DNA from: Deltaproteobacteria bacterium
Lineage (GTDB): Bacteria; Desulfobacterota; Desulfomonilia; UBA1062
Reading direction: 5' to 3'
Assembly (NCBI GenBank): GCA_018434685.1
Contig: JAHDOV010000003.1
Coordinates: forward strand, 216,302 to 280,301
DNA: 64,000 nt
In this document: positions 1-64,000 of the stretch, piece by piece
Numbering within the stretch: position 1 is the stretch's first letter
Layout of the letters: each line of letters opens with the position of its first letter
Notes under the pieces: generated by a model
The model's database searches: none
What the model saw: the letters and a program-made list of their open reading frames with translations, nothing else
Told to the model about the DNA's origin: nothing
Position numbers and translations under genes: made by a program

Positions 1-735
1 ATATCCCAATATCCCATCCAGACCGGGCGCATTACCGGTGAAGAACTCCTGCCCGAAGACGTGGTGAAAAACGCCATTGACCGAAGGTGCAGGAGCATTT
101 CCTATACCTACACGGAACCGACGATCTACATCGAGTACGTCCTCGACACGGCCGAGGCGGCCAAGACCAGAGGCATCTACAATACCATGATCACCAACGG
201 GTACATCTCTGCTTCGGTGGTCGAAGGGAGCCTCAAGGGGCTGATCGATGCCGCCAATATCGATCTGAAGTCTTTTTCGGAGAGTTTCTACAAGAGGCTC
301 TGCTCCGGAAGGCTCCAGGGCGTGCTCGATGCCATCAGGGCCTATCATGCCGCCGGGGTGTGGATAGAGATCACCACGCTGCTCATCCCGAAAGAGAACG
401 ATTCAAGGGAAGAGCTGAAGGATATCGCAGCCTTCATCAAGTCCATAAGCCCGGATATCCCCTGGCACATCAGCCGGTACTACCCCCACTATCTCTACGA
501 CAGTGCCCCGCCCACCCCGGTCCGGGAGGTCGAGGCCGCCCGAGATATAGGATTGAGTGAAGGCCTTAATTATGTGTATACAGGGAATGTCATGGGACAC
601 ACCGGGGAAAATACCCTTTGCCATCACTGTGGAAGGGAGATTATTAGAAGGAGAGGTTTTTTTGTGACAGAAAAGGCGATGCGGGGAGGTGCATGCCTCC
701 ATTGCGGCCAAACAATACCAGGGAGGTTCGAATGA
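1..735 (+). CDS. amrS: AmmeMemoRadiSam-type radical SAM enzyme, 5' partial
   Basis: The reading frame is open at base 1, so the N-terminus with the iron-sulfur CxxxCxxC cluster motif lies outside the window; about 244 residues remain. Visible hallmarks resemble pyruvate-formate-lyase-activase-like enzymes of the AmmeMemoRadiSam family: SYTYTEPTIY, TNGYIS, a VWIEITTLLIP strand, WHISRYYPHY, and a C-terminal tail with two CxxC pairs (CHHCG and CLHCG) typical of the family. Members are encoded with Memo and AMMECR1 proteins; their reaction is not settled. The stop overlaps the next gene's ATG by 4 bases, so this is the first visible gene of a translationally coupled run that continues to DNA polymerase I. 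I am confident of the family, less so of the symbol. Confidence 0.8.
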   Translation: MSQYPIQTGRITGEELLPEDVVKNAIDRRCRSISYTYTEPTIYIEYVLDTAEAAKTRGIYNTMITNGYISASVVEGSLKGLIDAANIDLKSFSESFYKRLCSGRLQGVLDAIRAYHAAGVWIEITTLLIPKENDSREELKDIAAFIKSISPDIPWHISRYYPHYLYDSAPPTPVREVEAARDIGLSEGLNYVYTGNVMGHTGENTLCHHCGREIIRRRGFFVTEKAMRGGACLHCGQTIPGRFE

Positions 736-902
736 AACACCAGAATTTTATGCTCAAGGTAGTGGATGCAAAGAAGGCCGACATCAGAAAGGCCCTGAAA
801 GATGCCGGTATAGAGGTTCGTTCTCTGACCGAGGTGTATTCCGAAGATATAGAGGGTGAAGAGAAAGAGAAAGACGATGCCGGGAAAACAGACAAAGGAT
901 AA
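732..902 (+). CDS. Small charged protein of unknown function
   Basis: A 56-residue frame starting at an ATG that overlaps the preceding stop (ATGA). The first 35 residues alternate hydrophobic and basic (MLKVVDAKKADIRKALKDAG), suggesting one small alpha/beta unit; the tail is a run of Glu, Lys and Asp. It overlaps the start of the downstream aminopeptidase by about 26 bases if that gene starts at 877. Coupling on both sides is the main reason to believe it is translated. I do not recognise a family and infer no function. Confidence 0.5.
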   Translation: MKHQNFMLKVVDAKKADIRKALKDAGIEVRSLTEVYSEDIEGEEKEKDDAGKTDKG

Positions 903-2238
903 GGCAGACCTTACGTACAAACCGAAATCGGGCTGGGAGATCCTGAAGGATAACGCACCCCAGATCGAGACGTACAACAACGAATACAGGGAGTTCCTGT
1001 CCCGGGTGAAGACCGAGCGGGAAGCGGTGTCGTATCTCGTAGAGGCTGCACAGGGCAGAGCTGGGCTCATAGTGTATGAAAACAGGGGCAAGGCCATTGC
1101 CCTGTGCCGGAAAGGGGTGTCCCCCCTCGCAGACGGCATCAGACTGGTGGTTGCCCATCTCGACAGCCCGCGCCTCGATCTGAAGGCGAACCCTCTCTAT
1201 GAAGACACCGACCTCGTCATGCTCAGGACGCACTACTACGGGGGCATCAAGAAGTATCAGTGGCTGGCACGGCCGCTAGCCCTTCACGGGCTGGTGGTGA
1301 AGGCGGACGGGAGTTCTGTCAGGATCGTCATCGGTGAGGACAGTGACGATCCCTGCTTCACCATCGATGATCTGCTCCCCCACCTTGCCGGAAACACCCA
1401 GTACACCAAGAAGGTCAGCGATGCCTTCCAGGGGGAAAAGCTCAGCATCATATTCGGTTCCATGCCGGACCTGAAGGCAAAGGATGACAAGGTCAAGAGA
1501 CGGGTGCTCGCCCTGCTGAACGAGAAATACGGCATGGTCGAACAGGATTTTGTCTCCGCAGACCTGGAGGTCGTGCCTGCGGGCATTGCCCGGGAAGTGG
1601 GGTTGGACCGTTCGTTGATCGGGGCATACGGCCAGGACGACCGGGCATGCGCGTATGCTGCATTCGCTGCGGTGCGCGATTGCTCGAACGTGCCCTGCAC
1701 CACGGTGGCCCTGCTCGTGGACAAGGAAGAGATCGGCAGCGACGGCAATACCGGGGCAAAGAGCAACTTCCTGGAAGAGGTGCTCTGGGAGCTCTCCGAG
1801 CGGTTCCAGCAGGACATCGTTCCCACGAGGGTTCTCTACAGGAGCAGGGCCATCTCCGGTGATGTGAACGGTGCCTTCGACCCCGAATACCCCGAGGTGC
1901 ATGAAAAGACCAACGCTGCAAAGATCGGCTACGGCGTATGTGTGACAAAGTTCACCGGCTCCCGGGGAAAGGTGGGCTCGAACGAGGCCCACGCAGAGTA
2001 TATGGGCTGGATCAGGGCGTTTCTGAACCGGAGGAACATCCCCTGGCAGACAGGGGAGCTCGGCAAGGTTGACGAGGGCGGCGGCGGAACGGTCGCAAAA
2101 TATTTTGCCGAATACGGCATGGATGTTGTGGACATGGGGCCGGCACTGCTGTCTATGCACGCCCCGTTCGAGCTTTCATCGAAGGTGGATACCTACTCTA
2201 CGTACCTGGCGTACCGGGCTTTTATGGAGGAACGATGA
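877..2238 (+). CDS. M18 family aminopeptidase
   Basis: A cytosolic zinc aminopeptidase of the M18 (aspartyl aminopeptidase/Ape1-like) family, of about 453 residues, a usual length for the family. Metal and catalytic motifs are visible in order: VAHLDSPR (His ligand), YGQDDRACAY (bridging Asp), DKEEIGS (general base Glu and ligand), SGDVNGAFDP (Asp ligand), and a C-terminal MHAPFE (His ligand). The family removes N-terminal residues from peptides during turnover. ATG 877 is chosen over an upstream in-frame GTG at 856, but neither has a strong ribosome site. The stop overlaps the next gene by 4 bases. Confidence 0.85.
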   Translation: MPGKQTKDKADLTYKPKSGWEILKDNAPQIETYNNEYREFLSRVKTEREAVSYLVEAAQGRAGLIVYENRGKAIALCRKGVSPLADGIRLVVAHLDSPRLDLKANPLYEDTDLVMLRTHYYGGIKKYQWLARPLALHGLVVKADGSSVRIVIGEDSDDPCFTIDDLLPHLAGNTQYTKKVSDAFQGEKLSIIFGSMPDLKAKDDKVKRRVLALLNEKYGMVEQDFVSADLEVVPAGIAREVGLDRSLIGAYGQDDRACAYAAFAAVRDCSNVPCTTVALLVDKEEIGSDGNTGAKSNFLEEVLWELSERFQQDIVPTRVLYRSRAISGDVNGAFDPEYPEVHEKTNAAKIGYGVCVTKFTGSRGKVGSNEAHAEYMGWIRAFLNRRNIPWQTGELGKVDEGGGGTVAKYFAEYGMDVVDMGPALLSMHAPFELSSKVDTYSTYLAYRAFMEER

Positions 2239-2879
2239 AGGAGGAGAATTTCGCCCATATGGGGTCTCTCATGGGCGGTATGGTGCATAATCTCAATACA
2301 CCGTTGATGTGGGTCATGGGGAGGGCGCAGCTCTTACAGGCGAGAAACGACAGGTTCGACACGTTCAGGGACCTGTCCGAAGAAGAGCTCGTAACGATCC
2401 GGGAGAAGAACCACAAGGACATAACCTCGATCCAGGAAGGCGCGGAAAAGATCGACCACATGCTCAAGGCGCTCAGTTACAAGGTGCAGATGATCCATGA
2501 AGGCCGCACCTCCATTGAACTGAGAGAGTATCTGGAGATGGAGATCGACTTTCTCATGGCGGACATGAGGTTCAAGCATGAAACCAAACGGGAGATATCC
2601 CTGGATTCGAGGTCCTGCTATGTCAAGGGCGACTATAATGTAATCTCCCATGCCGTAACCGGGATCATCAATTGGATCATCAATTCGACCGAAAAGGGCA
2701 GGACCCTGCGGATCGTCCTGGAAAACGGGATAATCCGCCTGGGATGTCCCGGATTGAAGAGCGATGCCATAACCGAGGAGCACATGAAGGATCTCTGCAG
2801 GGGACTGAAGGACTCGGCGGACATCATCGTGGATGACAGCAGCGGATTTGAAATTTCACTGTGCCTGAAGGACGCCTGA
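2235..2879 (+). CDS. Histidine-kinase-like dimerisation protein lacking clear ATPase boxes
   Basis: 214 residues. Near the N-terminus, [21 protein letters not shown] matches the H-box of HisKA dimerisation domains, with the candidate phosphoacceptor His followed by NxxTPL. A long helical stretch follows. The C-terminal part (about 105-214) has the size of a HATPase_c domain and an [18 protein letters not shown] segment that could be a degenerate N-box, but no convincing G1 or G2 glycine-rich boxes. No sensor or membrane segment is present. It may be a phosphotransfer protein or a kinase whose ATP site has decayed. It sits in a coupled operon between aminopeptidase and NUDIX genes, overlapping both by 1-4 bases. 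Confidence 0.6.
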
Positions 2880-3349
2880 TGTCCACCTTTGAGAGCATCA
2901 CGTGCCCGAACTGCGGGCAGAACATCACCCGGTACCGGAATCCCGTACCGACCGTCGATATCATCATTGAGTACTCTGACGGGATCGTCCTGGTTGCCAG
3001 GAAGAACCCTCCCCACGGGTGGGCTCTTCCCGGAGGGTTTGTGGACTACGGTGAATCCGTGGAACAGGCTGCCGAACGGGAGGCACGGGAGGAAACAGGC
3101 CTGGAGGTCAGGAACCTCCGGATGTTCCACGTCTACTCCGACCCTCAGCGTGATCCGCGGTTCCATACCATAACGACCGTGTTTGTGGCACGGGGTGACG
3201 ACGTGCCCGAGGCAGGCGACGATGCCAGTGAAGCACGGGTCTTCGGGCTGGACAAGCTCCCCGAACCCATCGTGTTCGACCATGCGAAGATCCTCGAGGA
3301 TTACCGGAGATGGAAGCAGGGGGCGGGCACGGGGATGCCGGTGACCTGA
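2879..3349 (+). CDS. NUDIX hydrolase with N-terminal Cys pair
   Basis: 156 residues from an ATG that overlaps the preceding stop (TGATG). The NUDIX box is complete: [20 protein letters not shown] followed by ETGLEV, providing the Mg2+-binding glutamates that cleave nucleoside diphosphates linked to another group. Residues 9-12 read CPNC, half of a zinc ribbon, as in ADP-ribose or NADH pyrophosphatase-like members; no second CxxC pair is present. The substrate cannot be assigned. The next gene, DNA polymerase I, again starts in a TGATG overlap, so a nucleotide-pool cleaning role is a reasonable inference. Confidence 0.85.
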
Positions 3350-5916
3350 TGGAACGCACAGAACTCTATCTCATTGACGGCAGCTCGTATATCTACCGGG
3401 CATTCTATGCCATGAGGAACCTCTCCACATCCAGGGGCCTGCCCACGAACGCCATTTATATCTTTTCCCGCATGCTGCTCAAGCTGCTCAAGGAGAAGAA
3501 CCCGCAGCACATCTGTTTCGTCCTCGACTCCAGGGGGCCGACCCACCGGCATGAACTCTATAGGGAATACAAGGCGAAACGGCAGAAGATGCCCGAGGAT
3601 CTCGGGGTTCAGATCCCGTACATCATCGAGATCGTCAGGGCCATGGGCATACCCCAGATGCAGGTCGAGGGGCTCGAGGCGGACGATATCATTGCAACCC
3701 TGGCGCGGCGGTATAAATCCGAGTTCCGGGTGATCGTAATCTCCGGCGACAAGGACCTCATGCAGCTGGTGGACGACACCACGAAGGTGTGGGACACGCT
3801 CAAGGATGTCACGTACGACCGGGACGGGGTAAGAGAGAAATACGGGGTCTACCCTGAATACATCGCAGACCTGCTGGCCATCATGGGAGACAGCTCCGAC
3901 AACATACCCGGAGTCCCGGGCATCGGGGCGAAGGGGGCGTGCGACCTCGTCAATTCCTACGGTCATGTGGCAGAGATTATCGCGAGCGCCTCACAGATCA
4001 GCGGTGCAAAGCAACGGCAGGCAATCCGGGACCATGCGGAGCAGGCCCTGTTCGGGCTGGAACTCGTCCGGCTTGACCGGGATGTGGAGCTGGACTTCGG
4101 CCTTGAGGACATCGTGAAGCAGGAAACGCAGGTGAGCACGCTTGCGGACCTCTTCCGGGACCTCGAGTTCAAGGCGCTCCTTGCCGAGATTTCAGAGGAA
4201 AAGCCCCGTGACATAAGCCCTGATCACGACGGAGAGATAGTGTACGCCCAAAGGGATGACCTCGCGGGCGAGGCGGGCATGTACCTGGTTGGCGGTGCCG
4301 GTTCTGCGGTTTCCCAGGGCCGGGTGAGCTATGTGAGCCTGGAGCGCGACCGGTATCTGTATCCGCTCAAGAATCCGAACCTGAGTCTGTGCATGCACGA
4401 TGCAAAGGAGATCCTCGTTGCGGCCAAAAAAGCCGGCATCGAGGTGAAGGCCTCCTTCAACGATACCATGATTGCGGCCTACTGTATCGATGCAGCCAGC
4501 GGCACGACAAGCCTTGAGGACCTTGCCAGGGCACACCTGGACAAGGATATCCGGAGCCTGAAAGACCTGACGGGCACGGGGAGGAATGCAAAGGGTGTTG
4601 AAGGGATCGAGGAATCGGTTCTCGCGGATCATCTCGCCTCCCATGCCCAGGTGCTGCCCGCACTCCAAAAGACCCTGGACGGTCATATGAAACAGCTCGG
4701 GGTGGATACCATCTATTCCACCATCGAGATTCCGCTGATCGATGTGCTGGCAGCCATGGAGCACGTGGGGGTCCTGGTGGATGTACAGGGGCTCGCCGAG
4801 ATATCGGCAGAGATCGATGTTCACCTGCAGTCCATGGAAAAGCAGATCTACGCCATGGCGGGCAGATCGTTCAACATCAATTCACCCAAACAGCTGGGCA
4901 CGATCCTCTTCGAGGAGCTCGGCCTGCCGGTTGCCCGAAAGACCAAGACGGGATATTCCACGGACAGCAGGGTGCTCGAGGCGCTTGCACCCAGGCATGA
5001 ACTCCCGGCGCTCATCCTCGATTACCGGATGTTCTCAAAACTCAAGAGCACCTATGTGGATGCGCTGCCGGCCATGGTCGATCCGGCAACAGGCAGGGTC
5101 CACACCCGGTTCAACCAGGCCACCACGGCCACAGGCCGGATCTCGTCTTCGGATCCGAACCTGCAGAATATCCCTATCAGGAGCGAGACGGGCAAGAGGA
5201 TTCGTCGTGCCTTCATCGCACCCGAGGGGTTCTCGATCCTCAGCGCGGACTATTCCCAGATCGAGCTCAGGATTCTGGCACACATCTCCGGGGACGAGAC
5301 ACTCATGGACTCGTTTGCGAAAGAGATGGACATCCATGCCCGGACCGCTGCCGAGGTGTTCGATATCCCCCTCGAAGAGGTGAGTGAGAATCAGCGCAGA
5401 CAGGCAAAGACCATCAATTTCGGCATCATCTACGGCATGGGCCCGCACAAACTCTCTCAGGATCTCGGAATAAAAAGGGATGTGGCGAACCGCTACATCA
5501 GGAACTACCTCGCCAAGTACCCCGGAGTGAAGGGTTATATGGAGACCATCGCCCAGGCAGCCTCGAAAGACGGCTTTGTCACTACGATCATGGGCCGGAG
5601 AAGATCGATCCCCCAGATCAATTCAGGCAATTTCAACGAGCGGGAGGGGGCCCGGCGGATCGCCATCAACACGCCGATCCAGGGGAGTGCGGCAGATATC
5701 ATCAAGATCGCCATGGTCAGGATCCACGAAAGGCTCAAATCCATGAAGAGCAGGATGATCCTCCAGGTGCATGATGAACTCGTGTTCGAGGCGGCCCGGG
5801 ATGAGGTGGATGAGCTCCGGGAACTCGTCAGGCACGAGATGGAAAACGCCTATGCCCTCAAGGTGCCGATCAAGGTGGATATCGGCGTGGGGAAAAACTG
5901 GGCCGAAGCCCATTAG
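3349..5916 (+). CDS. polA: DNA polymerase I with degenerate proofreading domain
   Basis: 855 residues. The N-terminal 5'-3' exonuclease (about 1-290) shows LIDGSSYIYRAFYA, GLEADDIIATLA and the GDSSDNIPGVPGIG helix-hairpin-helix. The polymerase domain (about 450-855) carries SADYSQIELRILAH (motif A), RRQAKTINFGIIYGM (motif B) and LQVHDELVFE (motif C). The central 3'-5' exonuclease region is short and lacks a recognisable DxE Exo I motif; HDAKEIL and FNDTMIAAY are its only echoes, so proofreading is probably absent, as in several bacterial Pol I enzymes. Role: gap filling and primer removal. The start is the ATG inside the TGATG overlap with the NUDIX gene. Confidence 0.95.
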   Translation: MERTELYLIDGSSYIYRAFYAMRNLSTSRGLPTNAIYIFSRMLLKLLKEKNPQHICFVLDSRGPTHRHELYREYKAKRQKMPEDLGVQIPYIIEIVRAMGIPQMQVEGLEADDIIATLARRYKSEFRVIVISGDKDLMQLVDDTTKVWDTLKDVTYDRDGVREKYGVYPEYIADLLAIMGDSSDNIPGVPGIGAKGACDLVNSYGHVAEIIASASQISGAKQRQAIRDHAEQALFGLELVRLDRDVELDFGLEDIVKQETQVSTLADLFRDLEFKALLAEISEEKPRDISPDHDGEIVYAQRDDLAGEAGMYLVGGAGSAVSQGRVSYVSLERDRYLYPLKNPNLSLCMHDAKEILVAAKKAGIEVKASFNDTMIAAYCIDAASGTTSLEDLARAHLDKDIRSLKDLTGTGRNAKGVEGIEESVLADHLASHAQVLPALQKTLDGHMKQLGVDTIYSTIEIPLIDVLAAMEHVGVLVDVQGLAEISAEIDVHLQSMEKQIYAMAGRSFNINSPKQLGTILFEELGLPVARKTKTGYSTDSRVLEALAPRHELPALILDYRMFSKLKSTYVDALPAMVDPATGRVHTRFNQATTATGRISSSDPNLQNIPIRSETGKRIRRAFIAPEGFSILSADYSQIELRILAHISGDETLMDSFAKEMDIHARTAAEVFDIPLEEVSENQRRQAKTINFGIIYGMGPHKLSQDLGIKRDVANRYIRNYLAKYPGVKGYMETIAQAASKDGFVTTIMGRRRSIPQINSGNFNEREGARRIAINTPIQGSAADIIKIAMVRIHERLKSMKSRMILQVHDELVFEAARDEVDELRELVRHEMENAYALKVPIKVDIGVGKNWAEAH

Positions 5917-6012
5917 CGAAAAACAGGCACTTTGCATGAGGCGCCAGGGAAAGATAGCTTGGGGATTTCGAACGTGATAAGATTTTCGGTCGAGATGATG
6001 TCGGAGTCATAG

Positions 6013-6042
6013 AAAAAGGGGGCAATGAACAATCTGCCCCCC
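6013..6042 (-). terminator. Rho-independent terminator of the acyl-CoA dehydrogenase gene
   Basis: On the minus strand, GGGGGCA pairs with TGCCCCC around a 10-base loop, directly followed by five T. It lies about 25 bases past the stop of the leftward acyl-CoA dehydrogenase gene and also separates it from convergent polA. Confidence 0.8.
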
Positions 6043-6064
6043 TCGTGTCGGTTCAGACTTTTAC

Positions 6065-7213
6065 TCAGCGTTTCCCCAGGACATTGCGGGCAACCACGAT
6101 CCTCATGATCTCGTTGGTCCCTTCGTAGATCTGGGTGATCTTTGCGTCTCTCATGAGCCGCTCCATGGGGTACTCGGTGACGTAGCCGTATCCGCCGAGG
6201 ATCTGGACACCTTCTATGGTGGCATCCATGGCCGTATCAGAGGCAAACATCTTTGCCATGGCCGCCTCCTTCTCGAAGGGCAGGCTGTTGCTTTCGAGCC
6301 AGGCCGCCTTGAGGATGAGCATTTCCGATGCATCGATCCGGGTGGCCATGTCGGCTATCTTGAACTGGGTTGCCTGGAAGGCCTCGAGGGGTTTTCCAAA
6401 CTGGACGCGTTCCTTGGAGTATTTCACCGACTCCTCGAGGCATGCCTTGGCGATACCCAGGGCCTGCGAGGCGATGCCGATCCGGCCGGAATCCAGGGTG
6501 GTGAGCATCTGCTTGAAGCCGCTCCCCGGGTCGCCCAGGATGGCGTCTTTCGGGATGCGTGCATCTTGGAATACGAGCTCTGACGTGCCTGAACCCCTGA
6601 TGCCGAGCTTGTCCTCGACCTTGCCCACCGAGAACCCCTCGGTCTCCTCGAGGTCGATGACGAACTGGGTGATCCCCTTGTAGCCCTTGGTCTTGTCGGT
6701 TACTGCTGCGATGACCCCATATTTGGCGATGTTCCCGTTGGTGATGAACTTCTTCTCCCCGTTGATGATCCATGAATCGCCGTCGAGGACGGCGCTCGTC
6801 TTCATGCCTGCAGGGTCTGAGCCGGCATTCGCCTCGGTCAGGCCGTAGCAGCCATTGGCCTCGCCGGATGCCACCGGGGTGTTGAACTTGATTTTCTGCT
6901 CTTCTGTGCCGAATTTGTAGACCGGGAATCCGTACAGGGAGTTGTTGACGGACATGATGACGCCGGTGCTGGCGCAGCCCCTTGATATCTCGATAAGAAT
7001 GAGGGCATACGCCAGGTAGTCCATGCCCGCCCCGCCATATTCCGCCGGTATGGCCACCCCCATGAAACCGTTCTCAGCCATCTTTCTCAGGGCCTCGTCG
7101 TTATGGCGATGGGTCTGATCGATCTGTGCGGCTATTGGTTTGAGCTCCTGATCGGCAAATTTACGTGCCATGTCCTGAACCATCTTGTGCTCATCGCTTA
7201 ATGAGAAATCCAT
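6065..7213 (-). CDS. Acyl-CoA dehydrogenase, short/medium-chain type
   Basis: 382 residues, the usual length of the soluble FAD enzymes that introduce the alpha-beta double bond in acyl-CoA. Visible are the FAD/substrate motifs GCYGLTEANAGSD and WIINGEKKFITNG, the substrate-side RVQFGKPL, and the catalytic glutamate in QIYEGTNEIMRI near the C-terminus, the position used by short-chain and butyryl-type enzymes. Electrons would go to an electron-transferring flavoprotein, not encoded here. It is monocistronic, with a 16-base palindrome about 100 bases upstream that could be a TetR-type operator and a strong terminator downstream. The exact chain length or branched substrate cannot be told. Confidence 0.92.
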   Translation of the reverse strand: MDFSLSDEHKMVQDMARKFADQELKPIAAQIDQTHRHNDEALRKMAENGFMGVAIPAEYGGAGMDYLAYALILIEISRGCASTGVIMSVNNSLYGFPVYKFGTEEQKIKFNTPVASGEANGCYGLTEANAGSDPAGMKTSAVLDGDSWIINGEKKFITNGNIAKYGVIAAVTDKTKGYKGITQFVIDLEETEGFSVGKVEDKLGIRGSGTSELVFQDARIPKDAILGDPGSGFKQMLTTLDSGRIGIASQALGIAKACLEESVKYSKERVQFGKPLEAFQATQFKIADMATRIDASEMLILKAAWLESNSLPFEKEAAMAKMFASDTAMDATIEGVQILGGYGYVTEYPMERLMRDAKITQIYEGTNEIMRIVVARNVLGKR

Positions 7214-7314
7214 GTTTTCCTCCTAAAGGTTGTAAGATATAAGCTTGTTATACCTTATATTTGTACAATCAGCTTTCTCCGAATACCCAAAAAAGCAACC
7301 CACCCAGCTCCAAC

Positions 7315-7330
7315 ATGAATGAGCATTCAT
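7315..7330. promoter_or_regulatory. Palindromic operator candidate upstream of acyl-CoA dehydrogenase
   Basis: ATGAATGAGCATTCAT: 7-base arms ATGAATG/CATTCAT around AG. It resembles operators of TetR-type fatty-acid regulators (for example TGAATGA-type half sites bound by Bacillus FadR). It lies in the 299-base gap between divergent acyl-CoA dehydrogenase and serC, about 100 bases before the former. Regulator unknown. Confidence 0.5.
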
Positions 7331-7442
7331 TTTCTATAACCTCTTACGCTGTCATTGTCAACAGGTTCATCAGCTGCCGATCGTCCCTGATATCCTCTGT
7401 TCGCAGGCATCGTGCAAGGAAGATCAGGCTGTAATAATTACC

Positions 7443-7470
7443 TTTACCATGAACCGGTATTTGGTATAAT
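7443..7470 (+). promoter_or_regulatory. Sigma-70-like promoter of serC
   Basis: TTTACC, 16 bases, then a perfect TATAAT at 7465-7470, about 42 bases before the serC start. Confidence 0.5.
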
Positions 7471-7512
7471 AGTACGATATATTAATCACTAGCGAGGAGG
7501 CATGAAGGAATT

Positions 7513-8595
7513 ATGAGAAATGTGTTCATTTTTAATGCAGGGCCTGCCGTACTGCCGGAGCCGGTTCTAGAGAGTACCAGCAAGGCCGCAATAAACTTCG
7601 CAAACACCGGCATGTCCATCATGGAAGTCAGTCATCGTTCCAAGGAATTCGATGCATTGATGAACGAGACCATATCCCTGCTCCAGAAGATCATGGGCAT
7701 CCCTGAGAATTACAAGGTGCTCTTTCTCCAGGGCGGTGCGAGCCTCCAGTTTGCCATGGTCCCCATAAACCTCCTGGGTGCCGGCAAGGTTGCGGATTAT
7801 ATCGATACGGGCAGCTGGTCTTCGACTGCCATCAAAGAGGCAAAGAAGATCGGAAAGGTCAACATCGCCGGATCGTCGAAGGCTGAAGACTACACGCGGA
7901 TCCCGTCCGCAGATGAGCTCTCGCTGACGCCGGATGCGGCGTACTGCCATATCACGTCCAACAACACCATCTATGGTTCCCAGTGGCAGTCCTTCCCGGA
8001 TACCAAGGGTGTCCCTCTTGTTGCAGACATGTCGTCCGACATCCTCTCACGGCAGATCGATGTCTCGAAGTTCGGGCTCATCTACGCCGGTGCCCAGAAG
8101 AACATGGGCCCTGCCGGGGTAACCGTGGTAATTATCAGGGACGACCTGGTGGATCTCGCCCCCGAGAATACCCCCACCATGCTCAAGTACTCGACGCACG
8201 TGAGCAAGAACTCCATGCACAACACCTGTCCGGTCATGGCCATTTTCGTCGTGCACGAGGTCCTGAACTGGATCATCGACCAGGGCGGGGTCTCGGCGAT
8301 CGAGAAGATCAATGAGAAGAAGGCCGCTCTCATCTATGAGATACTCGATTCAGGCGACTTCTACCGGGGCACCGTGCAGAAGGGGTCGCGCTCCCGCATG
8401 AATATCCCGTTCCGACTCCCGTCGGAAGATCTCGAGAAGGAATTCCTCGCGGGTGCCGCCAAGAAGAATCTGGTGGGGCTCAAGGGTCACCGTTCGGTGG
8501 GCGGCATCAGGGCCTCGATCTACAACGCCCTGCCAATCGAAGGCGCCCAGAGGCTTGCGGACTACATGGTGGAGTTCGCCAAAGGCAAGGCCTAA
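7513..8595 (+). CDS. serC: Phosphoserine aminotransferase
   Basis: 360 residues, full length for this PLP enzyme, which converts 3-phosphohydroxypyruvate and glutamate to phosphoserine in serine biosynthesis. NAGPAVLPEPV at the N-terminus, LFLQGGASLQF, HITSNNTIYGSQW and YAGAQKNMGPAG (the Lys forms the PLP Schiff base) are characteristic. The C-terminus has GLKGHRSVGGIRASIYNA. The ATG at 7513 overlaps the stop of a 4-codon frame (MKEL, from ATG 7502) that has its own strong GAGGAGG site, so a minicistron may feed ribosomes to serC. Flanked by a promoter and a clear terminator, so probably monocistronic. Confidence 0.95.
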   Translation: MRNVFIFNAGPAVLPEPVLESTSKAAINFANTGMSIMEVSHRSKEFDALMNETISLLQKIMGIPENYKVLFLQGGASLQFAMVPINLLGAGKVADYIDTGSWSSTAIKEAKKIGKVNIAGSSKAEDYTRIPSADELSLTPDAAYCHITSNNTIYGSQWQSFPDTKGVPLVADMSSDILSRQIDVSKFGLIYAGAQKNMGPAGVTVVIIRDDLVDLAPENTPTMLKYSTHVSKNSMHNTCPVMAIFVVHEVLNWIIDQGGVSAIEKINEKKAALIYEILDSGDFYRGTVQKGSRSRMNIPFRLPSEDLEKEFLAGAAKKNLVGLKGHRSVGGIRASIYNALPIEGAQRLADYMVEFAKGKA

Positions 8596-8604
8596 GAACT
8601 GTCC

Positions 8605-8637
8605 GGGCAGAGAACCGCGTTCTCTGCCCGCTCTTTT
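8605..8637 (+). terminator. Rho-independent terminator of serC
   Basis: Perfect 11-base stem GGGCAGAGAAC/GTTCTCTGCCC with a CGC loop, followed by GCTCTTTT. It begins 10 bases after the serC stop. Confidence 0.88.
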
Positions 8638-8710
8638 ACACCCTTTCTCCCTCCCGGCAGACTGCACGGTCGCCCGAGAAAATAAATCCGGTATTCCAAA
8701 AACATTGTGT

Positions 8711-8752
8711 TTGACAAGCAGCTTACATGCTTGCTACATAACAACTGTTATG
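8711..8752 (+). promoter_or_regulatory. tetR promoter overlapped by two inverted repeats
   Basis: TTGACA at 8711-8716, an 18-base spacer and TACATA at 8735-8740. CAAGCA/TGCTTG (8715-8720 and 8728-8733) spans the spacer, and a perfect 7-base palindrome CATAACA-AC-TGTTATG (8737-8752) covers the -10 end. This layout is typical of an autorepressed TetR gene. Confidence 0.55.
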
Positions 8753-8770
8753 CAGTGACAGGGGTTATCC

Positions 8771-9415
8771 ATGTCGGCAAAGAGCAGATTCACGGCCCAG
8801 GACATCATCGGCGCAGCGTTTCATATCGTTCAGACGCAGGGTGCCGAGAAGTGTTCGGCGCGTGCCATTGCCGGGGCCCTGCGGTCCTCAACCATGCCGA
8901 TCTATTCGTGTATCAAGTCCATGAAGGATCTCCAGGATGCCATCGTCAAGAAGGCCATCGACCTGCTCATCGAGTATGAGACGCAGACAAGGACAGGCAT
9001 TACCGCCCTGGACATGGGCATCGGTTATATCCTCTTTGCCAAGAGGGAACACCACCTGTTCCGGATGCTGTTCTTTTCAAAGAACATGGATAGCGATACA
9101 GCATCGAGCACCCGGTACCGGGAATATGCCTTCGACACCCTCATGGAACGGCTCTCTGATTTTGAACCGATGGAGGGCTTAACCCCTGACGAGAAGCGGG
9201 ATATTCTCTACAAGATGTGGATCTTTAACCATGGCCTTGCGGTACTGCTCAATAATGCCATTATCCAGGATCTGGACGAACAGGAGATCACCCGGCTTCT
9301 CCTGGACACCGGCCTGTATGTCATGGAGGGGGTGAGGACCAGGGATGTGCTCTACGGCCGGGAAGATGTCAAGGCCCTTGTCGGGACTGCAACAGAGGGC
9401 ACTCCCACCCCTTGA
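8771..9415 (+). CDS. TetR family transcriptional regulator
   Basis: 214 residues. The N-terminal helix-turn-helix (about 7-55) reads FTAQDIIGAAFHIVQTQGAE, SARAIAGALRSSTMPIYSCI, a somewhat divergent TetR DNA-binding domain in which the usual YYHF is replaced by IYSC. The all-helical C-terminal part would bind a ligand and dimerise. Its own promoter is overlapped by two inverted repeats, suggesting autorepression. Downstream lies the TRAP transporter operon in the same orientation, 150 bases away, a possible target; the ligand is unknown. Confidence 0.85.
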   Translation: MSAKSRFTAQDIIGAAFHIVQTQGAEKCSARAIAGALRSSTMPIYSCIKSMKDLQDAIVKKAIDLLIEYETQTRTGITALDMGIGYILFAKREHHLFRMLFFSKNMDSDTASSTRYREYAFDTLMERLSDFEPMEGLTPDEKRDILYKMWIFNHGLAVLLNNAIIQDLDEQEITRLLLDTGLYVMEGVRTRDVLYGREDVKALVGTATEGTPTP

Positions 9416-9567
9416 GGGGCTGTGATGAGGCCTGGATTGTTCTGCGGACAAAATCGCTTGACAGGAGAGGGAGAAGGGCTGAGAATACAGGCAGTTTATA
9501 AGATATCGGATTCAATACGGTTTGTTTTTATATCGCTATCTTGAGGCGATACATTGGTGGAGGGTTT

Positions 9568-10446
9568 ATGGCTTGGAGAACGAATCTTTTCTTTAGAGTA
9601 CCGGTATTTTTTATTCTCATGATGTCTCTGGGGGGCTGCGCCAGTCCGGGCCTCATCATAAAAAACATGGAACCGATCATGGAGGAGCTCAATACCTCGG
9701 TGAACAAGAATCCCGATGTGGACATGGTCCGTGATGCGCTCCCTGCAAACCTCATCCAGCTGGATGGATTTATCGAGGCGGCCCCGAACACAAAACTGCT
9801 TGTGCGCGGCTCGGAAGGGTATTTCGGCTATACCTTTGCCTTTGTGGAAGAAAAAGACAAAAAGAGGGCAAGCATGCTCTACCTCAAGGCCCGGGACTAT
9901 GCACTTCGGGTACTCATGGAGAACCGCTATTTCCGACAAGATTTCCACAAAAGCCCCGATGTGTTCAAGGCCTCTCTCACAGAGCTCTCAAAGAGCGATG
10001 TGCCTGCCCTGTACTGGGCGGCGAACAACTGGATGGCATGGATAGCCCTGAATCTCGATAACCCCGAGGTGCTCATGGATGTCCCCAGGGTCGAGGCAAT
10101 GCTGCTGCGGGTTGTTGAACTGGATGAGACCTATTATTACGGCAGTGCCCATGCGACGCTCGGGGCATTTTACGCCTCCCGCTCAAAGGCCATAGGCGGC
10201 GATCCGGAGCAGGCAAGGTATCATTTCGAGCGGGCCTTCGAGCTTTCAGGCTCCAGGCTCCTGTTTGTCCATCTCCTGTACGCGCAGTACTATGCATACC
10301 AGATACAGGACAGGGAGCTGTTCGTGAAAACGCTCGAGGCAGTGATCGCCACCCCTGTTGACTATTTCCCGGAGAAAAATTTTGCCAATGAGATTGCCAA
10401 GAGGAAGGCGAAGGTTCTTCTGGCTGATGTTGATTCATACTTTTGA
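9568..10446 (+). CDS. TRAP transporter-associated TatT lipoprotein
   Basis: 292 residues. A signal peptide with lipobox (LGGC, Cys at about 22) predicts a periplasmic lipoprotein. The remainder is helical with TPR-like segments and ends LLADVDSYF; overall it matches the TatT family, known from Treponema as a trimeric TPR partner of a TRAP substrate-binding protein. ATG 9568 follows a good GGTGGAGGG site, so an upstream in-frame TTG is not used. Order tatT-dctP-dctQ-dctM is the family's usual arrangement, which strengthens the call. Likely role: delivering a hydrophobic or acidic ligand to the TRAP system. Confidence 0.8.
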   Translation: MAWRTNLFFRVPVFFILMMSLGGCASPGLIIKNMEPIMEELNTSVNKNPDVDMVRDALPANLIQLDGFIEAAPNTKLLVRGSEGYFGYTFAFVEEKDKKRASMLYLKARDYALRVLMENRYFRQDFHKSPDVFKASLTELSKSDVPALYWAANNWMAWIALNLDNPEVLMDVPRVEAMLLRVVELDETYYYGSAHATLGAFYASRSKAIGGDPEQARYHFERAFELSGSRLLFVHLLYAQYYAYQIQDRELFVKTLEAVIATPVDYFPEKNFANEIAKRKAKVLLADVDSYF

Positions 10447-10492
10447 GGAGGTGCCCGGTGACCGGGTACACAATAACAAGGGGACGGGTTCT

Positions 10493-11545
10493 ATGAAGAG
10501 ACTGGTGGTGGCAGTGGTAATGGTCCTGATGGCCACAGGGGTGGTGTTCGACGGAGTCCGCGCGGAAGAAACTGCAAAGATTACAATAAAGATGGCGACG
10601 CTGGCGCCAAAGAATTCTTCCATAATGAACATCCTCGATGAGCTTTCTGTGCAGATCAGGGAGAAGACGAAGAACGAGGTGGCATTCAAGATCTATTGGG
10701 GCGGGGTGCAGGGCGACGAAAAGGATGTGCTGAGAAAGATCAAACTGGGACAGCTCCATGGCGGCGGCTTCATGGGGCCGGGTCTCGGGCAGATCGTACC
10801 GGCCGTGCGGGTTACGGAGATCCCCTATTTCTTCAGGAACTATGAAGAGGTCGGCTATGTCAGGTCTCATCTTCAGGACACCATGACGCAGCTCTTTGAA
10901 GAAGAGGGATTTGTGGTGCTCGGCTGGATGGACCTCGGCTTCATCTACACCTTCTCCAAGGTACCGCTCACCTCCCTCGAGGTAGCCAGGCAACAGAAGT
11001 GGTGGACCATGGAGGGAGAACCCATCGGACGGGAGATCTACAAGGCCCTGGGCATATCCCCCATCTCCCTTTCCATCACGGATGTCGCAACGTCGCTGTC
11101 TACAAACCTGATCGACTGCGCCAATACGACACCCTACGGTGCCGTTGCCTTTCAGTGGTACACCAGGTTCGGTTACATGAACGAGTTTCCCTCGTCGAAT
11201 ATCCTGGGGGCCACGATCGTGACGAAAAAGATCTGGGATGGGATATCACCCGAGAGCCAGAAGATCATCCTCGAGATTTCCAGGGCTTCCCATGAGCGGA
11301 TCGTCAGAGCAACCAGGGAAGAAAATGAAAAGTGCCTCGAGATCCTGAGAAATGCCGGGATACAGGTCGTTCGTGCTGTGGAAAACGAAGATGAGATCCG
11401 CTTTATCTTCGATGCTGCAAAAGATACCCGCGAAAGCCTTGTGGGAGAACTCTATACCCGGGAGATCCTGGACCGCACCCTGGCACTCATTGAAGAGTAC
11501 CGCAGGGAGCATCCCGGAGACGTGAACGTGGAGATGATCCGTTAG
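10493..11545 (+). CDS. TRAP transporter substrate-binding protein, DctP family
   Basis: 350 residues with a cleavable signal peptide (about 1-24, ending VRAEE). Motifs of the DctP fold: IKMATLAPKNSS at the mature N-terminus, FKIYWGGVQGDEKDVLRKIKLGQL, and the C-terminal helices following WDGISPESQKIILE. It captures a substrate, usually an organic acid, in the periplasm for the DctQM permease. Pairing with TatT suggests the TatP(T) subgroup, whose ligands are poorly known. The start is ATG 10493, 46 bases after tatT. Confidence 0.88.
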   Translation: MKRLVVAVVMVLMATGVVFDGVRAEETAKITIKMATLAPKNSSIMNILDELSVQIREKTKNEVAFKIYWGGVQGDEKDVLRKIKLGQLHGGGFMGPGLGQIVPAVRVTEIPYFFRNYEEVGYVRSHLQDTMTQLFEEEGFVVLGWMDLGFIYTFSKVPLTSLEVARQQKWWTMEGEPIGREIYKALGISPISLSITDVATSLSTNLIDCANTTPYGAVAFQWYTRFGYMNEFPSSNILGATIVTKKIWDGISPESQKIILEISRASHERIVRATREENEKCLEILRNAGIQVVRAVENEDEIRFIFDAAKDTRESLVGELYTREILDRTLALIEEYRREHPGDVNVEMIR

Positions 11546-11555
11546 GGACCCCTGG

Positions 11556-12116
11556 ATGCGCTGCAGAAAGTGTAGGGCCCACCTCTATGAAGGCATGGAT
11601 CAGTGCCCGGAGTGCGGTGTTCTATCCCCGGCTGTACTCACGGTCTTCGATTACATCGCGCGGATCGAGGAAGTCCTCCTTGCTGCTGCGCTGAGCACCA
11701 TGGTGCTCCTGGTCCTGATCCAGATCGTGCTGAGAAACTTCTTTTCCATCGGGATCATGGGCGGGGCGGAGATAGTGCGTCATCTGGTTCTCTGGGTGGC
11801 CTTTCTCGGTGCAGGCCTTGCCGCCCGGGATGGAAAACATATCAAGATAGAGCTGGCGCAGCGCATGCTGCCGGCCCGGACGCGCCGGATCTTTTCGGTC
11901 ATCACCTGCCTGTTTTCCGTGGTCGTATGTGCCGTTCTCGTCTATGCCTCTGCGACGTTTGTCTACTTTGATTACCAAGGCGGAGGCACCATGGCCTTCT
12001 ACAATACACCGGTATGGATTCTCCAGGTGATCATTCCGCTCGGTTATACGGTGATCACGCTGAGGTTCGCCGCACGGTGCATGGAGCATGTTCGTGCACT
12101 CGCAAGGGGAGACTGA
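11556..12116 (+). CDS. TRAP transporter small permease (DctQ) with N-terminal zinc ribbon
   Basis: 186 residues. Residues about 28-180 form the four-helix DctQ membrane subunit (LIQIVLRNFFSIGIMGGAEIVRHLVLWVAFLGAGLAAR is the family signature region). Unusually, the first 21 residues carry CRKC and CPEC pairs 12 residues apart, which looks like a rubredoxin-type zinc ribbon on the cytoplasmic side before helix 1. The ATG at 11556 is the first start after dctP (10-base gap). A start after the ribbon is possible but no ATG or good ribosome site favours it. Confidence 0.85.
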   Translation: MRCRKCRAHLYEGMDQCPECGVLSPAVLTVFDYIARIEEVLLAAALSTMVLLVLIQIVLRNFFSIGIMGGAEIVRHLVLWVAFLGAGLAARDGKHIKIELAQRMLPARTRRIFSVITCLFSVVVCAVLVYASATFVYFDYQGGGTMAFYNTPVWILQVIIPLGYTVITLRFAARCMEHVRALARGD

Positions 12117-12121
12117 CCGCA

Positions 12122-13399
12122 TTGACAGCGCTGGTGATCATCCTCATCATCCTCATGGCACTCATGGGCGCCCCGGTCTTTGTGGTGATCTCGTCCTTTG
12201 CCATAGTGGGCTTTTATCTCTCAGATATCCAGTTGGCGGCACTGATCGTGGATATCTACAGCAAATTTTCCAATAACCCGGTCCTCTACACCATCCCGAT
12301 CTTTACCTTTGCCGGCTACATCCTCGCGGAAAGCAAGGCCTCTCTGCGGGTCGTCAATTTCGCGCAGGCCCTGTTCGGATGGCTGCCGGGTGGGCTTGCG
12401 GTGGTCTCGCTCGTGGCATGCGCCTTTTTCACCGCCTTTACCGGTGCCTCGGGGGTAACGATCATCGCTCTGGGGGGACTGCTCTTTCCGGCGCTCATCA
12501 AGGAGCACTACAACGAACGGTTTTCGCTGGGACTCCTTACATCCTCGGGGAGCCTCGGTCTGCTCTTCTTCCCGAGCCTGCCCATCATCATCTACGGTGT
12601 GGTCGCCGAGACCAGCATTACCCAGCTCTTTGCCGCAGGATTGATCCCCGGGGTATTTCTCATCGTCATCCTGTCTCTCTACAGTATCTTTGTCGCCAAG
12701 AAAGCGGCTATCTCCAAGACGGCATTTTCTGCCTCGAGGATCATGAAGGCAGCGCTTGCGGCCAAGTGGGAGCTCCTCATACCGATCATACTGATTGTGG
12801 GGATCTTCGGGGGCTTCGTCACCCTGGGCGAGATTGCCTCCATCACCGTGGCCTATGCACTCATCGTGGAGGTTGTAATCCACCGGGATTTCCGTTTCTC
12901 CTATATCCCGACGATCATGCACCAGAGCATGATACTGGTGGGCGGTATCTTTATCATATTCGGATCTGCCCTTGCCCTGACCACCTATATGATCGACGCG
13001 GAGATCCCCCTGATCACCCTGAATTTTATCCAGGCGCACATAAGTTCGAAGATCGTTTTTCTCATCGCGCTGAACATCTTCCTGCTGGTCGTCGGCTGTG
13101 TCATGGACATCTATTCCGCCCTCGTGGTGGTGGTCCCCCTGATCGTTCCCATTGCCCTGAGCTATGAGATCAACCCGGTGCACCTGGGGATTATCTTTCT
13201 GACCAACCTGGAGATCGGGTACTCTACCCCGCCGGTAGGCATGAACCTGTTCATCTCCTGCATCAGGTTCGGCAAATCCATCGTCACCCTGTACAAGGCA
13301 ACGATTCCGTTTATACTCATCCTGATCATAGGCCTCCTGGTAATAACCTATGTCCCTGAAATGAGCCTGTGGCTCATTGAACGATTCGGAATAAAATGA
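12122..13399 (+). CDS. TRAP transporter large permease, DctM family
   Basis: 425 residues and about 12 membrane segments. Family features include GAPVFVVI near the N-terminus, FTAFTGASGVTIIALGGLLFPAL, GSLGLLFFPSLPIIIYGVVAET and the C-terminal NLEIGYSTPPVGMNLF. It forms the Na+- or H+-coupled transport channel with DctQ. The TTG start at 12122 follows AAGGGGAG by 10 bases and lies 5 bases after the dctQ stop. Last gene of the TRAP operon; it converges with a SlyD-like gene 3 bases away and no terminator is visible. Confidence 0.9.
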   Translation: MTALVIILIILMALMGAPVFVVISSFAIVGFYLSDIQLAALIVDIYSKFSNNPVLYTIPIFTFAGYILAESKASLRVVNFAQALFGWLPGGLAVVSLVACAFFTAFTGASGVTIIALGGLLFPALIKEHYNERFSLGLLTSSGSLGLLFFPSLPIIIYGVVAETSITQLFAAGLIPGVFLIVILSLYSIFVAKKAAISKTAFSASRIMKAALAAKWELLIPIILIVGIFGGFVTLGEIASITVAYALIVEVVIHRDFRFSYIPTIMHQSMILVGGIFIIFGSALALTTYMIDAEIPLITLNFIQAHISSKIVFLIALNIFLLVVGCVMDIYSALVVVVPLIVPIALSYEINPVHLGIIFLTNLEIGYSTPPVGMNLFISCIRFGKSIVTLYKATIPFILILIIGLLVITYVPEMSLWLIERFGIK

Positions 13400-13402
13400 T
13401 TC

Positions 13403-13834
13403 CTAAACGATCTCGAGAAGCTCGATGTCAAAGATGAGGGTTTTCCCTGCCAGGGGGTGATTCGCATCGAGGCGGATGTAATCGTCGTGCACCTTGGTTA
13501 TCTCCACAAGGACTTCTTCACCCTGTTCCTCCACGACCTTGAGCTGCATGCCGACTGCCGGCGAGATATCTTCAGGAAAGTATTCCTTGGGCATATCGAC
13601 CACCATGTTTTCATTGTAGATCCCGTAGCCCTCTTCCGGAGTAACGGATATGGTCTTTATCTCGCCGACGCACATGCCGATGGCAGCATATTCGACGCCC
13701 GGGATGACCTGGTTGGCCCCCACGGTAAACATGAGCGGTTCATACCCCACGGACGAGTCAAACTCCTCACCTGACTGGTACTTGCCTGTGTAATGGACCC
13801 TTACCGTGTCTCCCTCCTTAACCGTTCTGTCCAT
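13403..13834 (-). CDS. FKBP-type peptidyl-prolyl isomerase, SlyD-like
   Basis: 143 residues. FKBP half-domains VRVHYTGKYQSGEEFDSS and the C-terminal GKTLIFDIELLEIV flank an insert-in-flap region (EEGYGIYNENMVVDMPKEYFP) as in SlyD/SlpA proteins, which catalyse proline isomerisation and act as chaperones. The His-rich metal-binding tail of E. coli SlyD is absent. ATG 13834 follows a perfect AAGGAGG at 6 bases, deciding against the TTG two codons upstream. Confidence 0.88.
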   Translation of the reverse strand: MDRTVKEGDTVRVHYTGKYQSGEEFDSSVGYEPLMFTVGANQVIPGVEYAAIGMCVGEIKTISVTPEEGYGIYNENMVVDMPKEYFPEDISPAVGMQLKVVEEQGEEVLVEITKVHDDYIRLDANHPLAGKTLIFDIELLEIV

Positions 13835-13960
13835 GGCCAACCTCCTTACTCCTTACTCCTTGATAATAACCATGAGAGCGTACCAGATAAAGGGACAGGG
13901 TGCAAAAAAAGCCTTGAAATTCTCCTCGTTCGTCCCCTTGCCGGACGTGCGAGATATGCC

Positions 13961-13990
13961 TTGGATAATCGGGTGCACCCGAGGTATAAT
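13961..13990 (+). promoter_or_regulatory. Sigma-70-like promoter of the enoyl-CoA isomerase-like gene
   Basis: TTGGAT at 13961, 18-base spacer and a perfect TATAAT at 13985-13990, 44 bases before the ATG. Confidence 0.5.
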
Positions 13991-14033
13991 GTATGGTGAA
14001 GAAACTACACGTGTTATAAAAAGGAGATCTCGA

Positions 14034-14747
14034 ATGTCTATGCTTGAGTATTCCCTGGATGGGAAGGTCGCCATACTCACCATGAACAGCGGGGAGAACA
14101 GATTCAATCCCGCATTTCTCGATGAATTCATGAAGGTTCTTGATGAGATCGAGCATTCAACCGATGCCAATGCCCTGGTAGTGAAGTCTGCGCATGACAA
14201 GATCTTCTGCAACGGCATCGATCTCGACTGGCTCATGCCCTTTGTTCAAGCAGATGACCGCAGCGTTGTCAGGGACTTCTGCTATCAGGTCAATGCATTC
14301 CTCCGGAGGCTGCTGCTGTATCCCATGCCCACTGTTGCCGCAATAACGGGGCATGCATTTGCAGGGGGGGCGATAATGTGCTGCTGCTTCGATTTTAGAT
14401 TCATGCGCTCCGACCGTGGTTTCTTCTGCTTTCCAGAGGTGAATATCGGGATACCGTTCTGGCCGGGCATGGTGGCGATGGTGAAGAAGGCAATACCCGG
14501 GTACAAGCTCGAGGAGATGTACTACCTGGGAAACCGGGTCACCGGAGCACAGTGCCAGGAGCATCACATCGTCACCGAGGCATGTCCCATGGACGAACTG
14601 ATGGATAAGACGCTGGCCTTTGCCGGGAGTCTCGATAAGAACCGCACATTCTACGGCGCACAGAAAGAACGGATGAATGCAGATATCATCCGGATCATCG
14701 ACGAGGTCGACCCTGCCGTGCTCGATACCGGGAAGATCTCTGCCTAG
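14034..14747 (+). CDS. Enoyl-CoA hydratase/isomerase family protein, ECI-like
   Basis: 237 residues of the crotonase fold. The oxyanion-hole segments are present (KIFCNGIDLDWL and ITGHAFAGGAIMCCCFDFRF). Of the two hydratase glutamates, the first (in GGGxE of true hydratases) is replaced by Ile in AGGAI, while the second is kept in CFPEVNIGI. Retaining only this one, together with the following PFW, is the pattern of delta3,delta2-enoyl-CoA isomerases, which shift double bonds of unsaturated acyl-CoA. AAGGAGA precedes ATG 14034. It has its own promoter and no operon partners. Confidence 0.75.
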   Translation: MSMLEYSLDGKVAILTMNSGENRFNPAFLDEFMKVLDEIEHSTDANALVVKSAHDKIFCNGIDLDWLMPFVQADDRSVVRDFCYQVNAFLRRLLLYPMPTVAAITGHAFAGGAIMCCCFDFRFMRSDRGFFCFPEVNIGIPFWPGMVAMVKKAIPGYKLEEMYYLGNRVTGAQCQEHHIVTEACPMDELMDKTLAFAGSLDKNRTFYGAQKERMNADIIRIIDEVDPAVLDTGKISA

Positions 14748-15026
14748 CGATATCAGGCATGATGGGTCCGGGTGGTGTGCTGCCGATGCTCTGAAGAGGC
14801 GTTTGTTGAGCATGTTCTTTTCCCGCTCGGTTGTCCATGAGGCACGGACTGCGCACCCGTTCAACGACCTGAACCGAAGCATCTTGAGAATGTGGTGGTG
14901 CTGTGTCCCGCGGAGGAATTCGTGGCACGGCTCACCGCAGAGAGAAAAGCCGCAAACTGCACATTATAACTTGACATTATAGGATTCTTAAAGCACAAGG
15001 AATAAAAGGACGATAGTTCTCTTGTA

Positions 15027-16322
15027 ATGAAAAGTGCTATTGAGGCAAAAACATTTTTGGTGCTTCTCTTTCTCCTCATAATCCCGGGTACCCTTTTCGC
15101 CTCGACCCTCAGGATCAGCTGGAACAACAACACCGAGGCGGACCTGTGCGGGTACAGGGTGTATTATGGAACGATCTCGGGCCAATACGGAAAGGTACTC
15201 GATGTGGGCGAGGCAGTCTGCGTGGACATCGAGGGCCTGCCGGCCGATACTGTCTACTTCTTTGCGATAACGGCATATGATTTCAGCGGGAACGAGAGTG
15301 GTTTTTCCCGCGAGGTCAGTGTGCTCATCCCCGGTGATCAGGCACGGTTCCTGGGTGCGATCATCAACTGGTTCCTGGAGCTCATCCCCACAAACCCGGG
15401 CAGCACCGATGATGCCCCCCGGTATAGCCTCGATGATTTCTTCGATGTGAGCAGCAGCATCCCGGTCAATACAGCGAGCATCGTCGAGGTCGGTGATTCG
15501 GCAAGTGTCCCTCCTGACGGGGATTTCCCGGCTGGCTCCGAGGGAACCTGCCTGGTCGAAGATGCCATTGCCGTGGTGGGCGAGGTGCTCGATCTCTCAA
15601 CCCTCTACCCGACGGGCACCTATGAATTCACCCCGCTCACCGCTGGTTGTCCGGCGATTGACGACGGGATGATCTATGCGGCTGCCCCCGGGAGCCACCT
15701 GTTCCTCGTCAAGGACATGACCGGAGGCCTCATCAATATCCTCAGGGTCTCGGTCGTCAGGGAGTTATGCGCTGCCGCCGATTATCTGCCCGGGACAGAC
15801 CTGGTGATGGGGGCCATCTCCGGCCTCATCTCCCTGGTTATGCCGCAGAATACCCTGGGCAGTGCGCTGCCCATCGGTATTGATTGCGGCAGTGCCGCAA
15901 GCGGTGCGGGCTCTGCCGTATTGGCACATGGGACCAACGAATTCGGGTTTGACATCGTCCCGTATGGCCTTGTGCTCGCTGAGCCCGCAGTCGTAAGCGT
16001 GCTCTATGACGGTCCGTATCCGGTTGCGGTTGCGTATTTCGATGAGGCCGCACGGCAATGGGTCGAACTAGAGGATGTGTGGGCCGAGGACGGCATGGTC
16101 ACGTTTTCCACGCAGGTCCTGGGCAGCTTCAAGGTCTATGCCCCCCGCGAGGATGCCGACTCTTATGAAGGCTCTGGCGGAGGCGGTGGCGGGTGCTTCA
16201 TCGACACCGCACACAACACTCCGGGCCCGATAGGGGCTGCCCTGGCGTCTCTGCTTCTGGTCGTACTGTGTGCATCCGTACGGCATGTGTGGCCTGGCAC
16301 GGGATCATCATCAAGACCCTGA
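15027..16322 (+). CDS. Secreted fibronectin type III protein with C-terminal anchor-like tail
   Basis: 431 residues. Signal peptide 1-25 (LFAS cleavage region), then a fibronectin type III domain (about 26-105: LRISWNNNTEADLCGYRVYYG, YFFAITAYDFSGNESGFS). A long middle part has no family I can recognise; it contains about five cysteines and beta-rich repeats. The C-terminus is tripartite: a Gly-rich linker with GGGGGGCFIDTA, a hydrophobic helix (ALASLLLVVLCA) and a short Arg-containing end, resembling sorting tails of surface proteins in deltaproteobacteria. Probably exported and held at the cell surface; function unknown. Confidence 0.65.
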   Translation: MKSAIEAKTFLVLLFLLIIPGTLFASTLRISWNNNTEADLCGYRVYYGTISGQYGKVLDVGEAVCVDIEGLPADTVYFFAITAYDFSGNESGFSREVSVLIPGDQARFLGAIINWFLELIPTNPGSTDDAPRYSLDDFFDVSSSIPVNTASIVEVGDSASVPPDGDFPAGSEGTCLVEDAIAVVGEVLDLSTLYPTGTYEFTPLTAGCPAIDDGMIYAAAPGSHLFLVKDMTGGLINILRVSVVRELCAAADYLPGTDLVMGAISGLISLVMPQNTLGSALPIGIDCGSAASGAGSAVLAHGTNEFGFDIVPYGLVLAEPAVVSVLYDGPYPVAVAYFDEAARQWVELEDVWAEDGMVTFSTQVLGSFKVYAPREDADSYEGSGGGGGGCFIDTAHNTPGPIGAALASLLLVVLCASVRHVWPGTGSSSRP

Positions 16323-16327
16323 AGGTC

Positions 16328-16374
16328 GTTCAGGGTACGGTGAGGTTCCCCGGGGGGTTCCTTTCTCCCTGAAC
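16328..16374. repeat. Inverted repeat between convergent genes
   Basis: GTTCAGGG (16328-16335) and CCCTGAAC (16367-16374) flank a CCCCGGGG core. It sits just after the fibronectin-type gene stop and could stop transcription from either side, but there is no T-run. Confidence 0.35.
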
Positions 16375-16468
16375 CGAGATCGGACGGTGTGGGCAATCCG
16401 GCAGACGGGCCTGACCGGGAGAAATGACCGGCACAGCCGTCTCTCTGTCCTATTCGGGACAATACCTG

Positions 16469-17692
16469 CTAGAACAGGAACATGGGGTACGAGTCGGGAT
16501 TCTTGCCGAAACAGGTGAGGTCGTCGATCTTTTCGATCTTCTTTCCCCTCAGGAGGGCATAGAGGGTTCTCTCCACGCCGACACCACCACCGAAGGTCTC
16601 GGGGAAATAAGGCTTTCCCGCTTCGTTTTTCATGGCAACCGCAGACAGGAACGGTCCGTATCCTGCCAGGGCCTGTATGTTCACCAGGAGTCCGTCCTGG
16701 AAGATGGGTCGTTCCTGGATGATCCTGTTGTCGATGAGGCGCTCGATGATGGGCTCATAGAGCCACTCGCGAATGGCGCCGGAGAGGATCTCCAGTGCCG
16801 GCATATACGTATTGGACTCCCGCACGAGTGCCTTTGCGCAGATGTCGTAGTTGTAGATCATGTCAGAGGTGAAGGATGACAGCGGATGCTTGCTGCCGTC
16901 AGGCAGTATATAGGGATAGATGAGGTCGTAGTTTTCCCTCAGCAACCCGAGCACCCAGAAGAACTGGCCCTTTACCTCTTCACCGGCCTTCGCCTCGACA
17001 CCGCGCTTGCCATACCTTCTGGTGATCTCGTCGCACCTGAGGCGGGGGAAGGGCTGTGTCGGAACCTCCAGCGCCATGCCCAAGGCCTTGAGGTCGTCAT
17101 CATTGTGTTCAACCACAGCGGTTGTCGCAGCGACGATCATGCGTTCGAAGAAGTCCAGTGCCCTGTCGAGGTCTTCCCGTAGGATCTTTTTGATCCTGTC
17201 GGGCTCATGTTTGTACATCTCGAAGTCTATACCCCTGTTGCGCCTGAGCTCGACGTCGATCTGGGAGAAGTCGATGAGGTATTTCCCCCGCTGCTGGCGG
17301 AGCGGACTCTCGATCTCCAGCCTGATATTCGGAGAGTCGACGTAAACCCCCTTGATCTTCGGGTTGAAGCACGCAAGAAATTTGCTGTAGATCATGGAGT
17401 GGGTGGTAACGTAGGGCATGCCCTTGTAGTGAACGGTGGGGGTATGCTCCACGTCATGCGCCAGCGGGTCTGTTACCGGGCTCATCTGTACCTTTTCCAT
17501 ATTGAACAGGCCCTCGGCGGCAAGGAAATTGTGGATGGCGGTCACCATGGTGGTGCGGATGGCCATGGCGGCATACAAGCTGTCACTCATCCATTTATTT
17601 ACGTACTCATCCCTGATGAATTCCTGGAAACTTACGCCTGACTGTTCGAGCGTGGCCTGAAAATGAAAAAGATCCTCACTGATGAAGCCCAT
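16469..17692 (-). CDS. Class II aminoacyl-tRNA synthetase-like protein, probable asparagine synthetase of AsnRS type
   Basis: 407 residues. It shows the AspRS/AsnRS catalytic core: YVTTHSMIYSKFLAC, motif 2-like LIDFSQIDVELR, and motif 3 ETFGGGVGVERTLYALL. There is no N-terminal OB-fold for tRNA anticodon binding, which argues against a working tRNA ligase and for an ammonia-dependent asparagine synthetase derived from AsnRS, as described for archaeal AS-AR. It is divergent from glnA across a 350-base gap, and both would be amide-forming enzymes. Start: ATG after GGGAGG. An activating paralogue with another substrate remains possible. Confidence 0.65.
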   Translation of the reverse strand: MGFISEDLFHFQATLEQSGVSFQEFIRDEYVNKWMSDSLYAAMAIRTTMVTAIHNFLAAEGLFNMEKVQMSPVTDPLAHDVEHTPTVHYKGMPYVTTHSMIYSKFLACFNPKIKGVYVDSPNIRLEIESPLRQQRGKYLIDFSQIDVELRRNRGIDFEMYKHEPDRIKKILREDLDRALDFFERMIVAATTAVVEHNDDDLKALGMALEVPTQPFPRLRCDEITRRYGKRGVEAKAGEEVKGQFFWVLGLLRENYDLIYPYILPDGSKHPLSSFTSDMIYNYDICAKALVRESNTYMPALEILSGAIREWLYEPIIERLIDNRIIQERPIFQDGLLVNIQALAGYGPFLSAVAMKNEAGKPYFPETFGGGVGVERTLYALLRGKKIEKIDDLTCFGKNPDSYPMFLF

Positions 17693-18042
17693 GTAAAACC
17701 TCCCATATCTTAGTGTTACTCAGCTTTTCTTTATGATTGTCCGGTACTCATAGCAGATCTTGGCAAAGATTGCCAAGATACCAAAAAAAGAGTCCATGAT
17801 ACGGAGTATGGCTATTCCCTGTACCTGCTGCCTGGATGATCCCCGGACCGGTTTCATGCATACACCATTGAGCAGAATATGCAAGGGGGATGATTCCGAA
17901 GGGGGATCGGTTGCGATAGTGCTTTTTCAGGTAGTGTTATTGGAATTCTTTTGTGATATAGAGGGGTAACGGAACAAGAAATACATAAGTCATATAATAA
18001 CCATTACTTATATGGTGGAATGGTGAGAGGAGCGAGTTGCAT
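17693..18042. other. Divergent control region between the AsnRS-like gene and glnA
   Basis: 350 bases without a gene. A perfect TATAAT lies at 17993-17998 toward glnA but has no good -35, which suggests an activator-dependent promoter. ATAAGT and ACTTAT form an inverted repeat around it (about 17985-18011). No canonical sigma-54 -24/-12 element was found. Confidence 0.4.
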
Positions 18043-19374
18043 ATGATGTCATGCAGAACGAAACAAGATGTTATCGACAGGGTCAAGGAACATCAGGTGA
18101 GCTTTATCCAGCTCTGGTTCCCCGATGTCCTGGGCAGGCTCAAGAGCTTCAGTATCACCCAGCAGGTGCTTGAAGAAGCCCTGGATGAAGGAATGGGCTT
18201 TGACGGATCTTCAATCGAAGGGTTTGCCCGGATCGAAGAGAGCGATATGATCGCCATGCCCGATGTCACGACATTCCAGCTCATCCCCTGGAGACCGGAT
18301 CATCTGCCGGTGGCCCGCATGTTCTGTGACATTCTGAACCCGGACCAGAGCCCGTATGAGGGATCAACGCGCCATGCCCTGAAACGTGTCCTGAAAAAGG
18401 CATCCGATCAGGGCTACACCTGCTATCTCGGCCCCGAGCTCGAATATTTCTATTTTTCAAACGATGTTTCTCCGGAGACCCTTGACAAGGGGGGGTACTA
18501 TGATGGCGTGCCGGTGGACCGGGCAACCGATATCAGGCGGGAGACCGTCGTTGCCCTTCAGAAGATGGGCATCGAGGTGGAATACAGCCACCACGAGGTT
18601 GCCCCTTCGCAGCACGAGATCGCGCTCAGGTACCAGGAGGCACTCACCATGGCCGATACGGTCATGACCTACCGGACCACGGTCAAGGAGATCGCCCGGC
18701 AGGCAGGCGTGTATGCCACCTTCATGCCCAAGCCCCTGGGAGGGGAGAACGGCAGCGGCATGCACGTGCACCAGTCGCTGTTTAAAGGCGGTGAAAATGC
18801 CTTCTTCGACCCCTCGGATAAATATTATCTCTCGAAGATCGGCAAACATTACGTGGCAGGGATCCTCATGCATGCGCGGGAGATCGTTGCCGTTACCAAC
18901 CAGTGGATCAATTCCTACAAACGGCTCGTACCGGGATATGAGGCCCCTGTGTATGTCTCGTGGGCCAGGCGAAACCGTTCCGCCATGGTGCGGGTACCCA
19001 TGTACAAACCTGGCAAGGCCAATGCGACGAGGATGGAGTTCCGTGCTCCGGATCCTGCCTGCAACCCGTATCTCGCCTTTGCCGTGCAGATAGCGGCCGG
19101 GCTCAAGGGGATCGAGAAGGAATACCCGTTGCCCGATCCCATCGAGGAGGACATCTTCGAGATGGATGAAAAGGCCAGGGAACGGGCAGGCATAACATCG
19201 CTGCCCGGCAATCTCTTCGAGGCCATCCAGGTGGTATCGGAGAGCGAGCTGGTGAGGGAAACCCTGGGCGACCATATCTTCAACAAGTTTATCGAGAACA
19301 AGAAGAAGGAATGGGATCAGTTCAGGATCCACGTGAGCCAGTTCGAGATAAATAGATACCTGCCCATGCTCTAG
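18043..19374 (+). CDS. glnA: Glutamine synthetase type I
   Basis: 443 residues. The beta-grasp signature GMGFDGSSIEGF, the catalytic GPELEYFYF, KPLGGENGSGMHVHQSL and the NRSAMVRVP loop are all present, so this is an active ATP-dependent ammonia-glutamate ligase. The length and C-terminus (TSLPGNLFEAI where adenylylated enzymes have NLY) place it in the GSI-alpha-like group: the adenylylation tyrosine is missing, so control is more likely by feedback or transcription. ATG 18043 is preferred; a TTG at 18037 is only 4 bases from GAGAGGAG. Followed 75 bases later by tRNA-Leu. Confidence 0.93.
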   Translation: MMSCRTKQDVIDRVKEHQVSFIQLWFPDVLGRLKSFSITQQVLEEALDEGMGFDGSSIEGFARIEESDMIAMPDVTTFQLIPWRPDHLPVARMFCDILNPDQSPYEGSTRHALKRVLKKASDQGYTCYLGPELEYFYFSNDVSPETLDKGGYYDGVPVDRATDIRRETVVALQKMGIEVEYSHHEVAPSQHEIALRYQEALTMADTVMTYRTTVKEIARQAGVYATFMPKPLGGENGSGMHVHQSLFKGGENAFFDPSDKYYLSKIGKHYVAGILMHAREIVAVTNQWINSYKRLVPGYEAPVYVSWARRNRSAMVRVPMYKPGKANATRMEFRAPDPACNPYLAFAVQIAAGLKGIEKEYPLPDPIEEDIFEMDEKARERAGITSLPGNLFEAIQVVSESELVRETLGDHIFNKFIENKKKEWDQFRIHVSQFEINRYLPML

Positions 19375-19449
19375 GGCACCACCTAAGTGCCTGCAGCGCC
19401 AAGCTGTGCTTGCAAAGCGTGCAGACCTTTGGTAATACTGGATACCACT

Positions 19450-19537
19450 GCCGGAGTGGTGGAATTGGTAGACGCGTCGGACTCAAAATCCGAAGAGCCT
19501 TGCGCTCGTGGGGGTTCGATTCCCCCCTCCGGCACCA
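19450..19537 (+). tRNA. tRNA-Leu (CAA)
   Basis: 88 bases including an encoded CCA. Acceptor GCCGGAG pairs with CTCCGGC; the anticodon stem TCGGA/TCCGA holds the loop CTCAAAA, anticodon CAA. It has the long variable arm of class II tRNAs and a GGGGGTTCGATTCCCCC T-arm. A weak TTGCAA-N17-TAATAC lies 12 bases upstream; read-through from glnA is also possible. Its last 21 bases recur at 19744-19764. Confidence 0.95.
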
Positions 19538-19764
19538 TGCTTCGCCCTTTGGGCTATGCACGGCACGCCATGAGAAGAAAAAGCCTTTCCCGCGATGCGG
19601 GAAGGGCTTTTTCTTCTCATGGCTTTGGGGGAAACCGAAGCGGAGCGAGCGCCGCCGGTGGCGGAAGAGCGGACAGGAAGTCCGCGTCAGCGAGCATAGG
19701 GGAGCCTACGCAGGAGCGTCCAGGACGGACGTGACGTAGGAGGCGATTCCCCCCTCCGGCACCA
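19517..19764 (+). repeat. Direct repeat of the tRNA-Leu 3' end bounding a structured 227-base element
   Basis: Bases 19517-19537 (T-loop 3' part, T-stem, acceptor strand and CCA) recur perfectly at 19744-19764. The DNA between has no open gene but many stems: CCGCC-GGT-GGCGG, GCGGAC-AGGAA-GTCCGC, CCTACG/CGTAGG enclosing CGTCC/GGACG, and GGGGGAA (19627-19633) that can pair with TTCCCCC in the repeated tail (19747-19753), closing the whole as a multi-branched fold. It could be a scar of an element integrated at the tRNA, or a small mobile non-coding element carrying a tRNA-like tail. No integrase is nearby. Confidence 0.7.
19567..19623. terminator. 27-base-pair hairpin, bidirectional terminator after tRNA-Leu
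   Basis: Arms 19567-19593 and 19597-19623 match over 27 bases with a single G-T type mismatch and a 3-base GAT loop. The inner part AAAAAGCC...GGGCTTTTT is a bidirectional rho-independent terminator; the outer GCCATGAGAAG arms lengthen the stem beyond what a terminator needs. Confidence 0.75.
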
Positions 19765-19860
19765 CTGAGCATCTTTTTTGCCTTGACCAGTCTTAAGCAG
19801 TGCCAGGGGGGTAGGTTCAAGGAAGTTCTTATCCTGGGAATCCCCAACACCGGCAGCGCG

Positions 19861-20463
19861 TCAGAACGGACACACTAAGGGGAATACCCATATGCCGAAG
19901 TTTGCGAGCACGTGCACGATATAGGGGGCCCATATGGATCTCCGCCACTCGAAGATGCCGGCAAAGAGTATCCCTCCGATGAGCTGCACCGGGGAAAGGA
20001 ACCCATGCACGCTGGCAAACATGAGGGCTGAAACAGCGATCGCAGCGATGAGAGGCAGCCTCTGTCTGAGCCACGTATAGACGAGGCCGCGGAAAAAGAG
20101 TTCTTCAGCCAGCGGGGCGAACAGGCACCCCACCAGGAAAAATCCGACAGGATTCTCTATATGCTGCCTTGCGAGCAGGAGCTTCAGTACTCCTCCGGCC
20201 AGGGCAATCCGCGAGACGAGATCCGTGAGGATGACTGCCAGTGCGAAGGCAAGGGCGATGCCGAACCCGACCAGGACCTCTTTCCTCACCGACCCGGTCG
20301 TGATGCCGCAGTCTTTCCAGGCCAGGGCAAGGATGATGCCCATCTCGACAGACCGTGCGATGAAGGTGTACAGGAGGGGGTCTATGCGGATAAAATCATA
20401 GAAGGCCCTGAAAATGACCTCCACGATACAAACCGCAATGATAAGACCAAGACGTTTGTCCAT
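19861..20463 (-). CDS. CPBP family intramembrane metalloprotease
   Basis: 200 residues, mostly membrane helices. Motif 1 LAEELFFRG (EExxxR) and the later SVHGF and HVLANF histidines are the catalytic signature of CAAX protease/bacteriocin-processing (CPBP) enzymes, which cut substrates within the membrane. Bacterial substrates are mostly unknown; some members confer bacteriocin immunity. It stands alone, divergent from selB, and its start ATG (20463) lies 176 bases from that gene. Confidence 0.85.
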   Translation of the reverse strand: MDKRLGLIIAVCIVEVIFRAFYDFIRIDPLLYTFIARSVEMGIILALAWKDCGITTGSVRKEVLVGFGIALAFALAVILTDLVSRIALAGGVLKLLLARQHIENPVGFFLVGCLFAPLAEELFFRGLVYTWLRQRLPLIAAIAVSALMFASVHGFLSPVQLIGGILFAGIFEWRRSIWAPYIVHVLANFGIWVFPLVCPF

Positions 20464-20639
20464 GTGTTACAACCTCTTATAAGAGCAAAGCCGGCAGTGC
20501 ACAAGAGACAATGTGAGCGGGATTGCCCGGGTCTTTCCCCTGCTCAACATCGCCTGAGGCGGACTGCAGGATTCGGGCAGGGACCCCGGGCAATGATGAA
20601 AATTGACGAGCACCCCGGAATGTGGTTTACGATAGGGGT

Positions 20640-22517
20640 ATGAAGCGGATCATAATCGGAACTGCCGGTCACGTGGATCATGGAAAGACGTCCCTCATCA
20701 AGGCCCTCACCGGGGTGGACTGCGACCGTCTTAAGGAGGAGAAAGAGCGGGGCCTTACCATAGAACTCGGATTTACCTCGCTTAATCTGCCCTCCGGCGA
20801 GCGGGTTGGGGTTGTAGATGTGCCGGGCCACGTGAAGTTTATCCGCCATATGCTCTCCGGTGCCTCCGGGATCGACCTGGTGATGCTCGTGGTTGCGGCC
20901 GACGAAGGGGTCATGCCCCAGACCATAGAACACATCCAGATCTGTGAACTCCTGGGTATCGAACGGGGGGTCATCGTCCTGACCAAGGTGGACCTGGTGG
21001 ACGACGATCTGCTGGAGCTCGCCATCTCCGACATACAGGATTTTGTGGCAACGACATTCTTAAAGGATGCCCCTGTCGTAACGGTGAGTTCCACCACGGG
21101 CAAAGGTCTCGACGATCTCCTGCGGGTATTGGACGAGCAGATCAACACCATCCACGAGAGGAAGATCAGCGGCATACCGGTGCTGCCGGTCGACCGGGTT
21201 TTCTCCATCAAGGGGTTCGGCACTGTGGTAACCGGCACCCTTTCCCGTGGGTTGTTTGCCGAAGATCAGGAAGTGGAAACCCAGCCCGGCGGACACAAGG
21301 CAAAGGTGAGAAACATTCAGGTCCATGGTCAGGAAGTCGATAAGGTCATGGCAGGCACCCGCACCGCAATAAATCTTCAGGGCCTGGGAACCGATGATAT
21401 CTCGCGGGGAGAATGGATTGTGCCGCTGGGGACGTTCAGGCCCACCCGTGTACTAGACGCATGGGTCAGGCTCATAGATAAGCCAGGGAAGGGCAAGATC
21501 AAATTTCATATCGACACGACCGAAACATCCGGCGAAATGAGCCTGAGACAGGTCGACGGGCAGGATGTGGCCCGGATTCGGCTGAAGGAACCGATTATTA
21601 CGTCATTCGGCGGGCGGTTCATCATCAGGAGGATGTCCCCGTCTGTCACCATCGGGGGAGGGTTTGTCCTGAATCCCTACCCTGCGAGGAGATTTTCCGA
21701 AGATGTCATCAGGGATCTGCTGAGCGACGACCTGGGCAGGCACATCATCGGACTCATGAAGGATGCCGGGGTCCAGGGGATATCCCGGAAGGAGCTCGTC
21801 TCCAGCCTGGCCGAAGAAGGTTCCGGACTGGAAAAGGCCATCCAGGAGCTGCTCTCTTCCGGCCAGATCGTGAGATTTGACAGCCAGAACGATGTGTATG
21901 TCTATAGCTCCTACGCCCAGGGGCTGCAGGAGCTCATGGTAAAGGGAGTGGCTGCCTATCACGAAGAAAACCCGTCATCCCCGGGCATATCTAGGGAACA
22001 CCTCAGGTCTTCCCTGAAGGGCAACGTCAATCCCAAGCTGTTCCATAAGGTGCTGCAGGACCTTATCAGGAAGGGAGAACTCGAGGAGTCCGGACCCCAC
22101 ATCAATGCCGGGGGGTTCAGTGCGTCGCTGGGGGATGCCCTGGGGGAATTGAGCGAGAAGACCTATCGCCGCCTTCATGCAAGCGGATTCGAACCCCCGA
22201 AAACCTCTGAGCTTGCCCAGGACCTGGGGGTCGGGGTCAAAGAGATGGAGGAAGTGCTCGGGTTCCTCCGCAGGGAGGGAAAACTCTCTCGTATCAAGGA
22301 TGATCTCTATATCACGGCTGAAGTCGAAGCGGCCCTCAAGGAAAAGGTCCGCGAATTCATAGACCGGAACCAGGCGCTGAACCCTGCGGATATGAAGGCG
22401 ATCATCGGGGTCAGCAGGAAGTATGCAATTCCCTATCTGGAGTATCTGGACCGCATACACTTTACCGTACGCGTGGACAATATCCGCAAACTGGCATCTG
22501 TGCAGAAGGGCTCATAG
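20640..22517 (+). CDS. selB: Selenocysteine-specific translation elongation factor
   Basis: 625 residues. The GTPase domain begins IIIGTAGHVDHGKTSLIKALTG (P-loop), with VVDVPGHVKFIRHM (G3) and LTKVDLVD (G4), followed by EF-Tu-like domains and a C-terminal half of winged-helix repeats (from about 390 on, e.g. ISRKELVSSL, KTSELAQDLG, ADMKAIIGVSRKYAIPYLEYLD) that read the SECIS hairpin. This shows that the organism decodes UGA as selenocysteine somewhere. No selA, selD or tRNA-Sec gene is within the window. Start: ATG 20640; a GTG 18 bases upstream is less likely. Confidence 0.95.
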   Translation: MKRIIIGTAGHVDHGKTSLIKALTGVDCDRLKEEKERGLTIELGFTSLNLPSGERVGVVDVPGHVKFIRHMLSGASGIDLVMLVVAADEGVMPQTIEHIQICELLGIERGVIVLTKVDLVDDDLLELAISDIQDFVATTFLKDAPVVTVSSTTGKGLDDLLRVLDEQINTIHERKISGIPVLPVDRVFSIKGFGTVVTGTLSRGLFAEDQEVETQPGGHKAKVRNIQVHGQEVDKVMAGTRTAINLQGLGTDDISRGEWIVPLGTFRPTRVLDAWVRLIDKPGKGKIKFHIDTTETSGEMSLRQVDGQDVARIRLKEPIITSFGGRFIIRRMSPSVTIGGGFVLNPYPARRFSEDVIRDLLSDDLGRHIIGLMKDAGVQGISRKELVSSLAEEGSGLEKAIQELLSSGQIVRFDSQNDVYVYSSYAQGLQELMVKGVAAYHEENPSSPGISREHLRSSLKGNVNPKLFHKVLQDLIRKGELEESGPHINAGGFSASLGDALGELSEKTYRRLHASGFEPPKTSELAQDLGVGVKEMEEVLGFLRREGKLSRIKDDLYITAEVEAALKEKVREFIDRNQALNPADMKAIIGVSRKYAIPYLEYLDRIHFTVRVDNIRKLASVQKGS

Positions 22518-22617
22518 GAAGAAGATAGGATACACCTTGCGGGGTGCCTGTTCTCCGGTCTGCCTGTTCATCGCCAAGCGTGCTGCTCGAAAGATCTTCA
22601 GGTCCTCCCGGTGCTGT

Positions 22618-22725
22618 TCAGCTGTATGTCCTGAGTTTCCGGATGAGTCGCACCCGCTCTCTGAGCTTCAGGCTCAGGTAGAGTGGACTCAAGAGCAGTG
22701 CCCGGATTATTTCCCTTTTGGTCAT
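22618..22725 (-). CDS. Candidate 35-residue small protein
   Basis: A short frame in the selB-bamD gap, starting MTKREIIRALLLSPLYLSLK and ending RLIRKLRTYS. It has an amphipathic, Arg-rich pattern that looks protein-like. A longer start at 22743 would add MCGAE but has no ribosome site; GGGGCGG precedes the shorter ATG. It is too short for proof without homologues, and I assign no function. Confidence 0.35.
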   Translation of the reverse strand: MTKREIIRALLLSPLYLSLKLRERVRLIRKLRTYS

Positions 22726-22743
22726 GGTTTCCGCCCCGCACAT

Positions 22744-23041
22744 GAAATTGTTTAAATGACTTTATGCTTAAATTATGCCAGAAAACATAAATTCAATTGA
22801 TCCGGATGGTTGCAATCGGTGCCGGTAAGGAAATGGGGAAAAGGGGCACAAAGTGTTGCGAATTGTGACAGGCCGTTGTGAAATAGCAACAGCCGGGGCG
22901 GGCCTTTTGTGCCAGGCACATCGATCAGATGGCCCTGCACAAGGGGTTTCGACCGCTTGGAGACCGGTGTGCCGGTGCCCGAGGCGGGCATAGACAGGAA
23001 AGGAAGCCTCTGCTACCCTGCCGGAATCCAGCCCGGTACGC
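22744..23041. other. Non-coding gap between the small protein and bamD
   Basis: About 300 bases with only unconvincing short frames on either strand. An AT-rich patch at 22745-22795 could hold the promoter of the small leftward frame. I see nothing else. Confidence 0.3.
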
Positions 23042-23722
23042 TCACTGCTCTTTTTGAGGTGGCTCCGGTGCCGGTGAGGTCTCCTGGCCATCATCGCAGG
23101 ATTTCGCAATGAGCTCTTCGAGGTCTTCGTCCAGGTCAATGTCGGGATACTGCTCTCTGACGTACTGGAATCGTTTGCATGCCGCAGGCTTGTTGTGGTT
23201 CCTGAGATAAAATTTCCCGATATAGATATAGTGCCTTGCAAGGGTCTGCCTTGATGCGGTCAGCTTCTCGGTTGCATCGGGTACGTAAGGGGAATCAGGG
23301 TACGAATAGATAAAGCCCTCGAAGGTCTTGATGGCCTGCACGGTCGTTGTCTGGTCCCGGTCAAAGGTGTTGAGCTGATTGAAATAGCACATGCCGACCC
23401 TGTACAGGCTGTAGCTGGCATCGGTATCCGTGGGATAGAGCAGGCGGTACTCTTTATAGCTCTCCATGGCCGTGTCGTACTGCTCCTCGTTGAAATAGAG
23501 GTCTGCGGTTGCGATGAGCGACTTCCTGGCGAGATCATGCCCGGGGTAGTAGGTTCTCACCTCCATAAAGGCCTCGGTTGCCTTGTCCACCTTGCCCTTG
23601 GAAGCGAGGAGCGTTGCCTCGTCGAAAAGGGTCTGGGCCGGCTTTATGCCCTCCTGATCATGGGCGCATCCGACCAGGGAAGCTACGATAAGTGCCAGAA
23701 GAATGATTCTGCAGTAATTCAT
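23042..23722 (-). CDS. Outer membrane protein assembly factor BamD-like lipoprotein
   Basis: 226 residues. The signal peptide ends in a lipobox (SLVGC) and is followed by about five TPR-like repeats (DEATLLASKGKVDKATEAFMEVRTYYPG, YFNEEQYDTAMESYKEYRLLYP, and so on), the architecture of BamD, which helps insert beta-barrel proteins in the outer membrane. ATG 23722 gives the best signal peptide; an alternative ATG near 23755 would overlap the upstream stop (TGATG) and make a longer leader. The pairing with an LpoA-like lipoprotein gene upstream supports an envelope role. Confidence 0.8.
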   Translation of the reverse strand: MNYCRIILLALIVASLVGCAHDQEGIKPAQTLFDEATLLASKGKVDKATEAFMEVRTYYPGHDLARKSLIATADLYFNEEQYDTAMESYKEYRLLYPTDTDASYSLYRVGMCYFNQLNTFDRDQTTTVQAIKTFEGFIYSYPDSPYVPDATEKLTASRQTLARHYIYIGKFYLRNHNKPAACKRFQYVREQYPDIDLDEDLEELIAKSCDDGQETSPAPEPPQKEQ

Positions 23723-23754
23723 GGCGCGCATACTAGTGCAAATGGAGGCGAACA

Positions 23755-25605
23755 TCAAGGGACGATCTCATAAATAGTTGAACCCTTGACGGTGAGCACA
23801 TAGATCGACTTGTCGACTGACCCGTCCGGGTAGAACGACGTGGCGCCCGTGAGTCCGGGGTAGTCCTTTACCGAGGATATCTGATCACGCAATGTCTCCC
23901 GGGTATGGAGAGCCCCCTCGAGGAGGTTCTGGACAACCGTGGCTGAATCGTAGGCACTGGCCTCCCACACGGACGGGCTGTACCCGAAGGTATAGTAGAA
24001 CTCATTATTGAAGTCCTGGACGAAGTCCAGCTGAGAGCTGATGAAGAATCCGCTGACGAAGACGGCCTCGTCGACGTATTTACCGCCGACCCTCAGGAAG
24101 TCGGGTGTATCCCACAGGGTGGGTCCGAAGAGGCGAACCCCTTCTATGCTGAAATAGGGCAGGTATGAGGCAATCATGGCGGCATTGATGGCCGTGTCGG
24201 GGATAAGCAGTGCATCGAAGTCGGGTTCGATCTTGGTGACAGCATTGTCGCCTGTCTGCTCCTGAGTCTCTTTCGGCGCCGGTTGAGGGATATCTTCGAT
24301 CAGTTTGTTCACTGCCTCCTTGAAATCCACGAGTTGTGGCGAATATCCCACCTGGCGGACTATTTCTATGTTGTAATCGGGTGCATACTGTATGAACAGT
24401 GAGGTGAAGACATTGCCGAAGTGGTCCCCGGGATGGAGTATGGCAAACCTGGTGATATTCATATCCACTGCTGCCTGCAGCAGGGTCTTCACCTGGATGT
24501 CCACCGAGACGAAATTCCTGAAGCAGAAGGACTTCTCGCTCGAGACGATATCCCCGCGGGTGAACATGAAGGAGGGTATGCCCCTGGCCTGTGCCTCCCT
24601 GCAGGCGATGGCGCCTGCGGTTTCGCCGATGGGCCCGATGATCGAGATCACATTGTGTTTCCGGTCGAGTTCGTCGATGATCCCGGGTATGGCAGACTCG
24701 TCATTGCCATAATCCCGGATGATGTATTGGACATTCGGGGCCTTGTCCTTGCTGAACACCTTCGATGCAAACGCCACCCCCTTGAGGACCTTCTGGCCCA
24801 CTGCTTCCCACTTGCCGCTCAGGGGGACGACAACACCTATGGTAGTCTTCCCGATAAGTTCCTGTCCCGGCCGGCCCTGCAGGAGATCCATGATCTTCTG
24901 GGCAAGGTCCTTGTCATCCTGCTCAAGATACAGCTTGGCCTGCCTGGCAAGGAGCGCATCAAAGAGCTCGCCTTCCTGCGTGGACTTTTCCAGTTGCACC
25001 AGTAGGTCCACCTCATCGATCTCCTCCAGGGTGGAGGTCCACAGGCCCTTGAGCGTATCTCGAGACTCTCCGCTGGAGAGGGGGTAGGTCAGGGCAACGA
25101 TCTCGAGTGCCGGGTACAGGTGCTCTGTTTCCGCCAGACCGGTTGCCAGCTCGATCCCGGGTGAAACCATACCGAGATCCCGGTTGACTGCGTAGATCTC
25201 TTTGAACAGCGCTGCGGCTTCGGTGTAAGTTCCCTGTCTCAGGTAGTGCCCGAGGAGCTCCTGCCTCACGGTGGGGAGCAAATCCGATTGGGGGTATGAT
25301 TCGATGAAAGAGAGGTAGAGTTCAGCTGCAGTGCCGGTGTCTGTCGATGCCTTGATGGATGCAGCGCTGTAGAGCGCCCTGGGTGCGAGTTCGTGCCTGG
25401 GGTATGTCTTCCACAGGTGGATGAATGTCTCATATGCCCCGGAGGGATTGCCTGCATTCTGCTGAGCCACAGCAGCAGTATAGAGCGTCTGGGGGTCCTC
25501 CGAGGGGATCTGCTTCATTGCCGGTGCGCATGCACTGAGTATCATCAGTGCGATAAGGCACAAAAATAGTCGTTGTACGGTAGTTTTCTGCATGGTAGGA
25601 CGCAT
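23755..25605 (-). CDS. LpoA/LppC-like penicillin-binding protein activator lipoprotein
   Basis: 616 residues. Signal peptide with lipobox (ILSAC), an N-terminal TPR-type helical half (about 35-250), and a C-terminal periplasmic-binding-protein type I fold starting IGVVVPLSGKWEAVGQKVLKG and containing ISIIGPIGETAGAIACREA. This two-part plan is that of LpoA, which activates peptidoglycan synthases from the outer membrane; it also resembles branched-chain amino acid receptors, but the lipoprotein TPR half argues for the former. MRPTM is used; MQKTT 4 codons later is an alternative. The next gene is bamD. Confidence 0.75.
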   Translation of the reverse strand: MRPTMQKTTVQRLFLCLIALMILSACAPAMKQIPSEDPQTLYTAAVAQQNAGNPSGAYETFIHLWKTYPRHELAPRALYSAASIKASTDTGTAAELYLSFIESYPQSDLLPTVRQELLGHYLRQGTYTEAAALFKEIYAVNRDLGMVSPGIELATGLAETEHLYPALEIVALTYPLSSGESRDTLKGLWTSTLEEIDEVDLLVQLEKSTQEGELFDALLARQAKLYLEQDDKDLAQKIMDLLQGRPGQELIGKTTIGVVVPLSGKWEAVGQKVLKGVAFASKVFSKDKAPNVQYIIRDYGNDESAIPGIIDELDRKHNVISIIGPIGETAGAIACREAQARGIPSFMFTRGDIVSSEKSFCFRNFVSVDIQVKTLLQAAVDMNITRFAILHPGDHFGNVFTSLFIQYAPDYNIEIVRQVGYSPQLVDFKEAVNKLIEDIPQPAPKETQEQTGDNAVTKIEPDFDALLIPDTAINAAMIASYLPYFSIEGVRLFGPTLWDTPDFLRVGGKYVDEAVFVSGFFISSQLDFVQDFNNEFYYTFGYSPSVWEASAYDSATVVQNLLEGALHTRETLRDQISSVKDYPGLTGATSFYPDGSVDKSIYVLTVKGSTIYEIVP

Positions 25606-25750
25606 AATATATGGATACCATCAGATAAGTCAACAACCAGCAGAAATCACTGGATGTATAGAGTATTAAGGGCGATAATTTTTTCTTGACAAAATATTGC
25701 CCACTGCTGAACTATAGAAAAAAAGTAACAGGAACAAAAAGGAGAACCGT

Positions 25751-26047
25751 GTGGCTGATCTGGGAAAGAGATATAAGTGTTACAAATGCGGCACCAAATT
25801 CTATGATCTCTCGAAGCCACAGCCCCTGTGCCCAACATGCGGTGAGGATCAGAATAACGAAGAAACCAAAAAGATGCTGAAGCGAAAAAGGCGGCGCGCA
25901 CTCTCTAAGGTGAAATCCGATATACGACCTCTCCCGGAAGAAGACGCCCTGGACATGGAAGCTGATGACGATGTAGAAGAGTATGTTCTGGATATGGAAG
26001 ACATAGTCCTGGAAGAGAATTCAGACTATCCGGACGATCATGACTGA
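25751..26047 (+). CDS. FYDLN-type zinc ribbon acidic protein
   Basis: 98 residues. CYKCGTKFYDLSKPQPLCPTCG is a two-CxxC zinc ribbon containing the defining FYDLN-like string; a basic stretch (KRKRRR) and a very acidic tail (DMEADDDVEEYVLDMED) follow. The family is widespread in proteobacteria and its function is unknown. The GTG start at 25751 follows AAGGAGAA. It stands alone between leftward gene groups; a TTGACA at 25686 hints at its promoter, but the matching -10 is poor. Confidence 0.8.
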   Translation: MADLGKRYKCYKCGTKFYDLSKPQPLCPTCGEDQNNEETKKMLKRKRRRALSKVKSDIRPLPEEDALDMEADDDVEEYVLDMEDIVLEENSDYPDDHD

Positions 26048-26055
26048 TCTTTGCC

Positions 26056-26085
26056 CTTCCCGGGGAGCGTGATCTTCCCGGGAAG
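26056..26085. terminator. Stem-loop between convergent zinc ribbon and cvpA genes
   Basis: CTTCCCGG and CCGGGAAG form an 8-base stem in the 40-base gap between two convergent stops. There is no T-run, so it is a weak terminator candidate. Confidence 0.35.
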
Positions 26086-26087
26086 AT

Positions 26088-26582
26088 TCATTTCTTTCCC
26101 CTGTGGATATGTGAATATATATCGTGGGGCACGACTGCTTTCGAGGCGGCAACGATCTTATTGGAGTAGGGAAGGAAGCTCGATTCTTTTAAGATGGCAG
26201 CGTTCCTGGGGAGCACGAGCTGCATCACGGTAAACACGAATACCGCGATGATCAGGCCCTTGGCCAGGCCGAGGAGACCACCCAAGACCCGGTCGAAAAA
26301 CGACAGGCCGGATGTCTGGGTGAACTTCTGAATGAGGTGAAGGCCGATCTTGATCGCGATAAAGAAAAAAAAGAAGATCAGGAAGAAACCCACCAGGCCG
26401 GTTGTCGTGGGAAGATGCAGGTAGGTGAAGAAATCGCTCAGCACCGGAGAGAATTTTTTTGCGAGGAACAGGCCGGCGATTATCGCTACCAGCGATGAGA
26501 TACTCCTGATGAGGCCCTGGAATATACCGAGGCCCGAGAAGAGGACCAGGGCAAGGATGGCAAAAATATCGAGGGAGTTCAC
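26088..26582 (-). CDS. CvpA family membrane protein
   Basis: 164 residues with four hydrophobic segments. The start LDIFAILALVLFSGLGIFQGLIRSI and the later SFFDRVLGGLLGLAKGLIIAVFVF are the CvpA/colicin V production family core. Its role in most bacteria is unclear, with reports linking it to envelope homeostasis. The GTG start overlaps the upstream stop (TAGTG), so it is translationally coupled to the secreted protein gene before it. Confidence 0.88.
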   Translation of the reverse strand: MNSLDIFAILALVLFSGLGIFQGLIRSISSLVAIIAGLFLAKKFSPVLSDFFTYLHLPTTTGLVGFFLIFFFFFIAIKIGLHLIQKFTQTSGLSFFDRVLGGLLGLAKGLIIAVFVFTVMQLVLPRNAAILKESSFLPYSNKIVAASKAVVPHDIYSHIHRGKK

Positions 26583-26992
26583 TACCTCGCCTTGGTAAAT
26601 TCGATCCAGAGAATATCCTTCAAGGATATCTGGTAGCTGCCGAACGATGTCTTTCCGTATATCCTCGAGATGCCGTTGATCCTGAGGTTGCAGATGTCGC
26701 CGGTGTCTTTCATGGTGATACAGGCTATATCTTCCTTGATGTCGATGCGGGAGATGTTGTCAAAGGGGATCTGCACCTTTCCCTTTCCCATGTAGCCGTT
26801 GAAGGAGGTCTTCCCGTCGATAGTGATCGAGAGGATCTCCAGCTCGCTCTTGGTCGTGTCCATGATCTTGGCATCAAAGGGAGAGGCCGCAGCGCTCTGG
26901 CCGGAAACCGAGCCCATGCCCGACATGCCCATGAGGAACAGGGCAAGAAACAACAGCACTCCAACAGAGAAAAACCCTGACCGTGCACTCAT
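26582..26992 (-). CDS. Secreted protein of unknown function
   Basis: 136 residues with a signal peptide (FFSVGVLLFLALFLMGMSGMG) and a small beta-rich domain (LSITIDGKTSFNGYMGKGKVQIPFDNISRIDIKEDIACITMKD) in which two 'IPFDNISRI' and 'YQISLKDI' segments look like related strands. No catalytic motif. It is the middle gene of a coupled trio: ATGA overlap upstream with the DUF4911 gene, 1-base overlap downstream with cvpA. Confidence 0.7.
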   Translation of the reverse strand: MSARSGFFSVGVLLFLALFLMGMSGMGSVSGQSAAASPFDAKIMDTTKSELEILSITIDGKTSFNGYMGKGKVQIPFDNISRIDIKEDIACITMKDTGDICNLRINGISRIYGKTSFGSYQISLKDILWIEFTKAR

Positions 26993-27249
26993 GATTCGTT
27001 TACCTCCTTGATAACCCCTTCCCGGACTAAGGCATCCAGGAGTGCGAGCAGTGACTGTTTTCTGCTCATGGGGTACGTTACCGTCGCCTGTGCTGCATAG
27101 GGGTCTGTCGTGGTTACAATACCGAGCCCGTCGTAGCCCTCCATGATGAATTTAACGTATGAGATATCGCTGCGATTCAACTGAAGGGAAAGTTTTCCAA
27201 AGTTCCACATGTATCCTGAGATAGCACACCTGTAGTCTCTGCGCAACAT
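26989..27249 (-). CDS. DUF4911-like small protein
   Basis: 86 residues. The segment ISYVKFIMEGYDGLGIVTTTDPYAAQATVTYP is the pattern I recognise from DUF4911: a ferredoxin-like alpha/beta unit with no known function. First gene of the leftward trio ending in cvpA; its stop overlaps the next ATG by 4 bases. The ribosome site before ATG 27249 is weak, so a later start is possible. Confidence 0.65.
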   Translation of the reverse strand: MLRRDYRCAISGYMWNFGKLSLQLNRSDISYVKFIMEGYDGLGIVTTTDPYAAQATVTYPMSRKQSLLALLDALVREGVIKEVNES

Positions 27250-27575
27250 TCCGGCATTAAAAAGAGATGTTGCACCGGCACGCTCGAATCCCGGTGCGAT
27301 ACATACCGCAATGATGGAAGTTCGAAAAAAAATGATGAGGGTGTTGACAGGAGCCTTGTTTTATATAATTAAAGGACTCCTGTCACAGTACAGGGGTTTT
27401 GCCGGAAACTTGGCAAATCGGACACGTTCTCTCACCCCTTCAGGTGATATGCACAAACGACGAATGGCGAAAAGGTGCTGCGGGAAAGACAGGAGAACCA
27501 CGGATTGATGATTTCGGCGGAGAATAAATTTCTTGACAGCATATAGCTCGAAATGTTAGGAGGAAATCCAGCTGA
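27250..27575 (+). promoter_or_regulatory. Leader and promoter region of the ATP synthase operon
   Basis: 326 bases with no gene. TTGACA at 27346-27351 and TATAAT at 27366-27371 are only 14 bases apart, so the match is imperfect. An 8-base inverted repeat GACAGGAG (27348-27355)/CTCCTGTC (27379-27386) encloses the -10, and CCTGT/ACAGG (27381-27396) forms a small stem just after. A second TTGACA lies at 27533. AGGAGG at about 27559 serves the first gene. Confidence 0.45.
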
Positions 27576-27869
27576 ATGAGTGAAGCGCCATTCATTAAGA
27601 GACCGAGAAGAAGTATTTTTAAGAGAGCCAAGAGAGATACGAGGCTCCTAGAAGATCTTGCCATAGTGACACAGCTGGGGTTTATTATGGCGGGTTCGAT
27701 CGGTCTTTGTTTGTGGGTTGGATATGCCCTCGATGGCTGGTTGCAGGCACACGGTATTATCTTAACCCTCTTCATCCTGTTGGGCATTATTGGTGGTGGC
27801 TGGACAGCATACCGGCAGATACAGGACTTATATAAGACAGACACGAAAAAGAGAAAAAGAGATGAATAG
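27576..27869 (+). CDS. AtpZ/ATPase gene 1 family subunit
   Basis: 97 residues. A basic N-terminus is followed by two membrane helices (VTQLGFIMAGSIGLCLWVGYALDGWL, ILTLFILLGIIGGGWTAYRQI) and a charged tail, matching the small AtpZ-like protein that precedes atpI in many F-ATPase operons. These proteins are thought to help rotor assembly or Mg2+ supply together with AtpI. First gene of the operon; it overlaps atpI by 8 bases. Confidence 0.8.
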   Translation: MSEAPFIKRPRRSIFKRAKRDTRLLEDLAIVTQLGFIMAGSIGLCLWVGYALDGWLQAHGIILTLFILLGIIGGGWTAYRQIQDLYKTDTKKRKRDE

Positions 27870-28209
27870 TTACGATGTGCTCAGAAACACTATATTCATT
27901 GCGGTTCCTGTTACCGTGCTGGTTTTTCTGATGCTCTACGGATTCGGCTATTCAGGTATGGCTCTCGGGATTCTTTTTGGTGCAGCCGGGGGCATGGGCA
28001 AGTCTTTCATCATGACCTATTCGGTAATTCATGGATCAAGTTCTGTTAAGGCATTCTTTTTCCGCTACCTCGTCATCGGGATCGTTTTTGTCTGCGCAAT
28101 TCTCATATCCACCCATGCATTTTATGCAGCTGTTGCCGGTGTTTTTTTCGTGCATGTGGTCTTCATCACGGATCAGGTTAGAGCTAGCAAGATAGGAGAG
28201 CTTAGATAA
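27862..28209 (+). CDS. atpI: ATP synthase accessory protein I
   Basis: 115 residues with four predicted membrane helices (IFIAVPVTVLVFLMLYGFGYSG, ALGILFGAAGGMGKSFIM, YLVIGIVFVCAILIS, FYAAVAGVFFVHVVFI). AtpI assists c-ring assembly in Na+-type ATP synthases, which is relevant here because the rotor has two kinds of c subunit. ATG 27862 lies inside the previous gene's end. The stop overlaps the start of atpB by one base (TAATG). Confidence 0.78.
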   Translation: MNSYDVLRNTIFIAVPVTVLVFLMLYGFGYSGMALGILFGAAGGMGKSFIMTYSVIHGSSSVKAFFFRYLVIGIVFVCAILISTHAFYAAVAGVFFVHVVFITDQVRASKIGELR

Positions 28210-28880
28210 TGGAAAGTATTGGTGTTGTCCCCCGCTGGATTTTTGACTTAGCTGGCTTTCACATAGTATTGAACAAGGAGACATTGATCATGACCTGGAT
28301 CGTCATGGCATTCTGGATCCTGTTCGCGCTGTTGGCTACAAAGCAGACCAGGTTGATACCCAACCCCCTGCAGAGCACGGCAGAGCTTCTTATCGGGACC
28401 TGGGATGACCTGGTTACCGACAGTCTCGGTCTTTCGGACAGGAGATACTTCTCCTTCATCATGACGATATTCCTGCTGTTCTGGGTGTCGAACCTTATTG
28501 GTATCATCCCGTTCCTTTCAGAGCCAACCAGTGACATCAACACGACCCTGTCGCTTGGGGTGCTCGGGTTTATCGTTTCCCATTACTCCGGGATCAAGTT
28601 CAAGGGATTGAAGCAATACCTCAAGGAGTACTGTGAGCCCATATTCTTCATGATGCCGCTCAACCTCATAGGCGAGCTGTCAAAGGTGGTTTCCATCTCC
28701 TTCCGTCTGTTCGGAAACATCATGGGCGGTTCGATCATCATCCTGGTGGTTACCTATCTGGTGTACTCTCTGGTTCTTCCACCATTCTTATACGGCTTCT
28801 TCGGACTCTTCGTCGGAACTATTCAGGCATTCGTTTTCACCATGCTGTCGCTGGTTTATATATCAGTGCAGATAAGATAG
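28209..28880 (+). CDS. atpB: ATP synthase subunit a
   Basis: 223 residues with five to six helices. The essential stator arginine is R166 in GELSKVVSISFRLFGNIMGG; the C-terminal IQAFVFTMLSLVYI helix completes the ion path. EPTSDINTTLSLGVLGF is the conserved helix before it. Subunit a holds the two ion half-channels facing the rotor. Coupled to atpI upstream; the six-hairpin rotor gene follows after 16 bases with a rather weak ribosome site. Confidence 0.93.
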   Translation: MESIGVVPRWIFDLAGFHIVLNKETLIMTWIVMAFWILFALLATKQTRLIPNPLQSTAELLIGTWDDLVTDSLGLSDRRYFSFIMTIFLLFWVSNLIGIIPFLSEPTSDINTTLSLGVLGFIVSHYSGIKFKGLKQYLKEYCEPIFFMMPLNLIGELSKVVSISFRLFGNIMGGSIIILVVTYLVYSLVLPPFLYGFFGLFVGTIQAFVFTMLSLVYISVQIR

Positions 28881-28896
28881 AGAGCAGGATATAACT

Positions 28897-30360
28897 ATGG
28901 ATATGGTTTTTGATACAGTATCGATCGTAAAGGCCGGGCAGTTTCTCGGTGCCGGGATCAGCATAGGGTTCGGTGCCATAGGCGCGGCTTTCGGTGAAGG
29001 TCTTGTCGGCGGTTTTGCAAACTGTTCCATAGGCCGGCGCATCGGCATGGCCTCGCCTTATACGAGGACAATGCTCATCGGCCAGGCCGTTGCAGAGACG
29101 TCGGGCATATTCGCCCTGATGGTTTCGGTACTGCTCGTCTTCGGAGATTTCTCCGCCAACGGTGTGTGTGCCTGGACCGCTACACTCAGCGCCGGGATCT
29201 GCATGGGGCTCGGTGCGTTGGGATCCGGCGTAGGTGCTGGATATCCGGCACTGGAAGCCATCTGGGGTGCGGCGAGGCAGCCTGCTGTCGGCGGACAGAT
29301 GACCACGACAATGCTGATCGGGCAGGCGGTCTGCCAGACGCCGGCAATCTTCTCTCTGGTCATTGCCTTCATGCTGATGTTCAGGAACTGTGTCGGGCTT
29401 GATGTCTGGCCGTACGGGGCATCGCTCCTGGGCGCTGGAATCGCTATGGGCTTCGGGGCCATCGGTTCGGGATGGGGCGGAGGCCAGGCTGGCGGTGCCG
29501 CATGCGAGGGGGCTGCACGGCAGCCGCATCTGAGAGGCCCTCTCACCACGCTCATGCTGGTCGGCCAGGCGGTTGCCCAGACCCCTGCCATATTCGCCCT
29601 GCTGGTGGCGATTATGCTCATCAGTATCGGTCCGACCGAGGGTACCATACTCACCAGTGCCGCTGTCCTGGGCGCGGGTATTTCCGTCGGCTTCGGCGCG
29701 ATCGGCTCCGGAATGGGCAACGGCATAACCGCCGAAGGGGCATGTAACGCAATCAGCAGAGAATCCAGCACCACGAAGGATATGCTGACCTTCATGCTCG
29801 TGGGACAGGCCGTCGGTCAGACCCCGGTGATCTTTTCCCTGGTTGTAGCACTCATGCTCATGTTCATCACCTTCAACATCCCGGCCACCCTGGTGGGTTT
29901 CTGCGCGCTGCTGGCAGCGGGCATCTCCATGGGCTTGGGTGCGATCGGTTCGGGCTGGGGCAACGGTGCAACCGGTGCAGCTGCCTGCAAGGCCGTGGCT
30001 ATGGAGCCTACTCAGAGACCCGTGATCCTGACGCTCATGCTCGTGGGCCAGGCCGTGGCACAGACGCCTGCAATATTTGCGCTGCTCGTTGCGTTCATCC
30101 TCATGTTTGGCAACTATACAGGTCCGGTAACGCTTCCCGCTGCCATGGCACTGCTCGCCGCAGGCATATCCATGGGCTTCGGTGCGATCGGACCTGGTAT
30201 CGGTAACGGCATAACCGCTGCAGCGGCCTGTGAGGCTGTCGGAAACAGGCCGGAGGAAAGAGGACTGTATATGAGGACCATGCTGGTGGCCCAGGCTGTT
30301 GCCCAGTCAACGGCAATCTATGCCTTGGTAATCGCGTTTGTGCTCATATTCGTTGTGTAG
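28897..30360 (+). CDS. Six-hairpin fused ATP synthase c subunit with one ion-binding glutamate
   Basis: 487 residues made of six c-subunit hairpins of about 80 residues: 1-87, 88-167, 168-249, 250-329, 330-409 and 410-487, so 12 membrane helices. Hairpin 1 keeps both acids of a two-carboxylate Na+ site (E34 in helix 1; E67-T68-S69 in helix 2). In hairpins 2-6 helix 1 has A114, G195, N275, N356 and N437 instead, and the essential helix-2 acid is Gln (Q147, Q228, Q308, Q389, Q470), usually as QTPAIF. The ring would thus lose five of six sites per copy. Known multi-hairpin rotors occur in V-type, archaeal A-type and the Acetobacterium hybrid enzyme. The frame is intact and the repeats have diverged at DNA level, arguing for long-term selection. 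The ribosome site (AGCAGGAT) is weak. Confidence 0.93.
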   Translation: MDMVFDTVSIVKAGQFLGAGISIGFGAIGAAFGEGLVGGFANCSIGRRIGMASPYTRTMLIGQAVAETSGIFALMVSVLLVFGDFSANGVCAWTATLSAGICMGLGALGSGVGAGYPALEAIWGAARQPAVGGQMTTTMLIGQAVCQTPAIFSLVIAFMLMFRNCVGLDVWPYGASLLGAGIAMGFGAIGSGWGGGQAGGAACEGAARQPHLRGPLTTLMLVGQAVAQTPAIFALLVAIMLISIGPTEGTILTSAAVLGAGISVGFGAIGSGMGNGITAEGACNAISRESSTTKDMLTFMLVGQAVGQTPVIFSLVVALMLMFITFNIPATLVGFCALLAAGISMGLGAIGSGWGNGATGAAACKAVAMEPTQRPVILTLMLVGQAVAQTPAIFALLVAFILMFGNYTGPVTLPAAMALLAAGISMGFGAIGPGIGNGITAAAACEAVGNRPEERGLYMRTMLVAQAVAQSTAIYALVIAFVLIFVV

Positions 30361-30379
30361 CAAGGGTAATAAAAAATAA

Positions 30380-30670
<291 letters not shown>

Positions 30671-30681
30671 GGAGGTCTGTT

Positions 30682-31110
30682 TTGATAGAACTCAATTGGA
30701 CCTTTTTTGTCCAGGTCGCCAATTTCCTTGTTCTCATGTTTATCCTGAACAAGATCCTCTACAAGCCCATCCTCAGGGTGCTCGATGAGAGAGATGAGCG
30801 GATAGTGGGCGGACAGGAGAAGGCAAAGAAGCTTATTGCAGAGGGCAGCACCATCTTCGGTAAGTATAGCCAGAAAATCCAGAACGCGAAGGTTGAAGCA
30901 TTGGGAACCAAAAACACTGCGCGCAAAGAGGCATCTGACCAGGCGAATATCTTCATCGAGGACGCACGGAAAAAGGCTGAAGAAATCATATTGCAGATTC
31001 AGCAGGACATGACCCGCGAAGTCGAGCGGGTCAAGAAGGAACTCGAGCCTGAGCTGGGTATCATGGCAGCCACCATTGCTCAGCAGATCTTGGGGAGGAA
31101 GGTTGCGTGA
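30682..31110 (+). CDS. ATP synthase subunit b' (short b-type stalk)
   Basis: 142 residues: one N-terminal membrane helix (FFVQVANFLVLMFILNKILYKPIL) followed by a long charged coiled coil. The TTG start at 30682 follows GGAGG, 11 bases after atpE. With the next gene it makes a b/b' heterodimeric peripheral stalk, as in other deltaproteobacteria. Its stop overlaps the next start (TGATG). Confidence 0.88.
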   Translation: MIELNWTFFVQVANFLVLMFILNKILYKPILRVLDERDERIVGGQEKAKKLIAEGSTIFGKYSQKIQNAKVEALGTKNTARKEASDQANIFIEDARKKAEEIILQIQQDMTREVERVKKELEPELGIMAATIAQQILGRKVA

Positions 31111-31681
31111 TGAAGCGACAGTATAGATTGATATCCCTTCTGCTGTTCATTGCCTTGGTTGCATCAACGGCATGTTTTGCTTCCGAAGGATCGGGCGAAG
31201 GCGGTCGGCAGATATGGGATATGGTGTGGAGGGTTATTAATTTCTTCATTCTCGGCGCACTGCTGTGGAAGTTGCTCGCAGACAAGATCAAGAAGTATTT
31301 TGGTGATCGGAGGGTAGAGATCGCCGAGATGCTCGAGGAAGCAGACAAGGCAAAGATCGATGCAGAGCAGCAGTATGCGGAATATCAGAGAAAGCTCGAA
31401 AACATCGAGCAGGACATCAAGGAAATTCGCGAAGCCATCATGGGCGAATTGGAGAATGAAAAGATTCGTATAATCGAAGAAGGAAAGGCTGCAGCTGAGC
31501 GCATCGTCGAACAGGCGAAGTGGTCGGCTGAACAGGAAGTGGTCAAGGCAAAGAACACGTTGAGAAACCAGGTCGTTGATATGGCTGGTGATATGGCAGC
31601 CTCGCTCGTAACAAAAAGTATGACCCCTGATGACCAGAAAAGAATAGTAGAAGAATACTTGGATAAGGTGGTGAAAGAAAA

Positions 31682-31685
<4 letters not shown>
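31110..31685 (+). CDS. atpF: ATP synthase subunit b with N-terminal leader-like segment
   Basis: 191 residues. It starts with a hydrophobic leader-like segment (ISLLLFIALVASTACFASEG) not needed for a stalk, then the true membrane helix (MVWRVINFFILGALLWKLLADKIKKYF) and a long coiled coil. Such a prefix is common in b subunits of this lineage and may be cleaved or form a second helix. ATG 31110 is in the TGATG overlap; the stop overlaps the TTG of atpH. Confidence 0.9.
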
Positions 31686-33743
<2,058 letters not shown>

Positions 33744-33755
33744 TAGGGAGAAGGG

Positions 33756-34616
33756 ATGGCTAGTCTAAAGGACTTAAAAAACAGGATTGTCTCTGTTCAG
33801 AAGACAGAGCAGATAACCTCGGCCATGCGCATGGTTGCCGCTGCGAAACTCAGGCGTGCACAGAGCGACATCATCGCGGCGAGGCCCTATGCCATAAAGA
33901 CGAATGATGTCTTGATCTCTCTGGTGACGAGGACAAACCCTGACATGCATCCGCTGCTGAGAGTCAGGGAGCCGAAGAGAGGGATTCTCGTTGTGGTCGC
34001 TTCTGACAGGGGCTTGTGCGGATCCTTTAATCAGAACGTGTTCAGGAAGGCAGACGCCTTTATCGCCGCGAACCGGGATCGGTATAATGAGTTCTCACTC
34101 GTCCTGGTGGGTAAGCGTTCGATAGATTACTTCAAGCGCAAGAATATCCCCATACGGAAGTCGGCCGTTATCGGGATTCCGACCTACGAGCTCGCTTCCG
34201 AGCTCGGGAATAACCTCATCGAAGGGTACATCAAGGAAGAATTCGATGAGCTCACCATCATCTTCAACGAGTTCAAGTCTGCCATGACGCAGATACTCCA
34301 CGAAGACAGGGTGCTGCCGGTCGAGCGCATGGAATCTGATGACGAGATGATCAATGTGGAGTACCTCTACGAACCATCTGAGGATGTGCTCCTCGATGCC
34401 CTGCTGCCCATGAGCCTCAAGATCTTCTTTTACAGGGCATTGTTGGAGTCTGCGGCATCAGAGCATGGGGCGCGGATGACGGCAATGGAAAGTGCATCGG
34501 GTAATGCTGCAGATATGATCGAAAAACTCAGCATCAAGTATAACCGGGCTAGACAGGCAGCCATTACTACCGAGTTGATGGAAGTTGTGAGTGGAGCCGA
34601 GGCCTTAAAGGGATAA
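33756..34616 (+). CDS. atpG: ATP synthase subunit gamma
   Basis: 286 residues. N-terminal helix LKDLKNRIVSVQKTEQITSAMRMVAAAKLRRAQ and C-terminal NAADMIEKLSIKYNRARQAAITTELMEVVSGAEALKG form the central coiled-coil shaft; the middle GILVVVASDRGLCGSFNQNV is the Rossmann-like part. Shaft between the hybrid rotor and F1. Confidence 0.95.
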   Translation: MASLKDLKNRIVSVQKTEQITSAMRMVAAAKLRRAQSDIIAARPYAIKTNDVLISLVTRTNPDMHPLLRVREPKRGILVVVASDRGLCGSFNQNVFRKADAFIAANRDRYNEFSLVLVGKRSIDYFKRKNIPIRKSAVIGIPTYELASELGNNLIEGYIKEEFDELTIIFNEFKSAMTQILHEDRVLPVERMESDDEMINVEYLYEPSEDVLLDALLPMSLKIFFYRALLESAASEHGARMTAMESASGNAADMIEKLSIKYNRARQAAITTELMEVVSGAEALKG

Positions 34617-34629
34617 AATAAGCAATTAA

Positions 34630-36057
<1,428 letters not shown>

Positions 36058-36072
36058 AGAGGGGGGTACAAA

Positions 36073-36492
36073 ATGGCTGAAGATTATATGCAGCTCGATG
36101 TGGTTACCCCTGAGCGGGCGGTACTCAGCCGCAAGGTCGTGGAGGTCATCGCCCCGGGTAGTGCCGGCGAGTTCGGCGTGCTGCTCGGGCATACACCGTT
36201 CCTCACGACGTTGAGGGCCGGGCAGATCATCGCGAAGACCGAGGACAGGGATATCTTTCTCGCCGTTGGCGGTGGTTTTGCCGAGGTCATTTCCGACCGG
36301 GTGATTATCCTGGCAGAATCGGCAGATCTTGCGGAAGATATCGACGTCGATGCCGTCAAAAAAGAGCTCGATATGGCTCAGGACAGGCTGAAAGGTTTGA
36401 GCAAGGAAGATCCTGATTTCTCGAAGTGGGATTCCAAGCTCAAGAAGGCCGAGGTAAAACTCAGGGTCGTCGAAAACTGGCAGAAGATTTAG
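36073..36492 (+). CDS. atpC: ATP synthase subunit epsilon
   Basis: 139 residues. The beta-sandwich ([43 protein letters not shown]) and a two-helix C-terminal domain able to inhibit ATP hydrolysis are both present. Last gene of the operon, followed by a strong terminator. Confidence 0.93.
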
Positions 36493-36521
36493 CAGCGAAG
36501 CGATACACTCCTTTGATAAGG

Positions 36522-36555
36522 AAAAAGGGGGACCGGAAAAGGTCCCCTTTTTGTA
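36522..36555 (+). terminator. Terminator of the ATP synthase operon
   Basis: AAAAAGGGGGACC and GGTCCCCTTTTT form a stem around GGAAAA, ending in a T-run, 30 bases after the atpC stop. Confidence 0.9.
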
Positions 36556-36564
36556 TTTGAAATA

Positions 36565-36593
36565 TTGACTCTTGAGATGATTCCTTTTATAAG
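36565..36593 (+). promoter_or_regulatory. Promoter of tRNA-Arg
   Basis: TTGACT, 17 bases, TATAAG; the -10 ends 12 bases before the mature tRNA. Confidence 0.75.
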
Positions 36594-36605
36594 GTTCACA
36601 CTTAT

Positions 36606-36679
36606 GCGCCCATAGCCCAGTTGGATAGAGCGTCGGACTACGAATCCGAAGGTCGCAGGTTCGAATCCTGCTGGGCGCA
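36606..36679 (+). tRNA. tRNA-Arg (ACG)
   Basis: 74 bases, CCA not encoded. Acceptor GCGCCCA/TGGGCGC; anticodon stem TCGGA/TCCGA with loop CTACGAA, anticodon ACG (A34 normally converted to inosine); T-arm GCAGGTTCGAATCCTGC. Its own promoter lies directly upstream. Confidence 0.95.
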
Positions 36680-36992
36680 TTGAGTTTCAAGGGAGTACAT
36701 GTTATTAGTTTTGATCTGATCACCTTGGGTGTCAGCAGGGTCGCCTCAGCACAGGGGATAGTCGATTATCGTCGTCAGAATATAAAAACGCTCAGCTCTC
36801 TGAAAATCTGCAGCCCCACTGTTGACTGCATGGAATACCCGGGTGAGACATGCCCTGCAAACCGAGAGGCAAGACACAAGGCGCCGCTGTTATACCCCGT
36901 AGCACGCTATGAATTAAGGGCTTGCCTTGCCCGGAACAAACATATAAGACAGCCCGAACAGAGCCAAACAAATAGCTGAAAAAGGAGTGAAG
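36680..36992. other. Gap after tRNA-Arg
   Basis: 313 bases. A 99-codon frame starting at 36680 lacks a ribosome site, overlaps the tRNA edge and has no protein-like pattern, so I leave it out. AAAGGAGTG at its end serves the next gene. Nothing else seen. Confidence 0.4.
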
Positions 36993-37283
36993 ATGAACTG
37001 GACAAAAGAAATTCCGCAGGACCCCGGATATTACTGGATCCTTGACCACGATGAAGACGGATCCATCATCATGAGCGTCGTTGAACTCGTACAGATGCCC
37101 GATGACAAGGCACTTATCGAGGAGTTCATGGAGTGCGAGGATGAGGGTGAGATAGAGGCGCTCATGGGCAAAATGGTCATACTCTCGATGGGTGACTCCT
37201 TTGTGCAGGTCCTCGACGATCCGACCCTGGAGGGTCTGTCCTGGTATGGCCCGCTTGCCGAACCTGCAGCACCTGCGGAATAA
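36993..37283 (+). CDS. Small acidic protein of unknown function
   Basis: 96 residues, strongly acidic. MNWTKEIPQDPGYYWILDHDEDGSIIMSVVEL and the later GLSWYGPLAEP suggest a small cytosolic beta domain; 'PGYYW' followed later by 'WYGP' resembles short phage or housekeeping proteins in which such segments frame one fold. No catalytic residues are evident. A good AAAGGAG precedes ATG 36993. It stands alone. Confidence 0.65.
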   Translation: MNWTKEIPQDPGYYWILDHDEDGSIIMSVVELVQMPDDKALIEEFMECEDEGEIEALMGKMVILSMGDSFVQVLDDPTLEGLSWYGPLAEPAAPAE

Positions 37284-37296
37284 GTCAAAACAATAC

Positions 37297-37336
37297 CTAC
37301 CCTTCACAACCTGTTTTAAGCAGGGGTGAAGGGTAG
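37297..37336 (+). terminator. Long stem-loop after the acidic protein gene
   Basis: CTACCCTTCAC pairs with GTGAAGGGTAG (11 bases, perfect) and an inner CCTG/CAGG extends it. No T-run beyond CCTT. It lies 14 bases after the stop and is a likely 3' end or RNA-stability stem. Confidence 0.5.
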
Positions 37337-37917
37337 CCTTCCCGTAACCGCACAAGCCAGCCTGTTTAGCCCCGGTAATTCACAGGTGTATCATTGTGTA
37401 CGGTTCAACGTGAGCTGTACATTTTGGACCTCAAACAGTTACGATCGAGGCACATTCGCCCCGCATCATCCCGTGCACGATAGTTGCCTCTCTTGGCAAG
37501 GCGATACACCTATAAGCATGAACCGCCGGTCACGGGCTGGGGGAGTCTCCTGGCCTGCTCAGGACGCGTACTAGCCGGAAGGAAGAGGGGGAAGAGGCGC
37601 AGCTGCCTCTTCCCATTGCATCTTGGTACTACCTTTGAAACGCGCACGTAATGGTTGTTACTAAAGACTCTTACCAGTCTTTGATAATGCCTTGTGTTGT
37701 TTCGTACGTTCAATGAATAAGTACGATAACCTATCAATTCGATCCGGATATATGTATCCACGACACGATTTGATCCACTGGTACCTGCCATCCCAGGGGG
37801 TGTGATTTCATCCTGCCGATCCGGGGGCGGCCTGTCATTTTCTGCTCATACTCAATAAATGGTGCTCCTTTTTGTGCCTTCAGCCTTACCGTTGATTTCA
37901 TTGTAACCAAAAAAACA
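37337..37917. other. Non-coding stretch with stem-loops before the acetate transporter gene
   Basis: About 580 bases with no supported gene on either strand. It holds GGGAAGAGGC-GCAGCT-GCCTCTTCCC (37589-37614, 10-base perfect stem) and AAAGACT/AGTCTTT (about 37665-37684). The base composition is more AT-rich near 37640-37917. Possible small RNA or decayed sequence. Confidence 0.4.
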
Positions 37918-38511
37918 TTATGCTTTCGCTGTTACGAAAGGCTTGCCCATGGGCATAACCTCTTTGCCGAAATAGGTGTTGAGCATGATACCCGTTCCGC
38001 AGTATACGCATGTCAAAATCACGAGCGGGAGATCCCAGCCTGCAATGGTCTTGAAGATCGTATTGCCGGTAAGGAAAAACAGCGAAGCAGGGACGAAGAA
38101 CCCATCGGTGACGATCATGAAGAAGGCGAAGGCCTTGGGCATGGTGAAATGAGGGATGGTCAGGATAACCATCACGAGGCCCATGACGCCGAATATCACA
38201 CCGTCAACCACCAGGGTGTTGTGCGGGATCCATCCCTGCACCTTGCCGAGGTGCTCCAGGGCGCCGTACCACATGAAGATGCTGAAGGCCACCATGATGT
38301 TGCCCATGATGTTGCCCTTGTGCAGGTTGATGATGCCGGCTACCAACTGGGTGATTGCGCATCCGATGCCGAGGGCAACGAGAACCGTGGACTGATCATG
38401 TGAAGCCATGCCGCTCCATACGGGCCACAGGCATCCCAGGTAAAATGCCAGGGCAAATTCTCCTGCCGGGCTTGCGCTTGCAAATGTGCTGCCTTGTGCT
38501 TGTTGTGACAT
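37918..38511 (-). CDS. Acetate uptake transporter, GPR1/FUN34/YaaH family
   Basis: 197 residues and six membrane helices. The N-terminal ASPAGEFALAFYLG corresponds to the family NPAPLGL motif in altered form, and the second region LVAGIINLHKGNIMGNIMVAFSIFMWYGA matches the conserved AGxxEx(K)GN block of SatP-type acetate-succinate channels. In a syntrophic fatty-acid oxidiser it may export acetate rather than import it. It has its own promoter and a palindrome upstream; the facing TetR gene (39088-39771) is a candidate regulator. Confidence 0.82.
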   Translation of the reverse strand: MSQQAQGSTFASASPAGEFALAFYLGCLWPVWSGMASHDQSTVLVALGIGCAITQLVAGIINLHKGNIMGNIMVAFSIFMWYGALEHLGKVQGWIPHNTLVVDGVIFGVMGLVMVILTIPHFTMPKAFAFFMIVTDGFFVPASLFFLTGNTIFKTIAGWDLPLVILTCVYCGTGIMLNTYFGKEVMPMGKPFVTAKA

Positions 38512-39087
38512 AATCTCTCCTCCTCTGTCTTTTGTTTTTTCTCGTAGAGATGCTTATATATGCAGAGATCTTTGATGACCTCGTTCGTCGATGCCGAGAG
38601 ATCTTTCTTTCGTGGGATAGTATTGCCTGGCGGGATGACAGGGTGTATCCACCCGTCGATTCGTGCCAACTCAGTCTGTCAAAGAGCAGGATAATTTTCC
38701 TGCAAATATAAAACACATGAACGAAATAAGTCAAGAGATTAAATTAAAACGAACGTTCAATATCAAGTGCTCGAAGCACCTGAGGATTCCTGCGTATTGA
38801 AGACCGGTATGTAAGGAGTTGGTAGTTAATTGATATTTCTGTTAATCTTGCCGGCAGACCATACGGTTACAGGGTAAGGCATCATGATTTTGCTCTCTGA
38901 GACAGGCATAACCTTCAGGAGGGACTCAAGCCCTGGCCGAACTCGAGAAGGCGTGTAATCTCTGTTGGGAATGAATTTGCTCAAGAATGAGTTCCAGAGC
39001 AATGACCGCCAGCTCTGAGCCTTTGAGGTGCAGGCCCGGGGGCAAGTTATCAGCTGACAGTCTCAGGAGGGTCATCCCATGAATTCA
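38512..39087. other. Leader region between acetate transporter and TetR genes
   Basis: 576 bases. The transporter promoter is at 38705-38734. A 49-codon leftward frame (about 38926-39075, MTLLRLSADNLPPGLHLKGS...) begins 12 bases after the TetR stop but has no ribosome site, so it is not called as a gene. No other feature recognised. Confidence 0.35.
38705..38758 (-). promoter_or_regulatory. Promoter and palindromic operator of the acetate transporter
   Basis: On the minus strand TTGACT, 18 bases, TATATT (38734-38705), a good sigma-70 match. GAACGTTC at 38751-38758, within TTGAACGTTCGTT, lies just upstream of the -35, and a half site GAACG lies in the spacer; such ACGAACGTTC-like sequences are common TetR operators. 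Confidence 0.5.
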
Positions 39088-39771
39088 TCATGAAGTGCCC
39101 CCGGTCTTATCTTCAGGAAGGGCCAGGTTTGTAAGGGTGCTGCGCAGGATATAATTCTTGAAGGTATCCAACAGATCCCTTGAATACGTACTTTTGTTTA
39201 GCAGGCGTAATACGGTATCCCCTGAGACTGTAAGCGCCACGAATGGCCACATGAAAAGAATTGCCCACTGACGGGCCTCATCTTCACTGGAGTCAGGTCT
39301 GATGTGTTGGTAGATATCAAAGAACATCGTGAAATTCGGTTCCAGCACATTTGTGAATATGAAGTCGCCTGTTTGTTCTGAATCCATGATGGTGAGGTGG
39401 TGCATGCGCGAGCACCACCAGGGCTTGCTGCTGAAAAAGATCAGCTCGAAGAGGATATCGACGAGCTCTTTTATGACACGGGCTTTCCCGGCATCACTGC
39501 TGAAGAGGCCTTCTCGCTGCACGACAAACTCTTTCCAGTCATACTTCATCCATTCCGACATCGCATAGGTGACCGTGGCGATGAGGAGGCCCTCTTTGTT
39601 GCCGAAGTGGTAGTGAATACTGCTGACATTTTCCCCTGCCCTGTTGGCAACGGCCCGGATGGAAAGCGTATTCAGCCCCCCCTTGGCGATGATTTCGCCT
39701 GCTGCATTGATCAGCTTCATCCGCGTTTCTTTTGATTTGGCATATTCTCCCACCAGGGCCTCCTGCTTCAC
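39088..39771 (-). CDS. TetR family transcriptional regulator
   Basis: 227 residues. The helix-turn-helix is typical (TRMKLINAAGEIIAKGGLNT, SIRAVANRAGENVSSIHYHFGNKEGLL), and the C-terminal half is long, as in regulators of lipid or efflux genes. The GTG start at 39771 follows TTAGGA by about 5 bases; an upstream TTG at 39831 has no such site. It lies upstream of the acetate transporter in the same orientation and divergent from an EamA exporter gene, either of which could be its target. Confidence 0.85.
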   Translation of the reverse strand: MKQEALVGEYAKSKETRMKLINAAGEIIAKGGLNTLSIRAVANRAGENVSSIHYHFGNKEGLLIATVTYAMSEWMKYDWKEFVVQREGLFSSDAGKARVIKELVDILFELIFFSSKPWWCSRMHHLTIMDSEQTGDFIFTNVLEPNFTMFFDIYQHIRPDSSEDEARQWAILFMWPFVALTVSGDTVLRLLNKSTYSRDLLDTFKNYILRSTLTNLALPEDKTGGTS

Positions 39772-39909
39772 CTCGATCCTAATCAATTGTTCGATTTCCG
39801 GCAAGGGGAAATCATTGAAGATTTGAAGCAAGCTTGACCTTGAGCTCTTCTCTCTATAAGGTACGATCTGCTACGATAGAGAACCCATGACGAGAGGGTG
39901 AAGGCATCT

Positions 39910-40809
39910 ATGAATAAACAGCTCCTGGGACGTGTTCCCCCCCAGGTACTCCTGGTTCTGACCACCCTGTTCTGGGCCGGCAACCTGGTGGTGGGCAGGG
40001 CCTTCCACGAGGATATCCCGCCTGTCGGGCTTGCATTCTGGCGGTGGCTGGTGGTGCTGGTGCTGATCGCCCCGGTTTATCTGCCGCAGCTGCGGCAGAG
40101 CTGGCCGGTTATCCTGAAGTCCTGGAAGATCCTGGTAGTACTGAGCATCCTGGCCGTGTTCAATTTCACGGTCTTGGCCTACGTGGGCCTGCAATATACA
40201 ACGGTTGTCAATGCGAGCCTGAGCCTGTCGATCATCCCGGTGGTGATTGTGTGCCTTTCGCGGTGTATTCTGGGCGTTGCCATCTCAAAGCGGCAGGCAC
40301 TCGGCATAGGTGTCTCTTTCCTGGGCATTGCCGTGATCATCTCCCGGGGAAATCCCGGCAACCTCCTCGGCCTCAGCTTCAACTGGGGAGACGTCTGGAT
40401 CCTGGGTGCCATAGGCAGCTGGTCTCTCTACTCGGTACTGCTGAGATGGCGTCCGGCCGAGCTGAGCGGGTTCATGTTTTTCGGCACCACCGTGCTGCTG
40501 AGTGTCATCGCTCTGCTGCCCGTGTACCTCATCGAAAGCCTCTTCTTCCAGGCAATGCCGCACACCGCTGCCACGGTCGCGAGCGTGTCCTATCTGGCTG
40601 TCTTTCCCTCGATACTGTCGTATATCTTCTGGAACCATGCGGTATCCAGGGTGGGGCCGAACACGGCGGGATACTTCATTCACCTGGTGCCGGTCTTCGG
40701 CATCATTCTCTCGGTGCTCCTGCTCGGGGAGCAGGTTCGGCTGTTTCACCTGGCAGGTATTGCCTGTGTGGTTTCCGGTATCTGCCTGACCACGCTGGGA
40801 AAGAAATGA
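39910..40809 (+). CDS. EamA/DMT family metabolite exporter
   Basis: 299 residues with ten membrane helices arranged as two EamA repeats: LLVLTTLFWAGNLVVGRAFHEDIPPVGLAFWRW in the first and GDVWILGAIGSWSLYSVLLR in the second, ending in GEQVRLFHLAGIACVVSGI. Such transporters export amino acids or other small metabolites; the substrate cannot be told. Divergent from the TetR gene with a 138-base gap, so it may be under its control. The ATG at 39910 or a GTG at 39898 could be used. Confidence 0.85.
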   Translation: MNKQLLGRVPPQVLLVLTTLFWAGNLVVGRAFHEDIPPVGLAFWRWLVVLVLIAPVYLPQLRQSWPVILKSWKILVVLSILAVFNFTVLAYVGLQYTTVVNASLSLSIIPVVIVCLSRCILGVAISKRQALGIGVSFLGIAVIISRGNPGNLLGLSFNWGDVWILGAIGSWSLYSVLLRWRPAELSGFMFFGTTVLLSVIALLPVYLIESLFFQAMPHTAATVASVSYLAVFPSILSYIFWNHAVSRVGPNTAGYFIHLVPVFGIILSVLLLGEQVRLFHLAGIACVVSGICLTTLGKK

Positions 40810-40855
40810 GCTTGCAGGAGGTCCTGAGGACTGTTCCCTGCCGGTATCCCGGATA

Positions 40856-43234
40856 TTATCTTCTGTCCAGCTCGGTTCTGACGGCCAGCCCCAGCTTCTC
40901 CCGCAGGTAGGGTTTCATCACGTATGCCCCTGCACCCAGGGTCTGTGATGCCCTGACCCGGTCTGTCTCCGAGAATCCGCTCACGATAAGCGCCTTCTGC
41001 CCGGGGTGATGCTGTAGTATCCGCCGGTAGGTTTCCAGGCCGTCTATGCCAGGATCCATGATCATGTCCAGTACCAGGAGATCGGCCGTGTGATGCCGCA
41101 TGTATTCGACCGCTTTTTCGCCGCTCGAAAACGTTTGGACCCGATATCCCAGGGAGCTCAGCATGAGTGAAGCCAGGTCCCGCTGTTCCATGACATCGTC
41201 CACCACCACGATGGACTCCCCCTTGCCGAGACACTGTTCGAGGGATATCCGGCCCTCTGTCCTGACCGGGTTGTTCGTCGTGACCGGGAAGTACAGGGTA
41301 AAGGCAGACCCCTTGCCTTCCTCGCTCTCTATGTCGATAAATCCCTGGTGATCCTTCACGGTCCCCCACACGACGGCCATTCCGAGACCTGTTCCGCTTC
41401 GTCCCATCACCTTTTTCGTATAAAAGGGTTCGAAGATCCGTTCCATATCCAGCGGTGACATGCCGGTGCCGTTGTCGGAGACCCTGAGCACGGCGTAGCG
41501 TCCCTCCGGTACGGTCTCGTAGCCGGAAATCGGGTAGTCGACGAGGAGGTCCTGCGTTGATATGACGGTTGTTCCCCCGGCAGGCGAGGCCTCGGCCGCA
41601 TTGGACAGCAGATTCATCACGGCCTTGGCAAGGTGTATTGGGGATCCGCCGAATTCGGGCAGGTCCTCGGCGAGGCAGGTGTGGAATTCGACCTCTGGAT
41701 GGTAGATCCTAAGCTGTTCATGCTCGAGTGAATCGAGATGCTCTGTTATGATCTTATTCAGGCTGACCGTCTCGAACGTCTTGACGCCCCTGCGTGCCAG
41801 GGTGAGCAGGTCCTGTACGATGGCTGCCGCCTTCTCTCCGGATTTCCGGATGGCCTTGAGGGATTCTTTCAACGGGCTGTCATCCGCGACCTGAGAGATC
41901 AGGAGGTCGGGAAGCCCGACAATGCCGCCCAGGACGTTATTCAGATCGTGTGCCACCCCGCCTGCCAGTATGCCGAGCGATTCCATTTTGCGGGCTTTCT
42001 GCAGCTGGGTTTCAAGCTCCTGCCGCTTCTCCTCGGCGCGTTTCCTTTCCGTGAGATCCACGAGAATACCGCGGATCCCCATGACATGACCGTCTTTGAG
42101 AATCGGCCTGCCCGAGGTCCTTATCCAGCGGATCTCTCCTGTCTTGGTAACCATCCTGTATTCTGTTGCCTCAAGGCCCCCCGACAATATCTTGAGGAAC
42201 TGGGGGATGCGCTGTGCGAGGTCATCCTTGTGGACAAAATCTATGAACCTTCTCCCGATGACCTCAGCTGGGCGGTAGCCGGAGAACGTTTCTATATTGG
42301 GGCTGACATAGGTGATCAGGGCATTGTTGTCGATGGAATAGACGATGTCGTTGAGCTCCTCCACGAGGCTCCGATAGGTTTCCTCGCTCTCCCTGAGCGC
42401 CTGCTTCGCCTGTATCAGTTCGGTGATGTCGATATTGACCCCGAGGATGCCGGTAACCGTTTCATCCTGATGGATGGGAGCTACGATGTTGTGAAGGAAC
42501 AGCTTCCTGCCCTTGACGATCAGCTCACGGTTCTCTCGCACCGTCTCTCCGGAATAGGCACGGTTATTGTTGTCCTGCCACAGGGCCAGTGTCGTCTCGT
42601 CGAGTCTGTATTCTTCCAATCGTTTTCCCAGTCCGTTGCCCCAGTTATCACGGGAGACGGAATTCTGGAGGATACATCGCCCCTGTGCGTCAAGGGCAAA
42701 GAAATCGAAGGGGAGGCTCTCGATAATGGAATGGATCAGACCCTTCTGGGCGAGCAGTGACTCCTGCGCTCTCCTGCGTTCGGTGATATCCCGCACGATG
42801 GCTATCGCCTCAGAGGTATCGTTTCTTCTCACCGTGGAGAGGGAGAGCTCGATCGGGAATTCGCTTCCCCCCTTTTTCAGCCCTGTCAGTTCGATGGTTG
42901 TCCCGACTGCGGAACCTTTCCCGGTGTGTCTGAAGGCAGTCAGGCCCTTCTCATACGATTCCCGGTATTCCGGGGGTGCGAGGGTCTGGTGTACATCTTT
43001 CCCGATAATCTCTTTTGGGGTATACCCGAACATCTCGGAGGCAGCTGTGTTCCAGTAGCTGACCTTCCCGTCATTGTCCATCATGATGATGGCGTCTTTT
43101 GCCGAGGCACTCATGGCCCTGAACCGTTCCTCGCTTTCCTGGAGCGCCATCTCTGCCTGCCTGCTGACTTTGGCAGCCTGCTCAAGTTCGGCTACCCTCT
43201 GTTCCAATTCTTTGTATGTTGGTTTTACCTGCAT
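40856..43234 (-). CDS. Hybrid sensor histidine kinase with three PAS domains and a receiver
   Basis: 792 residues without membrane helices. Order: short coiled coil; PAS 1 (about 35-155, DAIIMMDNDGKVSYWNTAASEMFGY); PAS 2 (about 165-285); PAS 3 (about 290-405); HisKA with GGVAHDLNNVLGG (His about 431); HATPase with NLLSNAAEAS, DNGTGM and SGTGLGMAVVWG boxes; and a C-terminal receiver (VVVDDVMEQRD, phosphoacceptor in LLVLDMIMD). A cytosolic signal, possibly redox or a metabolite, is likely. There is no partner regulator nearby. GAGGAAACGCTG precedes the start. Confidence 0.92.
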   Translation of the reverse strand: MQVKPTYKELEQRVAELEQAAKVSRQAEMALQESEERFRAMSASAKDAIIMMDNDGKVSYWNTAASEMFGYTPKEIIGKDVHQTLAPPEYRESYEKGLTAFRHTGKGSAVGTTIELTGLKKGGSEFPIELSLSTVRRNDTSEAIAIVRDITERRRAQESLLAQKGLIHSIIESLPFDFFALDAQGRCILQNSVSRDNWGNGLGKRLEEYRLDETTLALWQDNNNRAYSGETVRENRELIVKGRKLFLHNIVAPIHQDETVTGILGVNIDITELIQAKQALRESEETYRSLVEELNDIVYSIDNNALITYVSPNIETFSGYRPAEVIGRRFIDFVHKDDLAQRIPQFLKILSGGLEATEYRMVTKTGEIRWIRTSGRPILKDGHVMGIRGILVDLTERKRAEEKRQELETQLQKARKMESLGILAGGVAHDLNNVLGGIVGLPDLLISQVADDSPLKESLKAIRKSGEKAAAIVQDLLTLARRGVKTFETVSLNKIITEHLDSLEHEQLRIYHPEVEFHTCLAEDLPEFGGSPIHLAKAVMNLLSNAAEASPAGGTTVISTQDLLVDYPISGYETVPEGRYAVLRVSDNGTGMSPLDMERIFEPFYTKKVMGRSGTGLGMAVVWGTVKDHQGFIDIESEEGKGSAFTLYFPVTTNNPVRTEGRISLEQCLGKGESIVVVDDVMEQRDLASLMLSSLGYRVQTFSSGEKAVEYMRHHTADLLVLDMIMDPGIDGLETYRRILQHHPGQKALIVSGFSETDRVRASQTLGAGAYVMKPYLREKLGLAVRTELDRR

Positions 43235-43430
43235 CAGCGTTTCCTCGAAAGCCAGACTGGTTCTTCCCTCCTTCTTTCATCGACAGTTGTCCTTAAAATA
43301 ATTACGATTCTCCTGGAAGCCCTGGTTATCCCGCGATTTTGGCAGATAGTATGGAGACAGATATGCAGCAGGGTTCTCCGAAAGAAGATCATGAATCAAA
43401 ATGAAAACGCTCAAGAGTTGTGTTGCTGAA

Positions 43431-43467
43431 CAAAAAGAAGCGAAGGACGGGCCGGGCCGCCCTTCGC
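43431..43467 (-). terminator. Terminator of the oad-like operon
   Basis: On the minus strand GCGAAGGG...CCTTCGC with a GC-rich loop, then TTCTTTTTG. It begins 11 bases after the oadB stop. Confidence 0.75.
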
Positions 43468-43477
43468 CGGACAATGC

Positions 43478-44995
43478 CTAGAGTATGGCGAGCAGGACTC
43501 CGGCTGCTACTGCTGAGCCGATCACGCCCGACACGTTGGGGCCCATGGCATGCATGAGCAGGTAGTTCTGCGGGTTGTACTCGAGCCCCACCTTGTTTAC
43601 TACCCGCGCTGCCATGGGTACGGCCGAGACACCGGCAGCGCCGATGAGCGGGTTGATGGGTGTCGTGCTGAACCGGCACATGATCTTTCCCATGATCACC
43701 CCGCCAGCGGTGCCGATGCTGAAGGCGATCACGCCGAGCAGGAGAATGCCGAGCGTTTCGAGGGAGAGAAACTTGTCGGCGGAGAGTTTGCTGCCCACGC
43801 CGAGACCCAGAAAGATGGTGACAATGTTGATGAGGGCATTCTGCAGGGTCGAGGAGAGCCGTTCGGTCACGCCGCACTCGCGCACGAGGTTGCCGAACAT
43901 GAGTGCCCCGATGAGCGGAGCAGCAGTGGGCAGAAGGAGAATACACAGACAGAGCACCACGAGCGGAAAGAGGATCTTCTCCACACGGGAGACATAGCGC
44001 ATCTGCGTCATCACGATGGCGCGTTCGGCCTGAGTGGTCAGCGCACGCATGATGGGCGGCTGAATGATGGGAACCAGGGCCATGTACGAGTAGGCCGCCA
44101 CGGCGATGGACCCGAGCAGCCTCGGTGAGAGTCGGCTGGAGAGGAAGATGGCGGTGGGTCCGTCCGCGCCGCCGATGATGCCGATGGCAGCCGCATCTTT
44201 CAGGGAAAAGTCGATGCCCGGGATAATGTTGAGGGCAAGGGCGCCGATGAGCGTGCAGAAGATGCCCAGCTGTGCCGCCGCGCCCAGGAGTGCGGTCTTG
44301 GGATTGGCGATCATGGGCCCGAAATCGGTCATGGCGCCTACCCCCATGAAGATGAGGAGGGGAAACACCCCGGTGGTGATGCCGATCTCATAGAAATAGT
44401 ACAGCAGTCCACCGGGTTCTGCGATCCCGGCAATAGGGATGTTCGAGAGGATGGCCCCGAAGCCGATGGGCACGAGCAGCAGGGGTTCGAACCCCTTATG
44501 GATGCCCAGGTAGAGGAGGAGGAACCCGACGAGGATCATGATGACGCGGCCGATCCCCATGGTCCAGTCGAGGTGCTGCCCGTGGATAAAGGCCGCCAGC
44601 CCGGTTGTTTCATAGAGATTTCTGGCCAGGGTCTTCAGCGGCGGGAGTTTTCCCACCACTCCCACCTCCATGGTCTCTGCCACGACCCCGGCAGACATGA
44701 TGCTGCCGATGAGCTGTCCTGCCGTGACCTGATCGTAGGGTGATATGCTCACGGCCTCGATCCTGCCGGATACCCCGGCCTTGAGGTGGATGATGTTGCC
44801 GTCGCCCTTTTTCAGGGTGGCGATCTCGTCGCCGCTGTAAATGAAGTCATGTAGGGACACAGACACCTTGATGACCCGGACATCCTCAGGGGAGACAATG
44901 GGAACCGATTCAACGCAGAGGGCAGGAGTCAGCCACAGCAGAAGCAGCACGCCGGAGAGCAGTATCTTTTTCATAGTCGTGCCCCTGGTAGTCAT
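43478..44995 (-). CDS. oadB: Na+-pumping decarboxylase beta subunit with N-terminal exported barrel
   Basis: 505 residues, about 70-130 longer than usual OadB. Residues about 8-30 look like a signal peptide; about 38-100 ([20 protein letters not shown] ... [21 protein letters not shown]) form a lipoyl-like beta barrel with no AMKM, so it is not biotinylated. The rest (about 130-505) is the membrane subunit, with the Na+-binding [11 protein letters not shown] and the [14 protein letters not shown] region. It couples carboxybiotin decarboxylation to Na+ export. The ATG at 44995 overlaps the oadA stop (ATGA); MKK 7 codons later is an alternative. Confidence 0.88.
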
Positions 44996-46755
44996 GAGAT
45001 GACGACCAGGAGGTCGCCCGACTGAACGGTATCCCCCTGGTTCACCTCGATGCTCTGGATGCGACCGTCGCTCGGAGCTGTTATGGAGGTCTCCATCTTC
45101 ATGGCCTCGAGCACGAGCAGGGTCTCGTCCTTCCTGACCGCATCACCCTCGGTGACCAGGACCTGGAGGATGTTACCCGGCGTGGGGGCCGTCACCTCGA
45201 TGGCATTGGCCGGGGCTGCAGGGGCAGGGACGCCCGCCGGTTGGGCGCTCACGCCGCCGCCCGGGGCTACGGTGACGCTGTAGGCCCGGCCCTCCACGGT
45301 TACCGTATAATTGCGTGGGCCTTCCGTGCGGACAGGCCTGGCAGGGGATTCATCACTGCCCTTCTCGACCGATATCTTCCTGATGTTGGTTTTTGCCTTT
45401 CCGAGGAGGTAGTCCAGTCCCTTGGTCTCACAACTGGCCAGGGTGAAGATGTTCTCCTCGGTCATGGGGAGACCGTTGTCCTTAAGGATCTTTGCTGCCT
45501 TGGGGATGCCCGGCTCGAGCAGGTCGAGCGGGTCGTCGGTGAACACCGGTTTGCCCAGCTGGGCCGCTGCAAGCCTGACGATGTCCGGGTCTGGCTCCAC
45601 CGGAGTCCGGCCGTAGTAGCCGAGCACCATGTCACCGTAGTTGGGCTGGATCTTCTTCCAGGGACCCTGGGTCACGTTGGTGTATGCCTGCTGAAAGTAG
45701 AACTGGCTCACCGGGGTAACAGATGTGCCGAATCCTCCTCTCCTGACCACCTCGCTCATCTCGCGGATCACCTGCGGGTACAGGTGCAGCGTGCCGGTGT
45801 CGCGCATCATCATGGTGTTCGCGGTGAGTGCCCCTCCCGGCATGGGTGAGAGGGGGATGTTGGATGAGACCATCTTGGCCTCGGGCGGCACGAAGTAGTC
45901 CTTCATGCACTCCTTGAAGATCTCTTCGGCCTCGAGGATCTTCTTGTAATCGACATCGATGGTGAACTCGGTGCCCTTGAGTGCATGCCACATGGACAGG
46001 ATATCCGGCTGGCATGTGCCGCCGCTCACCGGGGCCATGGAGAGATCGATGCCGGTGATGCCGCCCTGGATGGCCGCGATATACTGGGTGATGCCCACCC
46101 CTGCCGTATCGTGGGTGTGGAACCAGAGGGTCATGTCGTCTCCCAGCAGTTCGCGCGCCCCCTTGACCGTATCGTAGACCTTCTTCGGGTTGGATGTCCC
46201 GCTGGCATCCTTGAAACAGAGGGAATCGAAGGGCACCTGTTCGTCGAGGATTCTGCGGATGCACTGGAGATAGAATTCCGGGGTATGGGCGCCTTCGCAG
46301 CCCGGGGGGAGATCCATCATGGTGACCACGATCTGGTGGTGCAGGCCGTGGGCTGCAATACGCTCTGAGGAATATTTCAGATTCCGCACGTCATTGAGCG
46401 CACAGAAGTTTCTGATGGTCGAGATGCCGTGCATTTTAAACAACTTGGCGTGGAGATCGATGATATCCCGGGGCTGCTGGCTCAGCGCCACAACGTTGAT
46501 GCCCCGGGCAAGCGTCTGCAGGTCTGCGTCTGGTCCCGTCACCTCGCGGAAACGGTCCATCATGTCAAAGGCAGACTCGTTGCAGTAAAAGAACAGGCTC
46601 TGGAAGCGGGCACCTCCGCCGGCCTCGAAGTGCGTGGTCCCGGCGTGAATGGCAGCTTCCACTGCGGGCATGAAATCCCCGGTTGCCACCCGCGCTCCGT
46701 AACACGACTGAAACCCGTCTCTGAATGACGTGTCCATGAACAGAATTCTCTTCAT
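44992..46755 (-). CDS. oadA: Biotin-dependent carboxyltransferase, oxaloacetate decarboxylase alpha type
   Basis: 587 residues. N-terminal carboxyltransferase barrel: [27 protein letters not shown] (active-site Lys) and [10 protein letters not shown] (metal His). C-terminal biotinyl domain with the [10 protein letters not shown] attachment lysine, after an Ala/Pro-rich linker (about 495-515). The usual RDAHQS reads RDGFQS, so the 2-oxo acid acceptor could differ from oxaloacetate. It transfers CO2 to biotin, which the beta subunit decarboxylates. The start ATG 46755 follows AGAGAGG; a GTG 9 bases upstream is possible. Confidence 0.88.
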
Positions 46756-46859
46756 AGTGTTCACCTCTCTCTCAACACGATCAAGCCATGAATACCCTTC
46801 TTGACACCCGGGTGAAATAGAGTGGAAGGAATGAGGCGCTCAATCAGGACGATCAGGGG

Positions 46860-47120
46860 CTATCTGAAAACACGATCGTGCTCAAAGGCGGCGATTGCCG
46901 CTGAGATCACCGCGAGGGGAACACCTACGTCTTCACGGCTGCGGGCTCTGCTGTTTTTTGCTGTCTTCTGTTTCCGTTGTTCATCCACCCTCCGGAGTTC
47001 CCGGGCCGTCTGTCGACGGGTCAGGAATGCCAGGGCCTGAATGGTGAACATCATCAACATCAAAAAGACGAAGACAGTGGTCATGCCAGCGAGCATCAAT
47101 GTCAGTCCTGCGTAAATCAT
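46860..47120 (-). CDS. oadG: Oxaloacetate decarboxylase gamma subunit-like protein
   Basis: 86 residues: one N-terminal membrane helix (TLMLAGMTTVFVFLMLMMFTIQALA, with the family GMTTVFxFL pattern) and a basic, polar tail. OadG assembles the alpha and beta subunits and binds zinc via a C-terminal histidine cluster; here only one His is present. First gene of the oadG-oadA-oadB order, about 100 bases upstream of oadA. Confidence 0.8.
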   Translation of the reverse strand: MIYAGLTLMLAGMTTVFVFLMLMMFTIQALAFLTRRQTARELRRVDEQRKQKTAKNSRARSREDVGVPLAVISAAIAAFEHDRVFR

Positions 47121-47415
47121 GGCTCCTCGTGTTGCGTATCGTTCTTGGTGCTGCCTTAAAAAAAATCGTGAAGACCACCATATACAGATTCTGCACAGAA
47201 AAGGCGATAGGAAAGACTCTCATTAAGGTGTAGGACAAGGGGGAGCCAGGGGTCTGAAAACAGGGAAGAACTGCTGGTTAACAAAATGATATCGCAGGTC
47301 TTATTGAAGATTCTCTGCAGTGCCGGGCTGATTTGATTATTCCGCAGGAGGGACTGTAGGGATCGAGGAAACGAGGCTGTTCCCGATATGCTGAAACACC
47401 CTCGTTTGCAGAGGA

Positions 47416-49260
47416 CTATCCCCGCCGCTCGATACCCTCCCAGTACCGGTCTTCGATTTCTCTCTTGCGCATCTTGCCGTCGATATGCCGGGGCAGGGCA
47501 TCGACAAACTCCACATATCGGGGGATCTTGTATCCCATGAGCTTGATGTTCCTGCAGTGGCTGATGATCTCGTCTTCCCCGATGAATTGCCCGTCCTTGA
47601 GCTGGATCACGGCTGCGGGAACCTCTCCGAGCTCTTTGTCGGGGTAGCGCACCACGGCAACATCGAGGACCTGGTGATGCCGTTTGATAGCCGCCTCGAT
47701 CTCGTTGGGAAAGATGTTGACACCGCCGGAGATGATCATCTCCTTTTCCCTGCCCGTCAGGTAGAGAAAGCCATCCTCGTCGAAATGCCCGCGAAGCCCG
47801 TCGTCGAACCAGGGTTCGCTCTCGATGATCCGAAATGCGCTGTCGAGCTTCTCCGGAGACCCGACATAGTTGAGGCTCACCGTGGTCAGGCTCCTCGTGA
47901 GGATGTTCCCGTCCTTGTTTGGCGGGCACCAGGTGCCGGTCTCCCGGTCATAGACCCCTGTCTGGGCGCACCTGATCTTGCCGACGCTCGCGTAACGATT
48001 TGGATTTTCCTCGTAGTCCCTGGGCAGGAGCACCGATGCCACAGCAGTCTCGGACGATCCGTAGAATTCGGTAAAGACATTGATCGCACATCCCTGGTGC
48101 CTGAAGAGTTCGTTGGTGGCCTTCTTCATTTCGGGGGTCGCCGGTGCAGCTGCACAGATAATGGTGTGCATGGAGCTCAGGTCATACTTGTAGCGCACCG
48201 TATCCGGCAGCGAGAGGATCTTCTCGAGCATGGTGGGCACCGCAAATACCCAGTTGATCCGTTCCTTCTCGATGATTTTGAGGAACGCCTCAGGATCGAA
48301 CCTCTTCATGGTAATACCGGTGCCGCCTAAGATGATGAATGGTACCCACCCTGCAATGGTCCCGGCATGGTACAGGGGGCCCGGGATGAGGCATCTCATG
48401 TTGTGGGTGATGGGGTCCTTGATCTCGGTGCCGCCGAACCAGTACATGAAGCTGAACTGGAGGATCATGAATCGCAGGTACTCATCGAGCGGCACCTTCG
48501 GTGCCTCGGCAAGGTCACTGAAGGCATAGCCGATCGTATCGAAATAGTTGACGTTCTTCGGCGCCCCCGTGGTCCCGCCGGTATAGGGGTTGAGCGCGAC
48601 GATGAAATGGGTGTCTGGCATGTGATCCGGGGACCCGGAGAGGAGGTCGTCGTAGAGGATCATCCCCTCGGGAGCATGATCCCCCACCACGACGTAGTGC
48701 TCGATGCTCTTAAGCCTCTCCTTAAGCGGTTCGATCACCTCGATGAATTCCTCATCAAGGATGAGTACCCGCGGTTGTGCGGTCTCGATCGCGCCGAGGA
48801 GTTCCTCCCCCCTGCTGTGCCAGTTGAGAAACGGCATGGGGCAGCCGATGAGCGAACAGGCAAAGAAGGCCTCGAAGAATTCATTGCCGTTGTAGAGCAG
48901 TTCCGCACACCGGTCCCTGGGCTGCAGGCCCAGGGACTGAAGACCGTTGGCAAGCCTGAAGACCCGCTCGTTGAGGTCGCTGTACGTGAATCTCCTGCCC
49001 TCTGATATGAGGGCCTCGCGCTGGCCGAATATCTCCCACATGGAGACCAGGAAGTTCGGGGTGAGCTTTTCGAGCCGGAAGTTGGCCAAAGCCCTCAGCG
49101 AGGCGAGGTGGCCGGTCTTCTTTCCGGTAGCCCAGAGCAGCCTGAGCGTATTCGTGAATCCCCACTGCTTGAGGAAGGTCCTCAGCAGGCCCCTAGTCTG
49201 CTCCATGGATGCCAGCTTCGGCACTGCCTTTGCCAGATTGATGAAACTCTTGTCCCTCAT
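47416..49260 (-). CDS. AMP-forming acyl-CoA synthetase
   Basis: 614 residues of the ANL adenylating family. P-loop NPYTGGTTGAPK, the A5 FTEFYGSSET, A7 HFDEDGFLYLTGREKEMIISGG, and the catalytic Lys region at DGKMRKREIED near the C-terminus are visible. It activates a carboxylic acid to its CoA thioester using ATP. The N-terminal 70 residues are an extension with no motif. The neighbouring ligases and dehydrogenases indicate a fatty-, branched- or aryl-acid degradation cluster; the substrate is not predictable. Gap to the next gene: 98 bases. Confidence 0.88.
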   Translation of the reverse strand: MRDKSFINLAKAVPKLASMEQTRGLLRTFLKQWGFTNTLRLLWATGKKTGHLASLRALANFRLEKLTPNFLVSMWEIFGQREALISEGRRFTYSDLNERVFRLANGLQSLGLQPRDRCAELLYNGNEFFEAFFACSLIGCPMPFLNWHSRGEELLGAIETAQPRVLILDEEFIEVIEPLKERLKSIEHYVVVGDHAPEGMILYDDLLSGSPDHMPDTHFIVALNPYTGGTTGAPKNVNYFDTIGYAFSDLAEAPKVPLDEYLRFMILQFSFMYWFGGTEIKDPITHNMRCLIPGPLYHAGTIAGWVPFIILGGTGITMKRFDPEAFLKIIEKERINWVFAVPTMLEKILSLPDTVRYKYDLSSMHTIICAAAPATPEMKKATNELFRHQGCAINVFTEFYGSSETAVASVLLPRDYEENPNRYASVGKIRCAQTGVYDRETGTWCPPNKDGNILTRSLTTVSLNYVGSPEKLDSAFRIIESEPWFDDGLRGHFDEDGFLYLTGREKEMIISGGVNIFPNEIEAAIKRHHQVLDVAVVRYPDKELGEVPAAVIQLKDGQFIGEDEIISHCRNIKLMGYKIPRYVEFVDALPRHIDGKMRKREIEDRYWEGIERRG

Positions 49261-49358
49261 GGTACTACCCTCCTTATTGCCATTGCAGCATGTCTGTTCA
49301 ATTCAATACAGGTGCGGGAACACCTGACCCAGGCCTCACCCGCGGGTTCTCTTCGCGG

Positions 49359-51095
49359 TCAGGGTTTTCCGTACAACTCCTTCACCCGGCTCCTGAGGAC
49401 CTTTCCTACCGAGCTTAAGGGGAGCGTGTCGGCAAACAGCACGGACTTCGGGCGCTTATAGCCGGTCATCCTGCTCCTGCACCATGCAATGATTTCTTCT
49501 TCGGAGGCGTTGTGCCCGTCCTTCATGACGACAACGGCACGGACCGAGTGCCCCCATGTCTCATCAGGGATGCCGATAACACAAACAGAGTCCACCTTTT
49601 CATTGCCCGAGATGAGCTCCTCCACTTCATGGGGGAAGACCTTTTCACCACCGGTCGAGATACACTCACCTTTTCTGTCCACGACAATGAGTTCGCCGTC
49701 CGGGTCGATGTACCCGAGATCCCCCGAGAAGAACCATCCGTCTTTTATCACCTGGGCGGTCTTTTCCTTCTCCCCATAGTATTCTTTCATGATGGTGGCA
49801 GACCGGTAGAGGATCTCACCGGTCTCTCCTCCGGCAACGTCCCGCCCGTTTTCGTCCACAATACGCATCTCGATGCCGGCAAGCGGTCTGCCCACCGACT
49901 TGTTTTTTAAGCCTTCTTCGGTCGCGTCAATCCTGATGGTGGTGTCCGGTGTCATTTCCGTCTGGCCGAAGATATCCACCACGAGGGAATTGCGAAACCG
50001 TTTCAATATTTCCTTTTTCGTCTCGGCAGGGTTCACCCCGGCGCCGGTCATGGCAACCAGAACAGGGCTGGTATCAAACCGGTCAATCTCCGGGCTGGCA
50101 AGAAGCATCTTCCACTGGGTCGGCACGCAGATCACCACAATGGGTCTTTCCCGCTCTATGGTCTCGAGCACTTCTGTCGGATCAAAGTGAATGCCCTCTC
50201 TGATGATGTATCGAGGCAGCCCGGACATGGGCCCGATAATCAGGATCTGATAGTTTGCCATATGGAACAGCGGCATGTTGAGAAACATGGACAGCCCGCC
50301 GGTGATCCGGCCGAGAAGAGGGCCCGCAGCAGTTCCGGAGAGTTTGGGGAGGAGCGCGGGGATGGAGTTGGAAACAAATGACCGGACCTTGGGCGAGGCC
50401 ATGATCTTGTTGATGGTGTTCTCCATGGCCGGAGTATTGATCAGCCGGGAGACGATTCTGCCGAAGTTCACCTTCTCATCCGATGCAAGGCGCCCGATGA
50501 TGTCCCCGAACAGAGACTCTGAAAGGTGCCAGAAGTTGCTGTAGGTCAGTACCACACCCTTGGGGAGCCCGGTGGTGCCGCCGGTATAGCAGATCGTACA
50601 GATGTCGTCGTCATCGGTGCACGGCTCGGGCTCCGTGGCATCGTGATGGGAGATGAGATTTTCATAATCGATCATGCCGAAGGCTTTGGACCCGCTCCGG
50701 TTCAGGCAGATATAGTGCTGCAGGCGGGGCATATTCTTTTGTGCCGCCAGCACCTCGTCGGCGAACAGATCCTCGAAGATCAGCACCGTGGAATCGGAAT
50801 GATTCACCTGGTATTCAATCTCCCTGGCCACAAACCTGAAATTCATGGGGATAGGAACTGCACCGATTTTCTGCACGGCATAGTTCGCTTCGATGAACTC
50901 CGGGCAGTCATGGAACATGATGCTTACATGGTCACCCTTTTTCACGCCTAAGGAGGTGAGGGCAAAAGCAAACCGGTTTGCTTTTGCGTTGAGGTCTTTC
51001 CATGTGACCTTTGTCGCGCCGAAGGTGATTGCAATACCCCTGGGATTGTATCGTGCCATGTCGGCAAGAAGCTCTCCAAAACTTTTCCTTGCCAC
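49359..51095 (-). CDS. AMP-forming acyl-CoA synthetase with a mid-domain insertion
   Basis: 578 residues. [14 protein letters not shown] (P-loop), VVDIFGQTEMTPD (A5), GWFFSGDLGYIDPDGELIVVDRKGECISTGGEKVFP (A7-A8) and SSVGKVLRSRVKE (catalytic Lys) are intact. Compared with typical ligases there is an extra stretch of about 60 residues between the P-loop region and the MPLFHMANYQ strand, rich in helix (GRIVSRLINTPAMENTINKI). The GTG start at 51095 has a perfect AGGAGG 8 bases before it. It adjoins the LCAD-like dehydrogenase gene 75 bases upstream, likely the same transcript. Confidence 0.88.
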   Translation of the reverse strand: MARKSFGELLADMARYNPRGIAITFGATKVTWKDLNAKANRFAFALTSLGVKKGDHVSIMFHDCPEFIEANYAVQKIGAVPIPMNFRFVAREIEYQVNHSDSTVLIFEDLFADEVLAAQKNMPRLQHYICLNRSGSKAFGMIDYENLISHHDATEPEPCTDDDDICTICYTGGTTGLPKGVVLTYSNFWHLSESLFGDIIGRLASDEKVNFGRIVSRLINTPAMENTINKIMASPKVRSFVSNSIPALLPKLSGTAAGPLLGRITGGLSMFLNMPLFHMANYQILIIGPMSGLPRYIIREGIHFDPTEVLETIERERPIVVICVPTQWKMLLASPEIDRFDTSPVLVAMTGAGVNPAETKKEILKRFRNSLVVDIFGQTEMTPDTTIRIDATEEGLKNKSVGRPLAGIEMRIVDENGRDVAGGETGEILYRSATIMKEYYGEKEKTAQVIKDGWFFSGDLGYIDPDGELIVVDRKGECISTGGEKVFPHEVEELISGNEKVDSVCVIGIPDETWGHSVRAVVVMKDGHNASEEEIIAWCRSRMTGYKRPKSVLFADTLPLSSVGKVLRSRVKELYGKP

Positions 51096-51170
51096 GATGT
51101 AAGCCTCCTGATCAGAGCATTTTATTTTCTTCGTTAAACCGTACCCGGGGTGAAAACCGCACACTTCTCG

Positions 51171-52322
51171 TCACAATCCGAGCAATCGGGAAATGATCAG
51201 AAGCATGATCTCGGACGTACCGGCGTAGATGGTCTGAACCCGTGCATCCCGGAATATCCGGGCTATGGGATACTCTTCCATGTACCCGTAGCCGCCATGG
51301 AACTGGACACACTTTCCAACCATGCGGTTGAGCATCTCCGCAAGCCAGTATTTTGCCATGGAGGCCTTCTTCACGATCTCCCTGCCCTCGAGGTGATCGA
51401 GGATGAGGCTCTCGAGGAATGTCCTGCCCACCTCCACCTCGGTGGCCATCTTTGCCAGTTCGAAAGAGATGTACTGGAAACGGCTGATGGGCCGGCCAAA
51501 GGCCTCCCTGCTCCCGGCATAGTCGATGGTGAGCCTGAGGGCCTCTTCCGCTGCCACCTGGCAGATGATGGCACACACGAGCCGTTCCTGCTGGAGTTCT
51601 TCCATGAGATAGGTGAAGCCGTGTCCTTCCGTGCCGATGAGATTTTTCACGGGTACCCTGCAGTCGACGAACGCCATCTCGGCAGTGTCCTGGGAATGCA
51701 GTCCTATCTTGTCGAGGTTCCGGCCTTTTTCAAATCCCGGGGTACCGGCCTCCACGGCAATGAGGGAGATCCCGGTATAGGGGGGATCCGCGTGCGGGTC
51801 GGTCACCGCTGCAACGAGGACGAGGTCGCAGAGGATGCCGTTGGAGATGAAGGTCTTCTGTCCGTTCATGAGGTAAGAATCGCCGTCCCTTAAAGCGGTG
51901 GTGCGGATCGCGGACAGGTCGGAGCCGGCACCCGGCTCGGTCATGGCGATGGCGGTGACGATATCCCCGGAGATGCACCCTGGCAGCCATCGTCGTTTCT
52001 GCTCCTCGTTCGCGAACTTGAACAGGTACGGAACGATGATGTCCGAATGGAGCGGAAAGGCAAAGCCGTTGCAGTGGCTCCGGGCCGCCTCTTCGATGGC
52101 AATGAGGGTGAAGAGAAAATCAGCGCCCGAACCGCCATAGTCCCCGGGGAGCCATGGGCAGAGAAAGCCCTGCTGGCCGAATTTGTTCCAGAGTTCTCGC
52201 GGGACGATACCGCTTCGCTCCCATTCATCGACAAAGGGGGTCACCTCCTTTGCGAAGAATCTTCTCACCGATTCCCGGAAGATCCTGTGTTCTTCGGTAT
52301 AGTACCGCTCGAGTACGGGCAT
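51171..52322 (-). CDS. Acyl-CoA dehydrogenase, long-chain/LCAD-like
   Basis: 383 residues. FAD and substrate motifs AIAMTEPGAGSD and SYLMNGQKTFISNG are present. The C-terminal YEGT glutamate of short-chain enzymes is absent (IYAGTSEIM); instead EELQQERL in the middle offers the glutamate used by long-chain and isovaleryl-type enzymes. HGGYGYMEEYPIAR is conserved. Probable substrates are long or branched acyl-CoA. ATG 52322 follows AAGGAG; an ATG 8 codons earlier lacks a site. A 13-base palindrome lies about 40 bases upstream. Confidence 0.9.
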   Translation of the reverse strand: MPVLERYYTEEHRIFRESVRRFFAKEVTPFVDEWERSGIVPRELWNKFGQQGFLCPWLPGDYGGSGADFLFTLIAIEEAARSHCNGFAFPLHSDIIVPYLFKFANEEQKRRWLPGCISGDIVTAIAMTEPGAGSDLSAIRTTALRDGDSYLMNGQKTFISNGILCDLVLVAAVTDPHADPPYTGISLIAVEAGTPGFEKGRNLDKIGLHSQDTAEMAFVDCRVPVKNLIGTEGHGFTYLMEELQQERLVCAIICQVAAEEALRLTIDYAGSREAFGRPISRFQYISFELAKMATEVEVGRTFLESLILDHLEGREIVKKASMAKYWLAEMLNRMVGKCVQFHGGYGYMEEYPIARIFRDARVQTIYAGTSEIMLLIISRLLGL

Positions 52323-52689
52323 GGAGACCACTCCTTTTTCATACAATCGCAGAGAGAATACCGCAGTGCGGTCAAAGTAATATAGTTATATCATACTACA
52401 ACAATATCTTGTGCATTTCAATATGAACCGGGAATCAGGGATGATCTCAGGGAGGTGTGATCAGGGCTTCAGGGTGGCCGACCGGTCTGCCGGCAGAGGG
52501 AACATGAGCCCTTCACTGACGACCGGTCGAGTCGGAATATGGGGGTTCGAGGGTCTGGTGTCCGAATAGCCCTCGCTGTACGAGGGCGCTTCCAACACCC
52601 CCGATATCCCCGCAGTGTTTATGCCCCGGGGGCAGGGGACTTCCTCCCGTGTCCCCGGGGGTTTTTGGAACTTCCGCTCAGTGAGGTTC
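52323..52689. other. Gap upstream of the LCAD-like gene
   Basis: 367 bases with no gene. ACCGCAGTGCGGT (52360-52372) is a 13-base palindrome close to the dehydrogenase start and may be an operator. Around 52630-52680, GGGGAC...GTCCCC followed by GGGGGTTTTT looks like a rightward terminator, but nothing rightward ends here. Confidence 0.35.
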
Positions 52690-54354
52690 TCAGCGCAGGG
52701 CAGAAACCTGGAGGTCATCCTGGGAATAGAGTCTGCGCAATTCCTTCTTGTCGATCTTTCCCACGCTGGTCTTCGGGATCGCGTCCACAACGGCATAGTA
52801 GTCGGGGATGCCGTATTTGGGTATCTTGCCGTCCTGGGCGCACTGTTTCATGAATTCCCTGAGGATACCGGAGTTGACGCCGTTTCCCCGGAACGCGGGT
52901 TTCAGGGTCACGATCATCATGGGCCGTTCTCCCCACTTCTTGTCGGGAATACCTATGGCCGCAGCCTCTGAGACGGCATCGTGCAAGCTCATCACGTTCT
53001 CCAGGTCCAGCGACGATATCCATTCGCCGCCGGTCTTGATGACATCCTTTATCCGGTCGGTTATCTGGACATAGCCTTCACGGTCGATCGTGGCCACGTC
53101 GCCGGTGTGCAGCCAGCCGTCTTTCCAGAGCTCTTTCGACCTCTCGGGGTCCTTGAAGTACCCCTGCGTGAGCCAGGGGGTCCGTACCACGATTTCTCCT
53201 GCAGACTGTCCGTCGTGGGGCAGGGCACTGCCAGTGGGGTCTACGATCTCTGCCTGTACCAGCGGGATGGGAAGGCCGGTCTTGATGACGACATCACTCT
53301 TCTTCTCATTGTCCCAGTCGAGCATGTGCGGCTTCAGGTTGGCGACGCTGATCACCGGGCAGGTCTCGGACATGCCGTATCCTGCCATCACGCGGATGCC
53401 CAGGTCCATGGCGTCCTTTGCCAGCCCCTTGGGCAGGCGTGCGCCGCCGATAATCACCTTCCAGTGGCTCAGATCGATCTTCTTCACCACCGGGCTGCTC
53501 ACGAGCATCTGAAGGATCGTGGGCACGCAGTGGGAATAGGTGACCCTCTCGCCGAGGATGAGCTTGAGGAGCATCTCGGGCTCGTATTTGCCGGGGTACA
53601 CCTGTTTTACCCCCATCATGGTGGCGATATAGGGGAATCCCCAGGCGTGCACGTGGAACATGGGCGTGATGGGCATGTAGACGTCTGTGGAGGAGAACCG
53701 TACCGGGGAGTCGTAACAGCCGACCGTGATACACACGCTCAGGGTGTGGACAACGAGCTGTTTATGGGTGAAGTATACCCCCTTGGGCAGTCCGGTCGTC
53801 CCGGTGGTGTAGAAGGTGGTCGCCTTGGTGTCTTCTGAGAGATCCGGGAAGGTGAAGTCCGGCGAGGCCTCAGCGAGCATGGTCTCGTACTCGGCGTCGA
53901 AGGCGAGCCGGGTCTGCGGCACCTCTGCGGTATCTGAAAGGAGCACGATCTTCTTGATCGTGGTGAGTCGATCCCTGATGGATTCGAGGATGGGGAGAAA
54001 ATCGGCATGGACAAGGACCACGTCGGCCCCTGCATGATTCATGGTGTATTCGATCTGCTCGGGCGAAAGGCGCCAGTTCACCGTGTGCATTACCGCGCCC
54101 ATCATGGGGATCGCGAAGTAGCTCTCGAGGTAGCGGTGCGAGTCATAATCGAACACGCTTATGGTGTCGCCCTCCCTGACGCCGAGCCTCTCCAGGGCGT
54201 CTGCAAGCCTTCCGATCCTGGCCAGCAGATCCCGGTATGTGAACCGGAGCAGATCCCGGTAGACGATCTCCTGGTCAGGCGCATTGAATGCCGCTGTCGA
54301 AAGCAGCTTCCCTATGGTTAACTGATACTGATAGTGTCCTCCTGATTGATTCAT
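52690..54354 (-). CDS. AMP-forming fatty acyl-CoA synthetase
   Basis: 554 residues, FadD/medium-chain ligase subgroup. [91 protein letters not shown] and [13 protein letters not shown] form a complete active site. This close relative of bacterial medium-chain acyl-CoA ligases would activate C4-C12 fatty acids. It stands between the LCAD-like gene and a two-component pair. Confidence 0.9.
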
Positions 54355-54560
54355 GGTTCTCCCTCCTTTTTAAACAATCGAACTGGTGATCAATAAGATA
54401 TACATCGAGGATCCGGGCTGTTTTCACAATCGGGCACCGACTGTTTCTTGTGTGCAGGAAAGAAGGATTATGGTGTAGGTGGATGACCTATCTCGGGTGG
54501 AACTGTACGATCAGGGGCACAGGTCCCGGTAGGAGGGCTCTCGTGAAGGGCCGGGAATAA

Positions 54561-55232
54561 TTACTCTCTGGACCGGCGATCGTCCTCGACCCAGTTCAGG
54601 GCATACCTGAGGAGGTCGGTGGCGGTCCTCAGCCGGAGTTTTTCCTTGATCCGTTCCCGGTAGGTCCCGATGGTCTTGACGCTGAGGTGCAACCGCCTGC
54701 CGATCTCGCTGATGCCGAGGCCGTCGCCGATCATCTGGAAGACCTCGAGCTCCCGGTCGGTGAGGCAGTGCACCGGGGAGGCGAGGGTATCCTGGGTCCC
54801 GTCGATGAAGCGGGTGAGCAGATTGTCCGTGACGGTCTTGCTTGCATAGATCTTGCCGCCGAGCACCTCGCGAATGGCATGGACGACATTCTCGGAGGCC
54901 TCCTGTTTCATGATATAGCCCCGTGCGCCTGCCCGGAGTGACCGTTCGGCGTACAGGGACTCTTCATGCATGGATATCACCAGCATGGGCAGGTCCTTAC
55001 GGATTTTATGGATTTCCCGTATGAGATCGATGCCGCTCATATTCTTCAGGGTGATATCCACGATGAGCATGTCCGGGGCGAGATCTGTGACGGCCTTCAA
55101 GGCGCTGTGATAGTCCTGAGCCTCTCCACAGACCATGAGATCGTTCTCCTGGTTGATGAGCTGGGCCAGACCATGCCTGAAGATCGGATGGTCATCGATG
55201 ATCAGGATGGAACGTTTTCCCCCGGCAGACAT
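54561..55232 (-). CDS. NarL-type response regulator
   Basis: 223 residues: receiver (ILIIDDHPIFRHG, phosphoacceptor in MLIVDITLKNMSG) and C-terminal LuxR-type helix-turn-helix (CLTDRELEVFQMIGDGLGISEIGRRLHLSVKTIGTYRERIKEKL). It starts one base after the kinase stop, so the pair is co-translated. Likely targets are the neighbouring acyl-CoA genes, by position only. Confidence 0.93.
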   Translation of the reverse strand: MSAGGKRSILIIDDHPIFRHGLAQLINQENDLMVCGEAQDYHSALKAVTDLAPDMLIVDITLKNMSGIDLIREIHKIRKDLPMLVISMHEESLYAERSLRAGARGYIMKQEASENVVHAIREVLGGKIYASKTVTDNLLTRFIDGTQDTLASPVHCLTDRELEVFQMIGDGLGISEIGRRLHLSVKTIGTYRERIKEKLRLRTATDLLRYALNWVEDDRRSRE

Positions 55233-55233
55233 G

Positions 55234-56358
55234 TTATACCCGCTCCTGCGAATAATCCCGGCCGATATCGAATATACAGGAGACCATGGTGCCGCCGGCC
55301 TCGGCCGGTTCTACCACGAGGCTCGCCCCGATCATCTTCGCCCGGTAGTTCATGGTGCGCAGCCCCATGCCCGTACCTGTGACCCCTTCGGCGATCCCCA
55401 CGCCGTTGTCCCGGATATCCATTGAAACCGTACCGTTGTTGTTCTTCAGATCGATGGTGATACCGTTCGCGTTGCCATGTTCGATAGCGTTGTGGATGGC
55501 TTCCTTGGCGATATAGTACAGGTGTGTTGCCCGGGTGTTGTCGTGGATTGGTACCGGTTTCAGGCAATTGAACGTACAGGAGATACCGAAGATATCCGAT
55601 GCCGACCTGGAGAGCTCGGCCAGGGCGAATTCGAGGCCGTTTGAAACGAGATGTACCGGGCACAGCCCCCGTGCAAGCCGTCTCGTCTTGGTGATGGCCT
55701 CTTTGACGAGCCGGTTTATCTCGTCTGCACGCTCAGCCTCCTCAAGGGAGTTGTCTTCGAGGGTCTTTCTGAGAACCTTTGTCATGACCTCAATGCCGAT
55801 CAGGTGCTGACCGAGATCGTCATGGAGTTCCTGACCGATCTTCTGGCGCTCCTGTTCAGAGATGTTCAGGATCTCCTTTTCGAGCTGTTTTCTCTCGGTG
55901 ATGTCGAGCATGGATGCGATGCTCAGCTGGGTGCCGGGTATCATGGCAATGGTCATGAAGATATCTTTGAGTTCTCCTTTTTTTGTCTTGATCTTGAATT
56001 CGTAGTTCCGCGGCGCGGAATCGGGTTTTATCCGTCTTCTGCGGTGGTATTCCAGGAGGCGGGGGATATCCTCTTCCGCCACGTGCCTGGTCCAGGTGTG
56101 CCCCACCATCTCGTCCCTGGCATATCCGGTCACCATCTCGAACTCGACGTTGAGCATGGAGATGGTGGTGTCTTCGTCGATGATGATGGTTGCGGTCCCG
56201 GTATTTTCAAAAAAGGTCCGGTAAAAGGTGTCTGACTGGCGCAGCGCCTCTTCCACCTGCCGGTAGCGTGATTGGTCGATGTCCATCTCCTGCAGGCGCA
56301 GGCGCAGGGTATGGAGCTCTTCTATGAGCTGGGCTCGTGTCTTGCGTTCATCTTTCAT
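55234..56358 (-). CDS. Sensor histidine kinase of the NarX/HisKA_3 type
   Basis: 374 residues, cytosolic. One PAS domain (about 40-160, GTATIIIDEDTTISMLNVEFEMVTGYARDEMVGHTW), a HisKA_3 dimerisation part with QELHDDLGQHLIGIEV (phospho-His), and a HATPase with EAIHNAIEHGNANGI and DNGVGI boxes. It would phosphorylate the response regulator encoded immediately downstream. The signal sensed is unknown. Confidence 0.92.
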   Translation of the reverse strand: MKDERKTRAQLIEELHTLRLRLQEMDIDQSRYRQVEEALRQSDTFYRTFFENTGTATIIIDEDTTISMLNVEFEMVTGYARDEMVGHTWTRHVAEEDIPRLLEYHRRRRIKPDSAPRNYEFKIKTKKGELKDIFMTIAMIPGTQLSIASMLDITERKQLEKEILNISEQERQKIGQELHDDLGQHLIGIEVMTKVLRKTLEDNSLEEAERADEINRLVKEAITKTRRLARGLCPVHLVSNGLEFALAELSRSASDIFGISCTFNCLKPVPIHDNTRATHLYYIAKEAIHNAIEHGNANGITIDLKNNNGTVSMDIRDNGVGIAEGVTGTGMGLRTMNYRAKMIGASLVVEPAEAGGTMVSCIFDIGRDYSQERV

Positions 56359-56497
56359 GAAGCAACTCCCATACGGTGCTCAGGGATGATCTCCGGTACC
56401 AGGACCGTAACCCGCGACCGAGGTCGTTACTGCGGCAGCACCAGGAAGGTATTACCTGCACCCTCCTGGCTGTTCGGATCTGCCGCATCGGGAAAAC

Positions 56498-56535
56498 ACA
56501 CAATCAGGGGGAGAAGATCTCCCCGCTGATTGTGT
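56498..56535 (-). terminator. Terminator after the large acyl-CoA dehydrogenase gene
   Basis: A 17-base stem, ACACAATCAG plus GGGGAGA against TCTCCCC plus CTGATTGTGT, with a short AGA-type loop and one bulged base. On the minus strand it is followed by GTTTTCC. Confidence 0.8.
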
Positions 56536-56551
56536 TTGAGCATGGGCATTG

Positions 56552-58417
56552 TTATGAAGCGAAGCTCTCCTGGGCAATTTCGATCATGGAGAGGTCCTCG
56601 CTCTTTATGGATCTGATGGTCCCCTCGATCTCCGGCAGCACGTGTTTGATGAAATATCGAGCTGCCTTGACCTTGCCGTCGTAGAAGGCGGCATCCTTGT
56701 TTTCCTTGATGAGCCGGGTCAATCCCGCCGGGTCGTCAAGGCTGACGGCCTTGGTGCTGCAGAGCGCCGAGAGCTTTTCCTGGGCAACGCCTGCCTGCCA
56801 GAGCAGCAGCCATGCCGAGATAATCTTGCCCATCATCATGAGGAACGGGTAGGCATTGCCCACCGGGACGAGGAATTTGCCGGCCTTTGCGCAGGAACCG
56901 AAGAAGAGCCCCATCTCTGCCAGGGCGTTGATGCCGCCCTGCATGTCGTCAGCGAGACCCTTGAGTGCCGGATTATCCTTGTATCGCGCGACGGTAGCGT
57001 TCATCTCGCCGAGCAGATACATGAAGTAGGTGCCCTTTTTCATGCCGAGCTTGCGGCCCACGAGGTCGAGTGCCTGGATGCCGTTGGTGCCTTCGTAGAT
57101 GGACGCGATCTTCTCGTCGCGCATGAATTGCTCCACCGGGTATTCGCTGCAGAACCCGTACCCGCCGTAGCACTGCATGGCCGTTTCCGTCACCTTAAAG
57201 CCGATATCCGTGCAGTAGGCCTTCACGATGGGGGTGAGGATCTCGAAGATCCCGAGCCACTTCTCCAGTTCCGCTTCGTCGGATGCGGCAGATGCCCTGT
57301 CTCCGCAGATGGTGGCATAGTACATGAGCGCGCGCATGCTCTCGACATTGGATTTCATCCACAGGAGCATGCGGCGTACGTCAGGATGCTCGATGATGGC
57401 AACCCTGGGGGCCTCGGGATTCTTGAAATCCATGAGGGACGAGCCCTGGAGACGCTCCTTGGTATACTGGAGTGCGTGGAGGTATGCTATGCTTGCGCTG
57501 GTTACGCCCTGGAGACCCGTGGCGATCCTCGCCTCGTTCATCATCTGGAACATGATCTTCATGCCCTGGCGTTCTTCACCGAGGAGCTCGGCATGGCAGC
57601 TGCCGTTGTCGCCGAAGTTGATGAGGCAGGTGGAGCTTCCATGGATGCCCATCTTTTCCTCGATCTTTGCAATCTCGAAGTCGTTGCGCTTCCCGAGTGA
57701 CCCGTCCTCATTCACCAGGAACTTGGGTACGAGAAAGATGGAGATCCCCTTGGTCCCGGCAGGATCGCCTTCGATACGGGCAAGCACGGGATGGATGATG
57801 TTCTCCGAGAGGTCCTGGTCGCCCCCGGTTATAAAGATCTTTGTCCCCTGGATCCTGAAGGTGCCGTCGCTCTGGCGGATTGCCCTGGTGCTGAGGTTGC
57901 CCACGTCGGTGCCCGCGCCCGGCTCGGTCAGGCACATGGTGCCGCCCCACTGCCCGCTTATCATCTTGGGGAGATACCGGTCTTTCTGCTCCTGACTGCC
58001 GTAGACCTCGATGAGGTGGGCCGCCCCCTCGCCGAGCCCCGGGTAGGAGACAAAGGCGAAGTTGTGCACGAACCAGTCATGCGCAGCGATCCGCATGAGG
58101 AACGGCAGGCCCTGTCCCCCGATGTCCTGGGGCAGGGACATACAGTTCCAGCCGCTCTCACAGAAGAGCTTGTAGGGCCGGTGGAAGCACTCGGGTACGT
58201 GCACCTGTCCATCGACGAGCGTGCATCCCTGCTTGTCCGATTCCTCCAGGGTGGGGAAGATCTCCTCGACGGCGAACTTCTGTGCCTCGCTCAGGATCAT
58301 CTCGAACAGATCCTGAGAGAACTCTGCATACCGCGGGAGGTTGCACAGCTCCTCCGCCTTGAGCATCTCGAAGAGTACGAACTGCTGGTCCCGTTCATCC
58401 ACGATCAGATTGGCCAT
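56552..58417 (-). CDS. Large acyl-CoA dehydrogenase with C-terminal extension (DmdC-like)
   Basis: 621 residues, about 230 more than ordinary dehydrogenases. The core has TMCLTEPGAGTDVGNLSTRA, RIQGTKIFITGGD and the catalytic glutamate in ASIYEGTNGIQALDLVGRKL; the last 180 residues are a helical domain found in very-long-chain and DmdC-type 3-methylmercaptopropionyl-CoA dehydrogenases. Other possible substrates include aryl- or branched acyl-CoA. The ATG at 58417 follows AAAAGGAGG. It is monocistronic, with its own terminator. Confidence 0.88.
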   Translation of the reverse strand: MANLIVDERDQQFVLFEMLKAEELCNLPRYAEFSQDLFEMILSEAQKFAVEEIFPTLEESDKQGCTLVDGQVHVPECFHRPYKLFCESGWNCMSLPQDIGGQGLPFLMRIAAHDWFVHNFAFVSYPGLGEGAAHLIEVYGSQEQKDRYLPKMISGQWGGTMCLTEPGAGTDVGNLSTRAIRQSDGTFRIQGTKIFITGGDQDLSENIIHPVLARIEGDPAGTKGISIFLVPKFLVNEDGSLGKRNDFEIAKIEEKMGIHGSSTCLINFGDNGSCHAELLGEERQGMKIMFQMMNEARIATGLQGVTSASIAYLHALQYTKERLQGSSLMDFKNPEAPRVAIIEHPDVRRMLLWMKSNVESMRALMYYATICGDRASAASDEAELEKWLGIFEILTPIVKAYCTDIGFKVTETAMQCYGGYGFCSEYPVEQFMRDEKIASIYEGTNGIQALDLVGRKLGMKKGTYFMYLLGEMNATVARYKDNPALKGLADDMQGGINALAEMGLFFGSCAKAGKFLVPVGNAYPFLMMMGKIISAWLLLWQAGVAQEKLSALCSTKAVSLDDPAGLTRLIKENKDAAFYDGKVKAARYFIKHVLPEIEGTIRSIKSEDLSMIEIAQESFAS

Positions 58418-58601
58418 CAATACCTCCTTTTGAATGAAAGATTAAGCATTCTATGGAGATGCAAGCTCCCGCCATCGAGCGAAATGAGTGTATGTCGTGC
58501 CGGAGTGCATACCCAGAACAATGGTCAGTATTGTATTACAATAATACCCTAATACGGTTTATGAACCATGATTCAGCCTGATTGTCAAGCCGATTTGTAT
58601 C

Positions 58602-59618
58602 CTACCCTGGATCCTCGGAATCGTTCAGGCGTGCAGGGCCAACAATTTTCTTGTCGATGCTGTCGAGCCTGGACAGGGCCCTGCGATTGAGGAGGACCTC
58701 TTTCCTCAGGTAGTGAACCTGAGAGGCGAGAAAGCCGAAGGAGAGTATCTGCATGCCGCCCAGGATAAAGAGGATCATCAGGGTTATCAGAGGCCTGTTG
58801 GGGTTGAGTGCCTCGGCGTAGTACAACAGGAGGATATAGGCCCCCAGGCCGAGCCCCACGAGGGTCAGGACGATGCCGATTAACCCGAAGAGGAGGCTGG
58901 GGCGTTCGAAGATCGTAAAGAGTATGTGGGACAGCGCAGTGGCCTTGAATGCGAATTTCGAGTTCCCCTTCTTCCGGGAGGTGAGCACGGCAGGGATCTC
59001 TTTCACCCGGTAGCCCATGGCGAGAACCTTGGAGAGGATCTCGAGATGGATCTCCTTGCCGTCGGAGTTGAGATCCAGGCTCGCTATGACCGCTCTCCGG
59101 TAGCACCGTACGATGCAGGTGAGCGTATGGAGCTTTTCAGGGATTGCCAGCTGGAGGATCCTGTTGCCGGCCCTGGAGATGAAGAGCCTGTCCCTGGGCA
59201 CCCCGACGGCCATGCCGCCCTCCATATAGGGACTTGCCAGGACAACATCGATATCGCCTTCTTCGTCGAGGACCGTAGACATCTCCAGCAGATATTTCGG
59301 ATCATAGGAGAGGTCGGCGTCTATGGTGGCGATGTACTCGCCCCGGGACGCCATGAGGCCGTATCTGATGGCCTTTCCCCTGCCGCCGTTCTTCCAGTAC
59401 GAGGTGACTCTCACATGGCTGTTCTGCCTGGCGATCCCGTCAAGTACGGCCAGGGTGTTATCGGTGCTGCCGTCATTCACCGGGATGATCTCAAACGGCC
59501 TGCCGTCCTGCTCCAGGACCGTGGTGATCCTCGCTATGGTCTCGGCGGCGTTCTCTTCTTCATTAAACATGGGGATAATGACGCTGAATTGCATGCCCTG
59601 CGCGGTGGTATCGTTCAA
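58602..59618 (-). CDS. Family 2 glycosyltransferase, dolichol-phosphate-mannose-synthase-like
   Basis: 338 residues. QFSVIIPMFNEEENAAETIARI, VNDGSTDNT and TIDADLSYDP (DxD-like metal site) define the GT2 domain; two C-terminal membrane helices (LLFGLIGIVLTLVGLGLGAYILLL, LITLMILFILGGMQILSFGFLASQ) anchor it. It probably transfers a sugar to a lipid carrier such as undecaprenyl phosphate. The TTG start at 59618 is chosen for its AAGGAG at 8 bases; no upstream ATG has one. Confidence 0.8.
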   Translation of the reverse strand: MNDTTAQGMQFSVIIPMFNEEENAAETIARITTVLEQDGRPFEIIPVNDGSTDNTLAVLDGIARQNSHVRVTSYWKNGGRGKAIRYGLMASRGEYIATIDADLSYDPKYLLEMSTVLDEEGDIDVVLASPYMEGGMAVGVPRDRLFISRAGNRILQLAIPEKLHTLTCIVRCYRRAVIASLDLNSDGKEIHLEILSKVLAMGYRVKEIPAVLTSRKKGNSKFAFKATALSHILFTIFERPSLLFGLIGIVLTLVGLGLGAYILLLYYAEALNPNRPLITLMILFILGGMQILSFGFLASQVHYLRKEVLLNRRALSRLDSIDKKIVGPARLNDSEDPG

Positions 59619-60133
59619 TGCCGCTGCTCCTTGCCCTGTTCGAAGGGAATATGAGATATCCGTAGATCGTATAACACTCCTTTGTCCATACAAATCGTTA
59701 TATCGGAATGATCGCCGATTCTCAATACTTGAACCGGAGAATCATCCCGGACAGGGGGATCTCCCAGGTCATGCCTCCTGGCGCCTGGGCGTTCTCAGAT
59801 CAGGGGGCTGGCCGGAAGGGATAAAAAAAGAGATCTCCCTTTTTTCAGAGGAGATCCCTTTTTTCTGTAACAGGTAGGATTTAGGCCGCTTGTAATAATG
59901 TTCGGAAGTTCTGCAAGGTGAATGCCAACACTTAAGGGATATAAGTTGATGAATATATACAGGTAACTGGGCACACACGAATGCCTGCGGGCTAAAAGGG
60001 GAAAATAAATTCCCTTTTCCTGGGAATTTGTTTTCCGGAAAGACGGGCTACGTTCCTGCAGCAGGCAAGAATCTATCAGGGCAGGACAATGAGATATATC
60101 TTGCCGGCCGCAGGAAAGAATGCCCCGCAGGGA
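59619..60133. other. Gap with two bidirectional stem-loops
   Basis: 515 bases without a gene. 59823-59864: AAAAAAAGAGATCTCC against GGAGATCCCTTTTTT. 60000-60036: GGAAAA-T-AAATTCCC against GGGAATTT-G-TTTTCC. Both end in T-runs on both strands; the second would stop cysK transcription. Confidence 0.5.
60000..60036 (-). terminator. Terminator after the cysteine synthase gene
   Basis: A 15-base-pair stem with one T-G mismatch and TTTTCCT loop; on the minus strand it ends ATTTTCCCC, about 98 bases after the stop. Symmetric enough to act in both directions. Confidence 0.6.
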
Positions 60134-61036
60134 TCAGATCAGGCTTGTGGAGAAATACCGCTCTGCCCGGTCTGCCAGGACCGTTGCGATGATCTTGTCC
60201 CGGCCGAATTTCTTTGCCATTTGGTTGCAGGCCCAGACATTGGCGCCGGATGATGTTCCCACCAGCAGACCTGCATTCCGTGCAAGGAGACGGGAGGTGA
60301 CAACGGCATCGTCATCCGTCACTTCGATGACCTCATCCACCAGGGAGGTATCGAGTACCGGCGGTATGAATCCATCCCCGATCCCCTCTATGCGGTGAAG
60401 GCCCGGTTCATGGCCGAGGAGGGCGGAGACGTTTTTCGGTTCGACCGCTACGATGATGGTATCCTTGTTCCGTTCCTTGAGGAACCTGCCTGCCCCGCCG
60501 AGTGTCCCGCCGCTGCCGAGGCCGGAGACGAAGATGTCCACATGATGCCTCAACTGGGTCCATATCTCCGGGCCGGTCGACAGGTAGTGGGTAAGGGGGT
60601 TGTTCGGGTTCTCGAACTGCTGCGGAATATAGACATTCGGCCGGGTCCTCTGGAGTTCGCGTACCGCGTTGATGGCGCCCTCGACGCTGGCCTTGGCAGG
60701 GGTGAGGATGATCTCGGCGCCCAGGGCCGTAATGATCTTTTTTCTCTCCTCGCTCATATTTTCCGGCATGGCAATGACTACATCATAGCCGAGCAGTCCC
60801 CCCACGAGGGCTATGCCGATACCGGTATTCCCCGAGGTGGGTTCTGCAATGGTGTCTCCGGGTTTGAGTTTGCCATCACGGATAGCCTCTTTGAGCATGA
60901 AGAGGGCGACCCGGTCTTTTATGCTTCCTCCCGGGTTGAGGTGTTCGGCCTTTGCAAATATGTTCGCGTCGAACACGGATTTCAGACATACAATCGGGGT
61001 ATTCCCTATCTGGTCTAGGACATTTTTCGAAAACAT
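60134..61036 (-). CDS. Cysteine synthase
   Basis: 300 residues, a fold-type II PLP enzyme that makes cysteine from O-acetylserine and sulfide. LNPGGSIKDRVA (PLP Lys), PTSGNTGIGIA, GLGSGGTLGGAGRFLKE and GTSSGAN are all intact, as in CysK. The start ATG 61036 has AGGAGAACGACG before it; longer upstream frames lack a site. Close to a stem-loop terminator. The exact acceptor (O-acetylserine or O-phosphoserine) cannot be told; serC elsewhere in the window makes phosphoserine. Confidence 0.9.
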   Translation of the reverse strand: MFSKNVLDQIGNTPIVCLKSVFDANIFAKAEHLNPGGSIKDRVALFMLKEAIRDGKLKPGDTIAEPTSGNTGIGIALVGGLLGYDVVIAMPENMSEERKKIITALGAEIILTPAKASVEGAINAVRELQRTRPNVYIPQQFENPNNPLTHYLSTGPEIWTQLRHHVDIFVSGLGSGGTLGGAGRFLKERNKDTIIVAVEPKNVSALLGHEPGLHRIEGIGDGFIPPVLDTSLVDEVIEVTDDDAVVTSRLLARNAGLLVGTSSGANVWACNQMAKKFGRDKIIATVLADRAERYFSTSLI

Positions 61037-61392
61037 CGTCGTTCTCCTGCTGTCTTTGATTAGTTCCGAGGTGTGATGATACGTTTTCGCATGGAAATAT
61101 TCCAGTTCTGATGATGCGGTGACATCATACCCTCTACTGTCCTTCTCAGTAGACAACAGGGAGAGAACTGTCAAGTAGGAAAAACCCTGCCCGGCCGGCA
61201 GGAACTGCCCTGATTAAGGGGCGCGAATGACAGGGGGTATGGATATATGTTTCATATTGCATATAAAGCACCACGTGGTGTACCCTCCATGCTCGTCACA
61301 CACGAGCAGCGTGTCGGGAGTAAACCACAGGGGCGCTGTTGTAAACGGCTTCGGCCCCCTGGCAGGGCACGGGACAGCAGGAGATGCCGGTT
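61037..61392. other. Divergent control region between cysteine synthase and methyltransferase genes
   Basis: 356 bases with no gene. CACCACGTGGTG (61269-61280) is a perfect 12-base palindrome near the middle and could be an operator for either gene. An AT-rich patch (TATGGATATATGTTTCATATTGC region, about 61240-61265) may hold a rightward promoter. Confidence 0.4.
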
Positions 61393-62043
61393 ATGGATGA
61401 TCATTCAGGCTCAAAAATGAAATTCGACAAGGTGTCCGCCGAGGAGTTCGATTCGGTGGCGAGCGAGGTCTTCAGTCCTGTCTACTCTATGATCGCAGAG
61501 CAGATTCTCGAAAGGCTTGCCATTTCCACCGGGACCTGCATCGACCTTGGCAGCGGACCGTCACACCTTGCCATAGCGCTGGCGCAGAGGTCGGATCTCA
61601 CGATCTTTGCCATGGATTTCTCACAAGAGATCACCCTTCGGGCAGCAGGTAATATTCAACAGAGCGGTATCGCTGGGCGGGTCATGCCCGTGATGGGTGA
61701 TGCCCACCACATCCCTGCCAGGGACGGTTCCATTGACCTCGTGGTGAGCAGGGGGTCGTTTTTCTTTTGGGAAGACCTCTCCGGTGCCTTGAGCGAGGTG
61801 TACCGGGTTCTGAAACCAAAGGGTGCTGCCTATATCGGGGGAGGTTTCGGCAGTGCCGGGCTGAAGGCAGAGATCTTCGACAAGATGAAGCAGAGAAACC
61901 CTGATTTTGCCAGGGATGTACAGAGGCGCTTTGGGAGAACCTCTCATGATGACGCGGAGCTGGCCCTGAAGGACGCCGGGGTAAGAGACTGGGATATCAG
62001 GGTGGACGAGAGCGGATTCTGGATCATCATCAAAAAACAGTGA
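61393..62043 (+). CDS. Class I SAM-dependent methyltransferase
   Basis: 216 residues. CIDLGSGPSHLAIAL is the SAM-binding motif I, AMDFSQEI motif II, GDAHHIPARDGSIDLVVSRGS motif post-II, and EVYRVLKPKGAAYIGGGFG the UbiE-like end. It methylates an unknown small molecule. AGGAG lies 9 bases before ATG 61393, whereas the ATG at 61384 is too close to it. Single gene, divergent from cysteine synthase. Confidence 0.85.
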   Translation: MDDHSGSKMKFDKVSAEEFDSVASEVFSPVYSMIAEQILERLAISTGTCIDLGSGPSHLAIALAQRSDLTIFAMDFSQEITLRAAGNIQQSGIAGRVMPVMGDAHHIPARDGSIDLVVSRGSFFFWEDLSGALSEVYRVLKPKGAAYIGGGFGSAGLKAEIFDKMKQRNPDFARDVQRRFGRTSHDDAELALKDAGVRDWDIRVDESGFWIIIKKQ

Positions 62044-62112
62044 CGGATGGGCCTGCGAAGGGTCGAACAGGGGCGACGGACCGGAAGGGTTCCTGTTGCC
62101 GGCCCGCGTACT

Positions 62113-62946
62113 TCATGGTGATAAGTGGTCGAGCAAGACCGCGAGGGTAGCGGTATCGATACCATAATCCCCCGGGGAGACGGAGTTCCTGGCCGTGCCG
62201 TGGTAATCGGTGCCGCCGGTGGCGAACAGACCGAGATCCCGTGCCAGGGATCTATAGAGCTTCTTCTGGGCCCTGGAGTGTTCCGGATAGAAGATCTCCA
62301 CGCCCTTGAGTCCCCCTGACACGAGGCGTTCCATCAGGAGCCTGAGTTCATGGGACTGCAGTTCCAGGGTGAATGGGTGGGCAAGGACAGGCAACCCCCC
62401 ATATTCATGAATGAGAGTCAGCGATTCCTCCCAGGTCATCTTTTCCTTGTCCACATAGGCCGGTCTGCCCTTGGCCAGGTATTGAGAAAAGGCCTCCTCA
62501 TAATTGCGCACATAGCCGCCCCTGATAAGGGCCTTGGCGATATGGGGCCTCCCAATCTGGGCATCGCGGGCTATCTCTGCCACCTCATGGGCGGTGACCG
62601 GCATCCCCAGGGCATTGAGTTTTTCTATGATCCGCGGACACCTCTTTCTCCGTGCATCCTGGATGCCCTCGAGGGCCTTTTCAAGCCCCTGAGGGTAGGA
62701 GGGAAAATAGCCGAGGATGTGCATGGTGCCGGGTTCATAGATTGCACTGATCTCTACCCCGGGTATGATGCGGATGCCGGCCTCTTCACCGGTGCGGATG
62801 GCTTCAGGGATGCCGGCAACGGTGTCGTGGTCGGTAATTGCAATGGCATCGAGTCCCCGCGCATGTGCCCAGGATACAATCTTGCCCGGGTTCAGGTCGC
62901 CATCGGATGCGCTGGTGTGGATATGAAGATCGGCACAGATTTGCAA
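62113..62946 (-). CDS. PHP-domain phosphoesterase (YciV/RNase AM-like)
   Basis: 277 residues of the polymerase-histidinol-phosphatase fold. Metal ligands lie in DLHIHTSASDG, AITDHDT, GVEIS, GRPHIAKAL, VLAHPF and GTDYHG. It resembles YciV-type enzymes that trim 5' ends of RNA or hydrolyse nucleoside 3',5'-bisphosphates. It shares a transcript with the following response regulator gene upstream of it (3-base gap). Confidence 0.85.
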   Translation of the reverse strand: MQICADLHIHTSASDGDLNPGKIVSWAHARGLDAIAITDHDTVAGIPEAIRTGEEAGIRIIPGVEISAIYEPGTMHILGYFPSYPQGLEKALEGIQDARRKRCPRIIEKLNALGMPVTAHEVAEIARDAQIGRPHIAKALIRGGYVRNYEEAFSQYLAKGRPAYVDKEKMTWEESLTLIHEYGGLPVLAHPFTLELQSHELRLLMERLVSGGLKGVEIFYPEHSRAQKKLYRSLARDLGLFATGGTDYHGTARNSVSPGDYGIDTATLAVLLDHLSP

Positions 62947-62949
62947 GAG

Positions 62950-63321
62950 TTACTCTTTCTCCGGCACGCGTGCCTCCAGTACCTGCGCTATCTTGTTTTT
63001 CAGTTCCGTAAGGTCTGACGATTTTACCACATACGCATCGGCGGCTATGGACTTGATATCCACCTTGTAGCTGCCGTATGCGCTGCAGAGGATTACCGGG
63101 AGGTTGTAGTAGGTGTTTCTGATCTCCTGAAGTACGTCGAGCCCATTGGTGGAAACCATCTTGATATCGAGCACGATCACGTCGGGTTTTTCTTCCTTGA
63201 TGCGGTCGAGAATGCCGGTTCCATCAGATGCCAAGGCCACCTCATAGCCCTCTTCTTCCAGTTCTTCCGAATACAGGAGCCTGATATGTTTCTCATCGTC
63301 AACGATAAGGACCTTTGACAT
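62950..63321 (-). CDS. Single-domain response regulator
   Basis: 123 residues, receiver only: VLIVDDEKHIRLLY, phosphoacceptor Asp in VIVLDIKMVSTNG, and the conserved Lys in AYVVKSSD. No output domain, so it works through a partner protein or phosphorelay. ATG 63321 follows AAGGAGTGGTCT. The hybrid kinase at 40856 or the HisKA-like protein at 2235 are conceivable partners, but neither is close. Confidence 0.9.
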   Translation of the reverse strand: MSKVLIVDDEKHIRLLYSEELEEEGYEVALASDGTGILDRIKEEKPDVIVLDIKMVSTNGLDVLQEIRNTYYNLPVILCSAYGSYKVDIKSIAADAYVVKSSDLTELKNKIAQVLEARVPEKE

Positions 63322-63335
63322 AGACCACTCCTTTC

Positions 63336-64000
63336 CTACTGGTTCCACCTGTCAATGAGATATGGTTTGGTTTGTTCGAATACCAGACACATATCCTCGA
63401 GGAATTCCTCTGCCTGCTGTATGGACATGCCCTCGGTCTTGTTCACGAAGGAGAGCGTCATTCCGTAGTACAGGGGGATGAGCACCTCGATGGCCTTATC
63501 TCTGTCCACGGTGATATGATAATATCCCAAGGCAAAGTCAAAGAGGATCCTTGCCCACACGGGAACAGGCATTTCAAAATGATCGATACTTAATGATGCG
63601 ACTTCTCTGATCTTCTGGAGATTCTCTGTCGAGAATATCGAACGGTACGTATCCCAGTACGTGTTGAACCCGTCTCTGAATCTCCGGTAAAGCTTTTCCT
63701 TGTCTACCTCCACCGGGGGAGGCATCTCCACCTCTCCGAGACCGAAGCCGAAAATTGCAGTGGGTTTACTCCATTTTGCAGATTGCCACTTGCCCTTGTA
63801 TTCGATCATGAGATTGAAGATGGTGCTGATCACCTGCCTGAACATGGGCCCGAGATCGGAGGCAGGGTCTTTGGGGTTGTGAACCTTGGGCCTGCCCATG
63901 AAGGCCTGACAGATGGGAACCCCCTGGTTCATGGCGATGGTCGTCATCCAGATATCGATCCCGAACTGGCTCACCTCCTCATTCCAGAGGGTGCTCTTCA
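63336..64000 (-). CDS. Glycosyltransferase, C-terminal part, 5' partial
   Basis: About 220 residues; the frame runs off the right edge, so the N-terminal nucleotide-sugar domain is missing. SQFGIDIWMTTIAMNQGVPICQAFMG and KVHNPKDPASDLGPMFRQVISTIFNLM fit the acceptor side of GT2/GT81-like retaining enzymes of the glucosyl-3-phosphoglycerate synthase kind (His of VHNPKDP as metal ligand). A helical C-terminal half (about 90-220) follows. It could make a compatible solute, but the evidence is partial. The response regulator gene follows 14 bases downstream. Confidence 0.6.
   Translation of the reverse strand, partial: KSTLWNEEVSQFGIDIWMTTIAMNQGVPICQAFMGRPKVHNPKDPASDLGPMFRQVISTIFNLMIEYKGKWQSAKWSKPTAIFGFGLGEVEMPPPVEVDKEKLYRRFRDGFNTYWDTYRSIFSTENLQKIREVASLSIDHFEMPVPVWARILFDFALGYYHITVDRDKAIEVLIPLYYGMTLSFVNKTEGMSIQQAEEFLEDMCLVFEQTKPYLIDRWNQ

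Follow-up and report, generated by a model that had tools for sequence, protein, structure and literature searches.

Why the 3′ end of an intact tRNA gene should appear a second time a short way downstream is the question raised by tRNA-Leu(CAA) in the stretch of DNA analysed here, 64,000 nucleotides from a contig of a Deltaproteobacteria bacterium (Desulfobacterota; Desulfomonilia; UBA1062), hereafter called the window. The last 21 bases of the gene (CGATTCCCCCCTCCGGCACCA) recur exactly, CCA included, at a spacing of 227 bp (Table 1), just as the earlier note on this DNA had observed, and going by base composition some 0.0006 exact 21-mer pairs would be expected by chance across the whole window. 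The sole other exact 21-mer repeat in the window is a direct one at 30280-30620 (at least 24 bp exact, spacing 310). The earlier note offered three readings of the segment: a mini-element inserted at the tRNA, the scar of a lost island, or an RNA with a tRNA-like 3′ end. Sequence comparison identifies it as one copy of a structured repeat of roughly 105-110 nt, previously unnamed, which is found, in dozens of bacteria that reduce sulfur or metals, behind tRNA genes of at least 16 kinds. On balance, we consider this repeat to be a non-autonomous, non-coding mobile element that is copied and pasted between tRNA-type genes, the evidence for insertion being stronger than that for any one way in which it might come about.

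The tRNA-Leu(CAA) locus

Table 1. Parts of the element and its host gene in the window (positions are those of the window).
Feature	Position	Strand	Basis
tRNA-Leu(CAA), intact, CCA encoded, host gene of the element	19450..19537	+	ARAGORN; Rfam tRNA 59.8 bits
Tail 1, from C56 in the T-loop to CCA; left-hand repeat of the duplication	19517..19537	+	exact 21-bp direct repeat
34-bp module tgcttcgccctttgggctatgcacggcacgccat, after tail 1	19538..19571	+	comparison of L009, L012, L014, L016; blastn matches
D1, intrinsic-terminator-like hairpin of the tRNA trailer, 27-bp arms, T-rich end	19567..19623	+	inverted repeat I1, 96% complementary
IRL, T-loop/T-stem of the tRNA in inverted copy, forming the 5′ strand of P1	19627..19639	+	family comparison
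Conserved core	19640..19743	+	repeat family; covariation
Core helix H1	19652-19664
Core helix H2	19669-19685
Core helix P3	19705-19709 with 19739-19743
Core helix H4	19716-19732
Tail 2, the tRNA-Leu 3′ end repeated directly from T-loop C56 to CCA; first bases are the 3′ strand of P1	19744..19764	+	exact repeat; same feature in relatives

The DNA between the two tails folds, as had been claimed, with z = -6.8 for 19517-19764, a value that comes mostly from the 27-bp terminator hairpin; core plus tail only (19624-19764) give z = -2.1. Beyond the hairpin, the segment that leads up to the second tail is GC-rich. The segment homologous to the rest of the family spans 19627-19752, and the earlier note had remarked neither that its first 13 bases are an inverted copy of the T-arm nor that the core belongs to a repeat family. 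The window copy is mutated in this inverted end, which reads GGGGGAAACCGAA where the family form is GGGGAATCGAA; within P1 it has GGGGAAACCG in place of GGGGAATCG.

The left trailer of the window copy is about 90 nt long between tRNA and left end, the extra 34-bp module included, and has no recognisable homology to the right flank. In the other copies of the same genome and in that of a same-genus genome (L009, L012, L014, L016), the module follows tail 2 instead of tail 1, and it therefore apparently belongs to the tandem unit; its placement looks as if units had been permuted via a tandem stage. No hairpin comparable to D1 follows tRNA-Leu(CAA) in the element-free loci read in the window's family.

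A repeat family with a patchy distribution

The earlier note had proposed searching the genome for the segment next to other tRNAs, and the search yielded four copies (on C47, which holds the window, and on C58, C46 and C32), those on C46 and C32 lying behind tRNA-Ala(CGC) and tRNA-Ala(GGC), respectively. One further copy is found in the same-genus genome, at the orthologous tRNA-Leu(CAA), and three in another member of the window's family. A covariance model, also proposed in that note, was built from 11 aligned copies and recovered the family in 71 of 136 genomes of the Geothermobacter order, with 1-14 copies per genome; the filters of this search were stricter and weak matches were lost, so that a genome without a match may still contain the element. 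In GTDB, a pattern scan gave matches in Desulfuromonadales-type genomes, all of this same arrangement, including Geothermobacter hydrogeniphilus, together with chance matches in unrelated bacteria. The distribution is patchy: carriers number 3 of the 24 members of the window's family and 3 of the 42 genomes of its class. Many genomes in the sample are incomplete assemblies, and copies share descent.

Plasmid, phage and IMG/VR collections contain nothing similar to the element, and an origin in them was rejected on these grounds. In Rfam 15, tRNA is the sole family above its gathering threshold in the element region of the window, and the element has no match at four further loci (L115, L132, L133, L126). 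Neither the literature searched nor Rfam describes the element. Genome papers on Geobacter and Pelobacter mention multicopy sequences, in passages that do not describe it, and an unremarked listing in their supplements is therefore possible.

Ends that follow the host tRNA

Among 106 distinct copies read in context, 87 lie directly behind a tRNA gene of 16 anticodon types in all, on the same strand, and those without an adjacent tRNA are mostly second or third tandem units. Less usual contexts include tmRNA (L085, by ARAGORN, and L121, by a tmRNA-like 3′ end), tRNA-Sec (L111) and a tRNA cut by the contig end (L063); no tRNA is found at L061, L062 and L077, and at L126 what is probably a group II intron separates the second unit from its tRNA. 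Trailer lengths from tRNA to left end fall into two classes, 16-28 and 42-60 nt, the longer class being the one with a terminator.

At its left end the element has the reverse complement of the adjacent tRNA, beginning at T54 and typically 10-15 nt long; at its right end it repeats the tRNA directly, from C56 to CCA or beyond. More specifically, the left 9-mer matches the adjacent T-loop exactly in 81 of 86 copies, across eight T-loop variants (among them TTCGAATCC, TTCGAGTCT, TTCGATTCC, TTCGATCCC, TTCAAATCC and TTCGAGCCC), while the right 19 bases have 17.7 matches to their own tRNA versus 12.4 to other tRNAs. These comparisons show both ends of the element to be rewritten for each target tRNA.

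The cores behave differently from the ends. In one genome (G131), those behind tRNA-Ser(TGA), tRNA-Ser(GGA) and tRNA-Ser(GCT) are identical except at 1-2 of 105 nt, the first two differing at a single position in spite of different ends and trailers; in the tRNA-Ser(TGA) copy, left end, tail and trailer all differ from those of the other two and are specific to that tRNA, and the other two have a common tail and most of the trailer in common. Over all pairs, the mean core distance is 0.168 for different tRNAs of one genome, 0.192 for the same tRNA in different genomes and 0.236 for unrelated pairs. Cores behind different tRNAs of one genome are thus slightly closer to one another than those behind the same tRNA in different genomes, and clearly closer than unrelated pairs, while their ends are tRNA-specific, from which it follows that the core moves, or is converted, between tRNA genes; that cores group partly by tRNA type indicates that vertical inheritance contributes as well.

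A conserved fold on the tRNA-sense strand

The alignments show the element to consist of a core of about 105 nt with a conserved four-helix fold, enclosed by an outer helix. In a MAFFT alignment that was not fitted to structure, the five-helix model (P1, H1, H2, P3, H4) has 96.4% of cells paired, and covariation is 0.355 versus 0.112 for shuffled alignments and at most 0.059 for slid helices, a control that leans towards the model because the helices were drawn from the same sequences. In 105 distinct rows fitted to the model, an alignment that itself leans towards that model, covariation is 0.399 versus 0.122 shuffled, with double changes in 21 of the 30 pairs. The pairing that had been proposed between GGGGGAA (19627-19633) and TTCCCCC of the second tail is part of the outermost helix, P1, which covaries across the family; the suggestion that it mimics a T-stem did not survive, the fold being multi-branched.

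Outside P1, G-U cells number 64 and A-C cells 7, although the cells are non-independent and any p-value is nominal; the excess of G-U indicates that the folding strand is the tRNA-sense strand, with RNA as the likely form and single-stranded DNA as a possible one. Of the idea of an RNA with a tRNA-like 3′ end, what holds is a covarying sense-strand fold that ends in a tRNA tail; the tail itself forms no tRNA-like domain.

Insertion, target duplication and tandem units

Empty and filled sites can be compared at the tRNA-Ser(GGA)-ffs locus, where about 40-60 bp separate the tRNA from the ffs (4.5S RNA) gene in element-free genomes; a filled relative has this native flank after tail 2. Left trailers resemble the flank after tail 2 in many copies (identity over the first 5 nt of 0.72 versus 0.42 shuffled), and whole terminators are duplicated at L093, L112, L150, L123 and L086, which argues that insertion duplicates the segment from T-loop to trailer. 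As judged from such flanks, the target duplication measures about 33-75 bp and is fixed at the T55/C56 junction and variable at the trailer end; to the left stays the intact tRNA with its 3′ tail and trailer, and to the right comes a second tail, which is often accompanied by some of the trailer. Against duplication stand some filled sites (G179), where the left trailer poorly resembles the native flank, which would also fit an element-borne trailer. The evidence for a circular element with its own trailer versus target duplication is therefore mixed, with duplication favoured.

Units can also follow one another. Behind tRNA-Ser(GGA) in G168 there is a tandem triple of near-identical units of 154-155 bp, and downstream of about 18 of 103 copies lies a further unit that breaks off within the first 9-41 nt of its core. 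Taken together, the empty sites, the duplication of flanks and the near-identity of cores at different tRNAs show, on the level of sequence, that the element inserts and spreads, which bears out the mini-element reading of the earlier note. That note had named single-copy sequence with no covariation as what would speak against such a reading; the family is multi-copy and covaries.

At L137 (G113:C34) and L123 (G098), tRNA-Glu(TTC) or tRNA-Leu(CAG) occurs twice together with its element, about 2.3 kb apart, with a DUF4143-like ATPase or a hydroxylamine-reductase-like gene (both named by eye) in between. Larger, cargo-bearing versions of the element were considered for these core pairs and rejected, as each is two tRNA-plus-element copies with ordinary genes between them. 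Possibly the element encourages tRNA genes to duplicate locally.

Proposed mechanism and candidate enzymes

In the mechanism that we propose for copy-and-paste movement, the sense strand would act as RNA or single-stranded DNA, and its T-arm ends would anneal to the conserved T-arm of a new tRNA gene, thereby priming copying of the core. Copying would begin at C56, giving a native tail on the right, and the inverted left end would probably be made when the T-arm of the target itself is copied by snap-back or template switching. The duplicated tRNA 3′ end would keep the host tRNA intact, and the enzyme would be supplied in trans or by host replication and repair. A bolder version would make the element a protein-free, SINE-like bacterial parasite that, as structured RNA or single-stranded DNA, inserts copies of itself into the T-loops of many tRNA, tmRNA and tRNA-Sec genes, rewriting both ends for each host and sparing the tRNA by duplicating its 3′ end; this we put forward tentatively, as a possibility that we would sooner doubt than accept.

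Enzymes that might mobilise the element were compared with its presence in the 136 genomes, in tests that ignore phylogeny and genome incompleteness. Integron integrase (TIGR02249, 1e-30) is present in 45 of 71 carriers versus 29 of 65 non-carriers (odds ratio 2.1, p 0.04) and was rejected because the association is weak and 26 of the 71 carriers have none. Reverse transcriptase (odds ratio 1.5, p 0.30) was rejected since 38 of the 71 carriers, including G113 with 14 copies, the richest genome, are without an RVT_1 match. Y1 transposase, found in 116 of the 136 genomes, is nearly ubiquitous in the order (odds ratio 2.3, p 0.14) and was tentatively set aside; it is absent from 7 of the 71 carriers including G136 (7 copies), where genome incompleteness may play a part. 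At G135:C17:23739-24478, a gene for a Y1 (IS200-like) transposase lies about 250 bp downstream of one element copy, the only such neighbour noticed.

No group II intron RNA was matched in the elements, and one separate intron lies beside one of them, at L126 (G099:C1:3454700-3456500). Here the match (40.0 bits, equal to its gathering score) falls at a terminator, between the lost tRNA-Leu(CAG) context and the second element copy, and one of 12 identical-scoring RVT_1 genes of G099 adjoins the element. The insert is probably a terminator-targeting group II intron that split the tRNA-element pair.

Alternative explanations

A duplicated tRNA 3′ tail is the usual footprint of integration at tRNA sites, and the element has this tail and leaves the left tRNA intact, as tRNA-site islands and prophages do. 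Decayed remains of such an island or prophage at tRNA-Leu are nevertheless hardly credible as an explanation. Unlike islands, the unit is gene-less and about 150-200 bp long, serves at least 16 anticodon types and has an inverted T-arm copy at its left; no island genes or integrase remnants are found within it, and one short core of conserved structure recurs at many tRNAs in many genomes, with no similarity in the plasmid, phage and IMG/VR collections. The multi-copy, covarying family with no gene in its unit thus refutes, as a sufficient explanation, the lost-island scar that the earlier note had allowed for. Site-specific recombination is a more serious contender, although we regard it as quite unlikely. 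The moving unit would be a cassette of T-loop half-tail, trailer and folded attC-like site, integrated at the T-loop by a tyrosine recombinase that would act on it as a folded single strand, as in integrons. The topology does recall an integron array, with tandem units at one anchor and a folded site whose outer helix pairs its left end with the 5′ end of the cassette, the latter supplying the end sequence; at the G179 filled site, moreover, the native flank comes after tail 2 and the trailer seems to belong to the element. However, the anchor here is a tRNA T-loop, the unit has no gene, and the strand that folds is the top one, into a multi-branched structure and not an attC hairpin. The R box GTTRRRY and its G^TT crossover are absent from the copies read, in which the right junction is GTGGG/CGANTCC at T55/C56, in many copies the trailer has its duplicate in the right flank, and the association with IntI is the weak one given above.

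A resident functional RNA, that is, a trailer-encoded regulator (for instance a control of tRNA maturation or a protein sponge) co-evolving with T-arms, would account for the strong covariation on the sense strand, and since its left end complements the T-arm, it could compete with the folding of that arm. In the window's genus, AGGA hairpin loops recall CsrA sites, and CsrA is present. Yet the family is patchy (3 of 24 members of the window's family), orthologous sites are empty and the host tRNA differs between genomes, which makes a resident RNA as improbable as a cassette. Its CsrA-sponge form (of the CsrB/RsmY type) was dropped because the AGGA loops are replaced in Desulfuromonads (GTGAT, CACGA); the closest sRNA in Rfam is RsmY, at 10.2 bits and E 3.5. 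An origin that needs no dedicated enzyme, by template switching between T-arms during replication or repair, overlaps with copy-and-paste movement; taken separately it is unlikely, if less so than either of these. Snap-back copying would give the inverted end, and microhomology at CGAATCC would import the core and return to the native tail. This would explain tRNA-specific ends, duplicated tail and trailer, tandem units, the 3′-truncated following units and the missing enzyme association, but would leave the covarying fold of the core and its lineage-limited spread unexplained.

Comparison with known systems

Like REP/REPIN sequences with their RAYT transposases, the element is short, non-coding, structured, chromosomal and multi-copy, and presumably moved in trans. 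It differs from them in its multi-branched fold of 30 pairs, with no simple palindrome bearing a conserved tetranucleotide, in its strict position at tRNAs, in ends rewritten for each target, in a long and variable target duplication and seemingly in showing no association with the presence of Y1 transposase. Inverted ends that vary with the host tRNA, and a duplication of variable length, set it apart from MITEs, whose terminal inverted repeats are constant and whose target duplication has a fixed length.

Family 2 casposons, as in Aciduliprofundum boonei, insert at tRNA 3′ ends and duplicate the target, their casposase reading a TCAAATC leader motif (PMC6614799). This motif appears to resemble the T-loop/T-stem of tRNA. 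Casposons, however, are kilobase elements with Cas1 and PolB, constant terminal repeats and duplications of 14-15 bp, whereas the present element is gene-less and its duplications are longer and variable. In eukaryotes, Dada transposons and those non-LTR elements that are aimed at multicopy RNA genes are reported to use tRNA and other such genes as safe targets (PMC8869645, PMC3706591); they are protein-coding and have constant ends, and no reverse transcriptase tracks the bacterial element. The element therefore departs in at least one defining property from each known family examined.

Significance

No docking sites for mobile DNA in bacteria are better known than tRNA genes, and in the cases known to us the element brings an integrase and has a fixed attachment sequence. 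If the reading is true, a structured repeat that has no gene, serves 16 or more tRNA types and re-tailors its ends to each would be a new way of moving DNA. It would also account for the fragments of tRNA 3′ ends that lie behind tRNA genes in these bacteria, and it makes testable the idea that, in bacteria, RNA- or single-stranded-DNA-templated spread may take place without a dedicated linked enzyme.
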